Shown: in pieces, positions 1-64,000 of the stretch | How positions within the stretch are numbered: position 1 is the stretch's first letter | How the letters are laid out: each line of letters opens with the position of its first letter | DNA from: Pseudidiomarina planktonica | GTDB lineage: Bacteria > Pseudomonadota > Gammaproteobacteria > Enterobacterales > Alteromonadaceae | Length of the DNA stretch: 64,000 nt | Direction: 5' to 3' | Assembly (NCBI RefSeq): GCF_900177775.1 | Contig: NZ_FXWH01000001.1 | Coordinates: 868,001-932,000, forward strand | The notes under the pieces: generated by a model | The model's input: only the letters and a program-made list of their open reading frames with translations | The model's database searches: none | Told to the model about the DNA's origin: nothing | Made by a program: the position numbers and the translations under genes

Positions 1-402
1 GTTGGCAAAAGCCTCGGTCACACTTTGGCGTTCGGCCTGATTGTCGGTAACAGCTTTGTATTTGGTGTTTTGCTCTTGCAGTAATACTTTATGGTTGCTC
101 ACCACAAACTCAACCACCCGGGTAGAACCCAATTGGCCGCGGTCTAAACCTATATCGTTTGAACCCAGCCCACGCGGCATACTGGTTTGCAGTAGCAAAG
201 GTTCGGCTGTACGAGGGACCGCTAAATAATAATTGCCAGTAGCAGTGTCATGATAAAACGTATAAAAACCCTGCTGACGGGTCATGCCTTCGGTAAATGT
301 TGCCACATTTACTGCAGCTTCAGGCTTCGAGTTGCTCTGCGCCATGGCATGCATAGGCAGGCTAAAGCTCAGGAATAAAATGGTTATAATGAGTCGTTTC
401 AT
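1..402 (-). CDS. Exported zinc-dependent metalloprotease, N-terminal part (DUF5117/DUF5118 type)
   Basis: This reading frame begins with an ATG at 402 and runs off the left edge of the window, so only the first 134 codons are present. It starts with a signal peptide (MKRLIITILFLSFSL, then MHAMAQ), so the product is exported. The stretch GFYTFYHDTATGNYYLAVPR followed by GLGSNDIGLDRGQLG is the typical N-terminal domain of large bacterial zinc metalloproteases carrying DUF5117/DUF5118 and a downstream HExxH catalytic domain. That catalytic part would lie outside the window, so peptidase activity is inferred from the family. The gene is divergent from the HIT gene. Confidence 0.75.
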   Translation of the reverse strand, partial: MKRLIITILFLSFSLPMHAMAQSNSKPEAAVNVATFTEGMTRQQGFYTFYHDTATGNYYLAVPRTAEPLLLQTSMPRGLGSNDIGLDRGQLGSTRVVEFVVSNHKVLLQEQNTKYKAVTDNQAERQSVTEAFAN

Positions 403-522
403 GTCTGCTGGCTTCTACTGTATGGTGATGATAATGGTGACATTTCGGTGATTTAAGCCGAAGCTAAGTTACCCATTTAAGAACTCAAAACGTTAGCACA
501 GAATGATTAGGGAACCTAACCC

Positions 523-984
523 ATGCTCACTTCAATAACTGCACCTTTTATCGTAGATTCGCGCTTAAACGCCGATACCCACCCAGTTGGCGACTGGCCG
601 TTATCCCGGTTGCTACTGTTTAATGATTGTCGCTATGACTGGCTGGTGCTGGTGCCCAGAGTAGCTGAGGTTACCGAATGGGTGCAGCTAAGTGAGGTAC
701 AACAGGAGCAGTTGTGGCGTGAGTCCCGTTGCTTGAGCGAGGTATTGTTAGCGTGCAGTGACGCCAGCAAATTGAATATTGGTGCGCTTGGCAATGTGGT
801 TAGTCAGTTGCATATTCATCATGTGATGCGACATCACGGCGATGCCGCCTGGCCTGGCCCAGTGTGGGGGCATAGCCCGGCGCAGCCTTATACTACTGAG
901 GCTTTATCAGCTCGCGCGCAATACTGGCGCGAGCAGTTGCGTGACTCAAGCCAGCCGGTCGGCCAGCTCCTCCAGAATTTGTAA
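523..984 (+). CDS. HIT-family (histidine triad) protein
   Basis: A 153-residue protein of the HIT superfamily, whose members hydrolyse or transfer nucleotides from dinucleoside polyphosphates and related compounds. The diagnostic part lies near residues 90-112, where QLHIHHVMR is followed by [11 protein letters not shown]. The spacing and the WPGPVWG tail match the proteobacterial subgroup annotated as diadenosine tetraphosphate hydrolase-like. The third histidine of the classical HxHxH motif is replaced, as is common in this subgroup, so the substrate cannot be assigned. It converges on fldB and overlaps its 3' end by 39 bases. A short palindrome lies over the ribosome-binding region. Confidence 0.8.
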
Positions 985-1470
985 ACACCATTTCTCAATG
1001 CGCTGGTCACTGAGCTCATATTGCGAGTCTTCATCCAGCGCCAACCCGACAAAGTAGTTGTCGTTGTCGGTTAAGGCTTTTGAGGCAGCGAATTCATAGT
1101 CGTCGCCATTCGGCCAGAAACCAATGCGTTCGCAACCCAGCGGTAGCAGTTCGTCATGCAGCATGCCCAGCGCATCCTGAAACCAGTCGGTGTAGCCAAC
1201 CTGATCGCCCATGCCGTACAGCGCCACAATTTTGCCATTCAGATTTAACTGCTTAATGTCGTCCCATTGGCTTTCCCAGTCTTCCTGAATTTCGCCGAAA
1301 TCCCAGGTGGACAGACCAAAAATAAGGATGTCGTAAGTTTCGGCCAGAGTTAAAGGGTCGTCTTTAATATTGTGCAGGCTGACCAGCTCGGCACCAATTT
1401 GGTCGCGAATTTTCTCCGCGGCAATTTCGGTGTAGCAGGTGGTTGACCCATAAAATAATCCGATTTTCAT
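946..1470 (-). CDS. fldB: Flavodoxin FldB
   Basis: A 174-residue long-chain flavodoxin, a soluble FMN-binding electron carrier. The phosphate-binding loop is at the N-terminus (YGSTTCYTE, about residues 8-16), and the FMN-contacting stretches follow: [12 protein letters not shown] near 54-65 and YGMGDQVGY near 94-102. Across the whole length it resembles E. coli FldB more than FldA, especially in [15 protein letters not shown] and [11 protein letters not shown]. Its 3' end overlaps the HIT gene by 39 bases in convergent orientation. The partner reductase is not in this window. Confidence 0.9.
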
Positions 1471-1605
1471 CGATTAAGTAACTCCATTGGCAATAGCAGG
1501 CGCTCGGGTTAGTGCCGGTGAGGCTGATTTTTATAGTGTAACAAAAGCAGCTGCGCTGGTGGCATGATATACTCAATTTTTTCTGCAACGGATTGGTTTT
1601 GAACG

Positions 1606-1878
1606 ATGAATTTTGACGAGTTAGTAGGCCGTCTTGAGCCTGTTTTTGATGAAGCAGTAACTAGTGGTGATGATGACGAATTGTTTGCCAGCGGCTATTT
1701 ACGCGGGCATTTTGATTTGGTGGTGGCTAAGCTTGAGTTAGCCGAGAAAACCGATGCCGACGTGCTGTTACCCGCCGTGGAAGCGTCCTTGAATGCTACT
1801 AAGCACGAACTGGCACCAACCGACCAGCAGCATGTTAAAGATATGCTTGAACGATTACGTCAACGGGCGACGCTGTAA
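1606..1878 (+). CDS. yfcL: YfcL family protein
   Basis: A 90-residue, acidic, probably helical protein matching the YfcL family, whose function is unknown. In E. coli yfcL is also next to mnmC and close to fabB, and that neighbourhood is kept here, which supports the assignment. No signal peptide or membrane segment is visible. The last 24 bases overlap the 3' end of mnmC, which converges on it. The ribosome-binding site is weak, but the ATG at 1606 is the only sensible start. Confidence 0.78.
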   Translation: MNFDELVGRLEPVFDEAVTSGDDDELFASGYLRGHFDLVVAKLELAEKTDADVLLPAVEASLNATKHELAPTDQQHVKDMLERLRQRATL

Positions 1879-3708
1879 CCGCTCGGGACGCAACCGGTGC
1901 AACAGCGATTGCGCCAGTGGTAAGGGTTCGGCCAGTAACTGCGAGGTTAGTAATTCAGCCGCCAGTGGCGCGCTGGTAAAGCCACGCGAGCCCAGCCCGC
2001 CGATGACATACAAACCGCTCTGCAGAGCTCCTACCACGGGCAAATGGTCGCGGGTAGTAGAGCGAACGGCGGCACGTTGACCGGCTACTGCAAAATCCTG
2101 TTGCCAAACCTTTCCCGGCAATTGTTGCTGCAAGGTTTTAATATTCTCGGCATCATCGGCGGCACGCACCGCCGTGTTGTCGTCGTCGCGCTGGAAAGTA
2201 GCACCGACACATTGCAAGCCGTCATGCGGCGGTGTTACATACCCTTTGTAGCAAATAACCTGCTGCTGATGTTGACGCTCAGCACTGGCTTTCACCAGAG
2301 TGACCTGACCACGAACGTTCTGCAACGCCAGATCAAACTTCTCTAACAGTGCTTTGTTGCCGGCTCCGGCGGCTAAAATCACCGTTGCGGTCTGAATTTG
2401 GCTGCCATCGGCACAGTTAAGTTGCCAGCCTTCAGCGGTTTTAACCAAATCGACAATACGTTGTTGTACCACCTGCGCCTCGGCATCATGCAGGCACTGT
2501 TGTACCAATGATTGTGGCTGCAGCCAGCCGCCGGTAGGGTAATGCAAACCCCCTGCGGCGAGTGTGGTTGCAGTGACGGTATCGGGCTCGAGCTGACTAC
2601 TGAGGTTCTGTACTAATTCCTTGCTGTATAAGTTATCTGCTACTTTGCGATAGCGCTTTTCACGTTCAGGATTTACCGCAATCTGACTCACGCCGTGCCA
2701 GTGCGTGATGGCGCTAAATTGACTGCGGTACAGCCGCTGGGCAAAGGTAAAAGCGCTTACGTAGAACTCACTGGTAGGGCTGCGTTCGGCCTGTAACAGC
2801 GGGTAACAGGCGGCTTGATGATTGCCGGAGGCCGCGTCAGCAATACCTTCGCTGACTATGATAGAAGTAACGCCACGTTGTGCCAGCGCTCGTGCCGTTA
2901 AGGTAGCGGCAATACCGCCACCAATAATAACTGGCGATTCAGTCAGAACCTTGCGCTCTGCTGTGGCTTCAGCAGGCTGCACCTGGCCGTAAAGCATTTC
3001 GCGCTTAACCCCAAAGCCTTTGTGCTTGTATACTTTGCAATTTGCTGCCTGCAGGCCGCGCTTAACGGCTCCGGCAGCGGTGAAAGTAGCAAAGGTGCAA
3101 CCGCTGCGGGCACTTACTGCCATTGCCTGAAACAGTTCCGGTTGCCACATGCGCGGATTCTTATCGGGTGTAAAACCATCTAAAAACCAGGCATCAATGG
3201 TGTTTTCGGCGCCTGGCAACCAGTCGGGGAGTGTATCTACAATGTCACCAAGCCATAAATCTAACGTTATGCGGTGACGTTGATTCGCTGTAATGCTCTC
3301 TAGCAACAATCGATGGCAGCCGCTTTCCGCCGGCGGGTATAGCGATAATAGTTGCTCGGCGTAGCTAGCCAATTCCGGAAAGTTTGCCAGTGACCGGCGT
3401 AAATCTGTTAAGCTAAGCGGGTGTTTTTCAAACGAAATAAAATGTAAATGCATGGCGCGGTCAGCATTCTCGACCATGCTTTGCCAGGTACTTAAAAAAT
3501 TTAAACCGGTGCCAAAGCCTGATTCAGCAACGCGAAAATCGGCGTGAAGGTGACTTTGCCAGCGCCCGGGTAATCCATTTTGGGTTAAAAAAACGTAACG
3601 GCTTTCAGCTAACCCTGCTTCTGGGTTAAAATAAATGTCATCAAAGTGTTGTGAAACTGGCACACCGGTCTCACTATAATAAACGTCAGCAGGGGTAGTC
3701 GCGGTCAC
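1855..3708 (-). CDS. mnmC: Bifunctional tRNA U34 modification enzyme MnmC
   Basis: A 617-residue enzyme that finishes 5-methylaminomethyl-2-thiouridine synthesis at tRNA wobble position 34. The N-terminal methyltransferase domain has the SAM-binding motif ESGFGTGLNFL near residue 62-72. A conserved DAWFLDGFTPDKNP segment follows. The C-terminal FAD-dependent oxidoreductase domain begins near residue 260 with VIIGGGIAATLTARAL. Length and fusion match E. coli MnmC (about 668 residues). The start is a GTG at 3708 with AAGGT about nine bases upstream. The gene is divergent from fabB and overlaps yfcL by 24 bases at its 3' end. Confidence 0.93.
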   Translation of the reverse strand: MTATTPADVYYSETGVPVSQHFDDIYFNPEAGLAESRYVFLTQNGLPGRWQSHLHADFRVAESGFGTGLNFLSTWQSMVENADRAMHLHFISFEKHPLSLTDLRRSLANFPELASYAEQLLSLYPPAESGCHRLLLESITANQRHRITLDLWLGDIVDTLPDWLPGAENTIDAWFLDGFTPDKNPRMWQPELFQAMAVSARSGCTFATFTAAGAVKRGLQAANCKVYKHKGFGVKREMLYGQVQPAEATAERKVLTESPVIIGGGIAATLTARALAQRGVTSIIVSEGIADAASGNHQAACYPLLQAERSPTSEFYVSAFTFAQRLYRSQFSAITHWHGVSQIAVNPEREKRYRKVADNLYSKELVQNLSSQLEPDTVTATTLAAGGLHYPTGGWLQPQSLVQQCLHDAEAQVVQQRIVDLVKTAEGWQLNCADGSQIQTATVILAAGAGNKALLEKFDLALQNVRGQVTLVKASAERQHQQQVICYKGYVTPPHDGLQCVGATFQRDDDNTAVRAADDAENIKTLQQQLPGKVWQQDFAVAGQRAAVRSTTRDHLPVVGALQSGLYVIGGLGSRGFTSAPLAAELLTSQLLAEPLPLAQSLLHRLRPERLQRRPLT

Positions 3709-3860
3709 GTAATTTTACCTTTAAGGGGAAACCTTTAAAATGAAGCCCTTGGAATGAACAATTAGAATCGCTCAACCAGCGCGAAGTGTAGCAAAGCAGA
3801 CCACTTTTTTATACATTTCCGCTACCATGTACGAGCGCCATAGGAACACAGGACGGACGA

Positions 3861-5075
3861 ATGAAAAGAGCAGTGATTACCGGTATGGGCATTGTCTCAA
3901 GTATCGGTTTAAACCAACAGGAAGTACTCGAATCTCTACAGCAAGGCCGCTCAGGAATCACTTTCTCTGAGGAATTTGCAGAGAAAGGCTTGCGTTGCCA
4001 AGTGTGGGGGAATGTTAAAACCAATCCTCAGGATCACATTGACCGTAAAGCCTATCGCTTTATGGGCGATGCTGCTGCTTATGCCTACATGGCAATGGAG
4101 CAAGCTATTGCTGATGCCGGCTTAACTGAAGAACAAGTATCGAACCCGCGTACCGGCCTGGTAGTAGGTTCCGGTGGCGCTTCTGGTGAACACCAGGTAG
4201 CGGCCGCCGACACTTTGCGTGAACGTGGTGTGAAACGGGTTGGACCATACATGGTTCCGCGTTGCATGGCGTCTACTACCTCTGCTTGTTTGGCTACCCC
4301 ATTTAAAATTAAGGGTGTGAACTATTCTATTAGTTCTGCTTGTGCAACCTCGGCGCATTGTATTGGTCATGCACTTGAGCTGATTCAGTTCGGTAAACAA
4401 GATCGCGTATTTGCCGGTGGTGGTGAAGAGCTGCACTGGACTCTGGGCATGGAATTTGATGCCATGGGCGCGCTAAGCACTAAGTACAATGAAACCCCTG
4501 ATAAAGCATCACGTACCTATGACGCCGATCGCGACGGATTCGTTCCTGCTGGCGGTGGCGGCATTCTGGTGATCGAAGAATTAGAAACTGCGTTAGCTCG
4601 CGGCGCCACTATTTATGGTGAAATCGTTGGCTACGGTGCTACTTCAGATGGCTACGATATGGTGGCTCCATCGGGTGAAGGCGCAGTGCGTTGCATGGAA
4701 ATGGCCATGGCTACTGTGGATACTCCGGTTGATTATCTGAACACGCACGGAACTAGTACTCCGGTTGGCGATGTGAAAGAACTTGAAGCGGTTCGTGCCG
4801 TGTTCGGTGATAACACACCTTACATGAGTGCAACCAAAGCCATGACGGGTCATGCCTTAGGTGCAGCTGGCGTTCATGAAGCTATATTTTCACTGTTAAT
4901 GTTGAAAAATGACTTTGTAGCACCTTCTATCAATATCGAAAATCTTGATGAAGCGGCTAAGGGCATGAACATTGTGCGCGAATCTAAATCAGCCAAGCTA
5001 AACACTGTAATGTCGAACAGCTTTGGCTTCGGTGGTACCAATGCCACCCTGGTTATGCGTCGTTACACCGACTAA
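3861..5075 (+). CDS. fabB: 3-oxoacyl-ACP synthase I (FabB)
   Basis: A 404-residue beta-ketoacyl-ACP synthase I, the condensing enzyme needed to elongate unsaturated acyl chains in type II fatty-acid synthesis. The catalytic triad is visible: Cys161 in [12 protein letters not shown], His296 in [11 protein letters not shown] and His331 in [13 protein letters not shown]. These match Cys163, His298 and His333 of E. coli FabB. The C-terminal [11 protein letters not shown] is intact. It is divergent from mnmC, as in relatives, and is followed at once by a strong hairpin terminator. A weak FadR-like half-site (GACCACTT, 3799-3806) lies in the promoter region. Confidence 0.97.
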
Positions 5076-5110
5076 TCAGTTGCTGCCGAACAGGCACTCT
5101 AAGATCTCGT

Positions 5111-5155
5111 AAAGAAGCGTAACAGGAAGCCTAACTTCTGTTACGCTTTCTTTTT
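5111..5155 (+). terminator. Rho-independent terminator after fabB
   Basis: AAGCGTAACAG pairs with CTGTTACGCTT around a partly paired loop (GAAG/CTTC), followed by CTTTTT. It begins 36 bases after the fabB stop codon and ends only 27 bases before the pdxB ATG. Confidence 0.8.
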
Positions 5156-5181
5156 ATGGAGAAAAGAAAACTTTGGCGCCT

Positions 5182-6360
5182 ATGAACATTCTTGCGGATG
5201 CGAATATTCCTCAAGTTGAAAAACTATTTGAACAATTTGGCCAGGTGAACCTGTTTTCGTCACGGCAACCGCCGTCCGAGCAATTGGCCGATGCGCAGGT
5301 GTTGCTGGTACGGTCGGTTACTCAGGTAAATAGTGCCTTGCTACAGCAAGCTCCAAAGCTCACCTTTGTTGGCACCGCCACTATTGGGGTGGAACACGTT
5401 GATCAAGCGGCGCTGCAGCAACGTCATATTCAGTTTGCCAGTGCGCCCGGGGCCAACGCGGCCGCTGTTGGCAATTACGTATTAAGCGCTACTGTGGAAA
5501 TGTTGCTGGCGCAGGGTAAGTGTGAATTACCCACCGGCAACGCGGTCATTATTGGTGCTGGCCATACCGGCACTGCAGCGGGTAAACGCTTAAGTGGGCT
5601 TGGTTATCAGGTAAGTTATTATGACCCACCGCTGTTAGCTGATAATAATGCCGCCAGACCGGTAGGCTGCGATCTTCATGCCGACTGGCAGCGGGTATTG
5701 GAAGCTGACCTGATCAGCTGTCATGTGCCATTACAGGATGAGGGGCAATATCCAACCCGACATTTGTGGCAAGCCGACTCGCTGCAACAGTTGAAATCCG
5801 ATTGTTTATTTATCAACGCTTCCCGCGGCGCGGTGGTAGCAGAGCAGGATTTGCTGCAAACTTTAGCGGCCAATGGGCCTATGGTGACCCTGGATGTATG
5901 GGAACATGAACCACAATTAAATAGCGAGTTAGTAGCGCAAGTAGCCTTAGCTACGCCGCATATAGCCGGACATAGCTTAGAAGGTAAAGTAGGCGGCGCT
6001 TACAGTTTGTATGGGACTTTTTGTAAAGTACAAAAATGCTCCCCAGAGCTTAGTCTGCAAGCGTTACTGCCAAAAGCCAACCAGTCAGTTATCGAAATAG
6101 CAGTACCACCTGACTTGCAAACACTGGCAACATGGTTAAGAGCCATTTATGATATTCGCAATGATGATAAACTTTTACGTGATAGTGAGTTAACTGCAGC
6201 AGCATTCGATAATCTGCGCAAGAACTATCAGGTAAGGCGTGAACTTAGTGTACAAAGTGTTACGGGCGAGTTGCTGCAAGGTGATTCCGGGGGTGCTAAA
6301 AAATGGCGCCAGCGCTTTGAGTACATGGGTTTTCACGTACAAACAACGAAAGCTGAGTAA
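5182..6360 (+). CDS. pdxB: Erythronate-4-phosphate dehydrogenase (PdxB)
   Basis: A 392-residue member of the D-isomer 2-hydroxyacid dehydrogenase family. It oxidises 4-phosphoerythronate in the DXP-dependent pyridoxal phosphate pathway. The NAD-binding motif GAGHTGTAAGKRL lies near residue 125. The family segments RSVTQVN and TATIGVEHVD, the catalytic region DVWEHEP and ATPHIAGHSLEGK are present, followed by a C-terminal dimerisation domain. I chose the ATG at 5182 because MNILADANIP aligns with the E. coli start. An in-frame TTG at 5173 sits better behind the GGAG at 5158-5161 and would add three residues. The fabB terminator ends just upstream, so the promoter must overlap that hairpin or fabB. 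Confidence 0.93.
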   Translation: MNILADANIPQVEKLFEQFGQVNLFSSRQPPSEQLADAQVLLVRSVTQVNSALLQQAPKLTFVGTATIGVEHVDQAALQQRHIQFASAPGANAAAVGNYVLSATVEMLLAQGKCELPTGNAVIIGAGHTGTAAGKRLSGLGYQVSYYDPPLLADNNAARPVGCDLHADWQRVLEADLISCHVPLQDEGQYPTRHLWQADSLQQLKSDCLFINASRGAVVAEQDLLQTLAANGPMVTLDVWEHEPQLNSELVAQVALATPHIAGHSLEGKVGGAYSLYGTFCKVQKCSPELSLQALLPKANQSVIEIAVPPDLQTLATWLRAIYDIRNDDKLLRDSELTAAAFDNLRKNYQVRRELSVQSVTGELLQGDSGGAKKWRQRFEYMGFHVQTTKAE

Positions 6361-6400
6361 GTAGTTACTTGGCGCAGTTTTATAAAACATAGGAGATAGC

Positions 6401-7417
6401 ATGGCGCGTGCGTTTAATGTAGCGGTTTTGGGTGCAACTGGTTTGGTCGGTCAGCAGATGATGGATATTCTGGCCGAACGAGATTTCCCGGTAGCCCGTT
6501 TGTTTCCGCTGGCCAGCAGTCGGTCTGCCGGAGCTACGGTTAGCTTTAACGGCGAAGATTTGACGGTTGAAGACGCCGAAGGCTTTGATTGGTCGCAAGT
6601 GGAACTGGCGTTTTTCTCCGCTGGCGGTTCTATCTCCAAGATTTATGCTCCGCGTGCAGCGGAAGCCGGCTGTGTGGTTATCGATAACACCTCTGAGTTT
6701 CGCTACGAACCTGATATTCCATTAGTAGTGCCGGAAGTGAACGCGCATGCATTAGCAGATTTCCGTAATCGCAATATTATTGCCAACCCAAATTGCTCAA
6801 CCATTCAAATGATGGTGGCGCTGAAACCTATTCATGATGCGGTAGGTATTGAGCGTATTAACGTTGCCACTTACCAGTCCGTATCAGGTGCTGGTAAGGA
6901 AGCGATGGAAGAGTTAGCCAAACAGACCGCCGCCTTGTTAAATGGCCGTGAAGTTGAAACTGAAGCTTTCTCACGCCAAATCGCGTTTAACTGTATTCCA
7001 CAAATTGATGTATTTATGGACAATGACTACACCAAGGAAGAAATGAAAATGGTGTGGGAAACCCAGAAAATTATGGGTGATAACAATATTCGGGTGAACG
7101 CGACTGCGGTGCGAGTACCGGTATTTTTTGGTCATGCCGAAGCTTTACACATTGAAACCGAACAGCCGATTACCGCTGAGCATGCCTGTGAATTACTGCG
7201 TGCAGCGCCGGGCGTAACTTTGTTGGAGCAACGAGAAGAGTTCCCAACCCAGGTTAGCTCTGCAGCCGGTAAAGACAATGTGTTTGTAGGTCGGGTGCGC
7301 AATGATATCTCGCATCCGCAGGGTCTGAATTTATGGGTGGTGGCCGACAACATTCGTAAGGGTGCGGCTACCAACAGTATTCAAATTGCGGAGCATTTGA
7401 TTCGCGATTACTTGTAA
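6401..7417 (+). CDS. asd: Aspartate-semialdehyde dehydrogenase (Asd)
   Basis: A 338-residue NADPH-dependent enzyme making aspartate semialdehyde, the branch-point intermediate for lysine, diaminopimelate, threonine and methionine. GATGLVGQQMM near residue 11 is the nucleotide-binding loop. The nucleophile is Cys132 in NPNCSTIQM. The phosphate- and substrate-binding segments SVSGAGKEAM and FFGHAEALH are intact. E. coli has the paralogue usg in this place between pdxB and truA. Here the catalytic cysteine is present, so I call it an active Asd rather than Usg. It follows pdxB by 40 bases and may be co-transcribed. Confidence 0.93.
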   Translation: MARAFNVAVLGATGLVGQQMMDILAERDFPVARLFPLASSRSAGATVSFNGEDLTVEDAEGFDWSQVELAFFSAGGSISKIYAPRAAEAGCVVIDNTSEFRYEPDIPLVVPEVNAHALADFRNRNIIANPNCSTIQMMVALKPIHDAVGIERINVATYQSVSGAGKEAMEELAKQTAALLNGREVETEAFSRQIAFNCIPQIDVFMDNDYTKEEMKMVWETQKIMGDNNIRVNATAVRVPVFFGHAEALHIETEQPITAEHACELLRAAPGVTLLEQREEFPTQVSSAAGKDNVFVGRVRNDISHPQGLNLWVVADNIRKGAATNSIQIAEHLIRDYL

Positions 7418-7489
7418 AGGTTTTACCTCAGCAGCCGTTATAACGATTAGCGGAAATCATAACGATTAAACGAACTGGTAGAACAGGGA

Positions 7490-9796
7490 ATGACTCAATT
7501 TAGCGGGCGCATTATGAACAAACCTTCACTGCTGTTGTTAGCAGCCATCGCTGTGAGTGTGCCTGGCGCATACGCTCAGGAAGATGGAGTTGTCATTAAG
7601 GGTCCCAAAGGCTCGGAAGCAACCGATGTTCGTGTTGGGACCAAGCGTTATGGTCCTATTACCTCGGAAGATACGCTCTGGAGCATAGCCAGTCAGAATC
7701 GGCCGCATTCCAGTGTGTCAGTGAATCAAATGATGGCTGCTATTGTGGAAGCAAATCCACAGGCGTTTGTGAACGGCAACATGAACCGCATGTTGGATGG
7801 GTTTTATTTGCGTATTCCGAGCTTGCAGGAAATGCAAATGGTGAATCCAACGGCTGCGGCTCGCCAGCAGCAGTTAGATGATGCCCTGTTAGATAAAAGC
7901 GAAGACTTGCGCCGCGAACAGCAACGTATAGAAGAAGCTCGCAAAACTCAGGAGCAGTTGCTGACTGAGGCAAAATCCAAAGCGGAACAAACCATTGCCG
8001 AAGTGCGTTCAGCCCAGCAAGATGACTTCACTGCGCTGCGCGAGCAAGTGGCAGAGTCTATGGCTGCGGTGGAGAACCTTTACAACGAGAATACCCAGTT
8101 ACAAGAACGTCTTCAACAACTCGATGAGCGGGTTGAAGCACTACAAGCTCACCTGGCTGAAGACGGCGAACTGCAAGTGCAGTTACAGCAAATACTGAAT
8201 CAAAACGAACAAATTCTGAGTGATCAACGTGAGCGCGAGCAGCAACAAGATGAAACTGACTGGGTAGGGTGGTTGTCGCAACCGTTGAACCTGGCCCTGT
8301 TATCTTTGTTGCCGGCGCTGGCTATTCTGGTTGCGCTATACGCTATATTTGTGCGCCGTCGCTCCAGTAAAGACGATACTGAAGAAGCACAGCCAAAAAA
8401 AGGTAAGAAAGAACTTTCGGACGCTGAAGCTGCGGCACAACTGGAAGCCGAATTGTTAGCGGATCCGCTGCCTGATGACAGCAATGACCTGCTGGATATT
8501 GATGACGAGTTGGCTGACTTAGACACTCTGGATGATGAAGGTGACGATTTAAGTTCACTGGAAGACGAGCTTCTGGTGCCGGATCAGGATGACGAAGAAG
8601 CTGACGAAGGCGACCAACTGGTGCGTCTTGATGACGATCCTGATGCTGATAACGATCAGGACGACAGCGCTAAGAACAACGACGCTAGCGCAGACGATGA
8701 CGAAGATATTAGTCAGGACGAGTTAGATCGTTTGCTGGCAGATGGCGACGATGATGACGATGTCGCTATTGATCTCGACCTTGATGATGATGAACTGGAT
8801 GCTGACTCAGCGAGCGACAGCCCTGAGGAAGAGCCTGCTTCGGAAGAGGTTACTGATGATGAAACCGTTCCACAGGCTGACGCTGAAACAGACCAAACAA
8901 CCACGTCGGAAGACGATGATGATGTTGATATCGATTCCATTTTGGCGGCAGAGCAAGCGCCGGCAGAGGATACTAATGCTTCGGCAGAAGCTGATGATGA
9001 GGCTGAAGACGAAGACTTACTGCCGGAGCTAGATGAGAACGAAGACAAGAACGACGACGAAGATTTTAGCATTGATGATGTATTCGATGAGTTAGGTATT
9101 GATGAGCAGCTCGATGGCGATGATGACGATGTTGATTTGGAGCAATTGCTATCGGAGTCGGATGAGCTGACCCAGGCGCAGACGGACAGTGAGCCAAGCG
9201 TGGATGCCGATGCATTAAACGAAGTTGATGCAGATGACAGTGACCCTGTTATTGGTGATACCGGTGATGACACCGATGCGGAGCCGGAACAGACTAAATC
9301 CGCTGAGCCGGCGACCACTGCGGTAGCTGATGCTGATGACAGTGACGATGTCAGCGATGATGATAGTGATGCGGCTAACACCGAAGAAAATGCTAAAGAG
9401 AGTGCTGAAGATACCTCTGAAGATAGTGCTGAAAAAAGTACTGAGGACGAAGCTCAGGACGAAGCTGACGCCAGCGCCGATACTAGTGAAGAAGACGAAG
9501 ACTTCGTTGATATCGACACCTTAATTGATGAAGCTCAGGACGAAGAAAGCGACACTGACCCTTACGACAGCGATGCTGTTGGTGAAGTGCTTGGTGACAC
9601 CGAAGACGATGGTGACGAAGTTCCGCTTGATGACGACGACAGCCCGTCGGCGCAACTTGATTTAGCACGCGCTTACATTGAAATGGACGATTTTGACGAA
9701 GCTCAGGTGTTGTTGGAAAAAATCATTGCGGCCGACGACGCAGACGAAGATATTGTAAAAGAAGCGAAACAGTTACAAGCGCGGTTAGATAGCTAG
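7490..9796 (+). CDS. fimV: FimV/HubP-like polar landmark protein
   Basis: A 768-residue inner-membrane protein of the FimV/HubP family, which organises cell poles and supports type IV pili and polar flagella. A signal peptide (ending GAYA-QED) is followed by a LysM-like FimV domain with [12 protein letters not shown] and ending GFYLRIPS, a coiled coil (about 125-250) and one membrane segment near 267-286. A very long Asp/Glu-rich cytoplasmic region follows, and then a FimV C-terminal domain ([20 protein letters not shown]) at 715-768. A second possible start, MNKPSLL at 7514, gives a more ordinary signal peptide. Neither start has a good ribosome-binding site. TruA follows by 14 bases, as in many gammaproteobacteria. 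Confidence 0.88.
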
Positions 9797-9810
9797 ACAG
9801 GACAGATCCA

Positions 9811-10593
9811 ATGCGCATTGCAGTAGGCGTTGAATATAACGGCCAAAGTTACTTTGGCTGGCAACGCCAGCGTGACGTAAAGTCAATACAAAGTGAACTT
9901 GAACGAGCCTTTAGCGTTGTTGCCAACGAGCCTATTGCGCTCACCTGTGCCGGTCGTACTGATGCTGGCGTGCATGCCACGGCGCAAGTGGTGCACTTTG
10001 ACACCCGGGCATTGCGGCCGGAAGGCGCCTGGACCATGGGCGTGAACTCTAATTTACCCGACGACATAGCGGTACGCTGGGCGCAGCCGGTTAGTAACGA
10101 TTTTAATGCGCGTTTTAGTGCCACTGGTAGGCGCTATCGTTACATTATACTCAATACACGTTTACGCCCGGGGATAATGCGTGGCGGTGTTAGTCACTAC
10201 CACCAACCGTTACAACTCGAGTTAATGCAGCAGGCGGCGCCGGCGTTGCTTGGCGAGCATGATTTTAGTGCGTTTCGCGCTGCACATTGCCAGTCTCACA
10301 CACCGTTCCGTTGTTTAACGCACTTAACCTTGTCTCAACAGGGCCCTTACATAGTGGTTGATATTGCCGCCAATGCCTTTTTACATCATATGGTACGCAA
10401 TATTGTGGGGAGCTTAATGACCATTGGTGCCGGCGAACGTCCGCCCGAGTGGCTGGCCGAGTTGTTGGCTGGAAAAGATAGAACTCTGGCTTCAGCAACC
10501 GCGAAGCCAAACGGTTTGTATTTGGTGGCAGTGGATTATCCGGCCGAATTTCGTATTCCGAAGACACCGCCCGGACCTCTTTGGTTATCCTGA
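9811..10593 (+). CDS. truA: tRNA pseudouridine synthase A (TruA)
   Basis: A 260-residue pseudouridine synthase that modifies positions 38-40 in the anticodon arm of many tRNAs. The catalytic aspartate is Asp51 in [11 protein letters not shown]. The conserved [12 protein letters not shown] near the N-terminus, RRYRYIILN, and the C-terminal [11 protein letters not shown] are all present. It is probably transcribed with fimV, 14 bases upstream. In E. coli dedA lies between truA and accD; here that place holds only a 197-base non-coding gap with short repeats. Confidence 0.95.
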
Positions 10594-10678
10594 CTTAAGC
10601 GTAAGCCACACAGCTAAGACCACTTTTTACTGCACTCACGCCGCTGAATGTGCTTTAATATAGGCATTATCAGGCAAA

Positions 10679-10739
10679 TTGTCGGGACTGTTTATCGGGA
10701 TTTTCTAAAGATGTTTACCGGAACTCTTTACCGGAACTC
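10679..10739 (+). repeat. Four copies of a 12-nt motif before accD
   Basis: The motif TTRYCGGRAYTY occurs at 10679, 10692, 10715 and 10728. The last two copies are identical (TTACCGGAACTC) and sit 13 bases apart, as do the first two; the pairs are 23 bases apart. They lie between a possible extended -10 element (TGC-TTTAAT, 10651-10659) and the accD start. Function is unknown. Confidence 0.6.
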
Positions 10740-10790
10740 TGTACGCCGATGACTAGTCAAACCCTTATGCTAATTTCGTAATGGAATGTT

Positions 10791-11654
10791 ATGAGCTGGA
10801 TTGAACGAATTCTTGCTAAACCCAAGAGCAATAAACGTCGAAATATTCCTGAAGGTGTGTGGAATAAGTGCAGCAGTTGCGATGCCATTATTTATGGTGC
10901 TGACTTAGAACGCAGCCTGGATGTATGTCCAAAGTGTGACCACCACATGCGCCAAACCGCGCGTCGTCGTTTGGAAACCTTTTTAGATACCGGCAGTGCT
11001 ACCGAAATTGGTGCTGAGCTGGAGCCGAAAGACATACTCAAGTTCCGTGACTCGAAAAAGTACAAAGACCGCATTGCTGCGGCGCAAAAAGCAACCGGCG
11101 AAAAAGACGCTCTGGTTGCTCAGGAAGGCAAGCTGAAAGGTATTCCGTTAGTCGCGGTTGCGTTTGAGTTTAACTTCATGGGTGGCTCGATGGCTTCTGT
11201 TGTTGGTGCCCGCTTTGTGAAAGCTGCTGAGGTTTGTCTGGAAAAACGCATTCCGTTGGTATGCTTTTCAGCCTCTGGTGGTGCTCGTATGCAAGAGGCA
11301 CTGATGTCGTTAATGCAAATGGCCAAAACATCGGCTGCACTGGCGCGCATGAGTGAAGAAGGTCTGCCATTTATTTCCGTTCTCACTGACCCGACCATGG
11401 GTGGTGTATCGGCGAGTTTGGCAATGCTGGGTGATATTAATATTGCCGAGCCGAAAGCACTGATTGGTTTTGCCGGCCCGCGTGTCATTGAACAAACCGT
11501 TCGCGAAACCTTGCCCGAAGGCTTCCAGCGCGCTGAATTCCTGCGTGATCATGGCGCCATCGATATCATTGTCGACCGTCGCCACATGCGCAATCGCATT
11601 GCTGGCTTGTTGTCGAAGTTCCAACACTTACCTGAGTTGGTTGACGAGTTGTAA
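10791..11654 (+). CDS. accD: Acetyl-CoA carboxylase, carboxyltransferase beta subunit (AccD)
   Basis: A 287-residue carboxyltransferase subunit that, with AccA, transfers the carboxyl group from biotin-BCCP to acetyl-CoA in the first step of fatty-acid synthesis. The N-terminal zinc ribbon is complete, with Cys27, Cys30, Cys46 and Cys49 (CSSC and CPKC). The crotonase-like core has [24 protein letters not shown] and [15 protein letters not shown]. FolC starts two bases after its stop codon, the conserved accD-folC arrangement. The gap upstream carries unusual short repeats. Confidence 0.97.
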
Positions 11655-11656
11655 TT

Positions 11657-12928
11657 ATGCCTAAGCCCCGGACGCTGGCTCCTGCAGCCAGCGCCAGTCT
11701 GGATGATTGGCTTCACTACCTGGAAAATTTGCATACCAAAACCATTGAGTTGGGGCTGGATCGTGTTAGTGAAGTAGCCGATAAGCTTGGTGTGCGGCAA
11801 CCCAAAGTACCAGTTATCACTGTGGCTGGCACGAACGGCAAAGGTTCAACCGTACGTTATTTGGAAGTTATACTTCAGCATGCTGGTTACAGTACCGGCG
11901 TATATGTTTCTCCTCATCTTTATCATTACGCCGAGCGGGTTCGTTTAAACCAGCAACACCTGCCTGATGCCGAACACACGCAAGCCTTTGCGGCGGTTGA
12001 AGCCGCGCGCGGTGACACCTCACTAAGCTATTTTGAGTTTGGTACCCTGGCAGCTTTATGGCTATTTCAACAACACCAGCCCGATGTGATTATTCTGGAA
12101 GTTGGCTTGGGCGGGCGCCTGGACGCAGTTAATTGCGTAGCGCCGGATGTAGCCGTGGTTACCAGCATAGGGCTGGACCATTGTGACTGGCTGGGTGATA
12201 CCCGCGAACTTATTGGATTTGAAAAAGCCGGGATTTTCCGCGCAGGTAAACACGCTGTATGCGGCGATCCCGATATGCCGGTAACTATTGGTGAACATGC
12301 GCAAGCCATTGGCGCAGTTTTGTCTCAAGTAGGTGAGCAGTTTAGCTACCAACGCGATACTGACCGCTGGCATTATCGCAGTGAAACGCTGAACTTAACT
12401 AATTTACCGCTGCCACAGTTACCATTAGCAAACGCAGCTACGGCTATCGCAGCATTAGAAGGCTTAGCGTTACCAGTTACCGCAGCGGCTATCGCACAAG
12501 GGATTGGCGAGGCGCGTCTGGCGGGCCGATTGCAACTGCTGCAAACCAATCCGCCAGTGTTGCTGGACGTAGCCCATAATCCCCATGCCGCTGCCTTTTT
12601 ATGTGACACTGTGCAGGCACGCTTTAGCGACTATGACGTTATTGCGGTGATAGGTATGTTAGCCGACAAAGATATTCAGGGCAGCTTACAAGCGCTGCAA
12701 CCGGTAGTGAGTGAATGGGCTTTGGCTAGTTTGTCAGAACCTCGTGGAGCCAGTGCCCAGGAGCTGCAACAGGCGCTGCCACCTACTAATGTACCTGTGA
12801 GTAAGCATGACTCTGTCGTAGCCGCTTTTGAGTATGCGAGAGAGCGCGCCAAAGCTGCATCGCGATCTACGCTGGTATTGGTGTGTGGGTCGTTTTACAC
12901 TGTGGGCAAGATTCAAGCGAAGGAGTAA
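11657..12928 (+). CDS. folC: Dihydrofolate synthase / folylpolyglutamate synthase (FolC)
   Basis: A 423-residue Mur-ligase-type enzyme that adds glutamate to dihydropteroate and then to reduced folates. The ATP-binding P-loop GTNGKGST is at about 58-65. SYFEFGTLAALWLF and LEVGLGGRLDAVN mark the central domain. LLDVAHNPHAAAF begins the C-terminal ligase domain near residue 300. It lies two bases after accD and four bases before dedD, so the three genes form one transcription unit. Confidence 0.95.
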   Translation: MPKPRTLAPAASASLDDWLHYLENLHTKTIELGLDRVSEVADKLGVRQPKVPVITVAGTNGKGSTVRYLEVILQHAGYSTGVYVSPHLYHYAERVRLNQQHLPDAEHTQAFAAVEAARGDTSLSYFEFGTLAALWLFQQHQPDVIILEVGLGGRLDAVNCVAPDVAVVTSIGLDHCDWLGDTRELIGFEKAGIFRAGKHAVCGDPDMPVTIGEHAQAIGAVLSQVGEQFSYQRDTDRWHYRSETLNLTNLPLPQLPLANAATAIAALEGLALPVTAAAIAQGIGEARLAGRLQLLQTNPPVLLDVAHNPHAAAFLCDTVQARFSDYDVIAVIGMLADKDIQGSLQALQPVVSEWALASLSEPRGASAQELQQALPPTNVPVSKHDSVVAAFEYARERAKAASRSTLVLVCGSFYTVGKIQAKE

Positions 12929-12932
12929 GTAA

Positions 12933-13490
12933 GTGGCTACCCAGTTACAGAACAGATTAGTCGGCACTGTTATCTTAGTCGCTTTGGCCGTGATTATTCT
13001 GCCGGACCTGCTCGACGGTCAGAAACGTGAACAACAGCAGGCTTACGAAACTATTCCTTTGCAACCTGAAGGTGAAGTACCTAGTGATGCGGTGCAGTTA
13101 CCTGAGGTTGAACGTCAGCAATCGACTAACGCTGCTGATGCAGCGCTTGAAGTAACTGCCGACAACGCACCTGCGGTAAGCGACAAGAGCGCTAATGGCG
13201 AGGAAGGTTTCGCCGAAGCATTAGCTGAGCCGAAAGAAGCTACGGTTGGCGAGGAAGCGTTCGTGATTCAATTAGGCGTATTCCGCAACGCCGATTCGGT
13301 GCGTGAATTAGTCACTCAACTGAAAAGTGAAGGTTTCCGGGCTTATGCGTCGCCGGTGACTACCAGTAGCGGTGAATTGACCAAGCTTATGGTTGGCCCG
13401 GATGCCTCCAAAGACCGACTCGAAGGGCAACTTCAGCAGTTGCAGGCATTAACCGAGCTGCAGGGCAAAGTGTTAAAATACCAACCTTAA
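12933..13490 (+). CDS. dedD: SPOR-domain cell-division protein DedD
   Basis: A 185-residue inner-membrane protein with a single N-terminal transmembrane helix (about residues 8-24, GTVILVALAVIILPDLL), an acidic low-complexity linker and a C-terminal SPOR domain (about 108-182, beginning FVIQLGVFRNADSV). SPOR domains bind denuded septal peptidoglycan, and DedD localises to the division septum. The start is a GTG preceded by AAGGAG seven bases upstream. The position between folC and cvpA matches E. coli. Confidence 0.9.
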   Translation: MATQLQNRLVGTVILVALAVIILPDLLDGQKREQQQAYETIPLQPEGEVPSDAVQLPEVERQQSTNAADAALEVTADNAPAVSDKSANGEEGFAEALAEPKEATVGEEAFVIQLGVFRNADSVRELVTQLKSEGFRAYASPVTTSSGELTKLMVGPDASKDRLEGQLQQLQALTELQGKVLKYQP

Positions 13491-13630
13491 GCATAGCGTA
13501 AAAACTTGCGCATTCGCTGATTGATTCTGGTAGAATCCGCGCATATTTTGTCGCCTTACGAAGTATGCTGACGGGTTCGGTGTTGAGGTTCCGGCAGCAG
13601 TGCAAGGCCATTGATAAAGCGGACAAAAAA

Positions 13631-14125
13631 ATGATTTGGATAGATTACGCTATCATTGGCATTATCGCGTTTTCAGCACTGATTAGTGTTGCCCGCGGCT
13701 TCGTACGCGAAGCAATCTCTTTAGTGGTCTGGGTTGCAGCTTTTTTTATTGCCAGCACCTTTTATCCCGACCTCGCTACTTACTTCACTAATTTTGATGA
13801 TCCCCTGATTCGTAACGGCATTGCGATTGCGGCGCTATTTGTTGCCACGTTAATTGTTGGTGCCATTCTAAACTTTGTTATCGGCCAGCTGGTTGAGAAA
13901 ACCGGGCTGTCGGGCACAGACCGTGTTTTAGGGCTGGTTTTTGGTGCTTTACGCGGCGTCCTTATTGTCGGGGCTCTGCTATTTTTTGTGGATTCTTTTA
14001 CCACAATGTCAGGCGACGATTGGTGGCAGGAATCTACCTTGATTCCACATTTTGGTATTTTTATTCAATGGTTTTTTGAACACTTAGAAAATTCGTCGAG
14101 CTTCTTACCGAAGCAAAGCGTTTAA
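13631..14125 (+). CDS. cvpA: CvpA family membrane protein
   Basis: A 164-residue inner-membrane protein with about four hydrophobic segments. [30 protein letters not shown] and [19 protein letters not shown] are nearly the same as in E. coli CvpA (162 residues), which is needed for colicin V production and full envelope-stress resistance. I start it at the ATG at 13631, which aligns with E. coli. A longer frame from 13565 adds residues with no counterpart. It precedes purF by 14 bases, the conserved cvpA-purF operon. A weak PurR-like sequence lies upstream at 13496-13511. Confidence 0.94.
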
Positions 14126-14139
14126 CGAGGTCAAGTGGC

Positions 14140-15654
14140 ATGTGCGGTATAGTTGGAATTGTTGGCAAGCAACCAGTAAATCAAGCGTTATATGATAGTT
14201 TAACCATGTTGCAGCATCGTGGTCAGGATGCCGCTGGCATTATGACTGTCGACAGCAATACGCTGCGACTGCGTAAGGCTAACGGCCTGGTCCGTGATGT
14301 TTTCCAAACGCGTCACATGCATCGCTTGCAGGGTAACATTGGCATTGGCCATGTACGCTATCCTACCGCGGGCAGCTCCAGCTCAGCTGAAGCACAACCT
14401 TTCTATGTGAATTCGCCCTACGGTATTGCCATGGCTCACAATGGCAACTTAACCAACGCTGCAGAGCTGCAGGAAACCCTGTTTCAGCAAGCGCGTCGGC
14501 ATATTAATACCACTTCAGATTCAGAAATATTGCTAAATATATTTGCCCATCAGTTGTACCAAACTGACAATGATGCGGTGACTGTTGAGAACGTATTCAA
14601 AACAGTTACTGAAGTGCATCGCCAAATTCGTGGTGCCTACGCCGTTGTCGCCATGATTATTGGCCAGGGCATTGTGGCATTCCGTGATCCTTGGGGTATT
14701 CGTCCGTTGGCATTAGGTAAGCGCGAAACTCCGGAAGGGAACGAATACATCGTTGCTTCGGAAAGTGTTGCCATTGACGGCACTGGCTTTACCTTTATGC
14801 GTGATGTTGAACCTGGTGAAGCTATTTATATTACCGAATCGGGTGAATTGCATTCTCGCCAATGTGCCGACAATCCAGCGCATTGTCCCTGTATTTTTGA
14901 GTATGTTTACTTTGCCCGTCCAGACTCATTTATCGACAATATTTCGGTATATGCCTCGCGTGTGAATATGGGTCGTAAGCTGGGTGAAAAAATTAAGCGT
15001 GACTATGCTCATCTGGATATAGATGTGGTTATTCCGATTCCGGAAACTTCTTGTGATATCGCGCTGGAAATGGCTAATCTAATGGGTTTGCCGTACCGTC
15101 AGGGTTTCGTCAAAAACCGCTATATCGGCCGTACGTTCATCATGCCCGGACAAACGCAACGACGTAAGTCTGTGCGTCGTAAGCTGAATGCTATTAGCGC
15201 AGAGTTCCGCGGTAAAAATGTACTGCTGGTAGACGATTCCATTGTGCGCGGAACTACCTCTGAGCAAATTATTGAAATGGCCCGTGAAGCTGGTGCGAAA
15301 AAGGTTTACTTCGCTTCAGCTGCGCCGGAAATTCGCTTCCCGAACGTATACGGCATTGACATGCCAAGTGCGAACGAGCTGATTGGGCATGGCCGTGAAG
15401 CTGACGAAATTAACGCGCTGATTAAAGCTGATGGCTTGATTTATCAGGACTTAAGCGACTTGGTAGCTGCGGTTCAGGAAGAGAATCCATCGATTAAACG
15501 CTTTGAAACCTCAGTGTTTAGTGGCCAGTACATTACCGGCGACATTAACCAGGATTACCTGGAAAATCTCGATGCTGCGCGAAATGATAATGCCAAAACT
15601 TCACGCAGCAGCGATGCTGATAGTAATCTGGAACTCCACAACGAAGACGATTAA
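14140..15654 (+). CDS. purF: Amidophosphoribosyltransferase (PurF)
   Basis: A 504-residue enzyme that commits PRPP to purine synthesis by making phosphoribosylamine with glutamine nitrogen. After removal of Met1 the nucleophile is the N-terminal cysteine (MCGIVGIVG). The class II glutaminase domain ([14 protein letters not shown]-type segment TTSDSEILL) is followed by a phosphoribosyltransferase domain with the PRPP loop [13 protein letters not shown] near residues 363-375. Its stop codon overlaps the astB stop codon by four bases in convergent orientation. Confidence 0.97.
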
Positions 15655-16997
15655 TCCTGCTGGAACGGGTACACTGATCCAAGTTTAAGAATTTGGGTCA
15701 GTTCGTCCAGCGCGGTGCGCGACTCATCAAGTAGTGCCGGGTCGCGTAAGTCGTCTACTGCCAAACGATCACGATAGTGTTTATCCACCCAGTTATTCAA
15801 ACGCTCAAACAAGCTGTCGTTCATCATTACCGCCGGATTTACCGCTGCCAACTCCTGATCGTTTAAAGCGACACGTAAGCGCAAACAAGCCGGACCGCCG
15901 CCATTGCGCATGCTCTGTTTCACATCAAAGTAATGCACCTGTCGAATAGGCGTATCACGACTGACTAAGTCAGCTAAATAACTAGCTACGCGATCATTTT
16001 CCTGACACTCGGTAGGCGCAATAATGGCCATGGTTCCGGCGCCGGTAGCAACCAGCTGGGTATTAAATAAGTAAGTTTGCACGGCATCTTGAACGGACAC
16101 TTCACTGTCTTTTACTTCAATGAAGAAGAGTTCTTTTTCGCCGAACTTGTTTTGTATTTCACGTAATTTAGCGTCAGTGTTCAAGAATGCTTGCTGGTGA
16201 TAAAAGAGCACATTCTGATTGCCCACTGCAATCACATCGTTGTGAAATACGCCTTGATCAATCACGGCCGGGTTTTGCTGCATAAATACGGCATTTTCAT
16301 CACTCAAACCGTGTAGGCGCGCCAGAGCCTGACAGGCTTCGTAAGTTTGGCGGGCCGGGTATTTTTGCGGCGCTGGTTTGCTACTATCAAAGGCATAACG
16401 GCCATAAGTGAATAGTTCCACCCCAGCGTTGCCGTAGTCTGAGCATAAACGAGTATGATTTGCGGCACCTTCATCACCGAAGTGATCGTTGTCCGGCAAA
16501 TGCAGGTGGTGTTCAAAATGCCGTGGATTGTTGAACATGGACTGCAAAATGCGGCCGCTAGTAACAGGTTCCAGCGAACGATGAAATTTATTGGTAAGGT
16601 TGGCCGGCGTAAAATGTACTTTGCCGTTACTGGTATCTGCACTTGGCGATACAGTAGCCGCATTCGCGGTCCACATGCTCGACGCTGAACTTACCGCCTG
16701 AAATAATTCTGGAGCCTGGGTAGCGGCTGCATGAATCACTTCATGGTCGTTACCTTTAAAGCCTAACCGGCGAAGTGCATAAGTATCTGGGCGTTCATGC
16801 GGTGCGAATACACCTTGTTGCAGGCCCATATCGCTTAACGCCTTCATTTTCTGAAGACCTTGCTTGGCTGCATCCCGTGGGCTTGACGCCGCTTTCGCGT
16901 TACTTTGAGAAGCAACATTGCCGAATGATAAACCGGCATAATTGTGCGTAGGGCCAACCAGCCCGTCAAAATTAACTTCGAAATGCTTCACTGTCAC
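15651..16997 (-). CDS. astB: N-succinylarginine dihydrolase (AstB)
   Basis: A 448-residue amidinotransferase-fold enzyme that converts N2-succinylarginine to succinylornithine, ammonia and CO2 in the arginine succinyltransferase (AST) catabolic pathway. [21 protein letters not shown] at the N-terminus (positions about 6-26), [14 protein letters not shown] and [12 protein letters not shown] are family hallmarks. The catalytic cysteine is Cys371 in that last motif. The other ast genes are not beside it, in contrast to the E. coli astCADBE operon. Its 3' end overlaps purF by four bases. Confidence 0.95.
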
Positions 16998-17215
16998 TGG
17001 GGACTCCTTGGATGCAGTTTAGTAATCAGATTAAATCTTATTATACGCATTGAATGTTGGCTTGTAAGCCTTTATTTTCAAGGCGTTGAGCCTTACTAAC
17101 CAGAACTGAATGGTTATCAGAGCGCACCGAATTAATATTAAATTTTAGACTACAGGTTGTGTCGCACTGCAATTGTCGATATATCTTAAAAAGGATGAGA
17201 TAAGCAGAACAAAAC

Positions 17216-17244
17216 TTGCATCTGGACGCTGGAACACTTATATA
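17216..17244 (+). promoter_or_regulatory. Predicted sigma70 promoter for topA
   Basis: TTGCAT and TATATA are separated by exactly 17 bases. The predicted start point is about 75 bases before the topA ATG. The 330-base gap between astB and topA (16998-17327) holds no other feature I can support. Confidence 0.6.
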
Positions 17245-17327
17245 AGGCGCATCTTCCTCTGTGACTGACATAGTTGAACGGCATTTGTCAGCATGACACG
17301 CACCAAATTCGAGACATAGAGTAACTC

Positions 17328-19961
17328 ATGGCAAAATCGTTGGTTATTGTCGAGTCCCCGGCAAAAGCGAAAACCATCAATAAATATCTGGGTAGTGATT
17401 TCATTGTGAAATCAAGCGTTGGTCACGTCCGTGATTTACCAACGCGCAGCACCGAGAAAGTAAAGACCAAGTCACCAGCAGAAGTTCGGAAAATGTCGCC
17501 GGCGAAGAAAGAAGCTTATCGCCGCGACCGCGAGCAGAAGAAGCTGGTTGCGCGCATGGGGGTTGACCCTAATAACGACTGGGAAGCTCACTACGAGGTG
17601 TTGCCCGGTAAAGAAAAAGTTGTGAACGAACTGAAAAAACTGGCAGCAAAAGCTGACCACGTATTTCTCGCAACGGATTTGGACCGCGAAGGGGAAGCTA
17701 TTGCCTGGCACTTGCGCGAGCTTATTGGTGGTGATGACAGTCGCTTCCAGCGCGTGGTATTCAACGAAATTACCAAAAACGCCATTCAGGAAGCGTTTTC
17801 GCAGCCGTCAGAGCTGAATCTGCATCGGGTGAACGCGCAGCAAACGCGGCGCTTCTTAGACCGCGTGGTTGGTTTTATGGTGTCGCCACTACTATGGAAG
17901 AAAGTAGCGCGGGGCCTTTCTGCCGGTCGGGTACAGTCGGTTGCTGTGCGCTTAGTGGTGGAACGCGAGCGTGACATTAAAGCCTTCGTGCCGGAAGAGT
18001 TTTGGGACATTCACGCCGATCTGAATACGCCTAAGGCGGAAGCACTGCGCATGCAGGTGAATCGCTACAAGGGTGAAAACTTCCGACCAAATAACAAGGC
18101 TGATACCGAGCAGGCAGTGAAAGCACTGCAGCAAGCTGACTATAAAATCACCAAGCGTGAAGACAAGCCAACCAGTAGCAAACCTTCGGCGCCTTTTATT
18201 ACTTCAACGCTGCAACAAGCCGCCAGTACAAGGCTTGGCTTTGGCGTGAAGAAAACCATGATGATGGCGCAGCGTCTATATGAAGCCGGCCATATTACCT
18301 ATATGCGTACCGACTCAACCAACCTCAGCAATGATGCTGTGGCCGCTTGCCGTGACTATATCGAACAGCAATTTGGCGATGCTTATTTACCGAAGCAAGC
18401 AACGCGCTATGGTTCTAAGTCGAATGCGCAGGAAGCTCACGAAGCCATTCGCCCGTCCAGTGTTACGGTTAAATCTGAACAATTGAAAGATATGGAACGC
18501 GATGCGCAACGTTTGTATGAGTTGATTTGGCGCCAGTTTGTGGCTTGCCAGATGACGCCGGCGCGCTACGATTCAACTACCTTAACGGCAACTGCCGGTG
18601 AGTTTGAACTGAAAGCACGTGGCCGCGTGCTGCGCTTTGCCGGTTGGACCAAAGTGCAACAGCCGGGCGGCAGCAAAAAAGACGAAGACACTACCTTGCC
18701 AGACGTGAAAGAGGGAACTTCGTTAACGCTTGAAAAGCTGGACCCACAGCAGCACTTTACCAAGCCTCCAGCTCGCTACAGTGAAGCCTCGCTGGTAAAA
18801 GAACTGGAAAAACGTGGTATTGGTCGACCTTCAACTTATGCTTCGATTATTTCGACCATTCAAGATCGCGGTTATGTACGCGTAGATAACAAACGTTTCT
18901 ATGCCGAGAAAATGGGCGAAATTGTGAATGATCGGCTGGTGGAAAACTTCCAGGATCTGATGAATTACAATTTCACTGCCGAAATGGAACAGGCTCTGGA
19001 CGATATCGCTACCGGCAATCGCCAGTGGAAGCAAACCTTGTCGGAGTTCTACGAGGAATTCAGCGCCAAGCTGGAACAGGCCGAGAAAGATCCACAAGAG
19101 GGTGGCATGCGCACCAATCAAATGGTGCTGACCGATATTGATTGCCCAACCTGTGGTCGCAAAATGGGTATTCGTACCGCTTCTACCGGCGTATTTCTGG
19201 GCTGCTCTGGTTATGATTTACCGGCCGCAGAGCGCTGCACTAAAACCATGAATCTGGTTTCTGGTGAAGAAGCGGTGAAGGTTGATGACGATGAAGAATT
19301 AGAAACCGAAGCATTACGGGCGAAAAAACGTTGTCCGAAATGCGGTACCGCCATGGACAGTTACCTGATTGACGAACAGCGTAAGCTGCACGTATGTGGT
19401 AACAATCCGGTGTGTGACGGCCAGTTGTTAGAGCAGGGCAAGTTCCGCATTAAAGGCTACGACGGGCCAACCATTGAGTGTGACCGTTGTGGTTCTGAAA
19501 TGCAGTTAAAAACCGGCCGCTTCGGTAAGTACTTCGGTTGTACCAACGACGAGTGTAAAAATACCCGCAAGCTGCTCAAAAGTGGCGAGCCGGCACCACC
19601 AAAAGAAGATCCTGTGCCGTTACCTGAATTGCCGTGTGAAGACAGCGATGCTTACTTCGTGTTGCGTGACGGTGCCTCGGGTATCTTCTTGTCAGCCAAT
19701 ACTTTCCCACGCTCACGTGAAACCCGGGCAGTGAAAGTGGCTGAATTGAAACGCTTTAAAGACCGAATTCCCGAGAAGTTCCACTATCTGGCTGAAGCGC
19801 CGCTAAAAGATGATGACGGCAATGAAGCCATTGTCCGCTTTAGTCGTAAGCAGAAAGAGCAGTATGTGGTAACTGAAGTGAACAAGAAGCAGACCGGCTG
19901 GCAGGCGCACTACCACAAAGGTAAGTGGGAAATCACCGAAGGTAAAAAACGCGGTTCATAA
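17328..19961 (+). CDS. topA: DNA topoisomerase I (TopA)
   Basis: An 877-residue type IA topoisomerase that relaxes negative supercoils. The N-terminal Toprim domain ([18 protein letters not shown], and [13 protein letters not shown] near 122-134) carries the metal-binding acidic residues. The active-site tyrosine is Tyr325 in [12 protein letters not shown]. Three CxxC-type zinc-ribbon repeats ([27 protein letters not shown]) follow in the C-terminal third, and then a basic tail. The length is close to E. coli TopA (865). It has its own promoter and is followed by the structured leader of the pilus operon. Confidence 0.97.
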
Positions 19962-19982
19962 CTTACAGTAGTTGCAGTCTTC

Positions 19983-20085
19983 GTCGGCTTGAGGGCTGAC
20001 GCAGGCTGAGCTAGTTTTACGGGTACTTCCCGTTGGGAGCTTCGTTGCTCTCACCCCCGCTCAGGACGAGCAGGGGAAAACTGTC
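19983..20085 (+). promoter_or_regulatory. Structured leader, predicted four-way junction, before the pilus operon
   Basis: A 6-bp closing helix (20013-20018 with 20077-20082) encloses three hairpins that abut almost without gaps: 20019-20033 (5 bp), 20034-20053 (7 bp) and 20055-20076 (8 bp with one bulge). A further hairpin lies at 19983-20000. An alternative 6-bp pairing (20006-20011 with 20059-20064) would break the third hairpin. The ribosome-binding AGGA at 20087-20090 lies just outside. No T-run follows, so it is not a simple topA terminator. I recognise no riboswitch class; the fold was worked out by eye. Confidence 0.5.
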
Positions 20086-20097
20086 AAGGACGCTGCT

Positions 20098-20499
20098 ATG
20101 TACCTCGTTAAACCTGCTGTTAGCATTATTCCGCTCCTGTTATTGGGCAGCCATTCGGCATGGGCACAGCTGCCACCCTGCCAACCTTTGAATACCAGCG
20201 TTGAAATAGCCCCCGCGACGGTGCCAGAGCAAGCTAAGAAAGTTGCGATGCTGCTGCGCGAAGGGCTGTTAAAACCGCAACTCACCGCCATTCTTGAAAA
20301 ACATTTCAATATTCATCTGGTTGACTGGCAAGCCTCACCGCACCATCGCTGGCCCAGTGAGTATCGGGTTGACGCCTGGTCCTGGGCGGAATTACTAAGC
20401 CGCGTATTAGAACCTTATGGCATGCAACTAATTATTCATGCCAATCGTAGTGCGGTAGTGCGCTATCGGTTCCCTACTGATTCGAAGCAACAATCATGA
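20098..20499 (+). CDS. Exported TcpQ/PilL-like pilus biogenesis protein
   Basis: A 133-residue protein with a signal peptide (cleavage near SAWA-QLP). Its C-terminal half, with HFNIHLVDWQASPHHRWPSEY and SWAELLSRVLEPYGMQLIIH (about 65-119), looks like the small periplasmic domain found in TcpQ and PilL proteins of type IVb pili, which helps to place the secretin. The family match is by pattern only. It opens a tight operon, and its stop overlaps the secretin start by four bases (ATGA). The start has AGGA seven bases upstream. Confidence 0.6.
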   Translation: MYLVKPAVSIIPLLLLGSHSAWAQLPPCQPLNTSVEIAPATVPEQAKKVAMLLREGLLKPQLTAILEKHFNIHLVDWQASPHHRWPSEYRVDAWSWAELLSRVLEPYGMQLIIHANRSAVVRYRFPTDSKQQS

Positions 20500-21989
20500 G
20501 TTACCGATGGATTCTGGTGATACTGATGCTTAGCGGCTGCCAACATAACCTGCAGAGCCTGCAGGAGGCACGTGAACGCTCGTTAGCTGAGCTTGATAGC
20601 GCAGACAGGTACTCGGCTCATCATTTAGCGCAACAACCCACTGTGAGCTTCTCTGAGCGTTTTTACGCACCACCGATACAAGCGCGTGATCAGCTCAAAC
20701 CGGGCTGGTATTCCACCGAGGTAAATATCGAGTTGCGGGAATTTCCATTGCAACGGGCCTTGCAGCGACTGTTAGCCCCACATCAGCTGGCAGTACGTTT
20801 TCTGGATGATATCGATTCCGATCAGTTAGTCAGCGTGCGCCATCAAGGCACTATCGGCGGTGCACTGGAGCAAATTGGGCGCGATACCGGCTTTAGCTTT
20901 GTGGTGGAAGACCAATTGGTAACCTGGAGTAAGTTTCGGGTTGCCGAGTTCGATGTGGCATTTTTAGCCGGCAACACCAACTTCTTTTTGGGCGACAGCG
21001 CGGAAGCAAACAGCGTGCAGCAATCACGACCCGGTACGACGCCTGCAGCTACCGGTATCAATGCCAATAATCGCCAATTTCTAAATTTCAGTAGCCAGGA
21101 TTTATCGGTTTGGGACGACTTAGAACAGGCCCTGACTATGCTGTTGTCCACCAGTGGTGAACTCAGCATTAATCAAAGTTCAACGTCGGTGCTGGTGCGC
21201 GATTATCCGCAGTATGTGGATCAGGTAGAGCATTATTTAAATCAGCAAAATCAACGTCTGACCCGCCAGATAGCCATGGACATTAAAGTGCTTGAAGTAA
21301 CCTTTAATGAGCGTGACCAAACGGCTATTGACTGGCAACTGGTGCGGCAGGCCAATGGCATTGACAGCGTCATCAATGTGGCTGGACAACTTTTGGGTAG
21401 CGCTGTAAGCAGTGGTCAGGGACAACTGAGTTTGCAGCGTAATAGTGGCAGCTATGCAGGTTCCGGCGCCTTGCTTCAGGCATTACAGGAGCAGGGCGTC
21501 GTACAAGTAAGTAACCATCCACGATTGCTTAGTTTGAATAACCAGATTGCCAAAATTGTGCTGGAAGACAATGCAACTTACCTGGCGTCTGCCGGAACCA
21601 CCAGCACTGCCAATGTGGGGTCCAGCGATGTGTTAATTCCGGGCGTTATCACCACCGGTTTTGAGTTATATGTGCTGCCCAAAGCAACGCAGGGGCAGGT
21701 GATTTTACAACTCTCAACCAGTTTGTCTGACTTGCAGAGTATCGATGAAGTGCGCTCCGGCGACATGTTGATTCAAACCCCGCACACCAATCGTAAAAAT
21801 TTCTTTATGAAGGCTATGGTAGCCAATGGCGAAACGCTGCTGCTATCGGGGTTAAAAAATAGTCGCAAGGAACAACGTGAGCAGCAGTCGTTTGGTAGTT
21901 GGCTATTTGGTGGTGGACAGCGTGATCAGCACATGGGTAGCGAAACTTTACTGCTGATCACGCCGCATATTATTGAGCGGACCCTCTAA
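20496..21989 (+). CDS. pilN: Type IVb pilus secretin lipoprotein (PilN-like)
   Basis: A 497-residue outer-membrane secretin, the channel through which the pilus leaves the cell. The signal sequence ends in a lipobox (LMLSGC, Cys15), so it is a lipoprotein like R64 PilN and BfpB. An N-terminal periplasmic N-domain (about 70-150) is followed by further N-domain sequence. The C-terminal secretin domain (about 255-497) includes VSNHPRLLSLNNQIAKI, NGETLLLSGLK and a terminal LLLITPHII. It overlaps its neighbours by four bases upstream and one base downstream, so the operon is translationally coupled. Confidence 0.87.
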   Translation: MSYRWILVILMLSGCQHNLQSLQEARERSLAELDSADRYSAHHLAQQPTVSFSERFYAPPIQARDQLKPGWYSTEVNIELREFPLQRALQRLLAPHQLAVRFLDDIDSDQLVSVRHQGTIGGALEQIGRDTGFSFVVEDQLVTWSKFRVAEFDVAFLAGNTNFFLGDSAEANSVQQSRPGTTPAATGINANNRQFLNFSSQDLSVWDDLEQALTMLLSTSGELSINQSSTSVLVRDYPQYVDQVEHYLNQQNQRLTRQIAMDIKVLEVTFNERDQTAIDWQLVRQANGIDSVINVAGQLLGSAVSSGQGQLSLQRNSGSYAGSGALLQALQEQGVVQVSNHPRLLSLNNQIAKIVLEDNATYLASAGTTSTANVGSSDVLIPGVITTGFELYVLPKATQGQVILQLSTSLSDLQSIDEVRSGDMLIQTPHTNRKNFFMKAMVANGETLLLSGLKNSRKEQREQQSFGSWLFGGGQRDQHMGSETLLLITPHIIERTL

Positions 21990-23194
21990 TGGAGCAGCTT
22001 CACTATCATTTCAGCGCCTTTCGCGAAAGTGCCAGTAAACGTGAACTCAAGCTGTCCCGGCTGCGGCAGCGGGCGCAACAGCTGCAGTGTAACTATGTTG
22101 GTATATTTAAAACGGCCAGCACGAACTGGTTGTGCTTTGCTGACACCCCCGGGATTGATGGCGCTGCTGTGGTGCGCAGCCAGCTTAGCGCTACTAACGT
22201 ACTTTACTTGTCCCGCTGTGGGCGCGACTACGTATGTGTGCACTGGCAGGGCGACAAACTTTGTTGCGCGCAAACTATGGCATTGACCCCCTTGCAGGAC
22301 TATCTCACCAGTACTTTCGATAGCGCCGATGAAACCCTTGAAGTAATGCTGGCGCTGCCTTCGGGTGACGGCGTGCGGGCGCAATTGGCTGCCTTGTTTA
22401 AGCCTGGCCAGCTCAGTCAGCATGATCAGCCGTTAATCACCTCAAGTGCTAACTATTGTTTAGTGCCGCTGGCGCGGCTGCGGCGAGTGTTACAACCTTA
22501 CCGCTATGTGCTGTGGGCTATCACCTTAGTGCTGGCGGTGGTCGTCGGTATTGGCTTGATGTGGCTGCAACAACCGGCTGTGGTTGCACCTGTGGTGCCG
22601 GCAGATCCGCAGCAACTTCGACTGGAACATGCAACTAGCAGAGGCGTTGCGGTAGCCAATACGTTGTCGTTGGTGAGTGTGTTGCAGCACACTCAGCGCT
22701 TATCGGGTTGGAAGTTGCAGCGCTTGGTGGTGGCTGAATCTAAGCCTGAGGTTGCTTTTTTGCAGGTGCAGTCGAGCTATGGCGATGTGACTTCGCTGCG
22801 CCAACAATTAGCGGCACTGCCGGTGCACTGGGAGTTTTCTCAACAAGGCGTGGTGCTGCAATTGCCACTTACTACTGAAGTGACTGAGGTAGTTGCTATG
22901 CCTGAGTTCGGTAACTTTGCCATTCAGGTGCAATGGCTGCTGGATGCGTTAGCGCGTTACTTACCGGGTATTCAGTTACAACTGGGACCCCAGCAAACCG
23001 AGCGTTATGGGCTCAACAGCCGCCAGTTACAGTTGAAGTTACCAAACCTGTATTCGGAGGATTTGGAAACGCTATTTAATATTCTAAAGTTGCTGCCAGT
23101 GCGGTTATTAAATATGGAGCTGACCTCGCAGCACTTTCAGTTAAGTGGTGATATGAACTTGATTATGTACGCCAAGGAGAACTCTCATGACTAG
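21989..23194 (+). CDS. pilO: PilO-like type IVb pilus assembly protein
   Basis: A 401-residue protein with a soluble N-terminal domain, one transmembrane helix near residues 172-193 (VLWAITLVLAVVVGIGLMWL) and a periplasmic C-terminal part. Size, membrane topology and its place between the secretin and a PilP-like gene match R64 PilO (PilO2 family), an inner-membrane accessory protein of thin-pilus assembly. Sequence motifs are weak, so the name rests largely on synteny. Its ATG overlaps the pilN stop by one base, and its 3' end overlaps pilP by eight bases. Confidence 0.68.
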   Translation: MEQLHYHFSAFRESASKRELKLSRLRQRAQQLQCNYVGIFKTASTNWLCFADTPGIDGAAVVRSQLSATNVLYLSRCGRDYVCVHWQGDKLCCAQTMALTPLQDYLTSTFDSADETLEVMLALPSGDGVRAQLAALFKPGQLSQHDQPLITSSANYCLVPLARLRRVLQPYRYVLWAITLVLAVVVGIGLMWLQQPAVVAPVVPADPQQLRLEHATSRGVAVANTLSLVSVLQHTQRLSGWKLQRLVVAESKPEVAFLQVQSSYGDVTSLRQQLAALPVHWEFSQQGVVLQLPLTTEVTEVVAMPEFGNFAIQVQWLLDALARYLPGIQLQLGPQQTERYGLNSRQLQLKLPNLYSEDLETLFNILKLLPVRLLNMELTSQHFQLSGDMNLIMYAKENSHD

Positions 23195-23690
23195 ATTACA
23201 GGCCTGGTGGGTCGCTTTGCTAGTGCCGGCCGTGCTGTCTCAGGAAGTCATGGCCCAGCAACTGCCACTACCGCAGCAATTAGACGCGCAATTAATTGCC
23301 GCCGCGCGGGATCCGCAAGAAACTCAAACGCATCAGCAACTGGTGCGGTCATTGCGGAATCAGGAGTTAATGACTGAACAAGCCGCAGCCCAAGTGGTGC
23401 AACTGACTCATCAGCTGCAAGCGGCAAAAACGCTGGCTGAGTTGCGCAAGCTAGGTCAACAGCCTCGCGTGGACGCAAACACGGCGGGCAGTAACATCGA
23501 ATTAGATCAATTCCGGTTGCGGGCGATAGTAGAAAATAGTCACCAATGGCTGGCGGAATTTGAGTATTTAAACAACCTGATTGCAGTAAGCGCCGGGCAG
23601 CGTTTATTAGGAATTATTGAGGTTGAACGCACCTCAGCAGGGTTGCAATTAAGCTATGGCGAGCAGTTGCGAGTGCTTAGCATTTTTTAG
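23187..23690 (+). CDS. pilP: PilP-like type IVb pilus protein
   Basis: A 167-residue exported protein with a signal peptide (cleavage near EVMA-QQL). A glutamine-rich helical part (about 45-110) is followed by a compact C-terminal domain containing QRLLGIIEVERTSAGLQLSYGEQL. That layout and its place between PilO and the ATPase fit the R64 PilP family, a periplasmic link between inner-membrane components and secretin. No catalytic motif is present. A 31-base gap separates it from the ATPase gene. Confidence 0.65.
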   Translation: MTRLQAWWVALLVPAVLSQEVMAQQLPLPQQLDAQLIAAARDPQETQTHQQLVRSLRNQELMTEQAAAQVVQLTHQLQAAKTLAELRKLGQQPRVDANTAGSNIELDQFRLRAIVENSHQWLAEFEYLNNLIAVSAGQRLLGIIEVERTSAGLQLSYGEQLRVLSIF

Positions 23691-23721
23691 GGACAAAAAA
23701 CGCCAATGCGCAGGAGGCGCT

Positions 23722-25122
23722 ATGCATTTTTACGATATAGACGAACTGAATGGGGCTCAATTAAGTGAGCCAATTCTTGACTACTGTTTGCAATTTGTCG
23801 AGCGCTGGCACGCCAGTGATGCAGCTATTATTGCTACTGATAGCGGTAATCTTATTGCGTCTAAGCAAGCCTGGCAGCAGCACCAGTTAGAATTAACCAA
23901 TTTACGTTGCTTGTTGGCGAAGCAGGGCATTGAGCTATACGCCGAAGGAGTCGCGGCGGCAACTACTATCAGAACCTTGTTGCACGATGCCGATGCGCGC
24001 CGTTTGCAAGACACCAGAGATGATCATTTAAATTTCGACCGAACTCAGGCGCAGCAAGCGTTAGAAGATATTGTTCAGGAAGGTATTCAATTAAATGCGT
24101 CCGACATTCATTTATTGTTTTTACCCTCCCACGCCACCTTAAGTTATCGGGTTGATGGGCGGTTACTTCGAAATTTACGGCGTAGCCGTGAAATTTTAAC
24201 CGCCGCTATTGCTGCCGCTTTGAATACTCATTCTGACGACTTCCATCAGGTATTTGATGAACGCCGCCTGTCCAGCGCCAGTATTTCGCTTAGCGTGAGA
24301 TCCCAGCATGGCGTGCAGCAAGTACGCCTGCGCACCCAAAAATCACCGACGCGGGATGGCTTTGCCGTAACTATGCGTATTCAACGTGATCAACAGGTAG
24401 CTAAGTTCGAAACATTAAAATTTCCGCCCGATATTGTGGCTGCGTTGCGGCTGACCATTGAGCGACCTACCGGGTTAGTGCTGGTGGTAGGTCCTACCGG
24501 ACATGGCAAAACATCCACTTTAGCCGCTCTGCATTTATCGGTACCGCCGGATTTAAAGGTGATTTCACTGGAAGATCCAATCGAAATTATTCAACCCCAT
24601 ATTGAGCAGAAGCCGGTTACTGCTGACCACCCGGAGTTTAATTTTAACAACATGATCAAAGTAGCTTTACGAGAGGACCCAGATGTTATTTCGATTAGCG
24701 AAATTCGTGACCAAGCTACGGCGCAGGCAGCTTATACAGCGGCTTTAACCGGGCATTTGGTGTTTGCAACTATGCATGCTTACGACGCTTTTGGTGCGTT
24801 GCAACGGCTTCAGGATTTGGGTGTTTCACTGGCTGCGCTGGCACAGCCGGATGTGCTTCGTGGCATTGTCGCGCAGCGTTTATTGCAACACCGCTGCGAC
24901 ACTTGCCACAGCGCCGCGGCAACTGATTGTGCAAGTTGTCAGGGAACTGCAAAGCAGGGCCGGCGTTTACTGGTGGAATATTTACCAATGTCGGACGACC
25001 TCCGGACAGGCATGCTCACCGGCAATATGATAGCGGCGCGCGAGCAGCTTGAACAACAAGGTTGGCAGGGGTTACGGCAGCAGTTGCAGGCATCTGTGCA
25101 GCAGGCGGTTGCGCTAGCATGA
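23722..25122 (+). CDS. pilQ: Type IVb pilus assembly ATPase (PilQ, GspE/PulE family)
   Basis: A 466-residue secretion-type ATPase that powers pilus extension. Walker A is VGPTGHGKTSTLAAL near residue 256-268, with Asp box SLEDPIEI, Walker B region REDPDVISISEIRD and His box TGHLVFATMHAYDA. A four-cysteine metal-binding cluster (CDTC and CASC) lies near 392-405. I start it at the ATG at 23722, which has an AGGAGG four bases upstream. A longer in-frame extension has no such site and would overlap pilP. The stop overlaps the next start by four bases (ATGA). Confidence 0.9.
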   Translation: MHFYDIDELNGAQLSEPILDYCLQFVERWHASDAAIIATDSGNLIASKQAWQQHQLELTNLRCLLAKQGIELYAEGVAAATTIRTLLHDADARRLQDTRDDHLNFDRTQAQQALEDIVQEGIQLNASDIHLLFLPSHATLSYRVDGRLLRNLRRSREILTAAIAAALNTHSDDFHQVFDERRLSSASISLSVRSQHGVQQVRLRTQKSPTRDGFAVTMRIQRDQQVAKFETLKFPPDIVAALRLTIERPTGLVLVVGPTGHGKTSTLAALHLSVPPDLKVISLEDPIEIIQPHIEQKPVTADHPEFNFNNMIKVALREDPDVISISEIRDQATAQAAYTAALTGHLVFATMHAYDAFGALQRLQDLGVSLAALAQPDVLRGIVAQRLLQHRCDTCHSAAATDCASCQGTAKQGRRLLVEYLPMSDDLRTGMLTGNMIAAREQLEQQGWQGLRQQLQASVQQAVALA

Positions 25123-26135
25123 AACGTAACCGGCAATTAGCCTTTGTGGAAGACTTTGCCCAGTGGCTGGACGACGGCTACAGCCCGTTGCGAGCTTGCC
25201 AGGTACTATTGCAGCATGCGCAGGCCCAGCGTTTGCAAGCTGAGCTACAACTTTTAAGCAGCATTTTGCAAACCCTAAGTCAGGGAAAACCACTGGTGGA
25301 TGCACTACAACGGCATTTAGATGCTGACCTTTGCATGATGTTCGCGGTTGGTGAGCAAGCGGGTTGTTTGCAGCAATTACTGGTTGATTTTCAGGTGGCT
25401 GACAGCGAGCGCAGGCAAGCCCAGTTGGCTTTTATAAAACCTCTGCTATATCCGGCTGCGGTCAGCTTGTTCGCAGTTGGTGCTTGTTATTTTGTCGGTC
25501 AACGGATTTTACCCGGGCTGGCGCAACAGGTGCCGAAAGCCGATTGGCCGCTAGCAAGCCGGTGGCTGAGTCAGGCTGGAGAGCCGTGGCTAACCGTGAC
25601 TTTGTTAGTAGTGCTCGGTAGCAGCATGTTGGTGCTATGGGGGCCACGCTGGTTACCGGGGCAAGCGAGCCGCGCCGGGTTATGGTTGGCTGCACGCGGA
25701 GCATTCCGAATTGGCCGCGGGTTCGGCGCTGTTATGTTACTGCAAAGCCTGGAGCTACTGCTGCGCCACGGCTATAACCTGGACCGGGCTGCGCAACTGT
25801 TGCAAGCCCAAAGCAGAAGTTGGCTGCATCCTCATTTGCAGTTAATTCGGCAACGGCTAGCCAAAGGGGAGCGAAATCTCGCGCAGGTGCTGGATACCGG
25901 TTTATTGTCACCGCGAATGCTCTTTCGGCTGAGTAACAGCAGTAGTGCGAGCCATCGTGAACGCGATGCCGATAGTTTGCATCAAGCAGCGCGTCGGGCT
26001 ATTGCAGATGCGGTGTTTACCTTAAGTTGGACACGTTTACTACTGGTAGGTCTGCTGTATGCATTTATTAGTGTGTTGATGTTGCTGGTACTCGGCGGTA
26101 CGGGTGCTTTGCTGATGTCAGTGGCCAGTTTCTAA
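25119..26135 (+). CDS. pilR: Type IVb pilus inner-membrane platform protein (PilR, GspF family)
   Basis: A 338-residue polytopic inner-membrane protein of the GspF/PilC type. It has two cytoplasmic helical GspF domains (about 5-105 and 195-300) and three membrane segments: near 107-130 (LLYPAAVSLFAVGACYFVG), near 155-173 and at the C-terminus (LLLVGLLYAFISVLMLLVLG). It anchors the ATPase and the growing pilus. The start was set at 25119, where ATGA overlaps the pilQ stop. It is followed by a 65-base AT-rich gap with a tandem repeat before the pilin gene. Confidence 0.85.
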   Translation: MKRNRQLAFVEDFAQWLDDGYSPLRACQVLLQHAQAQRLQAELQLLSSILQTLSQGKPLVDALQRHLDADLCMMFAVGEQAGCLQQLLVDFQVADSERRQAQLAFIKPLLYPAAVSLFAVGACYFVGQRILPGLAQQVPKADWPLASRWLSQAGEPWLTVTLLVVLGSSMLVLWGPRWLPGQASRAGLWLAARGAFRIGRGFGAVMLLQSLELLLRHGYNLDRAAQLLQAQSRSWLHPHLQLIRQRLAKGERNLAQVLDTGLLSPRMLFRLSNSSSASHRERDADSLHQAARRAIADAVFTLSWTRLLLVGLLYAFISVLMLLVLGGTGALLMSVASF

Positions 26136-26140
26136 TCATT

Positions 26141-26172
26141 TTTATTTACTACAAAGTTTATTTACTACGAAG
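26141..26172 (+). repeat. Tandem 16-bp repeat before the pilin gene
   Basis: TTTATTTACTACAAAG (26141-26156) is followed directly by TTTATTTACTACGAAG (26157-26172), one mismatch. GTTTATT (26156-26162) can also pair with AATAAAC (26173-26179). This is the only sizeable gap inside the pilus operon and it directly precedes the major pilin gene. Confidence 0.65.
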
Positions 26173-26200
26173 AATAAACGCAAAATTAAGGACATAACTT

Positions 26201-26671
26201 ATGAAAAGGATTTCAGTAAGCAAGTTTAACCGTCGGCGCCGGCAGGGATTTACCTTTATCGAAGTGCTGGCGGTACTTAGTATCATTGCTGTAGCAACCG
26301 TTGGTTTAATGATGATGCGCGACTGGGCGGTGGGCAATTCCCGGGTTGCTGAAGCTAAAGCGCAATTGGCGACTATTCAATCTGGCGTGCGTTTGTGGCG
26401 GCCAAGATCTGGTATTTACACCGGTATTTCGGTTACGGCATTAACTGATATTGCTGCGCTCCCTACCAACTGGTCAACCGGGGAGCGAATGAATCCTTGG
26501 GGTGGCGATATTAGCGTGACTGTTGATGGCGCGGATAACTCCCGTTATACGGTTCGTTATACCGGTATTATGTATTCGGAGGAGGGCGCCCGGCTGGCGC
26601 ATGATTTTGCCGAGCTGGCAGTGGTTGCAAGTTTCAGTGATGACACTTTTACCGTGACTTTCCAAGGTTAA
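26201..26671 (+). CDS. pilS: PilS-like type IVb major prepilin
   Basis: A 156-residue prepilin. A 16-residue, Arg-rich leader ends in Gly, and the predicted mature protein begins FTFIEVLAVLSII, with the conserved Glu at position 5 and a hydrophobic helix. The mature part (140 residues) contains the PilS-family feature NPWGGDISVTV. Unusually it has no cysteine, so the disulfide typical of type IV pilins cannot form. AAGGA stands eight bases before the ATG. It is the likely main pilus subunit, because it is the first pilin of the operon and is set apart by its own gap. Confidence 0.82.
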   Translation: MKRISVSKFNRRRRQGFTFIEVLAVLSIIAVATVGLMMMRDWAVGNSRVAEAKAQLATIQSGVRLWRPRSGIYTGISVTALTDIAALPTNWSTGERMNPWGGDISVTVDGADNSRYTVRYTGIMYSEEGARLAHDFAELAVVASFSDDTFTVTFQG

Positions 26672-26677
26672 CGTCAA

Positions 26678-26932
26678 ATGACCAGAGAGCACGGAAATAT
26701 GTTAGTTGGCTGGGTTATAGCGCTGGGTTTAATGGCATCTGCAAGTCTCAGCTTGTTGCCATGGTTGCTAACGAGCAGTGAACTCGCGCAGCCGCCAACG
26801 CTCCCCACTTTAACCGTATGTCAGAATTACTGGTTGCGCGACCCTGCTCGCGGTGAACTGTTAGCTGCACAGCAACATTACTACGCTGCCGTTTCCTCTG
26901 ATGAAGCGCCAGTGGTCTCCTGTCATGGGTAA
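26678..26932 (+). CDS. Small membrane protein of the pilus operon, unknown
   Basis: An 84-residue protein that I do not recognise. It has one hydrophobic segment near residues 8-30 (MLVGWVIALGLMASASLSLL) and a short exported-looking tail with two cysteines (CQNYW and VSCHG). It lacks the Gly-Glu5 pattern of a prepilin. It starts six bases after pilS and overlaps the PilV-like gene, so it is clearly part of the operon. It could be a minor pilin-like or assembly factor; this is only inferred from position. Confidence 0.55.
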   Translation: MTREHGNMLVGWVIALGLMASASLSLLPWLLTSSELAQPPTLPTLTVCQNYWLRDPARGELLAAQQHYYAAVSSDEAPVVSCHG

Positions 26933-28007
26933 GCAGCGGGGAATTATTCTGGCAGAAGTGGTGCTGGCTATTGTATTAAGTAGCGGTTTACTCGCTATTG
27001 TCGTGGGTTGGCAGCAGCGTCAACAACAGGTGGAGGCCTATGAGCAGCAGTTAGATTATGCCCGCCAACTGATGATGGTGTTGCAAAATTACCAGCAAGA
27101 ATTCGGTAGCTATCCTGAGCATCTAGCCGAGATTGAGGCCAGTGGCTATTGGGAGAACGTTTTACCTACCGTGCAAAAAGCCGAGTGGCAGTGGGAATTT
27201 ACGACACCATTTTTAGATATTCGCGCACAGTTGCCCTCGGCAGGTCAGGCGCGTTGGGTTGCAGCGCAGTTACCTGATGCTAGATCCAATAATACGGTAC
27301 TGGAAATTCGCATGGTGCAAGCGGCCATCATTAATGCGGTTGATACCAGCGTGTTGCTGCATCGAGTTGCGGTGGCGGATAACCCGCAACTGAATCAATT
27401 GGCTACTCATATATCCATGCAGGGACACGATATTCGCGATGTTGGAACCCTAACTGCTAACGCGGTAACGGCGCAACAAGCCGATATGACGCGGGTGACT
27501 GCGAAGGAGCTGCGAGTGGAAAACGGCTTGAGGTTGAATAACACCAGTATGACCGCGGTAGGAAATCGTTTAACGGTAACCGCCGGGTTATTAGAGCTGC
27601 AAGGGCCTGTCACTATTTCCGGGTTACTGGATTTGCAGGGAAATAATTTAAGCGGCGTAAACCAACTCACGGCAAATCAATTGAATGTGCAGCAGGTGAG
27701 TGGTGAAAATGTCACTGCGAATGAAGTGACCACCGAACTGCTGCAGGTGGATGATCTTCAGGTGTCCGCTAATCTTACTCTGGCGCAGTTTCATAGCCAT
27801 GACTTGCAGGTTGACTTGTTGACAGCCGACACGCTCACGGCGACAACCTTAAGCGCTAACCAAGCCACTATTAACCAACTGCAAGCGGATTACATTTACG
27901 CCACCGATGTTATTGCCGGAGCGCGTTCGATTAGTGAAAACTATGACTTAATTAACACCTACCGGGCCTTGTGGGAGCAATGTGTTGACGTAGGCGGCTG
28001 TCAGTAA
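26925..28007 (+). CDS. pilV: PilV-like minor pilin with repetitive C-terminal region
   Basis: A 360-residue protein with a prepilin signal: MGKQRG, then IILAEVVLAIVLSSGLL with Glu at position 5. Residues from about 170 carry the sequence MQGHDIRDVGTLTANAVTAQ, which resembles the conserved region of PilV shufflon proteins. Many short repeats of the form L-T-A-x-x/L-x-V-x follow and look like a beta-solenoid or stalk. The protein ends with two cysteines (CVDVGGC). PilV proteins sit at the pilus tip and bind partner cells or surfaces. An earlier start at 26901 would give a longer leader. No inverted shufflon segments follow. Confidence 0.72.
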   Translation: MGKQRGIILAEVVLAIVLSSGLLAIVVGWQQRQQQVEAYEQQLDYARQLMMVLQNYQQEFGSYPEHLAEIEASGYWENVLPTVQKAEWQWEFTTPFLDIRAQLPSAGQARWVAAQLPDARSNNTVLEIRMVQAAIINAVDTSVLLHRVAVADNPQLNQLATHISMQGHDIRDVGTLTANAVTAQQADMTRVTAKELRVENGLRLNNTSMTAVGNRLTVTAGLLELQGPVTISGLLDLQGNNLSGVNQLTANQLNVQQVSGENVTANEVTTELLQVDDLQVSANLTLAQFHSHDLQVDLLTADTLTATTLSANQATINQLQADYIYATDVIAGARSISENYDLINTYRALWEQCVDVGGCQ

Positions 28008-28729
28008 TGTATTTGCGCCGGCAAGCAGGGCAGGCAACAGTGGAAACCGCTCTGCTGTTGTCACTTATGCTGGTTATTAGTTTGCTGGCATTGCAGCTGC
28101 TGTGGATTTTCTGGCAGCAGCATACGCTGCAGCTGGCCACTAGCTATGCTTTACGTAGCGGGGCCATTGCCAACGGCAACCACAGTGACATGAGCACAAC
28201 CTTGGTTAGCTTGCTAAGCAGCACGCAAATGCCGAAACTGGCGGCCGATGAGCAACCGGGGTTGGCCCTGGCAATGCGCGCTTACGCCACCGAATGGGTA
28301 AACTTTCAGCGTTTCGGCGAGGTTCGTATTTTACGTCCGGGCAAGGCCACCCAAAGAGAGTTTTCCGAGCCAAGGGTCGGTATTCAGAATCGGACTACTG
28401 AAGGTTTTCAACCGGGCTTAAGCCGAACTAAGCGTTTGCGGAAATGGACTGAAATTAGCGTGGATCATGCCCGTGCCCGTTATGCCGCAGCAACAGACAA
28501 GCCGGCCTGGCTGGCAGCCCGCCAGCTCGAAATTGAAGTAGTACTATGCATGCCACTGCAACTACCTGTGGCTGCGACGCTGCTGGCGGCCGTTCATAAC
28601 TGGTGGACAGAGCACCCTGCCAATCACTTTTGTCGTGCCCGGCAGGTGTTAAGTAGTGACCCGCTGTGGCCGTTAAGTCACCGGCTTAGCGGACCCATGC
28701 TATCGGGTTTTCACTCCTCAGGATCGTGA
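28007..28729 (+). CDS. TadE-like pseudopilin of the pilus operon
   Basis: A 240-residue protein whose N-terminus, MYLRRQAG then [21 protein letters not shown], has the Gly before the cleavage site and Glu at position 5 seen in TadE/TadF pseudopilins of Flp/Tad pili. One membrane helix is followed by a periplasmic part of about 200 residues with few cysteines. Finding a TadE-like protein at the end of a PilN-V type operon is unusual. Its ATG overlaps the pilV stop by one base, and its 3' end overlaps folD by 19 bases. Confidence 0.68.
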
Positions 28730-29574
28730 TAGTCTTCGCAGGCTTGCAGCGTGTTCTCAATCAAAGTCGCAACAGTCATGGGGCCAACGCCACCTGGTAC
28801 CGGGGTAATGAAAGCGGCTCGTTCAGCGGCGGCAGTGAAACCAACATCGCCACATAACTGACCATCAGGTTTGCGGTTCATACCAACATCAATAACGATA
28901 GCGCCGGGTTTTATCCACTCGCCAGGAATGAATTCCGGCTTGCCTACCGCAACCACCAGTAAGTCAGCTCGTTCAATGTGCTGCTGCAGGTTTTTGGTAA
29001 AGCGATGACAAACCGTGGTGGTGGCGCCGCCCAGCAATAGCTCAAGGCTCATCGGGCGACCCACAATATTAGAGGCGCCAACAACAACGGCATGTAAGCC
29101 GTGTAAATCAATGCCCAGGCTATCAAGCATGGTAATAACACCTTTCGGTGTACAAGGGCGAAGGGCTGGGTTGCGTTGAGCCAGGCGGCCGATGTTATAA
29201 GGATGGAAGCCATCGACATCTTTGTCCGGGCGAATGCGCTCCAAAATGGCCTGCGAGTCGAGTCCTGCAGGAAGCGGTAGTTGCACCAAAATGCCATCTA
29301 CGCTGGAATCATTATTCAGCTCATCAACAATCTGCTCAAGTTCTGCCTGAGTTGTTGTAGCTGGCAGGTCGTAGGCTTTGGAAGTAAAGCCAACTTCCTC
29401 GCAAGCACGACGTTTGCTGCCCACGTAAACTTCTGAGGCCGGATCGGTGCCAACCAGAACTACTGCGAGACCGGGCGCCCGGCGACCTGCCGCAGCTCGT
29501 TCGGCTACGCGGGTTTTAACCTGAGTACGCACGTTTTGGGCGATACGCTTTCCATCAATCAGTTGTGCAGACAT
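28711..29574 (-). CDS. folD: Methylenetetrahydrofolate dehydrogenase / cyclohydrolase (FolD)
   Basis: A 287-residue bifunctional enzyme interconverting 5,10-methylene-, methenyl- and 10-formyl-tetrahydrofolate for purine and formyl-Met synthesis. [16 protein letters not shown] contains the catalytic lysine. [24 protein letters not shown] and the NADP-binding [13 protein letters not shown] follow, and [19 protein letters not shown] ends the protein. I place the start at 29574 (MSAQLIDGK), which gives the usual family length; an upstream ATG at 29601 would add nine residues. The 3' end overlaps the TadE-like gene by 19 bases. Confidence 0.95.
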
Positions 29575-29717
29575 ATAAGACGCTTCTAAAGGTTGTTGCA
29601 TGAATAATCAGAGGCGCTATTTTCGCAGATAATTGGATGCGGGTGTAGCGCAAATCACGAAAACCTCGGTAAGTTGTTGCAAAAGTAAGCAGTTAAAGGT
29701 TTCCAGCAAAAAAGTGT

Positions 29718-29746
29718 TTGACGGTAATGGGTGCAAACGGTAATAT
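29718..29746 (+). promoter_or_regulatory. Predicted promoter of the tRNA cluster with GC-rich discriminator
   Basis: TTGACG and TAATAT are 17 bases apart and are followed by TCGCCCCCG, a GC-rich discriminator of the kind found at stringently controlled stable-RNA promoters. The first tRNA begins about 78 bases after the predicted start point. Confidence 0.7.
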
Positions 29747-29831
29747 TCGCCCCCGTTGTCAGGCAGCGCTGCAATAACCTTTTGCAGATGTTCCAGGGCA
29801 ACCTTTGTAAACGAAGTTTCAAGCAAAATGT

Positions 29832-29908
29832 CGGTGATTAGCGCAGCTTGGTAGCGCACTTGGTTTGGGTCCAAGGGGTCGCAGGTTCAAATCCTGCATC
29901 ACCGACCA
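29832..29908 (+). tRNA. tRNA-Pro (anticodon TGG), copy 1
   Basis: A 77-nt cloverleaf with acceptor stem CGGTGAT/ATCACCG, anticodon loop TTTGGGT (anticodon TGG), T-arm GGTTCAAATCC and encoded CCA. It is identical to the copy at 30195 over an 83-base direct repeat (29829-29911 and 30192-30274). Confidence 0.97.
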
Positions 29909-29957
29909 CTTTGTTCAATGCTTAGTTTTGCAGAATAGATTAGGGTTTCGCTATTGT

Positions 29958-30034
<77 letters not shown>

Positions 30035-30075
30035 GTTAGCACCTTAGGCTTAAAGTTCGTGTAAGTCAGTCAGTG

Positions 30076-30151
30076 GTGGCTGTAGCTCAGTTGGTAGAGC
30101 CCCGGATTGTGATTCCGGTTGTCGTGGGTTCAAATCCCATCAGCCACCCCA
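30076..30151 (+). tRNA. tRNA-His (anticodon GTG)
   Basis: A 76-nt cloverleaf with acceptor GTGGCTG/CAGCCAC, anticodon loop TTGTGAT (anticodon GTG), discriminator C and encoded CCA. The base before it (30075) is G, which supplies the extra G-1 typical of tRNA-His. Confidence 0.97.
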
Positions 30152-30194
30152 TTTCTTTAACTCACGCAAGTGAGTCTGAATAAAAGTCATTTGT

Positions 30195-30271
30195 CGGTGA
30201 TTAGCGCAGCTTGGTAGCGCACTTGGTTTGGGTCCAAGGGGTCGCAGGTTCAAATCCTGCATCACCGACCA
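30195..30271 (+). tRNA. tRNA-Pro (anticodon TGG), copy 2
   Basis: Identical to copy 1 at 29832, with encoded CCA. The order Arg-His-Pro recalls the E. coli argX-hisR-leuT-proM operon. No clear terminator follows before the diguanylate cyclase gene. Confidence 0.97.
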
Positions 30272-30419
30272 CTTCTTTATATACCCCGTTCATTGTTAGT
30301 TTCATTCTTCCTTATCGTTATCTAAATCATGATTTTACTGTTGTTGTACTTTCGTAAGTCCTTTGTGTAGTCTTAGGTCATCTTTACACTTTGCCTAAAC
30401 CACAGGATTCTGATCAACT

Positions 30420-31505
30420 ATGACTGACAAGGGGTTTGACCAGCTAATTCTGGAAATTTCGACTCAGCTGATTAATTGCCATCAGAATGACTTCGCGGCA
30501 CATATTGATTCGGCGCTGGAAGCACTGGGACGGTTTGGCGATAAAGACCGCTGCTATGTATTCTTATTTAATGAAAATATTACCAGCATGGATAATGTTT
30601 ACGAATGGGTAAGCACTGGTATATCTCCGCACAAAGACGACCTGCAGAATATTACTGAAACCATGTTGCCATGGTTTTTTCAGGCCATCAAAGAACAAGA
30701 CTACGTGTCTATTTCCGATACGAGGGAACTACCACCTGCGGCGACTGCTGAAAAAGAAGAATTTAAGCGCGAAAATATTCAGTCGGTACTGTGCGTACCT
30801 ATGCGCTTGAGTGGTCGCCTGATTGGTTTTGTTGGCTGTGACTTAGTGAATCGAAGGAAAGACTGGTTAGCAAGCGACGTGCGCGAGCTACAAATTATCT
30901 CCGATATGCTGGCCAATACTATTGCTCGCCAAGCTACTGAAACCAAACTACGCGAGGTGGAAGCCGAACTGCGCGAAGCGAATCAGCGGTTGCAGCGGCA
31001 GGCCATGGAAGATGGTTTAACCGGAGTCGGTAATCGCCGCGCGCTGGATGAGCGGATCGAGCAGGAACTGGCTCGCTGCGTGCGCCACGGGCGTTTGCTG
31101 AGTCTGATGCTGATTGATGTTGACTACTTCAAGCCATTTAATGACGAGATGGGGCACGTGTTAGGCGATGCTGTTTTGCAACGGGTTGCTTGTGAAATTC
31201 GCAGTAGCTTTATGCGTCATGACGAGTTTGTCGCTCGCTACGGCGGTGATGAGTTTATGGTGTTGTGTGCGGAACTATCGTCAGTAGAAGTGTTGCAACG
31301 CGCGCAGCGCTTGAATGAAAAAATTAGTCAGATAGAAATTGCAGGTATTAACCGCAAGCTCACGGTAAGTATAGGTGTGGCTACGATTCGGCCCGACACC
31401 ATGACCACCCCTGAGGCTTTAATAGAAATTGTTGATAAAGCCACCTACGAAGCCAAAGCGCAAGGTCGAAACCGCAGTCACGCGGTGGTGATGGACCGAC
31501 TCTAA
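30420..31505 (+). CDS. GAF-GGDEF diguanylate cyclase
   Basis: A 361-residue soluble protein that probably makes cyclic di-GMP. The N-terminal half (about 20-175) looks like a GAF sensor (VYEWVSTGISPHKDDLQ, IQSVLCVPMRLSGRLIGFVG). A short coiled coil leads to a GGDEF domain (about 195-355) with DGLTGVGNRRALDERI, LIDVDYFKPFND and an intact active site RYGGDEF (GGDEF at 275-279). The inhibitory I-site position reads RHDE instead of RxxD, so product inhibition may be altered. It converges with a GAF gene and overlaps it by four bases. Confidence 0.9.
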   Translation: MTDKGFDQLILEISTQLINCHQNDFAAHIDSALEALGRFGDKDRCYVFLFNENITSMDNVYEWVSTGISPHKDDLQNITETMLPWFFQAIKEQDYVSISDTRELPPAATAEKEEFKRENIQSVLCVPMRLSGRLIGFVGCDLVNRRKDWLASDVRELQIISDMLANTIARQATETKLREVEAELREANQRLQRQAMEDGLTGVGNRRALDERIEQELARCVRHGRLLSLMLIDVDYFKPFNDEMGHVLGDAVLQRVACEIRSSFMRHDEFVARYGGDEFMVLCAELSSVEVLQRAQRLNEKISQIEIAGINRKLTVSIGVATIRPDTMTTPEALIEIVDKATYEAKAQGRNRSHAVVMDRL

Positions 31506-32080
31506 CCGGTTTGGTCGGTTATTTTATCGCTCAACTTACGTATTTTATGGCGCAGCTGTAGCTGTTCCATAACCTGCCGGGATAACGCCTGTAGCGCGTT
31601 CTGCTGGGTTGGCGTAATACGATTAGGCTTAGTGTCGATAACGCACAAGGAGCCCAGCGCATGGCCAGCATCGGTTAATAGGGGCGCGCCGGCGTAAAAA
31701 CGAATATAGGGGTGACCGGTTACCAAGGGGTTATTCGCAAAGCGCACATCTTTAGTGGCATCTTCGATCACCATTATTTGCCCCGGATTCATAATCGCGT
31801 AGGCACAAAAAGAATGGTCACGTGGGGTTTCATCAACGCCAATATCTACCCCGGCTGCTGATTTAAACCACTGGCGATAGCTATCAATAAAAGAAATTAA
31901 CGCAATAGGTGCCTGACAAATGGTAGCAGCTAACTGCGTCAGGTCGTCGTAACTTTGCTCTGGCAGCGTATCCAGAATATTGAAATCCTGCAGAGATAAC
32001 AGGCGTTCGGCTTCATTGAAAGGTTGGGGTGCACCCACGAGACGTCTCCTCGGTAACAAGCATGACTGCTTAGATTGCAT
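31502..32080 (-). CDS. GAF-domain sensor protein
   Basis: A 192-residue soluble protein made almost wholly of one GAF domain (about 35-180). Family features are NEAERLLSLQDFNILDTLPEQSYDD (from about residue 22), PIALISFIDSYRQWFKS, DHSFCAYAI and GALGSLCVIDTKP-type sequence (GHALGSLCVIDTK). Such GAF modules usually sit in front of GGDEF or kinase domains; here it stands alone and faces a diguanylate cyclase gene, four bases of overlap. The ligand is unknown. A role with the neighbouring cyclase is a guess from position. Confidence 0.82.
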   Translation of the reverse strand: MQSKQSCLLPRRRLVGAPQPFNEAERLLSLQDFNILDTLPEQSYDDLTQLAATICQAPIALISFIDSYRQWFKSAAGVDIGVDETPRDHSFCAYAIMNPGQIMVIEDATKDVRFANNPLVTGHPYIRFYAGAPLLTDAGHALGSLCVIDTKPNRITPTQQNALQALSRQVMEQLQLRHKIRKLSDKITDQTG

Positions 32081-32208
32081 GTTGACACCTGAGATCTAAC
32101 CATCAGATAGCGTCAGTAATTGTTTAAAAATACCAGATTCTGGCGCACATTGCGAAAGCAAATGAGCAGGAAGAATAGTTTGCTTTGCGAAAAAAACCAC
32201 TTCAACGC

Positions 32209-32237
32209 TCGACTACTGTAGTATGGCTCGCTATAAT
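32209..32237 (+). promoter_or_regulatory. Predicted sigma70 promoter for tig
   Basis: TCGACT and a perfect TATAAT are 17 bases apart. The predicted start is about 97 bases before the tig ATG. Confidence 0.65.
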
Positions 32238-32340
32238 GTTGCGTCATTTTTGGGGCCCGTTCAGTGGGCCAACACAAGCGCGTAGGGTGAAGTAAATCGC
32301 TCTGCGGCACCACGAACAGTGAAGCCGAGGTAAAGAAGCA

Positions 32341-33642
32341 ATGCAGGTTTCTGTAGAGACAACGCAGGGATTAGAACGCCGCGCAACCATTACGGTACCG
32401 GCGGAGACAATCGACAACGAAGTGAAGCGTCTGTTAAAAGACGAGTATCGTAACCGTCGCATAAACGGCTTCCGCAAAGGCAAAGTGCCGCCAAACGTAT
32501 TACAAAAACTATACGGCAAAGAAGCGCGGGCGCGGGCTGCATCAAACCTGATGCAAAGCAAATACTTTGAAGCCATGATGCAGGAAAAAATTAACCCTGC
32601 AGGTGCTCCAGCTATTGAACCTAAAGTGAATGAACCAGGTAAAGACCTTGAGTTCGTTGCTACTTTCGAAGTGTATCCGGAAGTGAAGGTTAACGCTTTA
32701 GACAAAGTTAAAATTGAAAAGCCGGATGTTGAAGTAACCGATAAAGACGTTGATACGATGATGGAAACATTACGTAAGCAACACGCTGGCTGGAAAGAAG
32801 TGAAGCGTAAGTCGAAAAAAGGTGAGCGCATCACTATCGATTTCACTGGTTCTATTGATGGCGAAGAATTTGAAGGTGGTAAAGCCACTGATTTCGCTCT
32901 AGAACTTGGCGAAGGTCGGATGATTCCAGGTTTTGAAGACGGCGTTATTGGTATGAAAGCCGGCGAAGAGAAAACCATTGAAGTGAACTTCCCTGATGAT
33001 TACCACGCAGAAAACTTGAAAGGCAAGAAAGCAGAATTTGCGATTGTTGCCAAAAAAGTAGAAGAGCGTGAGTTACCGGAAGTAAACGACGAATTCGTTG
33101 CTTTATTCGGTGTGAATGAAGGCGGCGTTGAAGCGCTTAAAGCTGAAGTTCGCAAGAATATGGAACGTGAGCTGAGCAACACGCTGAAAGGTAAAGTGAA
33201 AGAGCAGGTCTTAAAAGGCTTGGTCGAGAACAACGAAGTTGATTTACCGAAGTCAATGATTGACCAGGAAGTTGATGCTTTACGTAGCCAGGCAATGCAG
33301 CGTTTTGGTGAAAATCAGCCGAATATGCCGGAATTGCCAGCCGATCTGTTTGAAGAACAGGCGAAAGAGCGGGTTAAAGTAGGTTTGTTGTTAGGCGAAG
33401 TGATTCGTGGCAACGACCTGAAAGTTGACGAGAAAAAAGTTGACGAAATTATCGCCAACAATGCGTCTGCTTACGAAGATCCAGAAGAAGTTGTCGCCTA
33501 TTACAAAGGCAATAAAGAACTGATGCAACAAGTGCGCAATGTGGCTTTAGAAGAACAAGCCATTGACTTTATTCTTGAGCAAGCGAAAGTGACCAAGAAG
33601 AAAGCAAGTTTTGATGATTTGATGAATCCAAAACAGCAATAA
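32341..33642 (+). CDS. tig: Trigger factor chaperone (Tig)
   Basis: A 433-residue ribosome-bound chaperone. The N-terminal domain holds the ribosome-docking signature ([18 protein letters not shown], about 41-58). An FKBP-type peptidyl-prolyl isomerase domain (about 160-245) follows, with [16 protein letters not shown] and [18 protein letters not shown]. The long C-terminal helical domain makes up the rest. The length is the same as E. coli Tig within a residue or two. It leads the conserved tig-clpP-clpX-lon cluster and ends in a strong hairpin terminator. Confidence 0.97.
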
Positions 33643-33643
33643 G

Positions 33644-33673
33644 TTGACGCATCAGTAAACAACTTGGTTTAAT
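33644..33673 (+). promoter_or_regulatory. Predicted clpP promoter overlapping the tig terminator
   Basis: TTGACG (33644-33649) and TTTAAT (33668-33673) are 18 bases apart. The -10 element overlaps the base of the terminator stem, so a transcript starting near 33680 would lack most of the 5' arm and escape termination. Confidence 0.55.
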
Positions 33674-33705
33674 GGCTCGTATGTAGGCATACGAGCCATT
33701 TTTTG
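33671..33705 (+). terminator. Rho-independent terminator after tig
   Basis: A perfect 13-bp stem, AATGGCTCGTATG with CATACGAGCCATT, and a four-base loop, followed by TTTTTG. It ends only 17 bases before the clpP ATG. Confidence 0.85.
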
Positions 33706-33722
33706 TTTCAGGAGTACTATCT

Positions 33723-34349
33723 ATGACAAGTCACGCGCAAGAGCCGTTAGCGCAGCTGGTTCCAATGGTTGTTGAGCAAACCTCCAAAGGTGAGCGTTCG
33801 TTCGACATTTATTCCCGGTTGCTGAAAGAGCGCGTTATCTTCTGTTGTGGTCAGGTTGAAGATCACATGGCGAATCTGATTGTCGCCCAGTTACTGTTTC
33901 TTGAATCAGATAACCCTGATAAAGATATTTACTTATACATAAACTCACCTGGTGGTGCTGTTACCGCAGGCATGGCTATTTATGACACTATGCGTTTCAT
34001 TAAGCCAGACGTAAGTACGGTGTGCATGGGGCAAGCCGCCAGCATGGGTGCGTTCCTGTTAGCCGGTGGCGCTAAAGGTAAGCGTTTTTGTTTACCGAAT
34101 TCTCGCGTCATGATTCACCAGCCGTTAGGCGGGTTCCAGGGGCAGGCATCGGATTTTGAAATCCATGCGCGCCAAATTCTGGATATTAAAGAACGCATGA
34201 ACCGCATGTTAGCCGAGAATACCGGAAACAGCTTCGAGCAAGTTTCGAAAGATACTGATCGAGACCGCTTTATGTCAGCCGATCAAGCAGTTGAATATGG
34301 TGTGGTTGATGACATTCTGAGTAAGCGAGGTGAGCAGAATGACGGATAA
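33723..34349 (+). CDS. clpP: ATP-dependent Clp protease proteolytic subunit (ClpP)
   Basis: A 208-residue serine peptidase that forms the double-heptamer chamber of ClpXP and ClpAP. The catalytic serine is Ser107 in [11 protein letters not shown] and the histidine is His132 in [10 protein letters not shown]; the aspartate lies in DTDRDRFMS. The N-terminal segment [15 protein letters not shown] is typical. The first residues before it resemble the short propeptide of E. coli ClpP. An AGGAG precedes the start. The last 11 bases overlap the clpX start. Confidence 0.97.
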
Positions 34350-35619
34350 AACTCAAGACGGCGACGATAAGTCTCTGTTTTGTACTTTTTGTGGTAAAAG
34401 TCAGCATGAAGTGAAGAAGCTTATTGCTGGCCCTTCTGTATTCATCTGTGATGAATGTGTTGATCTCTGTAACGATATTTTGCACGAAGAAATTCAGGAA
34501 GTAGCAGCGCAGGACGGCCACACAAGTTTGCCGGTACCTAAAGAGATTCGCGCGCACTTGGATGAATATGTCATTGGTCAGGATCAAGCCAAAAAAGTAC
34601 TGGCTGTAGCGGTTTATAACCACTATAAACGCTTGCGTAATAATAGCGGTAAGAACCACGAAAACATTGAACTGGGTAAGAGTAATATCTTGCTCATTGG
34701 CCCGACTGGTTCAGGTAAAACTTATCTGGCGGAAACGCTGGCGCGCTTCCTGGATGTGCCTTTCACTATGGCTGATGCAACCACTTTAACCGAAGCCGGT
34801 TATGTGGGTGAAGACGTTGAAAACATTATTCAGAAGTTGCTGCAAAAGTGCGACTACGATGTTGAGAAAGCGCAACGCGGTATCGTTTATATTGATGAAA
34901 TTGATAAGATTTCGCGCAAGTCAGATAACCCTTCTATTACTCGCGATGTGTCGGGTGAAGGTGTACAGCAGGCGTTACTGAAGTTAATTGAAGGTACCAT
35001 TGCTGCCGTGCCGCCACAGGGTGGCCGTAAGCATCCGCAGCAAGAATTTTTGCAGGTAGATACCTCTAAAATACTGTTTATTTGCGGTGGTGCTTTCGCT
35101 GGCTTGAACAAGGTTATTGAGCAGCGCCTGGCAACAGGTACTGGCATTGGTTTCGGTGCTGAAGTGAAAAGCAAAGAAACGCACCAGGAAGGTAAAACCC
35201 TGGCTCAGGTAGAACCGGAAGATTTAGTGAAATACGGTCTAATTCCAGAGTTTATTGGGCGTTTACCGGTACTGGCTACCTTAGGCGAGTTGGATGAAGA
35301 AGCCTTAGTGCAAATTCTTCGCGAACCTAAGAATGCACTAACCAAGCAGTATTCAGCCTTATTCGAAATGGAAGGTGCTGAGCTGGAGTTCCGTGAAGAT
35401 GCCTTGCGTGAAATTGCGCGCAAAGCCATGATTCGTAAAACCGGTGCTCGCGGATTGCGTTCTATTGTTGAAGCTGTGCTGTTAGGTACCATGTATGAGC
35501 TGCCATCTATTGATGGTGTGAGCAAAGTGGTGATTGACGAGTCAGTGATAAAAGGCGAGTCGGATCCGATTTTGATTTATGAAAATCAACAGCAGGATAA
35601 GCACGCATCAGGTGAATAA
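34339..35619 (+). CDS. clpX: ATP-dependent Clp protease ATP-binding subunit (ClpX)
   Basis: A 426-residue AAA+ unfoldase that feeds substrates to ClpP. The N-terminal zinc-binding domain has Cys15, Cys18, Cys37 and Cys40 (CTFC and CDEC). Walker A is [14 protein letters not shown] near residue 117 and Walker B is [10 protein letters not shown]. The ClpP-docking IGF-type loop appears as GIGFGAE. I start it at 34339 (MTDKTQDG), which aligns with E. coli; a GTG nine bases upstream is also in frame. The start lies inside clpP, with an 11-base overlap, so the two are probably translationally coupled. Confidence 0.97.
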
Positions 35620-35646
35620 TTGACCTGTTTCAGCTGAAAAAAGTGT

Positions 35647-35673
35647 AAAAAGGGCCTAGTTGGCCCTTTTTTT
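35647..35673 (+). terminator. Rho-independent terminator after clpX
   Basis: AAAAAGGGCC and GGCCCTTTTT form a stem around a TAGT loop and run into a T-tract. It lies about 30 bases after the clpX stop. Confidence 0.85.
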
Positions 35674-35682
35674 GTGTTTTTC

Positions 35683-35710
35683 ATTGAACTTTACGTGGTC
35701 ACCCTCATAT
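35683..35710 (+). promoter_or_regulatory. Predicted sigma32 (heat-shock) promoter for lon
   Basis: ATTGAAC and CCCTCATAT lie 13 bases apart (GAA to CCC), close to the sigma32 pattern CTTGAA-N13/14-CCCCATNT. It is placed about 50 bases before the lon start. Confidence 0.6.
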
Positions 35711-35761
35711 TAAAGAGTAAGATAACTTTAACGACAGAAACCCCCAAGTGTGGAGAGAAAT

Positions 35762-38116
35762 ATGAGTGAAGCGCGAGTAGAACGCTTAAGTATTCCGGTA
35801 CTGCCGTTGCGTGATGTGGTGGTATACCCACATATGGTGATTCCGCTGTTTGTTGGCCGTGAAAAATCAATCCGCTGTTTAGAAGCAGCCATGGACAACG
35901 ATAAACAAATATTTTTGTCAGCCCAGAAAGATGCGTCGGTGGATGAGCCGGTGGCTGATGATATTTACCGCATTGGTGCGGTAGCTACCATTTTACAATT
36001 ACTGAAACTACCCGACGGTACCGTCAAAGTATTAGTGGAAGGCGTGCAGCGTGCGCAAATTGATGAGTTTGAAGACCACGACGAGTTCTTTAAAGCAACG
36101 GTTCATTATTTAGCTTCCGAGAGCATTCCTGACAATGAAGAGGAAGTGATGGTGCGCTCGGCCATCAATCAGTTTGAAGGCTACGTAAAGCTAAACAAAA
36201 AGATTCCACCGGAAGTTCTGACCTCGCTATCTGGCATTGAAGAAGCCGATCGTTTGGCTGATACCATGGCGGCGCATATGCCGTTGAAACTGGTAGATAA
36301 GCAGCACGTGTTAGAAATTACGGATGTGCGTGAGCGCTTAGAGTACCTGATGGCGCTGATGGAAGGCGAAATCGACATCCTGCAGGTTGAGAAGCGTATT
36401 CGCAGCCGGGTGAAGAAGCAGATGGAGAAGAGCCAGCGCGAGTACTATCTGAATGAGCAAATGAAAGCTATTCAGAAAGAACTGGGTGACATGGACGACG
36501 GCCCGGATGAGTTCGAAGCGCTGCAGAAAAAAATTGATGATGCGCAAATGCCCGCTGAAGCGAAAGAGAAAACTCAGGCGGAACTGCAGAAATTAAAAAT
36601 GATGTCGTCAATGTCGGCCGAAGCCACTGTGGTTCGCGGTTACATTGAATGGATGGTGTCAGTACCCTGGAAAAAACGCTCACGCATTAAGAAAGATTTA
36701 GCCAATGCGGAACGTATTCTGGATGCCGACCACTATGGTCTGGAAAAAGTAAAAGAACGCATTATTGAGTATTTAGCGGTGCAACAGCGCACCACCAAAG
36801 TGCGTGGCGCTATTTTATGTCTGGTGGGGCCGCCGGGTGTTGGTAAAACCTCGCTGGGGCAGTCTATTGCCCGGGCTACCGGCCGTAAGTACATTCGTAT
36901 GGCGCTGGGTGGCGTACGTGACGAAGCTGAAATTCGTGGTCACCGCCGCACCTACATTGGTTCTATGCCCGGCAAACTGATTCAGAAGATGGCCAAAGTA
37001 GGCGTACGTAACCCGTTATTCCTGCTGGATGAAATTGATAAAATGGCATCCGACATGCGTGGCGACCCGGCCTCAGCGTTGCTGGAAGTGCTGGATCCTG
37101 AACAGAACATCAATTTCAACGACCACTACCTGGAAGTAGATTACGATCTGTCCGATGTCATGTTTGTGGCAACCTCGAACAGCATGAATATTCCAGGTCC
37201 GCTGTTAGATCGAATGGAAGTGATTCGTTTGGCCGGTTACACCGAAGACGAGAAGCTGAACATTGCCAAGCGTCACTTGTTGCCGAAACAAATTGACCGT
37301 AATGGCTTAAAAGATAAAGAGATCTCGATTAGAGATGACGCAATTACAGCCATTATCCGTTATTACACCCGCGAAGCTGGCGTGCGTAACCTTGAGCGTG
37401 AACTGTCGCGTTTGTGTCGCAAAGCAGTGAAGAAAATTGTGCTCGACAAGCGCGTGAAGAATGTTGAAGTGACGGCGAAGAATCTGGGCGACTTCCTGGG
37501 CGTACAGCGCTTTGATTATGGTAAAGCTGAAGATAATAACCAGATTGGTCAGGTAACTGGCTTAGCCTGGACCGAAGTGGGCGGCGACTTGCTTACCATT
37601 GAGGCTACTAACGTGGCCGGTAAAGGCAAAATTACTTCAACCGGTTCGCTGGGTGATGTGATGCAAGAGTCCATTCAAACGGCCTTAACCGTGGTTCGTA
37701 GTCGCGCCGATAAACTTGGTATTAGTGACGACTTCCACGAAAAACGTGACCTGCACGTACACGTACCTGAAGGTGCTACGCCGAAGGACGGCCCAAGCGC
37801 AGGTGTGGCTATGGTTGTTGCCTTAGTGTCTTCGCTGACCAAAATACCGGTTCGGGCGGAAGTCGCCATGACGGGTGAAATTACCTTGCGTGGTGAAGTG
37901 CTTGCCATTGGTGGCTTGAAAGAGAAGCTGTTAGCAGCGCATCGTGGTGGTATTAAGCATGTATTGATACCAAAAGAAAACGAGCGTGATTTGAAAGAAA
38001 TCAGCGACAATGTGAAAGCAGACTTAAAAATTCAACCTGTGAAGTGGATAGATGAGGTATTAAAGGTTGCTTTAGAGCGAGAACCGTCTGCATCTAGTAC
38101 GAAAGTAGAAGGTTAA
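35762..38116 (+). CDS. lon: ATP-dependent protease Lon
   Basis: A 784-residue AAA+ serine protease that degrades misfolded and regulatory proteins. It has an N-terminal substrate-binding domain ([20 protein letters not shown]), a coiled helical region, an AAA+ module with Walker [13 protein letters not shown] near residue 356, and a C-terminal protease domain whose nucleophile is Ser679 in [11 protein letters not shown]. Position and length are the same as in E. coli Lon. I start it at the ATG at 35762, with GGAGAG just upstream; a GTG 12 bases earlier is also in frame. It has a heat-shock type promoter. Confidence 0.97.
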
Positions 38117-38122
38117 CGGCAA

Positions 38123-38168
38123 AATGCGGCCTGCGAGCATAACATTTAGCTAGAGGCCGCATTCTTTC
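38123..38168 (+). terminator. Possible terminator after lon
   Basis: AATGCGGCCT (38123-38132) pairs perfectly with AGGCCGCATT (38154-38163) around a 21-base loop, followed by a short T-rich tail. The rest of the 304-base lon-hupB gap carries the hupB promoter and nothing else I can support. Confidence 0.5.
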
Positions 38169-38321
38169 GTTAAAAAAACTTGTAAAAAGGGTTCTCAATC
38201 CTAAATCTTGTGGTAGCCTAGAGTTAAGTTGAGTAAGCCTTACTAGCACTGCTTTAGACTATGCTAACCAAAGGCTGAAAACTTTAGCCGAGGTTCTAGG
38301 TATTAGAATTGAAGGCGGTGC

Positions 38322-38350
38322 TTGAACTCTAAGTTTAAGCTTGTTATAAA
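38322..38350 (+). promoter_or_regulatory. Predicted sigma70 promoter for hupB
   Basis: TTGAAC and TATAAA stand exactly 17 bases apart, five of six bases matching consensus in the -10 element. The leader to the hupB start would be about 64 bases. Confidence 0.7.
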
Positions 38351-38420
38351 CTTCGCTGGCCCATTTAATTCCGAATGGAACCACGGAAACTTGATAATAA
38401 CAATCTAAGGGGATGATACT

Positions 38421-38693
38421 GTGAACAAGTCTCAGCTAGTTGATAAAATTGCCGAGGGGGCTGAAATTTCTAAAGCCGCCGCTGGTCGTGCTTTGGACTC
38501 ATTCATTGAAGCAGTAACTGAAGCTTTAAAAAAAGGTGAGCAAGTAGCTTTAGTGGGTTTTGGTACTTACCAAGTACGTGAGCGTTCAGCTCGCACTGGT
38601 CGTAACCCGCAAACAGGTCAAACTATTCAGATCGCTGCTGCCAAAGTACCTTCGTTTAAGGCTGGCAAAGCACTGAAAGACGCAGTTAATTAA
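38421..38693 (+). CDS. hupB: DNA-binding protein HU-beta (HupB)
   Basis: A 90-residue histone-like protein of the HU/IHF family that bends DNA and shapes the nucleoid. [20 protein letters not shown] begins the helical dimer domain, [22 protein letters not shown] forms the DNA-gripping beta arm region, and [18 protein letters not shown] ends the protein, all close to E. coli HupB. The start codon is GTG, with AAGGGGA nine bases upstream. A hairpin follows directly, then tRNA-Asp. Confidence 0.97.
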
Positions 38694-38695
38694 TG

Positions 38696-38720
38696 AAAGG
38701 CGCTTAATGAGCGCCTTTTG
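38696..38720 (+). terminator. Hairpin between hupB and tRNA-Asp
   Basis: AAAGGCGCT and AGCGCCTTTT form a stem with a short loop just after the hupB stop. Only 17 bases separate it from the tRNA gene, so it may be a leaky terminator or a processing signal. Confidence 0.7.
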
Positions 38721-38737
38721 TGCATTAACTGCGGGAC

Positions 38738-38814
38738 GGAGTGGTAGTTCAGCTGGTTAGAATACCGGCCTGTCACGCCGGGGGTCGCGGGTTCGAGTCC
38801 CGTCCACTCCGCCA
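38738..38814 (+). tRNA. tRNA-Asp (anticodon GTC)
   Basis: A 77-nt cloverleaf with acceptor GGAGTGG/CCACTCC, anticodon loop CTGTCAC (anticodon GTC), T-arm GGTTCGAGTCC, discriminator G and encoded CCA. It is very close to E. coli aspT. Confidence 0.97.
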
Positions 38815-38830
38815 CATCAGACTTTAAGTG

Positions 38831-38866
38831 ATAACCCGAAGCCGTTAAGCTTCGGGTTATTTTTTT
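38831..38866 (+). terminator. Rho-independent terminator after tRNA-Asp
   Basis: ATAACCCGAAG pairs with CTTCGGGTTAT around an eight-base loop and is followed by six T residues. Confidence 0.9.
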
Positions 38867-38901
38867 GTGTGAATGGCAGGTGCTATTCGCGCCGCAACGG
38901 G

Positions 38902-38907
38902 TATAAT
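38902..38907 (+). promoter_or_regulatory. Possible -10 element for ppiD
   Basis: A perfect TATAAT lies 39 bases before the ppiD ATG, but no good -35 element stands at the right distance, so it may depend on an activator. Confidence 0.4.
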
Positions 38908-38946
38908 AGACTCCGAATTTTTAATCGTATTTAGGGTGAACGAATT

Positions 38947-40839
38947 ATGTTGGAACGGATACGCGAAGGCTCGCAAAGCATGGTCGTGAAGGTCATCTTA
39001 GTCTTTATTATTGTCACCTTTGCGTTCACGGGCGTCAGCGGCTATTTAGGTAGCTCATCTGAACCAGGTGTGGCGGTTGTGAATGGTGAGACTATTACGC
39101 AGACTGAATATGACCGCGCCTATCAGAACGAACGCGCACGCATGGAAGAGCAACTCGGTGATATGTTCGCACAACTTACCAGCGATCCTCGCTACATGCG
39201 TCAGTTGCGCGCTAATGTTGTCGATCAGTTGATTGAGCAAGAGCTGGTTGCGCAATACGCACGTGAGCAGGGTTTGCGGGTTTCAGATGAGCAGGTAAAA
39301 GAAGCTATTCGCAATATTTCTGCGTTCCGCTCGGCGGGTCAGTTTAGCAACGACGTGTATCTGATGGCCCTACGTAATTCCGGCTATACCCCTGAAACCT
39401 TTGCCCAGGCAATGCGCAGTGACATGGCTCGCACCCAACTGGTGCGCACGCTAATAGAGTCTGATTTTAGCTTGCCAGGCGAAGCTGCTCGTTTACAAAG
39501 TATTCTGGCGCAAACTCGCAGTGGTCGTTATTTGCAAGTAACGCTGCAGGACTACATGGCTGACGTGTCGGTAGAAGATGAAGAGATTCAGGCTTACTAC
39601 GACAATAATCGTGCACAGTTTGCGACTGAAGAGCGAGTTAAAGTTGAGTATGTACGCTTGGATTATGATGCGGTAGCAGGCGACATCAACATTGCTGATG
39701 AAACTGTTCGTGAGTATTACGACAACAACGTGAGTCGTTACACGACTGAAGAACAACGTCGCGTTTCACATATCTTGATTGAAACCGGTGACGATGCCGA
39801 AGCCGCAATGCAAGAAATTGAACAGGTTCAGCAGCAGCTTGAGCAAGGTACTGAGTTTGCTGAACTTGCCGCGGAACTCTCTGATGACGTATTCTCTGGT
39901 GAGCAGGGCGGCGACTTAGAGTGGATTAGCTCTGGTCAAATGGATCCTGAATTTGAAGAAGCTGTATTTGCTTTAGAAGAAACCGGTGACGTTAGCGGTA
40001 TTGTGGAAACCTCGTTTGGTTATCATTTAATTAAACTGACCGATGTTCGTGCCGGCGAAGTGCAGGAATTTGCTGAAGTTGAAGCGGAAATCCGCGATCA
40101 AATGCAACGTCAGCAGGCCGAAGAAGCTTACTTCATGGCGCAGCAGCAACTGGCGGAAACCTCCTTTGAGATTCCCGATAGTTTAGCTCCAGCGGCTGAA
40201 GAAACAGGTCAGGAATTGGTACAGACGGATTGGTTTACTCAATCATCAGTTCCGGCTGAGCTGGATGCTCCGCAAGTAGTGGCGCAAGTGTTTTCCAGCG
40301 ACTTAGTGGATGAGAAGCTGGCCAGCGATATTATTGAACTGGATGACCAAAGTGCGGTAGTGATACGAGTGGTTGAGCACGAGCCAGCCAGTACTCAGCC
40401 GCTGGAAGAAGTTCGCGATACCGTGACTCAGTTGCTGCAGGAAGAAAAAGCACAGCGTCAGGCGGTGTTAGCTGCGGAAGAGTTTGCTGAGCAGTTACGT
40501 GCTGGTGAGATTGCTGATACCAGCATGATGACAAGTATTGACGGTATTACCCGTCAGTCTCAGGACGTTCCTGCAGCGGTGCGTGAAGCACTGTTTGAGT
40601 TGCCACCAGTAACTGGTGATGAAGCTAGCATGAAGACTGTTACCTTGCGTTCAGGCGATGTTGCGGTAGTGCAGCTAACCAATGTAACGCCGGGCGAAGA
40701 AAATGCAGATCAAGTTGCCCAGCTACAAGAGCAGATGCAACAGCGTCATGCGCAAGTGTTGTATCAAGCCTTTATTGACAGTTTACGTGCACAGGCAGAC
40801 ATTGAGCGCAAGACTAATCCTACTGAGACTACTCAGTAA
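38947..40839 (+). CDS. ppiD: Periplasmic folding chaperone PpiD
   Basis: A 630-residue chaperone anchored in the inner membrane by one N-terminal helix (about 13-33, VVKVILVFIIVTFAFTGVSG). It assists proteins leaving the Sec translocon. A SurA-like N-domain is followed by a parvulin-type PpiC domain (about 271-365, RRVSHILIETG to GYHLIKLTDV) and a second, degenerate parvulin-like region. The parvulin domain of E. coli PpiD is inactive and that may hold here too. The position after hupB is conserved. It ends in a shared hairpin with the convergent bat operon. Confidence 0.93.
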   Translation: MLERIREGSQSMVVKVILVFIIVTFAFTGVSGYLGSSSEPGVAVVNGETITQTEYDRAYQNERARMEEQLGDMFAQLTSDPRYMRQLRANVVDQLIEQELVAQYAREQGLRVSDEQVKEAIRNISAFRSAGQFSNDVYLMALRNSGYTPETFAQAMRSDMARTQLVRTLIESDFSLPGEAARLQSILAQTRSGRYLQVTLQDYMADVSVEDEEIQAYYDNNRAQFATEERVKVEYVRLDYDAVAGDINIADETVREYYDNNVSRYTTEEQRRVSHILIETGDDAEAAMQEIEQVQQQLEQGTEFAELAAELSDDVFSGEQGGDLEWISSGQMDPEFEEAVFALEETGDVSGIVETSFGYHLIKLTDVRAGEVQEFAEVEAEIRDQMQRQQAEEAYFMAQQQLAETSFEIPDSLAPAAEETGQELVQTDWFTQSSVPAELDAPQVVAQVFSSDLVDEKLASDIIELDDQSAVVIRVVEHEPASTQPLEEVRDTVTQLLQEEKAQRQAVLAAEEFAEQLRAGEIADTSMMTSIDGITRQSQDVPAAVREALFELPPVTGDEASMKTVTLRSGDVAVVQLTNVTPGEENADQVAQLQEQMQQRHAQVLYQAFIDSLRAQADIERKTNPTETTQ

Positions 40840-40894
40840 GCTTGCTAAACTAACAGGTAGGGCGTAACAGCTAAAAGTTTCAGCTTTACCTACT

Positions 40895-40932
40895 AAAAAG
40901 CCGGAATCGCAATAGTGCGACTCCGGCTTTTT
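40895..40932. terminator. Bidirectional terminator between ppiD and batD
   Basis: AAAAAGCCGGA with TCGCA pairs with TGCGA and TCCGGCTTTTTT. A-rich and T-rich flanks would let it stop transcription from both sides of this convergent pair. Confidence 0.85.
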
Positions 40933-40972
40933 TATGCGGTTAAACCCTGGTTAGCGACTCTAAGGCTTCAAG

Positions 40973-42736
40973 TTAACGCCCATATAGAGGCGGTAGCTTT
41001 GATTTATCAGTAGGTGCTGAATCAGTTGCCAAAGCACTATGTAAGGCTTGATAGAGAGCCTTACCATGCTGCCAGTCAGCTTGCGCGGATGGTGCATACA
41101 AATGACGTTGTAGGTGCTCAATTTCAGCACTCAGCTGAGGGTTTGCAAGGTGTTCCGCAAGCTGTGTCAACGTAGTAGGCGCTGGCGTGAAACGGCTTTG
41201 TCCCCAGGCCAGCAAATGTTGTGACACTTCGCGTGGTTGATTGGCTTTACAGGCACGTTGCAGCGCCCGCCAATGTTTAGCTGTACTTTGTTCGATGCCA
41301 TGGCGGGCATTGTCAGAGTTGGATTGCGCTGGTGTGGTCTGGGCTGATTTTTGCCCTTTATTAAACCAGCCACGTTGCCAGGCGTAGCCGAATACCGCCA
41401 AAGTAAGTAACCACAGCACCATACTGATGACAGCTAGCCATTGCCACCAACTCGTGTTCTCAGGCGCTGCTGGTGGCTCCTGCGCACTCTGGTTAGCATT
41501 AGCTGTCGCGGTAGTATCAGCTTCCGGTTGTGCTGGCTCAGCACTGGCTGCAGACTCAGAGACGCTGATACCAGCAACCTGAAGTCGTTGTTCTTGAACC
41601 TCAATAACTGCCGGCTTATCGGTGCGGGTATTAAACCAGGCTAAGCTTTGGGCCGGAATAATGAGCTCGCCAGGCCGATTAGGGATAATAGCTACCTGCT
41701 GCGTTACCTGAGAAATACTGGTGCCATTGCGTACAAAGCTATTCACTTCAGGTTGTTCTGGATAGCTTCTGGCACCGTTAATTTCTGGTATGTCAAGTTC
41801 GGGTAATTGTTCTGGTTTTACCCCAACAGCAGTAAGCATGTAGGTTAGGGTAACCGGCTCACCTACATCAATAGGCCCACTGTCAGGTTTCAGTTCGCGG
41901 GTTAGCGACACCAGCTCGCTGGGCAGCCAGTCACCTTGCCAATTCGACGGAACTGGCTTCACCTGAATATCAATGGGCGGGGCTTTGGCCGTTACCGGAA
42001 TGGTGTTGGCAAAGGTTGAAAATAGCGAATCGCTGCGTTGACGATAGATCTCACCTTCAAAAGTCGCACCCTTAATGGCGAAATTTCCTGAGCGATTTGG
42101 TGTGATTGCGTATTCACGTTGGTAGACTTTGTAGCGTTGGCCGTCCACCATTTCCAGGCTTTCACTGTCTTTACCTACTTGAGTTACGTCGCCACCTTCA
42201 AGTTCCGGTGGGATTATATTACCGCCGCTTAGGTCGGCCGCTAAATAGAGCTTAGCTACATAGGTAAACTGTTGTTGTACATACAGGCTTTCGTTATCAA
42301 TAGCGGCAGTTAAAAAGGCAGTGCCGCGTGAACCGTCGTTGTCTTCTCGTTCAGCCACTACCCGTAAGCTAATTGGTTGTGAACGAACGCCATCAATTTC
42401 AATCGCCGGAATGCGGTACTCACCTTCAGCCTGGGGGGTAATAACCACGCGAAAGGTTGTAGTGGCGCTGGCACGGCCATTAACAATAGAGCGTTGATGG
42501 CTCACAGAAGTGCGTCCCACCATAAAGTCGTCAAGAAAAACGTCGGTATTCACGGCGTTGCGGTCAACGTTGTCGTTCACTTCAATAGTTACCACTAAAG
42601 GTTCATCGACCAATACTGGATTTTTATCTACGGATACCTGCACCTGACTTACCTGGGCATAGCTAGCCCCGCTTACCAACAACAGGGTTAGTAATACCAG
42701 GCCGCGCCACCGCAAGCTTTCTAAACCGCTTACCAT
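40973..42736 (-). CDS. batD: BatD family protein
   Basis: A 587-residue exported membrane protein of the BatD family (oxygen-tolerance locus). A signal peptide (cleavage near ASYA-QVS) is followed by several beta-sandwich domains (QVSVDKNPVLVDEPLVVTIEVND at about 33-55 and further repeats). A single transmembrane helix near 435-453 (WLAVISMVLWLLTLAVFG) precedes a cytoplasmic C-terminal domain. It closes the moxR-bat operon, overlapping the vWA-TPR gene by seven bases. The biochemical role of BatD is not known. Confidence 0.87.
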   Translation of the reverse strand: MVSGLESLRWRGLVLLTLLLVSGASYAQVSQVQVSVDKNPVLVDEPLVVTIEVNDNVDRNAVNTDVFLDDFMVGRTSVSHQRSIVNGRASATTTFRVVITPQAEGEYRIPAIEIDGVRSQPISLRVVAEREDNDGSRGTAFLTAAIDNESLYVQQQFTYVAKLYLAADLSGGNIIPPELEGGDVTQVGKDSESLEMVDGQRYKVYQREYAITPNRSGNFAIKGATFEGEIYRQRSDSLFSTFANTIPVTAKAPPIDIQVKPVPSNWQGDWLPSELVSLTRELKPDSGPIDVGEPVTLTYMLTAVGVKPEQLPELDIPEINGARSYPEQPEVNSFVRNGTSISQVTQQVAIIPNRPGELIIPAQSLAWFNTRTDKPAVIEVQEQRLQVAGISVSESAASAEPAQPEADTTATANANQSAQEPPAAPENTSWWQWLAVISMVLWLLTLAVFGYAWQRGWFNKGQKSAQTTPAQSNSDNARHGIEQSTAKHWRALQRACKANQPREVSQHLLAWGQSRFTPAPTTLTQLAEHLANPQLSAEIEHLQRHLYAPSAQADWQHGKALYQALHSALATDSAPTDKSKLPPLYGR

Positions 42737-44589
42737 TGTTGTTGAACTCCTTCAGGTCGACGTTGTTGCTGCTGACGTTTTTGATATTCCAGCCGCATCT
42801 TTTGACGTAATAGCAATGCCGGGTCGTCCGGTAATCGTTTCAGCATCTGTTCAAATTCGCGTTGTTGTTCGGCATCCAGGTCGCCATCCGTAGCCTGCTC
42901 TATGGCTTGTTGCTGAGCCTGTTCTTCACCGTCACCGGCGTCAGCTTGCTGTTGTTCTTCTTGCTGCTCTTCTGTCTGCCCGGTTTCATCTTGTTGCTCC
43001 TGTGAGTCTTGCGCTTCTGGCTCTTGTTCCTGGTTTGACTCACTACCACTGTCTTGTTCCTGCTGGTCCGACTCCGATTGTTGCTGCTCGCCATCGGCGT
43101 CTTGCTCACCTTGCTTACCCTGACTATTCTGCGAGTTCTGGTTTTGCTCGCCGTCTTGGGATTGCTGTTGCTCTTGTTCCTGCTTCTGCTTCTCTAATTG
43201 CCGCTTGGCTAACTCCAGATTCGCTTGTGCTTGCGGCAAATCCGGTTGCTGACGCAGGGCTTCCTGATAAGCATTTATAGCCCCCTGATAGTTCTCGAGC
43301 TGCATTAACGAATTGCCCTGATTGTAATAACCAGTAGCATCGCCAACCTGAGCAAAATCGGTTAAGGCTTCTTCATAGTTGCCCGCGCGGTAATTTGCTG
43401 TTCCCCGGCGCAGGGGATCGTTGGACAGCGCGGCTGCCCGTTCATACTGTTGTTGTTCCAGCGCTTGTTGTGCCTGCTGTTCAGCAGTTAACCACCAGGA
43501 AAACGATTCCTCCTGAGCCTGAGCCTGAGCCTGACCACTGAACATACTGGCAGACAACAGCAAGCTAAGGCCGCCAACCGGCAACAGCGCAGCCCCTAAC
43601 ATGCCATTCCGGCGCCAGTGCAATAAGGCTAAGGGTAACAGCAACAAAGCTAGCCAGGGGCCGCGATCCAGCCATTGATCGCCTTGTTGTAATGGCGCGC
43701 CATCGGAGTCTTGTTCCACTCGCGACAGCGGCGGTAACGACAGTAGCTGTTCAATATCCTGGTTATCTACGGTAAGCCGGGTAAACACCCCACCGGTTAG
43801 TTCCGTCAGTTGGCGTAATCGATCCGGGTATAACCGCGGCACTACCACCTGACCACTGGCGTCCCGTAACAGGGTACCGTCGGTTTGTCTTATCGGGGCG
43901 CCTTCCCGGGTGCCCACCGCGAGCGTTGAAACCCGGTGACCCAGTTGCCGCAGCTGGTTAGTGAGTTCGGTAAAGTCACGGCTTTCGACACCATCGGTTA
44001 GCCAAAAAATATCACCGGTTGGGTACCCGGCATTGCGAAGCATTTCATCGGCCCGGGCAAAGGCCACCTGTGGATAATTGCCTTGCTCGGGCATTATTTC
44101 CGGCGATAGTGCCGGAATCAGGTTGAGTAAGTTGTTTTTGTCGCTGGTGAGTGGGCTAATAACAAAAGCATCGCCCGCATAGGCAACTAATCCGGTTTCT
44201 CCATCCAGCCTACTACTGAGCAAATCCCGGGCTTTGTAGCGCAGTTGCGTTAACCGGTCGGGGCTAACATCGGTAGCTCGGGTAGATAACGACATATCCA
44301 GTATAATCACTTGCCCGGCATTGAGTTGATAAACAGGTTGGGGCAGACGCTCCCAGGTAGGCCCGGCCAAAGCAAATGAACTAATCAGCACGGCGAACGC
44401 CAACTGCAACCAACCGGTGCCACGCTGTTGTTGCTTAGGCAGCTTAAGTAACGGCTTGGCCAGATGCGAGGCGAGCCAGCTGTAATGTCCATATCGCTGT
44501 TGGCGGTGCCGCCACCAGGCCCATAATATCGGTAACAAAACGACTAGTAGCCACAACCAATGAGGGCGTAATAAGTGAAAGTCACTCAT
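42730..44589 (-). CDS. vWA-TPR membrane protein (BatB-BatC fusion)
   Basis: A 619-residue inner-membrane protein that joins what are separate BatB and BatC proteins in some bacteria. Two N-terminal helices (about 10-26 and 60-76) lead to a von Willebrand A domain with an intact MIDAS motif (DMSLS, Asp98). A third membrane helix near 310-330 and another hydrophobic stretch follow. TPR-like repeats (about 385-470, ending AYQEALRQQPDLPQAQANLELAK) precede a very Gln/Glu-rich low-complexity tail (about 475-570). It overlaps batA by four bases. Confidence 0.85.
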   Translation of the reverse strand: MSDFHLLRPHWLWLLVVLLPILWAWWRHRQQRYGHYSWLASHLAKPLLKLPKQQQRGTGWLQLAFAVLISSFALAGPTWERLPQPVYQLNAGQVIILDMSLSTRATDVSPDRLTQLRYKARDLLSSRLDGETGLVAYAGDAFVISPLTSDKNNLLNLIPALSPEIMPEQGNYPQVAFARADEMLRNAGYPTGDIFWLTDGVESRDFTELTNQLRQLGHRVSTLAVGTREGAPIRQTDGTLLRDASGQVVVPRLYPDRLRQLTELTGGVFTRLTVDNQDIEQLLSLPPLSRVEQDSDGAPLQQGDQWLDRGPWLALLLLPLALLHWRRNGMLGAALLPVGGLSLLLSASMFSGQAQAQAQEESFSWWLTAEQQAQQALEQQQYERAAALSNDPLRRGTANYRAGNYEEALTDFAQVGDATGYYNQGNSLMQLENYQGAINAYQEALRQQPDLPQAQANLELAKRQLEKQKQEQEQQQSQDGEQNQNSQNSQGKQGEQDADGEQQQSESDQQEQDSGSESNQEQEPEAQDSQEQQDETGQTEEQQEEQQQADAGDGEEQAQQQAIEQATDGDLDAEQQREFEQMLKRLPDDPALLLRQKMRLEYQKRQQQQRRPEGVQQQW

Positions 44590-45566
44590 GTGCGCCTCCA
44601 GGGTTGTTGCGTCACTATCAGAGTTAAGAACGTCAAACTAACTGCTAGTGCCAAAGGCCAATAAAATAAAGCTTCGCGCGGGCGTAACTGCTGTTCGTCA
44701 CCGGCCACCGGCTCGTAACTGTCCAGCTCCTGATAAATAGTGGCTAACTCCTCGGTGTCGCGGGCACGAAAATAAATACCACCGGTTTGCTCGGCCATGT
44801 TGGCCAGCATAGATTCGTCTAAATCACGGCTCGGATTCACGCGACGACTGCCAAAGAAACTTTCAACCACCACTTCTTCTGCACCTACGCCAATAGTGTA
44901 AATTCTGACCTGATAGGCTTTGGCGAGTTCCAGCGCCTGATCAGGTGAAATGTAGCCGGCGGTATTTTGTCCGTCGGTCAGTAGCACTAACACGCGATTG
45001 GTTTCTTCGCGAAGCTGAAAGCGTTTAACCGCCAGTGCAACGGCATCACCAATAGCGGTGCGCTCACCAATCAAATTGAGCTGACTTTCTTCCAGCATTT
45101 GTGCCACGGTATCGCGGTCGTAAGTCATGGGCGTTTGTAAATAAGCCGTGTCAGCAAACAGAATTAAGCCCAGACGGTCACCTTCGCGGCGTTCAATGAA
45201 ATCCGCCAGTACTTCTTTCACCATTTGCAGGCGATTCACGCGCTGCCCGGCAATTTCCATATCCGCAATTTCCATACTGCCGGACAAATCCACCGCTAAC
45301 ATCATCTCTCTGGCATCACTGCGAATAGGCAGTGGCTCACCCAGCCATTCGGGGCGGGCAACGCTGGTTACCAATGCGGCCCAGATAATCATGCTGATAA
45401 CAACCAGCGGATTAATAAAACGACCTTTGCCGGTTTTGGCATCAAGCTGCGGGGCTTTCGGAACTCTTAAGCTGGCGAGCTGCTGGCCGTGCTTGGGCAA
45501 CCACCAACGCAGTAGCAAAGGTAGCGGTAGTAACAGAAATAACCAGGGCCAGACGAATTCAATCAT
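44586..45566 (-). CDS. batA: vWA-domain membrane protein BatA
   Basis: A 326-residue inner-membrane protein with two short N-terminal hydrophobic segments, a von Willebrand A domain (about 86-270) and a C-terminal helix (FYWPLALAVSLTFLTLIV). The metal-ion-dependent adhesion site is complete (AVDLSGSMEIAD, Asp93). Such proteins are substrates or partners of MoxR AAA+ ATPases. It overlaps neighbours by four bases on both sides, so the operon is translationally coupled. Confidence 0.9.
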   Translation of the reverse strand: MIEFVWPWLFLLLPLPLLLRWWLPKHGQQLASLRVPKAPQLDAKTGKGRFINPLVVISMIIWAALVTSVARPEWLGEPLPIRSDAREMMLAVDLSGSMEIADMEIAGQRVNRLQMVKEVLADFIERREGDRLGLILFADTAYLQTPMTYDRDTVAQMLEESQLNLIGERTAIGDAVALAVKRFQLREETNRVLVLLTDGQNTAGYISPDQALELAKAYQVRIYTIGVGAEEVVVESFFGSRRVNPSRDLDESMLANMAEQTGGIYFRARDTEELATIYQELDSYEPVAGDEQQLRPREALFYWPLALAVSLTFLTLIVTQQPWRRT

Positions 45567-46030
45567 AACGACTCCTGCACGCCGTGTTGCGGCGGTAGGG
45601 CGGTTACCAACCAGGTGTGCGCAAAGTTATAGTAGCTGCGCGCAAGCTCTGGGTTTTTAGTGGCGTGATACATACTAGCCATAATGTGTTCGAGTTCGCT
45701 GTGCCAGCGCGAGCGCTGCTTGGCCGGCATGGTTTCAAGCAGAAATTGCTGCCATTGACTGCCGCTCAGAGCTGCAATACGCTCACGCGGGAAATAACCC
45801 AGTGCCGCTTGTTTCAGTAGCAAGGTAATAGCATCAACTTGGGGTTGCTGCATGTGCTTGAGCTGAGCTAATGCAAATCGCTTAATGCGACCACGTTGCC
45901 AGTGTCGCCAACTGTAGTAGCCAATAATAGCGGTGCCCGCTACAACAACGAAGGCCAGCAACCACCAACCCGGTGCCGGCGGCCACCAACTTGCGGGTGG
46001 GGCAGCGATGATATCTTGTAACTCTTGCAT
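45563..46030 (-). CDS. DUF4381 family membrane protein
   Basis: A 155-residue protein with the DUF4381 layout: a short N-terminal segment (LQDIIAAPPASWWPPAPGWWL), one membrane helix (about 24-40) and a helical cytoplasmic domain containing TLLLKQAALGYFPRERIAALSG. It is regularly found between the DUF58 and vWA genes of moxR loci; its role is unknown. I start it at 46030, where the ATG overlaps the DUF58 stop by one base and a GGAG lies eight bases upstream. Confidence 0.83.
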   Translation of the reverse strand: MQELQDIIAAPPASWWPPAPGWWLLAFVVVAGTAIIGYYSWRHWQRGRIKRFALAQLKHMQQPQVDAITLLLKQAALGYFPRERIAALSGSQWQQFLLETMPAKQRSRWHSELEHIMASMYHATKNPELARSYYNFAHTWLVTALPPQHGVQESL

Positions 46031-47013
46031 TACATGATCTCCTGCCACTGCTGTTCCAGCGCGCGCGCTGCACTCACATGCTGATAACTAATTGCGAAAC
46101 GTTGTAACTCGCTGGTTATTTGCCGCTGTTGTTCGGCTGCTGCCGCCTGGTATTGCTGGCGTTGGCCGGCGTGATTCAAATCCAGCGTTTGCTGATGCTG
46201 GTGTAAATCAGATAATTCCAATTTGCCTCGCGCTGCCTGCGCTGGTAGCTGGTGTTCGAAGGGGTCACTGATAATAAAAGCCCGCACCTGACAGTGCTGC
46301 TGCAATGCCCGGGCGAATTTTAATTGCGCGGCGCTTACATTAACAAAGTCACTAATCAAGTATATTTCACTGCCGGGGCGCGCCAATTGACTGAGCCGTT
46401 GCAAACTATCAGTGAGCATGGATTTCGGCGATTGCTGCCGCTGCTGCCAATGCTGGTAACTTTGTTGGTGGCTGTCCAGTAGTGCGTGGATATAGCGCAT
46501 AACCCCCTGATGGCGACCCTGGGGTTTAAGCTCACTATGACTGAAGCCATTGCCCACAATACCACCAATGCGATCACCGCGTTGCTGCGCCCGCCAGGCC
46601 AGTGCGGCCGCCAAATGCGCCGCCTGAACCGATTTAAACAGCAGCTCAGTGCCAAACAACATACTGGCGGACAAGTCCGTAACAATAAATACTGGGCGTT
46701 CCTGTTCTTCGCGATAAAGCTTGGTGTGCGTGCTACCGGTGCGCGCTGTTACCCGCCAGTCAATGGCGCGAATATCGTCGCCGGGTTGATAGTGGCGCAC
46801 TTCGTCAAACTCCATGCCACGGCCTTTTTGCTTGCTTAAAATACCACCACTGGTGCCGCGCGGCGGCTTGCGCCGCGCGTGTTGTCTGAACGCGGGTAGC
46901 TTACTGTGATAATACATGAGCTCAGCCAGACCAAGCTGGATACCACTGGCATGCATGGCCTCCAGCCAGTCGCTGGCTGTTGTTGCAGGTGCTGAGGTAG
47001 TTGACAACGCCAT
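46030..47013 (-). CDS. DUF58 domain protein
   Basis: A 327-residue soluble protein of the DUF58 family. GRGMEFDEVRHYQPGDDIR and AIDWRVTARTG (about 64-92) are the family signature, followed by a degenerate vWA-like fold (VIVTDLSASM-type sequence, FIVTDLSASMLFG). It is the second gene of the moxR operon, 11 bases after moxR. These proteins are thought to act with MoxR in a chaperone-like metal-centre or complex maturation system, but no client is evident here. Confidence 0.88.
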   Translation of the reverse strand: MALSTTSAPATTASDWLEAMHASGIQLGLAELMYYHSKLPAFRQHARRKPPRGTSGGILSKQKGRGMEFDEVRHYQPGDDIRAIDWRVTARTGSTHTKLYREEQERPVFIVTDLSASMLFGTELLFKSVQAAHLAAALAWRAQQRGDRIGGIVGNGFSHSELKPQGRHQGVMRYIHALLDSHQQSYQHWQQRQQSPKSMLTDSLQRLSQLARPGSEIYLISDFVNVSAAQLKFARALQQHCQVRAFIISDPFEHQLPAQAARGKLELSDLHQHQQTLDLNHAGQRQQYQAAAAEQQRQITSELQRFAISYQHVSAARALEQQWQEIM

Positions 47014-47024
47014 ACGAACCTCAG

Positions 47025-47981
47025 TTAAGGCGCTGGTACCAGCGCTAATATTTGCTGCAGAATGTGATCATGGTTTATGCCATCGGCTTCGGCCTGATAA
47101 CTAAGAATGATGCGGTGGCGCAGCACGTTAAAATACACGGCGGCAATGTCATCTGGAGTAACGAAGTCACGACCGGCTAACCAGGCTCTGGCACGGGCAC
47201 AACGATCTAATGCAATAGACGCGCGGGGGCTAGCGCCGTAGCCAAGCCAGCGGGCTAGTTTTTCGTCGTAGCGCTGGGGTTCGCGGGTAGCAATAACCAG
47301 CTGCACCAGATAGTTTTCGATGGCATCGTCCATGTACACGTCTAACACTTCTTTGCGTGCCTGAAACAGTTGTGGCTGCGGCAGTGGATTCAACATAGGT
47401 TGTTGCCCGGTGATAGTTTCACCGCGGGTTAGCTGCAGAATTTGGCGCTCGGTTTCAGCGTCAGGGTAAGCCAAAGTAACGTGCATGAGGAAGCGGTCTA
47501 ACTGTGCTTCCGGCAGCGGGTAGGTGCCTTCTTGCTCAAGCGGGTTCTGCGTTGCTAATACCATGAATAAATCGGCGAGCGGATAGGTACGCTGGCCCAC
47601 AGTGATTTGCCGTTCAGCCATAGCTTCAAGCAGTGCCGATTGCACTTTAGCCGGAGCGCGGTTTATTTCGTCGGCCAGAATCACATTATGAAATAACGGA
47701 CCTTGCTGAAATACAAAGGTGCCAGTTTCTGGCCGGTAAATATCGGTACCCGTTAAATCTGCTGGTAACAAATCAGGGGTAAACTGAATACGATGGAAGG
47801 TTGCTTCAATACCTTTTGCCAGCGCGTTCACCGCTCTGGTTTTGGCCAGCCCGGGTGGGCCTTCAACCAGCAAATGACCATCAGCCAACACGGCAATTAA
47901 GAGGTTCTCGGTAAATTCGGGTTGCCCCAGTACCTGGCTGTTTAAGTACTCACGCAAGGCTTGAAATTGCTTTACTGCCAT
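47025..47981 (-). CDS. MoxR family AAA+ ATPase
   Basis: A 318-residue AAA+ ATPase of the MoxR family. Walker A is GPPGLAKT (residues 41-48) and Walker B is NVILADEINRAPAK. ATQNPLEQEGTYPLPEAQLDRF is the sensor and family signature (sensor 1 region), and the C-terminal lid ends in GYGASPRASIAL. It leads the operon moxR-DUF58-DUF4381-batA-batBC-batD. Such operons are linked to stress tolerance and to assembly of protein complexes in other bacteria. Confidence 0.93.
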   Translation of the reverse strand: MAVKQFQALREYLNSQVLGQPEFTENLLIAVLADGHLLVEGPPGLAKTRAVNALAKGIEATFHRIQFTPDLLPADLTGTDIYRPETGTFVFQQGPLFHNVILADEINRAPAKVQSALLEAMAERQITVGQRTYPLADLFMVLATQNPLEQEGTYPLPEAQLDRFLMHVTLAYPDAETERQILQLTRGETITGQQPMLNPLPQPQLFQARKEVLDVYMDDAIENYLVQLVIATREPQRYDEKLARWLGYGASPRASIALDRCARARAWLAGRDFVTPDDIAAVYFNVLRHRIILSYQAEADGINHDHILQQILALVPAP

Positions 47982-48153
47982 TATCTTCTCTCTTGTGTTG
48001 ACGCCACCTGGTGATGAGGTTGCCTTACCGCGATGGCGCGACTGATATCCATAACAGGCCTAAGATGACATAGTCACCCCAGCTTTGACCAGTGGGTTTG
48101 CTATTACCTGACTGTATTCTAAGGTATATGGGTGACTTTATCGAAATCAACGG

Positions 48154-48182
48154 TTTAATTCTGTGCACTTACAGGCTAAAAT
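48154..48182 (+). promoter_or_regulatory. Possible promoter for fadIJ
   Basis: TTTAAT and TAAAAT are 17 bases apart. The predicted start is near 48189, so the FadR-like site at 48195-48211 would lie just downstream, a good place for repression. Confidence 0.4.
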
Positions 48183-48194
48183 TTGTAATCAGTT

Positions 48195-48211
48195 ATGAGG
48201 TCAGACCAGCT
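48195..48211 (+). promoter_or_regulatory. FadR-like operator before fadI
   Basis: The 17-base window contains GGTCAGACCAG, a full match to the core of the FadR site AACTGGTCNGACCAGTT. A half-site (GACCAGT, 48087-48093) and the palindrome GGTCGACC (48226-48233) lie nearby. Regulation by FadR is inferred. Confidence 0.6.
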
Positions 48212-48262
48212 GTGTTGCTAAAAACCGGTCGACCATTCAATAGTTAACAAGAGGAATTCATT

Positions 48263-49573
48263 ATGTCGGCAAGTCAGCGTTTGCTAACTTCGCAAGGCGA
48301 ACGGATAGCAGTTGTGGCAGGCTTACGTACGCCATTTGCAAAACAAGCCACCTATTTTCATGGGGTGCCGGCGCTTAATCTTGGCCAAATGGTGGTGCAG
48401 GAGCTTATTAACCGCACCAGTTTGGATGTGAATGAGGTGCAGCAGTTAGTGTTCGGACAAGTAGTGCAAATGCCGTCAGCGCCAAACATTGCGCGAGAAA
48501 TTGTGCTTGGCACCAGCTTACCGGTAAATACCGACGCGTACAGTGTGTCACGCGCCTGTGCTACCAGTTTTCAGGCCACTGCAAACGTTATCGAAGCTAT
48601 GGTAGCCGGTAACATTGAAGTAGGCATCGCCGGTGGCGCAGATTCTTCCTCAGTGCTACCTATTGGCGTGTCTAAACGTTTAGCTCATGCTTTAGTTGAT
48701 TTGAACAAAGCGCGCTCATTTGGCCAAAAATTCAATATCATTAAAAGTTTGAAGTTACGTGATTTGGCTCCGGTACCGCCAGCTATTGCTGAATACAGCA
48801 CCGGCTTAAGCATGGGTGATACGGCCGAGCAAATGGCGAAAACCCATGGTATTAGCCGCGCCGATCAGGATGCCCTGGCGCATCGTTCGCATCAAAAAGC
48901 GCATGAAGCCTGGGAACAAAACTGGTTAGACGACGAGGTAATGACCGCGTACGCCGAACCTTACAAAGATTTTCTAAAACGCGACAACAACATTCGCGAC
49001 AACAGTGACCTGAAGGGCTACGAAAAGCTGCGCCCGGCCTTTGATCGCAAGCACGGCACCGTGACCGCCGCTAACAGCACACCATTAACCGATGGCGCGG
49101 CTGCAGTATTGTTAATGACCGAAAGTAAAGCCAAAGCCTTAGGTTATGAACCGCTAGGCTTTATTCGCAGCTATGCTTTCACCGCTATTGATGTTTGGCA
49201 TGACATGCTGATGGGTCCTTCCCACGCCACGCCAATAGCACTGGATCGCGCTGGGATGAAACTAGGCGACCTGGATTTAATTGATATGCATGAGGCCTTT
49301 GCCGCGCAAACCCTGGCCAACTTAAAAATGTTTGCCAGCAAAAAGTTTGCCGAAGAGAAATTGGGTCGCAGCGAAGCTATCGGCGAAGTGGATATGGACA
49401 AATTTAACGTATTGGGCGGGTCTATTGCTTATGGTCACCCATTTGCGGCAACCGGCGCGCGGATGATTACCCAAACGTTACGCGAGCTGAAACGTCGCGG
49501 TGGCGGTACTGCGCTAACAACTGCCTGCGCCGCCGGCGGGCTTGGCTCAGCAATGATTTTGGAGGCAAACTAA
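48263..49573 (+). CDS. fadI: 3-ketoacyl-CoA thiolase (FadI)
   Basis: A 436-residue thiolase that cleaves 3-ketoacyl-CoA in fatty-acid beta-oxidation. The acyl-accepting cysteine is Cys99 in [11 protein letters not shown]. The C-terminal catalytic residues lie in [31 protein letters not shown] and [13 protein letters not shown]. It has the same length as E. coli FadI, the thiolase of the FadI-FadJ trifunctional complex. The start has GAGGA upstream. fadJ begins on the last base of its stop codon (TAATG), so synthesis of both subunits is coupled. Confidence 0.95.
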
Positions 49574-51717
49574 TGAGTAACCAATCCGCATTTACCCTAA
49601 GCCACAGAGACGACGGCATTGCCGTGCTTACCATTGATGTGCCGGGTGAGTCAGTAAACACCTTGAAATCAAGTTTTGCTGACGAAGTGGCTACGGTTCT
49701 GAATGAGCTGGAAGACAAAAGCGACCTAAAAGGTGTTGTTGTTATTAGCGGCAAGCCGACTTCATTTGTTGCCGGTGCTGATATCAGCATGATCAACGAC
49801 TGTAAAACTGCAGGCGATGCTGAAAGTCTGGCTCGCCAAGGGCAGGCCATGTTTGACCGCATTGAGCAACTTCGTGTGCCTGTGGTAGCTGCTATTCATG
49901 GCTCATGCCTGGGTGGCGGACTCGAGTTGGCACTGGCGTGTCACTATCGGGTTTGTACCGATTCCGGCAAAACCGAATTGGGCGTGCCGGAAGTGAAGCT
50001 GGGCTTGTTGCCGGGCTCCGGTGGTACGCAACGTTTACCACGTTTGGTTGGCGTGCAAGAAGCCTTAGGCCTAATCCTTACTGGTAAAACATTACGACCA
50101 AAACAAGCTCGTAAAAAAGGTTTGGTAGACGAAGTTGTGCCTGAGAGCATTCTGCTGGAAGCCGCAGTTAAGCTGGCTTTGTCCAGCAAGGCGAAAGTTC
50201 AGAAAGCGAAACTGTCTACCGTTAATAAGTTACTTGAAGGTAATAGCTTCGGTCGTAACTTTATTTTCAAAAAAGCTGGTGAACAAGCGCAAAGCAAAGC
50301 CAAAGGTAACTACCCGGCCATTGATAAAATTATTGATGCGGTGCAGCACGGTCAAAGTGAAGGTTTTGAAGCCGGCTTAGAGCGTGAAGCACGTTCATTC
50401 GGTGAACTGGCGATGACACCTGAGTCTTTCCAGTTACGTGGTATTTTCTTCGCCACCACAGCAATGAAAAAAGAAACCTCATTCGGTGGTGAGAAACCCG
50501 GCAAAATCACCCGCGCTGGTGTGCTTGGCGGTGGTTTAATGGGGGGCGGTATTTCTTACGTTACCGCTGTGAAAGCAGGGGTTCCGGCCCGCATTAAAGA
50601 TATTGCTGAAGACGGTATTCGTCATGCACTGAAGTACAGCTATGACTTGCTGAACAAAAAAGTGAAGCGTGGTCATATGCGTCGCAGTGAAATGGAACGT
50701 GACATGCTACGCCTAAGTGGCAGCCTTGATTACACCGGTTTTGATCGCGTCGACATTGTGATGGAAGCGGTTTTTGAAGACTTAGATCTGAAACAGAAAA
50801 TGGTCGCTGACATTGAAACGCATGCAAAGAAGGATACTATCTTTGCGACCAATACCTCGAGCTTGCCAATTACTAAAATTGCGGCCAAGGCTGAGCGTCC
50901 GGAACAAGTTATCGGATTACATTATTTCTCACCAGTAGACAAAATGCCGCTGGCGGAAATTATTACCCACGCAAAAACGTCGGCTAAAACTATTGCTACG
51001 ACTGTTGCTTTTGCCAAGAAACAAGGCAAAACACCAATAGTAGTAAAAGATGGCGCCGGTTTTTATGTAAACCGTATCTTGGCGCCTTACATGAACGAAG
51101 CGGCCCGCCTGTTACTGGATGGCGCGTCTATTGAAGCCATTGATCGGGCGTTAGTGAAGTTTGGCTTCCCGGTTGGTCCTATTAAGCTAATGGACGAAGT
51201 CGGAATTGATATTGCTGCCAAAGTAGCGCCGATTTTAGCCGACGATTTAGGTGACCGTTTTGCGCCACCAGCGGCCTTCCAGAAGTTGCTGGACGACGAC
51301 CGTAAAGGTAAGAAAAACGGCAAAGGCTTTTACGACTATTCCGGCAAGTCGAAAGGTAAGTCGGTTGATAGCTCAGTGTATAAAGTGCTGGATGTGTCAC
51401 CGAAAGACGGCATGAGTGATAACGAAATTGCTCAGCGCTGCGTGCTGATGATGTTAAATGAAGCCGCTTACTGTCTGGACGAGGGTATTATTGCCAGCGC
51501 TCGGGACGGTGACATCGGTGCTATTTTCGGTATCGGTTTCCCACCGTTCAGAGGCGGACCTTTCCGTTATATGGATGCCCAGGGTGTTGCTAATATCGTG
51601 AGTGAGCTGCAGAAGTTAGAACAGCAACAAGGCGAGCGTTACAAGCCGGCGCCGGCGTTAGTGAAAATGGCAGAAGCAGGCGAAAGCTATTACGAAGACA
51701 AGCCTAAACAGTCTTAA
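49573..51717 (+). CDS. fadJ: Fatty-acid oxidation complex alpha subunit (FadJ)
   Basis: A 714-residue multifunctional enzyme. The N-terminal enoyl-CoA hydratase/isomerase domain (about 1-200) shows [28 protein letters not shown] and [21 protein letters not shown]. The central NAD-binding 3-hydroxyacyl-CoA dehydrogenase domain begins near residue 310 ([15 protein letters not shown]), followed by C-terminal dehydrogenase domains ([17 protein letters not shown]). Length and pairing with fadI match E. coli FadJ. It is followed by a strong terminator. Confidence 0.96.
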
Positions 51718-51760
51718 CTAGCGACCACCGCACTCTTGTCAGAAATTCAGCAAGGGAATT

Positions 51761-51791
51761 AAAAAAGCACACCTTCCGGTGTGCTTTTTTT
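51761..51791 (+). terminator. Rho-independent terminator after fadJ
   Basis: AAAAAAGCACACC and GGTGTGCTTTTTT form a perfect stem with a TTCC loop and a T-tail, 44 bases after the fadJ stop. The A-rich 5' side may also serve the convergent GGDEF-EAL gene. Confidence 0.9.
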
Positions 51792-51825
51792 ATGGCTGCA
51801 ACTAGCTGCAATCAGGCGCTTTAGA

Positions 51826-54489
51826 TTAAGCGCTCTCGGGCGTACTTTCCGGCACTACCCGAATGGCCAGCCGTTGCAATAACTCGCTGGCGGGCAGGGG
51901 TTTGGCGAACAAGAAGCCTTGCGCATATTCGCAGTTTAAGGTGCTGAGAATAGTGAGCTGGTCTTTGTTTTCAACGCCTTCGGCAACCACATGTAAGCCC
52001 AGGTTATGCGCCATGGCAATAATAGAGGCAACCATTTTACGGTCGCGCTCGGCCTGACTAATATCGTTAATAAAAGCTTTGTCTATTTTCAAAGTTTGTA
52101 TCGGGAAGCGTTTCAGGTAAGCCAGTGATGAGTAGCCAGTGCCAAAATCATCAAGTGCTAAATCAATGCCTTTAGTTTGCAAGTCGGTCATAATTTCGAT
52201 GGCGCGTTCCGGATCTTCCATCAATACGCCTTCGGTAATTTCAAGTTCAAGATGTTCTGGTGCCATGCCTTCCGCATTTAGAATACGGGTGACGCGTGCG
52301 GATAAATCAGGCTGCATAAACTGCCGTGCTGATAGGTTCACCGCGACCCGGCCACTTACTAACCCTTGTTCAACCCACTGTTTCATATCACGACACGCTT
52401 GTTGTAATACGCGTTCGCCAAGCTCAATAATAAGACCTGTTTCTTCAGCCAGTGGAATAAAATCAACCGGGTTAATCATGCCCACGCCTGGAATATTTAA
52501 CCGTGCCAGTGCCTCTAAGCCGACGAACTGGCGGTCTTTCAACGCCAGCTTAGGCTGATAATGCACCTCCACATGACCGTCCCGAAGTGCCTGACGTAAC
52601 TGGTTTTCAAGCTTCAAACGTCGTACTGCACTTTGGTTCATGGATTCGTTAAAGAACTGATAGCCATTACCACCACGACGCTTGGCGTGGTACATGGCGG
52701 TATCTGCGTTCTGTAGTAATTCCTGCGACGAGTTACCGTCATTCGGATACGCCACAATACCGACCGAACTACTGACTACCAAATCACCGTCACTTAAGGC
52801 AAACGGCTGGGCCAGGCTGTCGTTCACACGCTTAGCAATGGAGGTAATGATGTTTAAGTCGGAGGTGTCTTCCAGTATCAAGCTGAATTCGTCACCACCG
52901 AGGCGATAAAGTGTATCTTGCGGGCGGCCGACTTCAGCCAGTCGTTCAGCAACCTGACACAACAACTGGTCACCAACTTCGTGACCGAGTGAATCATTAA
53001 TCTTTTTAAAGTTATCTAAATCAAAAACCAGCAGCGCATGCTGAATGCGCTTACGAACCAGATTCGAATGGCTCACTTGGAAATACGAGCGGTTGGGCAG
53101 GCCAGTTAAGGTATCGGTATTGGCCAAACGGCGTAATTCACGTTCGGACTGCTTACGGTCAGTGATATCTGAAAAACTGGCAACATAGTGCGAGGTGTGA
53201 CCGGTGTCGTCGCGCACGGCATCTATGGTCAGTTCCATTTGATAAGTTTGTTCGTCTTTGCGCAGATCTTCAATTTCACCATGCCAGCTGCCGTGTTGGG
53301 CTAACTGACGTTTTATTTGTTCAATGTATTCTTGATTGTATAACTTAAAGCGCAAGGGTTTACCCAGCATAGACTCGCGGCTATAGCCGGTAATACGCTG
53401 GAACGACCTATTGGTTTCAATCACCCGAAAACGATTATCGTAAATGCAAACACCATCGGATATGTTGGTGATAGAAGCGGCCAGCATTTTTAGTCGTTCT
53501 TCAGCAGCAACAATACTGCTAACGTCCTTCATGGTGCCGGTCATGCGCAACGGCTGTCCTTGCTCGTTTCGCTCAACTACTTTGCCGCGGTCCAATAACC
53601 ACAACCAGTCGTCCTGCACCCGTACCCGGTAGGTAATTTCAAAGTGCGGAGTTTGCTCATCCAGGTGAGATTGTAGTGCGGTGCGGACTTTATTAAGGTC
53701 ATGGGGATGAATGTTACTCATTGCATCTTTATGACCCGCTCGCTTTCCATCTAAGGGGAAGTCGGCAAAGTGAGTCCAGATGTTGTGCCGGTATACCGCA
53801 CCAGTAACAATGTCCCAATCCCACAACTGGTCGCCACTACCCCATAGGCTGAGCTTCAAGCGTTCTTCACTGGCTCTGAGTTGACTAGAGGCCTGGCGGC
53901 GGCCACGTAAGTTATTTACTAGTATAAATAACAAGGCTAGTGCAGCTAGTACATAGGCACTGATAGCCCATACCGTTAACCACCACGGTGTTTCTACTAC
54001 CAGCTTCAGTTCACGTAAGGCACCCCAATTGGTACCGTCGCTCGCTGCTTGCAGTTGCAAGTTATACTCGCCGAAGCTGAGATTGGTATAAGTGGCTCTG
54101 GGGCTATCTGCATCGGTATAAACCCAACTGTCGTTGAAACCGAGTAAGCGGTATCTGTAACTAAGCAGGGCATTACTCGGAGTTGGATTAAGCGTAGTAA
54201 ATTCAAAACTTATGGGATTATTGGTTGCTGGAACAAATAATTGCGTTGCATCGTAAAGGGGAACGCTATTGCGCTCATCGAGCTGTTCAACGGCAACCGG
54301 CTCATTCCCTTGTCGGACAGCTATTAACGCAACTGCCGAGCTGTCTGCCGCGCTGGTTTGCATCACCATCGGCAGTGCCGTGGCAGAGTGCACAGGAATC
54401 ATTAAGGCACAAACGATTACCAGCAAATGAGTAGCCGTTCGCCATGGTATAAACCATGCTCGCCCTGTTTGATTTGGGGATTCCCGCAC
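51826..54489 (-). CDS. Membrane Y_Y_Y-PAS-PAS-GGDEF-EAL cyclic di-GMP protein
   Basis: An 887-residue membrane protein. A signal-like helix (about 20-38) is followed by a periplasmic Y_Y_Y-type beta domain (about 85-165, YRLLGFNDSWVYTD, YTNLSFGEYNLQLQA), a membrane helix (about 168-190), two PAS domains (about 205-325 and 335-455), GGDEF and EAL. The cyclase signature RLGGDEF and the phosphodiesterase motifs (GLEALARLN, ELEITEG, DDFGTGYSSLAYL, VAEGVEN) are all intact, so it could both make and break cyclic di-GMP. The beta-propeller that normally precedes Y_Y_Y is missing. The start is GTG with GAGG seven bases upstream. Confidence 0.9.
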   Translation of the reverse strand: MRESPNQTGRAWFIPWRTATHLLVIVCALMIPVHSATALPMVMQTSAADSSAVALIAVRQGNEPVAVEQLDERNSVPLYDATQLFVPATNNPISFEFTTLNPTPSNALLSYRYRLLGFNDSWVYTDADSPRATYTNLSFGEYNLQLQAASDGTNWGALRELKLVVETPWWLTVWAISAYVLAALALLFILVNNLRGRRQASSQLRASEERLKLSLWGSGDQLWDWDIVTGAVYRHNIWTHFADFPLDGKRAGHKDAMSNIHPHDLNKVRTALQSHLDEQTPHFEITYRVRVQDDWLWLLDRGKVVERNEQGQPLRMTGTMKDVSSIVAAEERLKMLAASITNISDGVCIYDNRFRVIETNRSFQRITGYSRESMLGKPLRFKLYNQEYIEQIKRQLAQHGSWHGEIEDLRKDEQTYQMELTIDAVRDDTGHTSHYVASFSDITDRKQSERELRRLANTDTLTGLPNRSYFQVSHSNLVRKRIQHALLVFDLDNFKKINDSLGHEVGDQLLCQVAERLAEVGRPQDTLYRLGGDEFSLILEDTSDLNIITSIAKRVNDSLAQPFALSDGDLVVSSSVGIVAYPNDGNSSQELLQNADTAMYHAKRRGGNGYQFFNESMNQSAVRRLKLENQLRQALRDGHVEVHYQPKLALKDRQFVGLEALARLNIPGVGMINPVDFIPLAEETGLIIELGERVLQQACRDMKQWVEQGLVSGRVAVNLSARQFMQPDLSARVTRILNAEGMAPEHLELEITEGVLMEDPERAIEIMTDLQTKGIDLALDDFGTGYSSLAYLKRFPIQTLKIDKAFINDISQAERDRKMVASIIAMAHNLGLHVVAEGVENKDQLTILSTLNCEYAQGFLFAKPLPASELLQRLAIRVVPESTPESA

Positions 54490-54553
54490 GCAACATCCTC
54501 GACAGGCTGTTTCTACAGCTCTTATAGTTTGTTAAGAACTAGTAAATTAGCGG

Positions 54554-54591
54554 ATTAAAGCCAAGCTGTCAAAGGCCGTGTGGCCTTGGCT
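54554..54591 (-). terminator. Possible terminator after the M16 peptidase gene
   Basis: On the minus strand AGCCAAG pairs with CTTGGCT around a nested GGCC/GGCC pairing, followed by TTAAT. The T-run is short. Confidence 0.4.
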
Positions 54592-54595
54592 GCGG

Positions 54596-57319
54596 TTAAT
54601 TTCGTTCAGTTGGCTTAGCTTCGGTGTGCAACCAGATTTCTGCGCTATTATCGCGCAAATTCTGGCGCGCAAAATCGAGCATTTGTTTCGGCTGCCAATC
54701 AATAACCGCTTGTGCTAATTGCTCGAGCCGTGAAAAATCATGATCAAACTGAGTAATGGAGCTCCATAGCCGCTGACTACGGATGCGTAGGTTCGGATCC
54801 TGATCACGCAATTGACGAACTAAACTTTGCTGAGCTGCAGTCCAGCCTTCGGCTAAAAAGTCGGGCAGTTCCGTTAAAAACGACTCGGCGAAGCTGGCCA
54901 GACAGCTGCGTAGTTTACTCACCGAGGCTGTGGGAGACTGCACGTACATTAAAATGCCCGGCACTTGTTGCATAGGTAAGTAATTACTACCTACCAGATA
55001 GCCCAGTTGCTGTTCGGTGCGTAGCTGATTGAATATTTCCGGACTAATAAACTGGTTTAACAACATAAAACCAGCTTGCTCATGAATGTCGGCGTTGCCG
55101 CCTTGTACGAACCAAAGCAAAGCACTGTCACTATGGGAACTGGTTGCCGCGCGTTGTTCACAAACCCCGCGGGTGAGCATGCGCGGCGGTATTGCAGCGT
55201 TCAACGGGGCTTGCTCGGCTAGCCGGAAGGTATCGGTTAGCACTTGCGCAATGTTATCTACTGCGGTTGCCGGCACATCGCCATGGCATAACAGATCAAC
55301 ATTTAACTGTTCGAAGAACTGACCCGTAATATCTTCAAAGCTATTAAAATCTGTTTGCTTTAGTTCCACCGCCAACTCATCCATTCGGAAGCTACCGGGT
55401 TGCAGATAGAAGTTTAACTCTGCAAATAACTTATTCATTGGTTTATGAGTGTGCGCACTGCGCCAATTGCTAATCAGCTTTTGGCGTAGTGCCTGCCAGC
55501 GTTTAGGGTCGGGTAGCAGGCTACGCATGCATTCCACCACTTGCTCCAGTAACTTCACCTGCGCCGGCGAAAACCCAGCAATATGCAAAGTTACGCCGCG
55601 TTGCTGTGGATATAAATTAAAATGCAAACCGGCAATTTCGGCGTCGTAACAGCGCTCATTAAGTTCATCCAGAATTAACTCGCACCAGAGTCTGGCGTTG
55701 GCAAAATTCTTCGCACTCTGAGCAACTTCGGGCAACAAAAAGCCAGCATAGATATGCCCTTTGGGCTGGCGAAAGTCGGGGTCTTGCAAGTGCCAGATGC
55801 GAAGCGCTTTATTTATAGTAAACAACTTCGGGTTCGTGCTTGTAGAGGAGCTATCCTCGAGTGGATGCGCGTCTAACTGGCCGCTAATAAACTCATTTTT
55901 GCTTGGTAAACTGGCACTAAAATCTGCCGGCTCTTGCTTAAACAGTTGCAGCCGGGAACGGCTGAAAGGCTTAATACTGTATGGCGTGTGGTAAAGCTCA
56001 GTGACCTTGTCAGTGGGTAACGCCCGATGGATAATCGTCATGCGCAAGCGTTCCGGTTGCAGCAACTCTAAAAATTCACGAGCTTTGTGTTTGTTCAGGC
56101 CGTCCATGCGGTAGTCGCCGTAAATCACATCTTCCGCTTTATAATGCTGAGCATTTACCGCTAGCTGGCTAGCCAATTCAACCGTGCGCACTGGTTCGTG
56201 ATAGCGGAAATTCAGTTCCACTAACTGTTTACGTTCTTGATAACGCCAGTCGTCAATACCGGTTGCAGCAATGAGTCGAATGTAAGCAAATACCCACCGC
56301 ACAATTTCATCAATGTGCTGTAAACCTTCTTCAGTGAGCTGCAAATTGATATTGAAATCTTTAAAGTTAGAGCCGCTGATACCACCACCGGCAGATAGGC
56401 TATTAACCCAGTCGCGTTGACGAAGTGCCGAATACAAACTGGCCGGCCCTTCGTAACCAATAATGTGCGCAATAAAACTGGTAGTTTTATAGGCATAGTC
56501 ATTATCGATGGCGGGCAGTGGGAACGACAGTATTAAGCGGCGCGCATCTTTTACCGGCTGCACGTGCATTTCAACACCCAATTGTTCGGGTAGATACAGC
56601 GGCTCCGACAACTTCTGCTTGGGCGAGTCTTCGCGTTGAATAGGTTCAAAATGGGCTGCCGCCAGCTGTGCTAATTGATCCAGACTTTGTGGTCCGGCTA
56701 ACACCAGCCGCATACGCTGGGAGCGATAGTGCTCAGCAAAGAACGCCCGCAGTTGTTGTACCAACGGCAAGTTTTTTTGATCACGCAAGGTGGTTAAGTT
56801 ACCAACCGAGAACTTACTAAATGGATGAGCCGGATTAGCGGTTGCTTTGTGCACCTGATACAAACGTCTTAGCTCATCGTTGAGCTTTAACCGGTACTCT
56901 GATTCAACCGCCTGACGTTCTTTTTCAACCCACTCCTGGGCTAGCAAAGGCTGGTAGAAAAATCGGGCAAAACGATCCAAAGCTGCATCAAGCTGGTCGT
57001 GTTGAATAGAGAAGTAAAAGCTGGTGTATTCGGTGCCAGTCCAGGCGTTGTGATGGCCGCCGTAGGTACTGATAAAGTTTTGGTAGGCTTCGGGGTCGGG
57101 ATACCCCTCGGTACCTAAAAAAAGCATGTGTTCCAGGAAGTGGGCTAGGCCCTGGCTTTCTTGAGGATCATCAAAATGGCCGGCATGAATGGACATTGCA
57201 GCCGCTGCCTGATCGGCATCAGCCTCATGAATACATAGCACTTCCAGTTTGTTGTTAAGCTGGATTAAGCGGTAGTCGCGCTCATCGGTCGGACTTTTTA
57301 TAAGTGCCGGTAGTTGCAT
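54596..57319 (-). CDS. M16 family zinc peptidase (pitrilysin/insulinase-like)
   Basis: A 907-residue zinc metallopeptidase of the insulinase/pitrilysin group. The inverted zinc motif HFLEH (60-64) and the third ligand (Glu141 in AVESEY) are intact in the N-terminal catalytic domain. Three further M16 domains follow, of which the later ones lack the zinc site, as usual. Unlike E. coli PtrA (about 962 residues) I see no signal peptide, so it may be cytoplasmic. I start it at the ATG at 57319, which has GAGGAA upstream; a TTG 12 bases earlier is in frame. Confidence 0.92.
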   Translation of the reverse strand: MQLPALIKSPTDERDYRLIQLNNKLEVLCIHEADADQAAAAMSIHAGHFDDPQESQGLAHFLEHMLFLGTEGYPDPEAYQNFISTYGGHHNAWTGTEYTSFYFSIQHDQLDAALDRFARFFYQPLLAQEWVEKERQAVESEYRLKLNDELRRLYQVHKATANPAHPFSKFSVGNLTTLRDQKNLPLVQQLRAFFAEHYRSQRMRLVLAGPQSLDQLAQLAAAHFEPIQREDSPKQKLSEPLYLPEQLGVEMHVQPVKDARRLILSFPLPAIDNDYAYKTTSFIAHIIGYEGPASLYSALRQRDWVNSLSAGGGISGSNFKDFNINLQLTEEGLQHIDEIVRWVFAYIRLIAATGIDDWRYQERKQLVELNFRYHEPVRTVELASQLAVNAQHYKAEDVIYGDYRMDGLNKHKAREFLELLQPERLRMTIIHRALPTDKVTELYHTPYSIKPFSRSRLQLFKQEPADFSASLPSKNEFISGQLDAHPLEDSSSTSTNPKLFTINKALRIWHLQDPDFRQPKGHIYAGFLLPEVAQSAKNFANARLWCELILDELNERCYDAEIAGLHFNLYPQQRGVTLHIAGFSPAQVKLLEQVVECMRSLLPDPKRWQALRQKLISNWRSAHTHKPMNKLFAELNFYLQPGSFRMDELAVELKQTDFNSFEDITGQFFEQLNVDLLCHGDVPATAVDNIAQVLTDTFRLAEQAPLNAAIPPRMLTRGVCEQRAATSSHSDSALLWFVQGGNADIHEQAGFMLLNQFISPEIFNQLRTEQQLGYLVGSNYLPMQQVPGILMYVQSPTASVSKLRSCLASFAESFLTELPDFLAEGWTAAQQSLVRQLRDQDPNLRIRSQRLWSSITQFDHDFSRLEQLAQAVIDWQPKQMLDFARQNLRDNSAEIWLHTEAKPTERN

Positions 57320-57392
57320 AAACTTCCTCAATTAATCATGAATGACCAGCTAAGGTGCGCTTATACAAGCCCGGCACACTAGTATCAAAACC

Positions 57393-57740
57393 TTATTGAT
57401 CTAAAGGCACATCGAAGTTCTCAGGTGTATCATAATCACCGCTTAAGGTTGCTAACTGGCCGTCGGCAAACTCAATAATCAACTCACGTCTTACGATGTC
57501 GCCTTTACCTGGGTTCATGTGGTAAAGGTAATGCCAAGTATCTTCAACAAAGACATTTTTGGCAACTGGTGTACCTAATACGTATTGAACTTGTTCTTTG
57601 CTCATTCCAATACGTAATTTATCGACATCACGTTGTTCCAGGTAATTGCCCTGCGGCACATTAATACGATAAACCAGATTATCAAAAACCGAGCATCCAC
57701 TTAACACAAGTAATGCGGCGCCCAAGATGACTGCTTTCAT
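57393..57740 (-). CDS. bamE: Outer-membrane assembly lipoprotein BamE
   Basis: A 115-residue lipoprotein of the SmpA/OmlA family, a part of the BAM complex that inserts beta-barrel proteins in the outer membrane. The lipobox is LVLSGC (Cys16). The BamE fold is marked by QGNYLEQRDVDKLRIGMSKEQV, YVLGTPVAKNVF and DTWHYLYHM. It lies downstream of recN, as in E. coli (nadK-recN-bamE). The 205-base gap before it (57741-57945) holds no motif I can support. Confidence 0.94.
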   Translation of the reverse strand: MKAVILGAALLVLSGCSVFDNLVYRINVPQGNYLEQRDVDKLRIGMSKEQVQYVLGTPVAKNVFVEDTWHYLYHMNPGKGDIVRRELIIEFADGQLATLSGDYDTPENFDVPLDQ

Positions 57741-57945
57741 AAATTCCTGCTGTGGTTGGTAATTAGAAAAAATTTAGTGCCGTAATCCAACAAACTGGAC
57801 TCTGCAGAGCATGATTTCGTTCATGGTTGCGTAACAGGCAGCGATATATGGTTGCTGAATGATAAACAAAGCACTCCGGAAAGGCTACCGTAAAACATCC
57901 AAACGCGATTTAGTGGACATAATTCGATAGCGTAAGTTCCGGCTC

Positions 57946-59610
57946 TTAGCCAGCTAAGAGTTCTTCGGCGTTAGCTTTGGTAGTGTCCGTTACCTTATCG
58001 CCACCCAACAGACGTGCCAACTCAATAACGCGATCGGAGTTGGTTAATGGTGTCATAGTGGTGGTGGTTTCACTGCCATCGGTTTGTTTAGCTACCATCA
58101 TCTGCTGATGTGCTTTGGCTGCTACTTGTGGCAGGTGAGTTACGCAAATAACTTGTGCCGTACTGCCTAGTTGGCGCAATAGTTTGCCAACTGTTGCTGC
58201 GGTGGGACCGCTTACACCCACGTCTACCTCATCAAACATTAAGGTTGGCGTGGTTTGCTGGGCCGCAGTAATAACCTGTACCGCCAGACTAATACGTGAC
58301 AGTTCACCGCCGGACGCAATTTTAGCCAGCGGCTGCAGCGGCTGGCCCGGGTTCGCAGTAACTAAGAACTGAATGGCATCAGTACCGTGACGGGTAGCAG
58401 GGGCATCGACACGGTGTTCAACGCTAATCACAAAGCGACCGTGGGGCATATTCAGTTGCTGCATAGACGCTGCTATTTTATCGCTTAGTTCTTGCGCTGC
58501 TTTGGTGCGACTTTTTGATAACTGCAGTGCTTGTTCACGATAGGCCGCAGCGGCTTGTTGAACCTGTTCAGCTAACACGTCATTTTGTTCCTGAGCATCG
58601 GCAAGTGCGCTAAGTTCGGCATTTAGGGTTTGGTGTTTCTGCGTTAATTTAGCCGGCTCTACCTGGTGTTTGCGCGCTAACTGCAAGGCCTGGGTCATGC
58701 GCTGTTCAACGATGACTAAACGCTCCGGATCGTTATCAATGTTGTCCTGATAATTGCGGAGCTCGCGCGCTACTTCTTCCACCTGGACACTGGATTCGGT
58801 AAGTAAATCAACGGTGGATTGTAACTGAGGATCAAGCTCAACCTGCTCTCGTAGCCGCTCCAGCGCATTTTGAATTAAGCTAAAGGCGTTATTGTGCTCT
58901 CCTTCAAATAAAGCATTCAGGGCGAAACTCGATTCTTCGCGCAAGCTTTGGCTATTGGCCAGGCGTTTATGCTGTTCTTCCAGAGTTTCAAATTCATCTT
59001 CAGCCAATGCGAATTCGTCCAGCTCCTGCACCTGATACTGCAGAAGTTCCCGGCGCGCTGCTAGTTCTTCCTGTTGCTGCTCAGCCTGACGCAACGCTTT
59101 GCGCTGTTGATACCAGTGTTCATATTTAGCAGCTACAGCCTGGGTTAGCTGGTTATGGCGAGCGTAATTGTCGAGTAACTTGAGCTGATGTTCTTCGCGA
59201 GTTAACAGCTGGTGCTCGTGTTGGCCATGAATATTAACCAACCAGGGGCCGATACTTTTCAACTGTGCGGCAGTAACCGGGTGACCATTAATCCAGGCTT
59301 TCGAGCGACCTTCGCGGGTTACCACGCGCCGCAGCACACATTCGTCTTCCGCCGCAACTTCCTGTTCGATTAACCATTGCTGTGCAGGGCTGTCAGCTTG
59401 CACATGAAAGCAGGCGCTTACTTCAGATTTTTCAGCACCGGCGCGAACGCTGTCGGCATCGGCGCGGTCACCTAAACAAAGGCCCAGTGCATCCAGGGCA
59501 ATAGATTTACCGGCACCGGTTTCACCGGTAATAGCCGTCATGCCTTGCTCGAATTCGATATCCAGCGTTTTAACGACGGCGAAGTTACGAATGTGAAGTT
59601 GCGTCAGCAT
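57946..59610 (-). CDS. recN: DNA repair protein RecN
   Basis: A 554-residue SMC-like ATPase that acts early in double-strand break repair. Walker A is GETGAGKS (29-36). Two coiled-coil arms (about 150-380) flank a hinge. The C-terminal half has the signature LAKIASGGELSRISLA and the Walker B region TLMFDEVDVGVSG. I start it at the ATG at 59610 (MLTQLHIRNFAVV), which gives the E. coli length; a longer frame would run through the operator. A LexA box and further half-sites directly upstream show SOS control. Confidence 0.96.
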   Translation of the reverse strand: MLTQLHIRNFAVVKTLDIEFEQGMTAITGETGAGKSIALDALGLCLGDRADADSVRAGAEKSEVSACFHVQADSPAQQWLIEQEVAAEDECVLRRVVTREGRSKAWINGHPVTAAQLKSIGPWLVNIHGQHEHQLLTREEHQLKLLDNYARHNQLTQAVAAKYEHWYQQRKALRQAEQQQEELAARRELLQYQVQELDEFALAEDEFETLEEQHKRLANSQSLREESSFALNALFEGEHNNAFSLIQNALERLREQVELDPQLQSTVDLLTESSVQVEEVARELRNYQDNIDNDPERLVIVEQRMTQALQLARKHQVEPAKLTQKHQTLNAELSALADAQEQNDVLAEQVQQAAAAYREQALQLSKSRTKAAQELSDKIAASMQQLNMPHGRFVISVEHRVDAPATRHGTDAIQFLVTANPGQPLQPLAKIASGGELSRISLAVQVITAAQQTTPTLMFDEVDVGVSGPTAATVGKLLRQLGSTAQVICVTHLPQVAAKAHQQMMVAKQTDGSETTTTMTPLTNSDRVIELARLLGGDKVTDTTKANAEELLAG

Positions 59611-59626
59611 AGGAAGCCTCTTAGTA

Positions 59627-59665
59627 CTGTTCATGTATACAGTAGTGTATACAGTGTTTATACAG
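59627..59665 (-). promoter_or_regulatory. LexA (SOS) operator and promoter of recN
   Basis: On the minus strand CTGTATACATGAACAG (59642-59627) is a full SOS box, CTGT-N8-ACAG. Two more CTGTATA half-sites lie upstream at 11-12 base intervals. A likely promoter, TTGAAA (59673-59668) and TATACA (59651-59646), 16 bases apart, is covered by them. Confidence 0.8.
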
Positions 59666-59691
59666 TATTTCAAGTACCGCCTGAAAATACT

Positions 59692-60576
59692 TTAGAAAAG
59701 TCGGCTACCCCAGTTCAACTTATTTCGTAACACGTTGAAATAGCTATAGTTGATAGGTTGGATTAAACGCAGCTTGTGTTTATGCTTTTTAATAATAACT
59801 TCGTCACCGGGATTAACCGTCATGCGGGCATGGCCATCACAGCTGATTTGTAGCTGGTCATTTTCAATAGCGGCACGCAGGCGAATGCGGCTTTCGCCCG
59901 ATACCACAATAGGGCGGCTACTCAAGGTATGCGGAAACATAGGCACCATACTAATGGCGTCCAACTCTGGGGTTAGAATGGGGCCGCCACCGGATAAAGA
60001 ATAGGCTGTTGACCCTGTCGGCGTGGCTACAATAAGGCCATCAGAACGCTGGCTGTAAACAAAATGGTCATCTACGAACACTTCGAATTCCACCATATGC
60101 GCGACTTTATCCGAGTGCAGCACGACTTCATTAATAGCCCGGCCAGAACCTGTTAACTCACCTTTGCTGTATACTTCGGAAGTCAGTAAGAACCGATTTT
60201 CGGTAAGGTAATTACCGGCCAGAACCTGGTCGAGCTGCGCCAGCGCATGCTTAGGATCCAGCTCGGTTAAAAAGCCCAGATTACCCCGGTTTACACCAAT
60301 AACACCGATGTCTGATTCACATAGTACGCGTGCAGCCCCCAACATATTGCCATCACCACCTACCACCACCGCTAAGTCTGCATGCTTGCCAATTTCTTCT
60401 AGCGCACAGGTTTTGGTTTTATCGGCAAGTTCAAACTGGCGTGCAGTACGTTGTTCGATAATCACCTCAAAGCCTTGTTGATTGAGATGATGCTGCAGCG
60501 TTGCCAAGGTATCGCGGGTGCCGTCATGATTGGCCTTGCCAATTAACGCAATGGTTTTAAAAGGTGTTGTGGTCAT
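59692..60576 (-). CDS. nadK: NAD kinase (NadK)
   Basis: A 294-residue enzyme that phosphorylates NAD to NADP. The catalytic GGDGN motif is at 73-77 ([15 protein letters not shown]), followed by [15 protein letters not shown] and the NAD-binding [15 protein letters not shown]. The length matches E. coli NadK (292). It lies upstream of recN in the same direction, 81 bases away, but recN has its own SOS promoter. It is divergent from grpE, as in E. coli. Confidence 0.96.
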
Positions 60577-60718
60577 CTGTTTCCGCTTCTGGTGAGAGTG
60601 CTGGTATTAACGCTCTATAGTTCGGGCTAAGTTAAGGCAAAACTGAATAAATGCAGCATAGCAGTCTCAGCTATGGCTGATCCAGTCACACAATTCGTGG
60701 TTTTAAGCATTGGTGTGC

Positions 60719-60744
60719 CTTGAATCGGAAAAATCCACCCCCAT
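60719..60744 (+). promoter_or_regulatory. Sigma32 (heat-shock) promoter for grpE
   Basis: CTTGAA and CCCCAT stand 14 bases apart, an exact match to the core sigma32 consensus, about 75 bases before the grpE ATG. Confidence 0.85.
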
Positions 60745-60819
60745 ACTACTTCGCAGTGATTAGTTAACAGCCGTTGTGCCCATCTGGTGCAGCGGAACGT
60801 GAACAAGAGTGGGAGAATT

Positions 60820-61485
60820 ATGAGTTCCGATCAACCAAACAAAAATGCTGAAACCAACGCGGCTGAGGAAAACGAAACTCAGGCGTCGACAACTGCGACC
60901 GCGAACGAGCATGCCGATTCGGCCAGCGAGACGACCTCGGCAGATGCAGCCAAAGCAACGGCTGCTGAAGGTGACGCTAGCGCTGAACGGGTAGCTGAAC
61001 TGGAACTGGCGTTAAACAACGCTGAGCAGCAAGCCCATGAGCATCGCGAGAAAGCATTGCGCGCCGTTGCCGAAATGGAAAATATTCGTCGCCGCTCCGC
61101 TCAGGAAGTAGATAAAGCACATAAGTTTGCGCTGGAGAAGTTCGCTAATGAGTTATTAACCACAGTTGATAATTTAGAGCGTGCGCTGCAGTTGGCTGGC
61201 CAGACCGATGAATCAGCGAAGAACTTTATTGAAGGTATCGAGCTTACTTATAAGAGTTTGGTCAGTACGCTGGAGAAATTTGGGGTGGAAGCTGTTGGCG
61301 CTGAAGGCGATAACTTCAATCCTGATTTGCACCAGGCCATGGCGATGCAGGAATCCAGTGAGCACGCGAATAATACCGTGATGGCGGTAATGCAAAAAGG
61401 CTACACCTTAAGTGGACGCCTGCTACGACCTGCCATGGTGATGGTAGCGCGCAACTCTGACAGTGGAGTAGATACCAAAGCCTAA
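60820..61485 (+). CDS. grpE: Nucleotide exchange factor GrpE
   Basis: A 221-residue co-chaperone that exchanges ADP for ATP on DnaK. A long, disordered Ala/Thr/Glu-rich N-terminus (about 1-60) is followed by a helical dimerisation stalk ([22 protein letters not shown]) and the C-terminal beta domain ([32 protein letters not shown]). I start it at the ATG at 60820, which has GGGAGA upstream; the longer frame from 60787 adds non-family residues. The promoter is a clear sigma32 type. Confidence 0.95.
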
Positions 61486-61564
61486 ATCAGCGCATGGCAA
61501 CACTTGTATTTACCTCTGCAGACCCCATAACAGCGTCAGCAGAAAAAATAACCTTAGTTTGGGT

Positions 61565-61590
61565 GTTGAAATAGGCAGGTTCGCCCCCAA
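61565..61590 (+). promoter_or_regulatory. Sigma32-type promoter for dnaK
   Basis: GTTGAA and CCCCAA are 14 bases apart, close to the sigma32 pattern, about 45 bases before the dnaK start. dnaK may thus be heat-induced apart from grpE. Confidence 0.7.
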
Positions 61591-61638
61591 ATTAAGTACA
61601 ACGGAAAATGATTTCTCAAGGTAGTTGGAGACAAAATT

Positions 61639-63573
61639 ATGAGTAAGATTATTGGCATTGACTTAGGTACAACCAACTCCTGCGTAGCAGTGCTGGATGG
61701 CGGCAAAGCGCGGGTTATTGAAAACGCTGAAGGCGACCGTACTACGCCATCAGTAGTGGCTTTCACCGACGACGGTGAAACCTTAGTAGGGCAGCCGGCA
61801 AAACGCCAGGCAGTTACCAACGCAAACAAAACCTTGTTTGCAATCAAGCGTTTGATTGGTCGTCGCTTTAAAGACGAAGAAGTGCAGCGTGATATTGGCA
61901 TCATGCCTTACAAAATCATTGAAGCTGATAACGGCGATGCCTGGGTTCAGATCGATGATGACAAAAAAGCACCACCGCAAATTTCTGCTGAAATTCTGAA
62001 AAAGATGAAGAAAACTGCAGAAGACTTTTTGGGTGAGAAAGTAACTGAAGCGGTTATTACTGTTCCAGCTTACTTTAACGATGCTCAGCGTCAGGCAACC
62101 AAAGACGCAGGTCGCATTGCTGGTTTAGAAGTAAAACGTATTATTAATGAGCCAACTGCTGCGGCGCTGGCTTATGGTATGGATAAAAAGCAAGGCGACA
62201 ACATTATCGCCGTGTATGACTTAGGTGGTGGTACTTTCGATATCTCCATTATCGAAATTGACGAAGTTGAAGGCGAGCACACCTTTGAAGTGTTGGCTAC
62301 CAACGGTGACACCCACTTAGGTGGTGAAGACTTTGATAACCGCTTGATTAACTACTTAGTTGAGCAGTTTAAGAAAGATCAGGGTATTGATTTACGCAAA
62401 GACCCACTGGCAATGCAGCGTCTGAAAGAAGCTGCAGAAAAAGCTAAAATTGAGCTTTCTTCAGCCCAACAAACGGAAGTGAACTTGCCGTATGTTACTG
62501 CTGACAGCAGTGGTCCTAAGCACTTAGCTATTAAAGTAACGCGGGCGAAACTGGAATCACTGGTTGAAGATTTGATTCAGAAAACCTTAGAGCCGTTGAA
62601 ACTTGCCTTGCAAGACGCCGACTTATCGGTTGGTGAAATCAATGACATCATCATGGTTGGTGGTCAAACCCGGATGCCGAAAGTGCAAGCTGCGGTAACT
62701 GACTTCTTCGGTAAAGAGCCACGTCGTGACGTGAATCCGGACGAAGCTGTTGCAGTAGGTGCTGCAGTGCAAGCTGGTGTGTTACAGGGCGATGTAAAAG
62801 ACGTGTTGCTGCTGGACGTATGTCCGTTGTCACTTGGTATTGAAACCATGGGCGGCGTGATGACCAAGCTGATTGACAAAAATACGACGATTCCGACCAA
62901 GCAGTCGCAAACGTTCTCAACTGCCGAAGACAATCAGTCAGCGGTAACCATTCACGTGGTGCAAGGTGAGCGTAAGCGTGTTGCTGACAACAAGTCACTG
63001 GGTCAGTTTAATCTGGAAGGTATTCGCCCGGGTGCTCGCGGCGTACCGCAAATCGAAGTTACTTTCGATATTGATGCGGACGGTATCCTGCACGTGTCTG
63101 CGAAAGACAAAGACACCGGCAAAGAGCAGAAAATCACCATTAAAGCTTCTTCTGGCTTGAACGACGACGAAGTAGAAAAAATGGTTCGTGATGCCGAAGC
63201 GCATGCCGAAGAAGATAAGAAGTTTGAAGAAATGGTTCAGGTTCGCAATCAGGCTGACGGTTTGGTTCACGCCACCCGTAAGCAGTTGGAAGAAGTAGGT
63301 GACGAGCTTGAACAAGCTGACAAAGATGCCATTGAAAGTGCTATTGGTGAACTTGAAACCGCTATTAAAGACGGTGACAAAGAAGCCATTGAAAGCAAGT
63401 CTGAGGCACTGATGGAAGCATCCGCCAAGTTAATGGAAGTAGCGCAGCAAAAAGCCCAGGCTGAAGGTGGTGCTGCCGGTGCCGAAGCAGGCCCGGACAA
63501 GTCCGCAAGTGATGCTGCAGACGACGTTGTCGACGCTGAATTTGAAGAAGTAAAAGACGAAGACAAAAAGTAA
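61639..63573 (+). CDS. dnaK: Chaperone DnaK (Hsp70)
   Basis: A 644-residue Hsp70. The ATPase domain (1-385) begins [16 protein letters not shown] and has [31 protein letters not shown] and the [10 protein letters not shown] motif. The linker [19 protein letters not shown] leads to the substrate-binding domain, and a helical lid ends in an acidic tail (EEVKDEDKK). It differs little from E. coli DnaK (638). It lies between grpE and dnaJ and is preceded by its own heat-shock type promoter. Confidence 0.98.
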
Positions 63574-63604
63574 CAGCGAATCCTGGCGGATAAGCTAAGT
63601 CGAA

Positions 63605-63643
63605 GTGCACGAGCGTGACTAAGGTGACTCTCGTGCGCTTTTG
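63605..63643 (+). terminator. Possible terminator or attenuator between dnaK and dnaJ
   Basis: GCACGAG (63607-63613) pairs with CTCGTGC (63630-63636), extended by partial pairing within, followed by GCTTTTG. The T-run is short, so it probably lets part of the transcription continue into dnaJ. Confidence 0.55.
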
Positions 63644-63669
63644 TTAGAGCAACCGGAACATTGGAAACT

Positions 63670-64000
63670 ATGTCAAAACGCGATTTTTATGAAGTGCTCG
63701 GCGTTGCCAGAGACGCCGGCGAACGCGACATCAAAAAAGCCTATAAACGGTTGGCCATGAAATATCACCCGGACCGAACTAAGGGTGATAAAGAGCTTGA
63801 ACTTAAATTTAAAGAGGTCAAACAGGCGTACGAGGTGTTAATGGATCCTCAGAAACGCCAGGCCTATGACCAATACGGTCACGACGCCTTTGACCAGTCC
63901 CGTGGTGGATTCGGCGGTGGTGCTGGCGCTGGTGGCGCTGATTTTGGTGATATCTTTGGTGATGTGTTCGGTGATATTTTTGGTGGTGGCGGTGGCCGTC
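63670..64000 (+). CDS. dnaJ: Chaperone DnaJ, N-terminal part
   Basis: The first 110 codons of DnaJ, cut by the right edge of the window. The J-domain (about 4-70) contains the HPD motif at residues 33-35 ([10 protein letters not shown]), which stimulates the DnaK ATPase, and [19 protein letters not shown]. It is followed by the Gly/Phe-rich region with [13 protein letters not shown]. The zinc-finger and C-terminal domains lie outside. The position 97 bases after dnaK is the standard order. Confidence 0.96.

Follow-up and report, generated by a model that had tools for sequence, protein, structure and literature searches.

A predicted type IVb pilus operon with an orthologue of a Tad-locus gene, and its three-gene form in one Aliidiomarina clade

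The filament machines of the superfamily that contains type IVb and Tad (Flp, type IVc) pili are usually treated as closed sets. Type IVb major pilins have a long leader and a first mature residue other than Phe, and a well-described system, the R64 thin pilus (IncI1 pil operon), possesses pilT, pilU and rci. Literature titles and the starts of abstracts named neither a Tad gene in a type IVb operon (subscription papers lay mostly outside this scope and absence is unproven) nor a pilus study on Idiomarina or Aliidiomarina. Beyond titles and abstracts, the literature covered consisted of passages of PMC6668835, PMC7821379 and PMC12075869, and “TadE” occurs 0 times in the main text of the first. 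Here, we describe a locus in a window of 64,000 nucleotides of Pseudidiomarina planktonica in which genes of both pilus classes appear side by side. Ten open reading frames (ORFs) on one strand, 20098-28729, confirm the ten-gene operon between topA and folD proposed by an earlier sequence-only reading (Table 1). Its description of the gene junctions as mostly overlapping holds for six of the nine (1, 4 or 8 bases), while at the remaining three the genes stand 31, 65 and 6 bases apart, given the g5 start at 23722 and the g9 start at 26925.

Table 1. Positions in the window and proposed identity of the operon genes and their neighbours.
Feature	Position	Strand	Description
topA	17328..19961	+	left flank
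g1	20098..20499	+	small putative exported protein, TcpQ/PilL-like by position; retained in reduced clade
g2	20496..21989	+	predicted outer-membrane secretin, PilN (type IVb) kind; retained in reduced clade
g3	21989..23194	+	PilO2/BfpC-like bitopic inner-membrane protein, by predicted fold
g4	23187..23690	+	PilP-position protein, by position and coupling
g5	23722..25122	+	predicted assembly ATPase, R64 PilQ kind; PF00437
g6	25119..26135	+	predicted platform protein, PilR/GspF kind; PF00482
g7	26201..26671	+	major-pilin-like prepilin, PilS kind; motif G^FTFIE
g8	26678..26932	+	mini-prepilin-like, 84 aa, without Glu5 (G^NMLVG)
g9	26925..28007	+	PilV-like putative minor pilin; end LWEQCVDVGGC
g10	28007..28729	+	TadE-type pseudopilin, orthologue of Tad-locus gene after tadD; retained in reduced clade
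folD	28711..29601	-	right flank, convergent; 3' end shares 19 bases with g10

Judged by family matches, g1-g9 encode a type IVb pilus in the broad sense of the class. The secretin g2 matched PF00263 (61.2 bits), had the PilN-type secretin model TIGR02520 as its best model (223.4 bits, under the equivalog cut-off of 287.65) and aligned with R64 PilN in hhalign (E 5.5e-36, 99.9%). The ATPase g5 matched PF00437 (224.9 bits in a profile search on the longer frame from 23656; AGGAGG precedes the ATG at 23722) and R64 PilQ (hhalign E 2.4e-38), and g6 matched PF00482 (30.1 bits) and R64 PilR (hhalign E 1.1e-12). PF07963 (30.1 bits) and PF08805 (22.9 bits) both hit g7 over their cut-offs, with a weak hhalign match to R64 PilS (E 6e-4); its first residue is Phe, and the leader length varies with the start chosen. 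These matches agree with the names secretin, ATPase, GspF-type and PilS given in the sequence-only reading, and the same goes for PilV-like g9, though below cut-off (PF04917, 23.1 bits, cut-off 27.5), which aligned with R64 PilV across 48 columns (hhalign E 8e-8) and whose family carries a strict LW..C motif in 25 of 45 ORFs (2 further ORFs, equal to the g7 frame, were left out). The name PilO for g3 gains support from its predicted structure, which matches the PilO2/BfpC-type actin-like fold, while Pfam PilO models matched 0/19 members of its family. The labels PilP for g4 and TcpQ/PilL for g1 fit by position, but the respective Pfam models matched none of 16 g4 and none of 22 g1 family members (E 0.1), and no similarity was detected between g1 and R64 PilL or between g4 and R64 PilP. 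Present in 52/52 loci of the group, g1 had weak matches to STN in 2/22 family members, and a distant homologue in locus L099 reached 24.8 bits for TcpQ, below the cut-off of 27. The “small membrane protein” g8 had no family match in profile searches; however, ORFs at its position show prepilin-like N termini by eye in many loci of two genus groups (numbered g1 and g11), and going by these relatives it looks like a mini-prepilin.

The proposed absence of pilT, pilU and a shufflon recombinase was borne out in the window, where transglycosylase, A24 peptidase and integrase families had no match among the ten proteins and R64 PilT, PilU and Rci found nothing as phmmer queries. The loci of the three-genus group yielded neither pilT nor pilU, the PilU negative resting there on a query with the genome's own PilD because the R64 PilU query is insensitive and misses that protein. 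A PilT-like gene was seen in one distant relative (L100). As the earlier reading had anticipated, the peptidase lies elsewhere: a search of the genome returned one A24 match, a 306-aa open frame approximately 383 kb from the locus. Prepilin peptidases may be loners away from the pilus locus, according to passages of PMC6668835.

All 52 matched genomes, from three genera, have the locus at the same place, with topA and folD on both sides in 50 of them and one flank visible in the two cut by contig ends, and all 47 full operons include g10. These 52 genomes were picked by a secretin match, and matchless genomes of the three genera, if any, fall among 315 other genomes. Conserved housekeeping surroundings had suggested acquisition and a comparison with genomes in which topA and folD adjoin without the operon. 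However, of 29 tested genomes of other genera, none has folD within 1.5 kb of topA; the two genes are therefore not neighbours in general, and a site empty of the operon was not encountered, which, together with the constant site throughout the matched genomes, counts against the proposal. Recent acquisition by the window's lineage might be read from the lack of a match in 335 of the 395 genomes in the GTDB family and from the plasmid location of distant relatives, but is hardly credible given one and the same site in the 50 loci, from three genera, that show both flanks, and a GC content (0.516) close to that of the rest of the window (0.493). The type IVb pilus g1-g9 probably goes back to the group's ancestor, a component of the overall explanation given below.

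The TadE-like addition to the pil set is real, as g10 matched PF07811 with 29.6 bits (cut-off 22.9), as did 22/22 members of its family at E 0.1, and its predicted structure has a pLDDT of 90.4. It is single-copy in each of the 52 genomes, and tadA is present in all of them. Outside the group, relatives of g10 turned up in 12 genomes from five further families, each within a Tad-type locus, with a tadD-like gene directly before them in 11/11 resolvable cases, and in a tree they group with g10, apart from the first Tad TadE (100/100). This orthology to a Tad-locus gene had escaped the sequence-only reading. The tad locus of the window's own genome (L106), whose flp-like gene is approximately 116 kb away from the g10 operon, lacks this second TadE-type gene. 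Most likely, g10 has been relocated and encodes the second TadE-type pseudopilin for the Tad pilus of the same cell; its move cannot be dated because the g10 rows do not form one clade in the tree. It might instead have been recruited as a type IVb minor pilin that no longer serves Tad, in line with its constant presence in full operons and with the 1-base overlap in the window that couples it translationally to g9, as would be expected of a true type IVb member and which is a point against the passenger reading. Nevertheless, recruitment is unlikely with 12/12 outside relatives in Tad-type loci, no match to g10 in a screen of eight distant type IVb loci (some cut short), and purifying selection on g10 in five genomes whose locus has no g3-g9. 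Since this reduced clade keeps the gene under selection, g10 is not dependent on the type IVb pilus.

These five Aliidiomarina-type genomes, relatives with just three of the ten genes that the earlier reading had missed, form one clade in which g3-g9 are gone while g1, the secretin g2 and g10 are kept. The retained genes are under purifying selection: all are open frames in the five genomes (L054 ends inside g10 at a contig end) across a topA protein difference of 11-13%, a near-identical pair aside, the secretins keep 50-51 of 52 invariant positions, and dN/dS is 0.08-0.15 in the closest pair. It is very unlikely, then, that the three-gene loci are functionless relics in slow decay, even though, measured against topA, g1 and g2 evolved faster once g3-g9 were lost (8.8 vs 5.8 and 3.7 vs 2.5, with overlapping ranges and pairs that share branches and are not independent), which allows partial relaxation.

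As the reduced clade keeps g1 and g2 without a type IVb pilus, the orphan secretin probably has a second client. The three proteins might form a port for more than one pilus, the secretin passing the pilA-pilB'-pilC-pilD fibre of Aliidiomarina or that of Tad, with g10 at the tip. Exactly g1, g2 and g10 are retained; in four of the five reduced loci the secretin gene shares 1 or 4 bases with g10, and in the other one a gap of 9 bases separates the two. Moreover, the Aliidiomarina system seemingly has no PilP and PilQ of its own, since PF04351 PilP occurs in 0/17 genomes of genus group g11 and a PilQ-size secretin (a label from length and score) only in G297, while short PilB-like ATPases with intact Walker A are encoded in the three loci read from this group. 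Such a shared port is nonetheless improbable: the argument is one of pure co-occurrence, Tad and a GspD/GspE-like system possess their own secretins, and the short PilB of G184, without the first 177 model positions, may be inactive. That g1, the secretin and g10 would be one gate-and-tip module usable by any filament motor, with the reduced Aliidiomarina locus as the module alone, is quite doubtful.

The explanation we favour, with a joint probability of roughly 0.66, is an ancestral type IVb pilus with g10 as a Tad passenger, and the loss of this pilus in one clade that kept g1-g2 and g10. Prepilins would be processed by PilD, encoded elsewhere, and assembly driven by g5 and g6, with g3 (probably also g4) connecting the machinery of the inner membrane with the secretin g2, which g1 would assist; g7 would form the fibre, which g8 and g9 might initiate and whose tip they might occupy. 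The gene g10 would have left the tad locus for the 3' end of the operon, where it became coupled to g9, its product most likely still acting at the Tad tip. One Aliidiomarina clade would then have deleted the type IVb pilus, retaining g10 because Tad would need it and g1-g2 because the secretin would have another client; Tad leaves this second retention unexplained, as its locus has its own secretin. A part of the Tad class thus seems fixed in an operon of the type IVb class, and the completeness of a tad gene set should not be judged from the tad locus alone. The reduced clade represents a natural deletion in which motor, platform and pilins are gone while the port and the Tad part are kept, and therefore makes both the dependence of Tad on a gene of another pilus operon and the role of a secretin without its own pilus testable.

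Compared to the R64 thin pilus, the gene order N-O-P-Q-R-S...V is common to both, secretin, ATPase, platform and PilV are homologous, and the predicted g3 fold is of the PilO2 type. However, the window locus has no gene in the PilM place, a fixed PilV end, and the mini-prepilin-like and TadE genes as extras, and with no match to pilT, pilU or rci it falls, by gene content, outside the R64 thin pilus subfamily. Sequence identity of g3 with BfpC of the bundle-forming pilus and with Burkholderia PilO2 is 6-13%. Type IVb loci on large plasmids of Glaciecola, Aeromonas and Vibrio are similar in order, with secretins 27-30% identical among the matches listed, but have longer genes at the PilV position and other neighbours. 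The operon corresponds neither to a standard MSHA nor to a standard Tad system, each of which is encoded separately in the genome: g2 scored 104.1 bits on the MshL model (cut-off 250.2) while a different secretin of this genome, encoded in L110, reached 296 bits, and Flp pilin, CpaB, TadA, TadB and TadC are absent from the ten proteins and located in L106. Finally, in five further families of the order, the gene after tadD is orthologous to g10 and sits inside the tad locus, whereas g10 of the window is part of a type IVb operon.

The ten-gene operon described in the sequence-only reading was recovered as such, running from a small exported protein (g1) and a secretin (g2) through PilO2/BfpC-like (g3), PilP-position (g4), ATPase (g5), platform (g6), PilS-like pilin (g7), mini-prepilin (g8) and PilV-like (g9) genes to a TadE-type pseudopilin (g10). 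The last gene, which that reading had called an addition, is the most informative of the operon. The secretin search across 395 genomes of the GTDB family (E 1e-40 or better) matched 60 and left 335 without a match; the matched genomes belong to genus g1, that of the window (26), genus g11 (17), genus g28 (9) and five other genera (8). The named records are Idiomarina, Pseudidiomarina and Aliidiomarina, alongside one gammaproteobacterial MAG. Sixty loci were compared (58 regions, the window and L005), and 52 of these belong to the matched genomes of genera g1, g11 and g28, hereafter the group, which is thus chosen by secretin match. Genes g1, g2 and g10 were recognised in all 52 group loci, g3, g5, g6 and g7 in 47, a g9-type ORF in 45 and g4 in 40. 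In eight of the nine genus g28 loci (L089-L091, L093, L095-L098) this ORF has just 134-135 aa and lacks the PilV-like end, the PilV-like gene at this place being longer in other genera.

An acquisition of the operon, as previously suggested from its housekeeping surroundings, found no support: both topA and folD flank the locus in 50/52 cases, contig ends cut it in L005 and L054 (one flank visible in each), and no empty topA-folD site was seen among the loci and genomes compared. The proposed check for topA-folD adjacency outside the group was carried out in 29 genomes of other genera, none of which had folD within 1.5 kb of topA. Because the group shares the same flanks while the other genera tested lack this neighbourhood, the locus is most likely ancestral to the group. 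Just past folD, a tRNA-Arg and a tRNA-His gene sit between two tRNA-Pro copies (see table).

Screening 394 genomes of the order with the g10 family model (E 1e-8) gave matches in 15. Three are group members, and the remaining 12 come from five other families; near full-length relatives occur in 11 of the 12, and the match in G556 covers positions 14-177 of 231. A Tad-like locus with TadB/TadC-like genes upstream surrounds the relative in 12/12 regions read; the gene names follow gene order and visual similarity, apart from L161, which was annotated with Pfam. The relative directly follows a TadD-like lipoprotein in 11/12, the ORF caller having left the interval unresolved in L162. In L161, the gene after TadD (TPR repeats) matches TadE (24.8 bits, cut-off 22.9), TadB matches T2SSF, the TadG-like protein has a sub-threshold Tad domain, and the first TadE has no Pfam match. 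In a maximum-likelihood tree of 44 proteins, a 100/100 branch separates g10 and the after-TadD genes from the first Tad TadE genes, including two of the group's own. Since the g10 rows are not monophyletic in this tree, we infer the direction and date of the g10 move from gene order. Each of the 52 group genomes has one g10 (in two neighbouring pieces in G229), always within the topA-folD region by eye, and tadA is likewise present in 52/52, in two pieces in G233, whose g10 is in one piece unlike its tadA.

Five genomes (G241, G216, G326, G184 and G253) carry g1-g2-g10 alone, the contig of G326 ending inside g10, and form one clade (local support 1.0; topA-folD-astB tree, FastTree, midpoint root). 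Searches with PF00437 and with g5 directly found no g5 orthologue elsewhere in them (best match 155 bits; the operon ATPase of G010 scores 351). The remaining genes are constrained: dN/dS in the closest pair of loci (L057/L061) is 0.15 for g1, 0.089 for g2 and 0.08 for g10 (topA 0.006), and the reduced loci retain 50-51 of the 52 secretin positions and 5/5 g10 positions invariant in the 47 others. Relative to topA, g10 is not faster after the loss (median 6.0 vs 8.6), while g1 (8.8 vs 5.8), g2 (3.7 vs 2.5) and folD (1.55 vs 1.20) are faster, in 9 and 8 non-independent pairs (folD 5 and 8) with overlapping ranges and the near-identical L057/L061 left out. The simplest reading of these sequences is that g10 would have a role outside the type IVb pilus and that the secretin would have a second client. 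For the latter, the pilA-pilB'-pilC-pilD cluster of Aliidiomarina is a candidate through co-occurrence. Among the 17 genomes of the Aliidiomarina-type genus g11 searched, PilP was absent from all, and a PilQ-size secretin, so labelled from length and score, was found in G297 only. In the clusters of G184, G241 and G059 (L111, L112, L114), PilB is shortened to 327-355 aa with Walker A kept. A second kind of motor-less locus occurs in two genus g44 genomes, where a short g3 and then a g4-like gene come after the g1-g2 pair, with no match to g5-g9 in either locus (L099, L102); they hold other filament ATPases (best match 151 bits).

Coordinates of features in and around the loci discussed
Feature	Position	Observation
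First tRNA-Pro (TGG)	window 29832-29908	beyond folD; copies identical by eye
Second tRNA-Pro (TGG)	window 30195-30271	beyond folD
tadA of G233	G233:C13:23824-24952	two adjacent pieces; possibly broken gene or assembly error
457-aa ORF after TadD	L106:12592-13965	prepilin-like start; no Pfam match; none listed at same place in L107
1669-aa protein following the g4-like gene of the genus g44 locus	L099:4420-12566 (minus strand)	coiled-coil-rich; signal-peptide-like start by eye

Prepilin processing had been expected to rely on a peptidase elsewhere, and the genome-wide search indeed returned a single A24 match, about 383 kb from the operon and adjoining pilC- and pilB-type genes. The genome also holds type IVa genes (PilB 837.6 bits, PilP), an MshL-type secretin (296 bits), a GspD/GspE-like pair labelled from score and size, and a Tad locus (CpaB 100 bits; TadA 338 bits, under the cut-off of 373). 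This locus, L106, runs Flp-like, TadG-like (PF13400, 23.0 bits, cut-off 22.3), a 192-aa first TadE, a 181-aa protein, CpaB, secretin, TadA, TadB, TadC, DUF192-like and TadD-like, with no g10 after the latter. The g10 profile scores its first TadE at 14.8 bits, and the one PF07811 match in the whole genome is g10. The retention and constraint of g10 where the type IVb motor is gone, together with its orthology to a Tad-locus gene, point to Tad as its probable client. TadE, TadF and TadG have been proposed to make up the initiating tip of the Tad pilus (PMC12075869).
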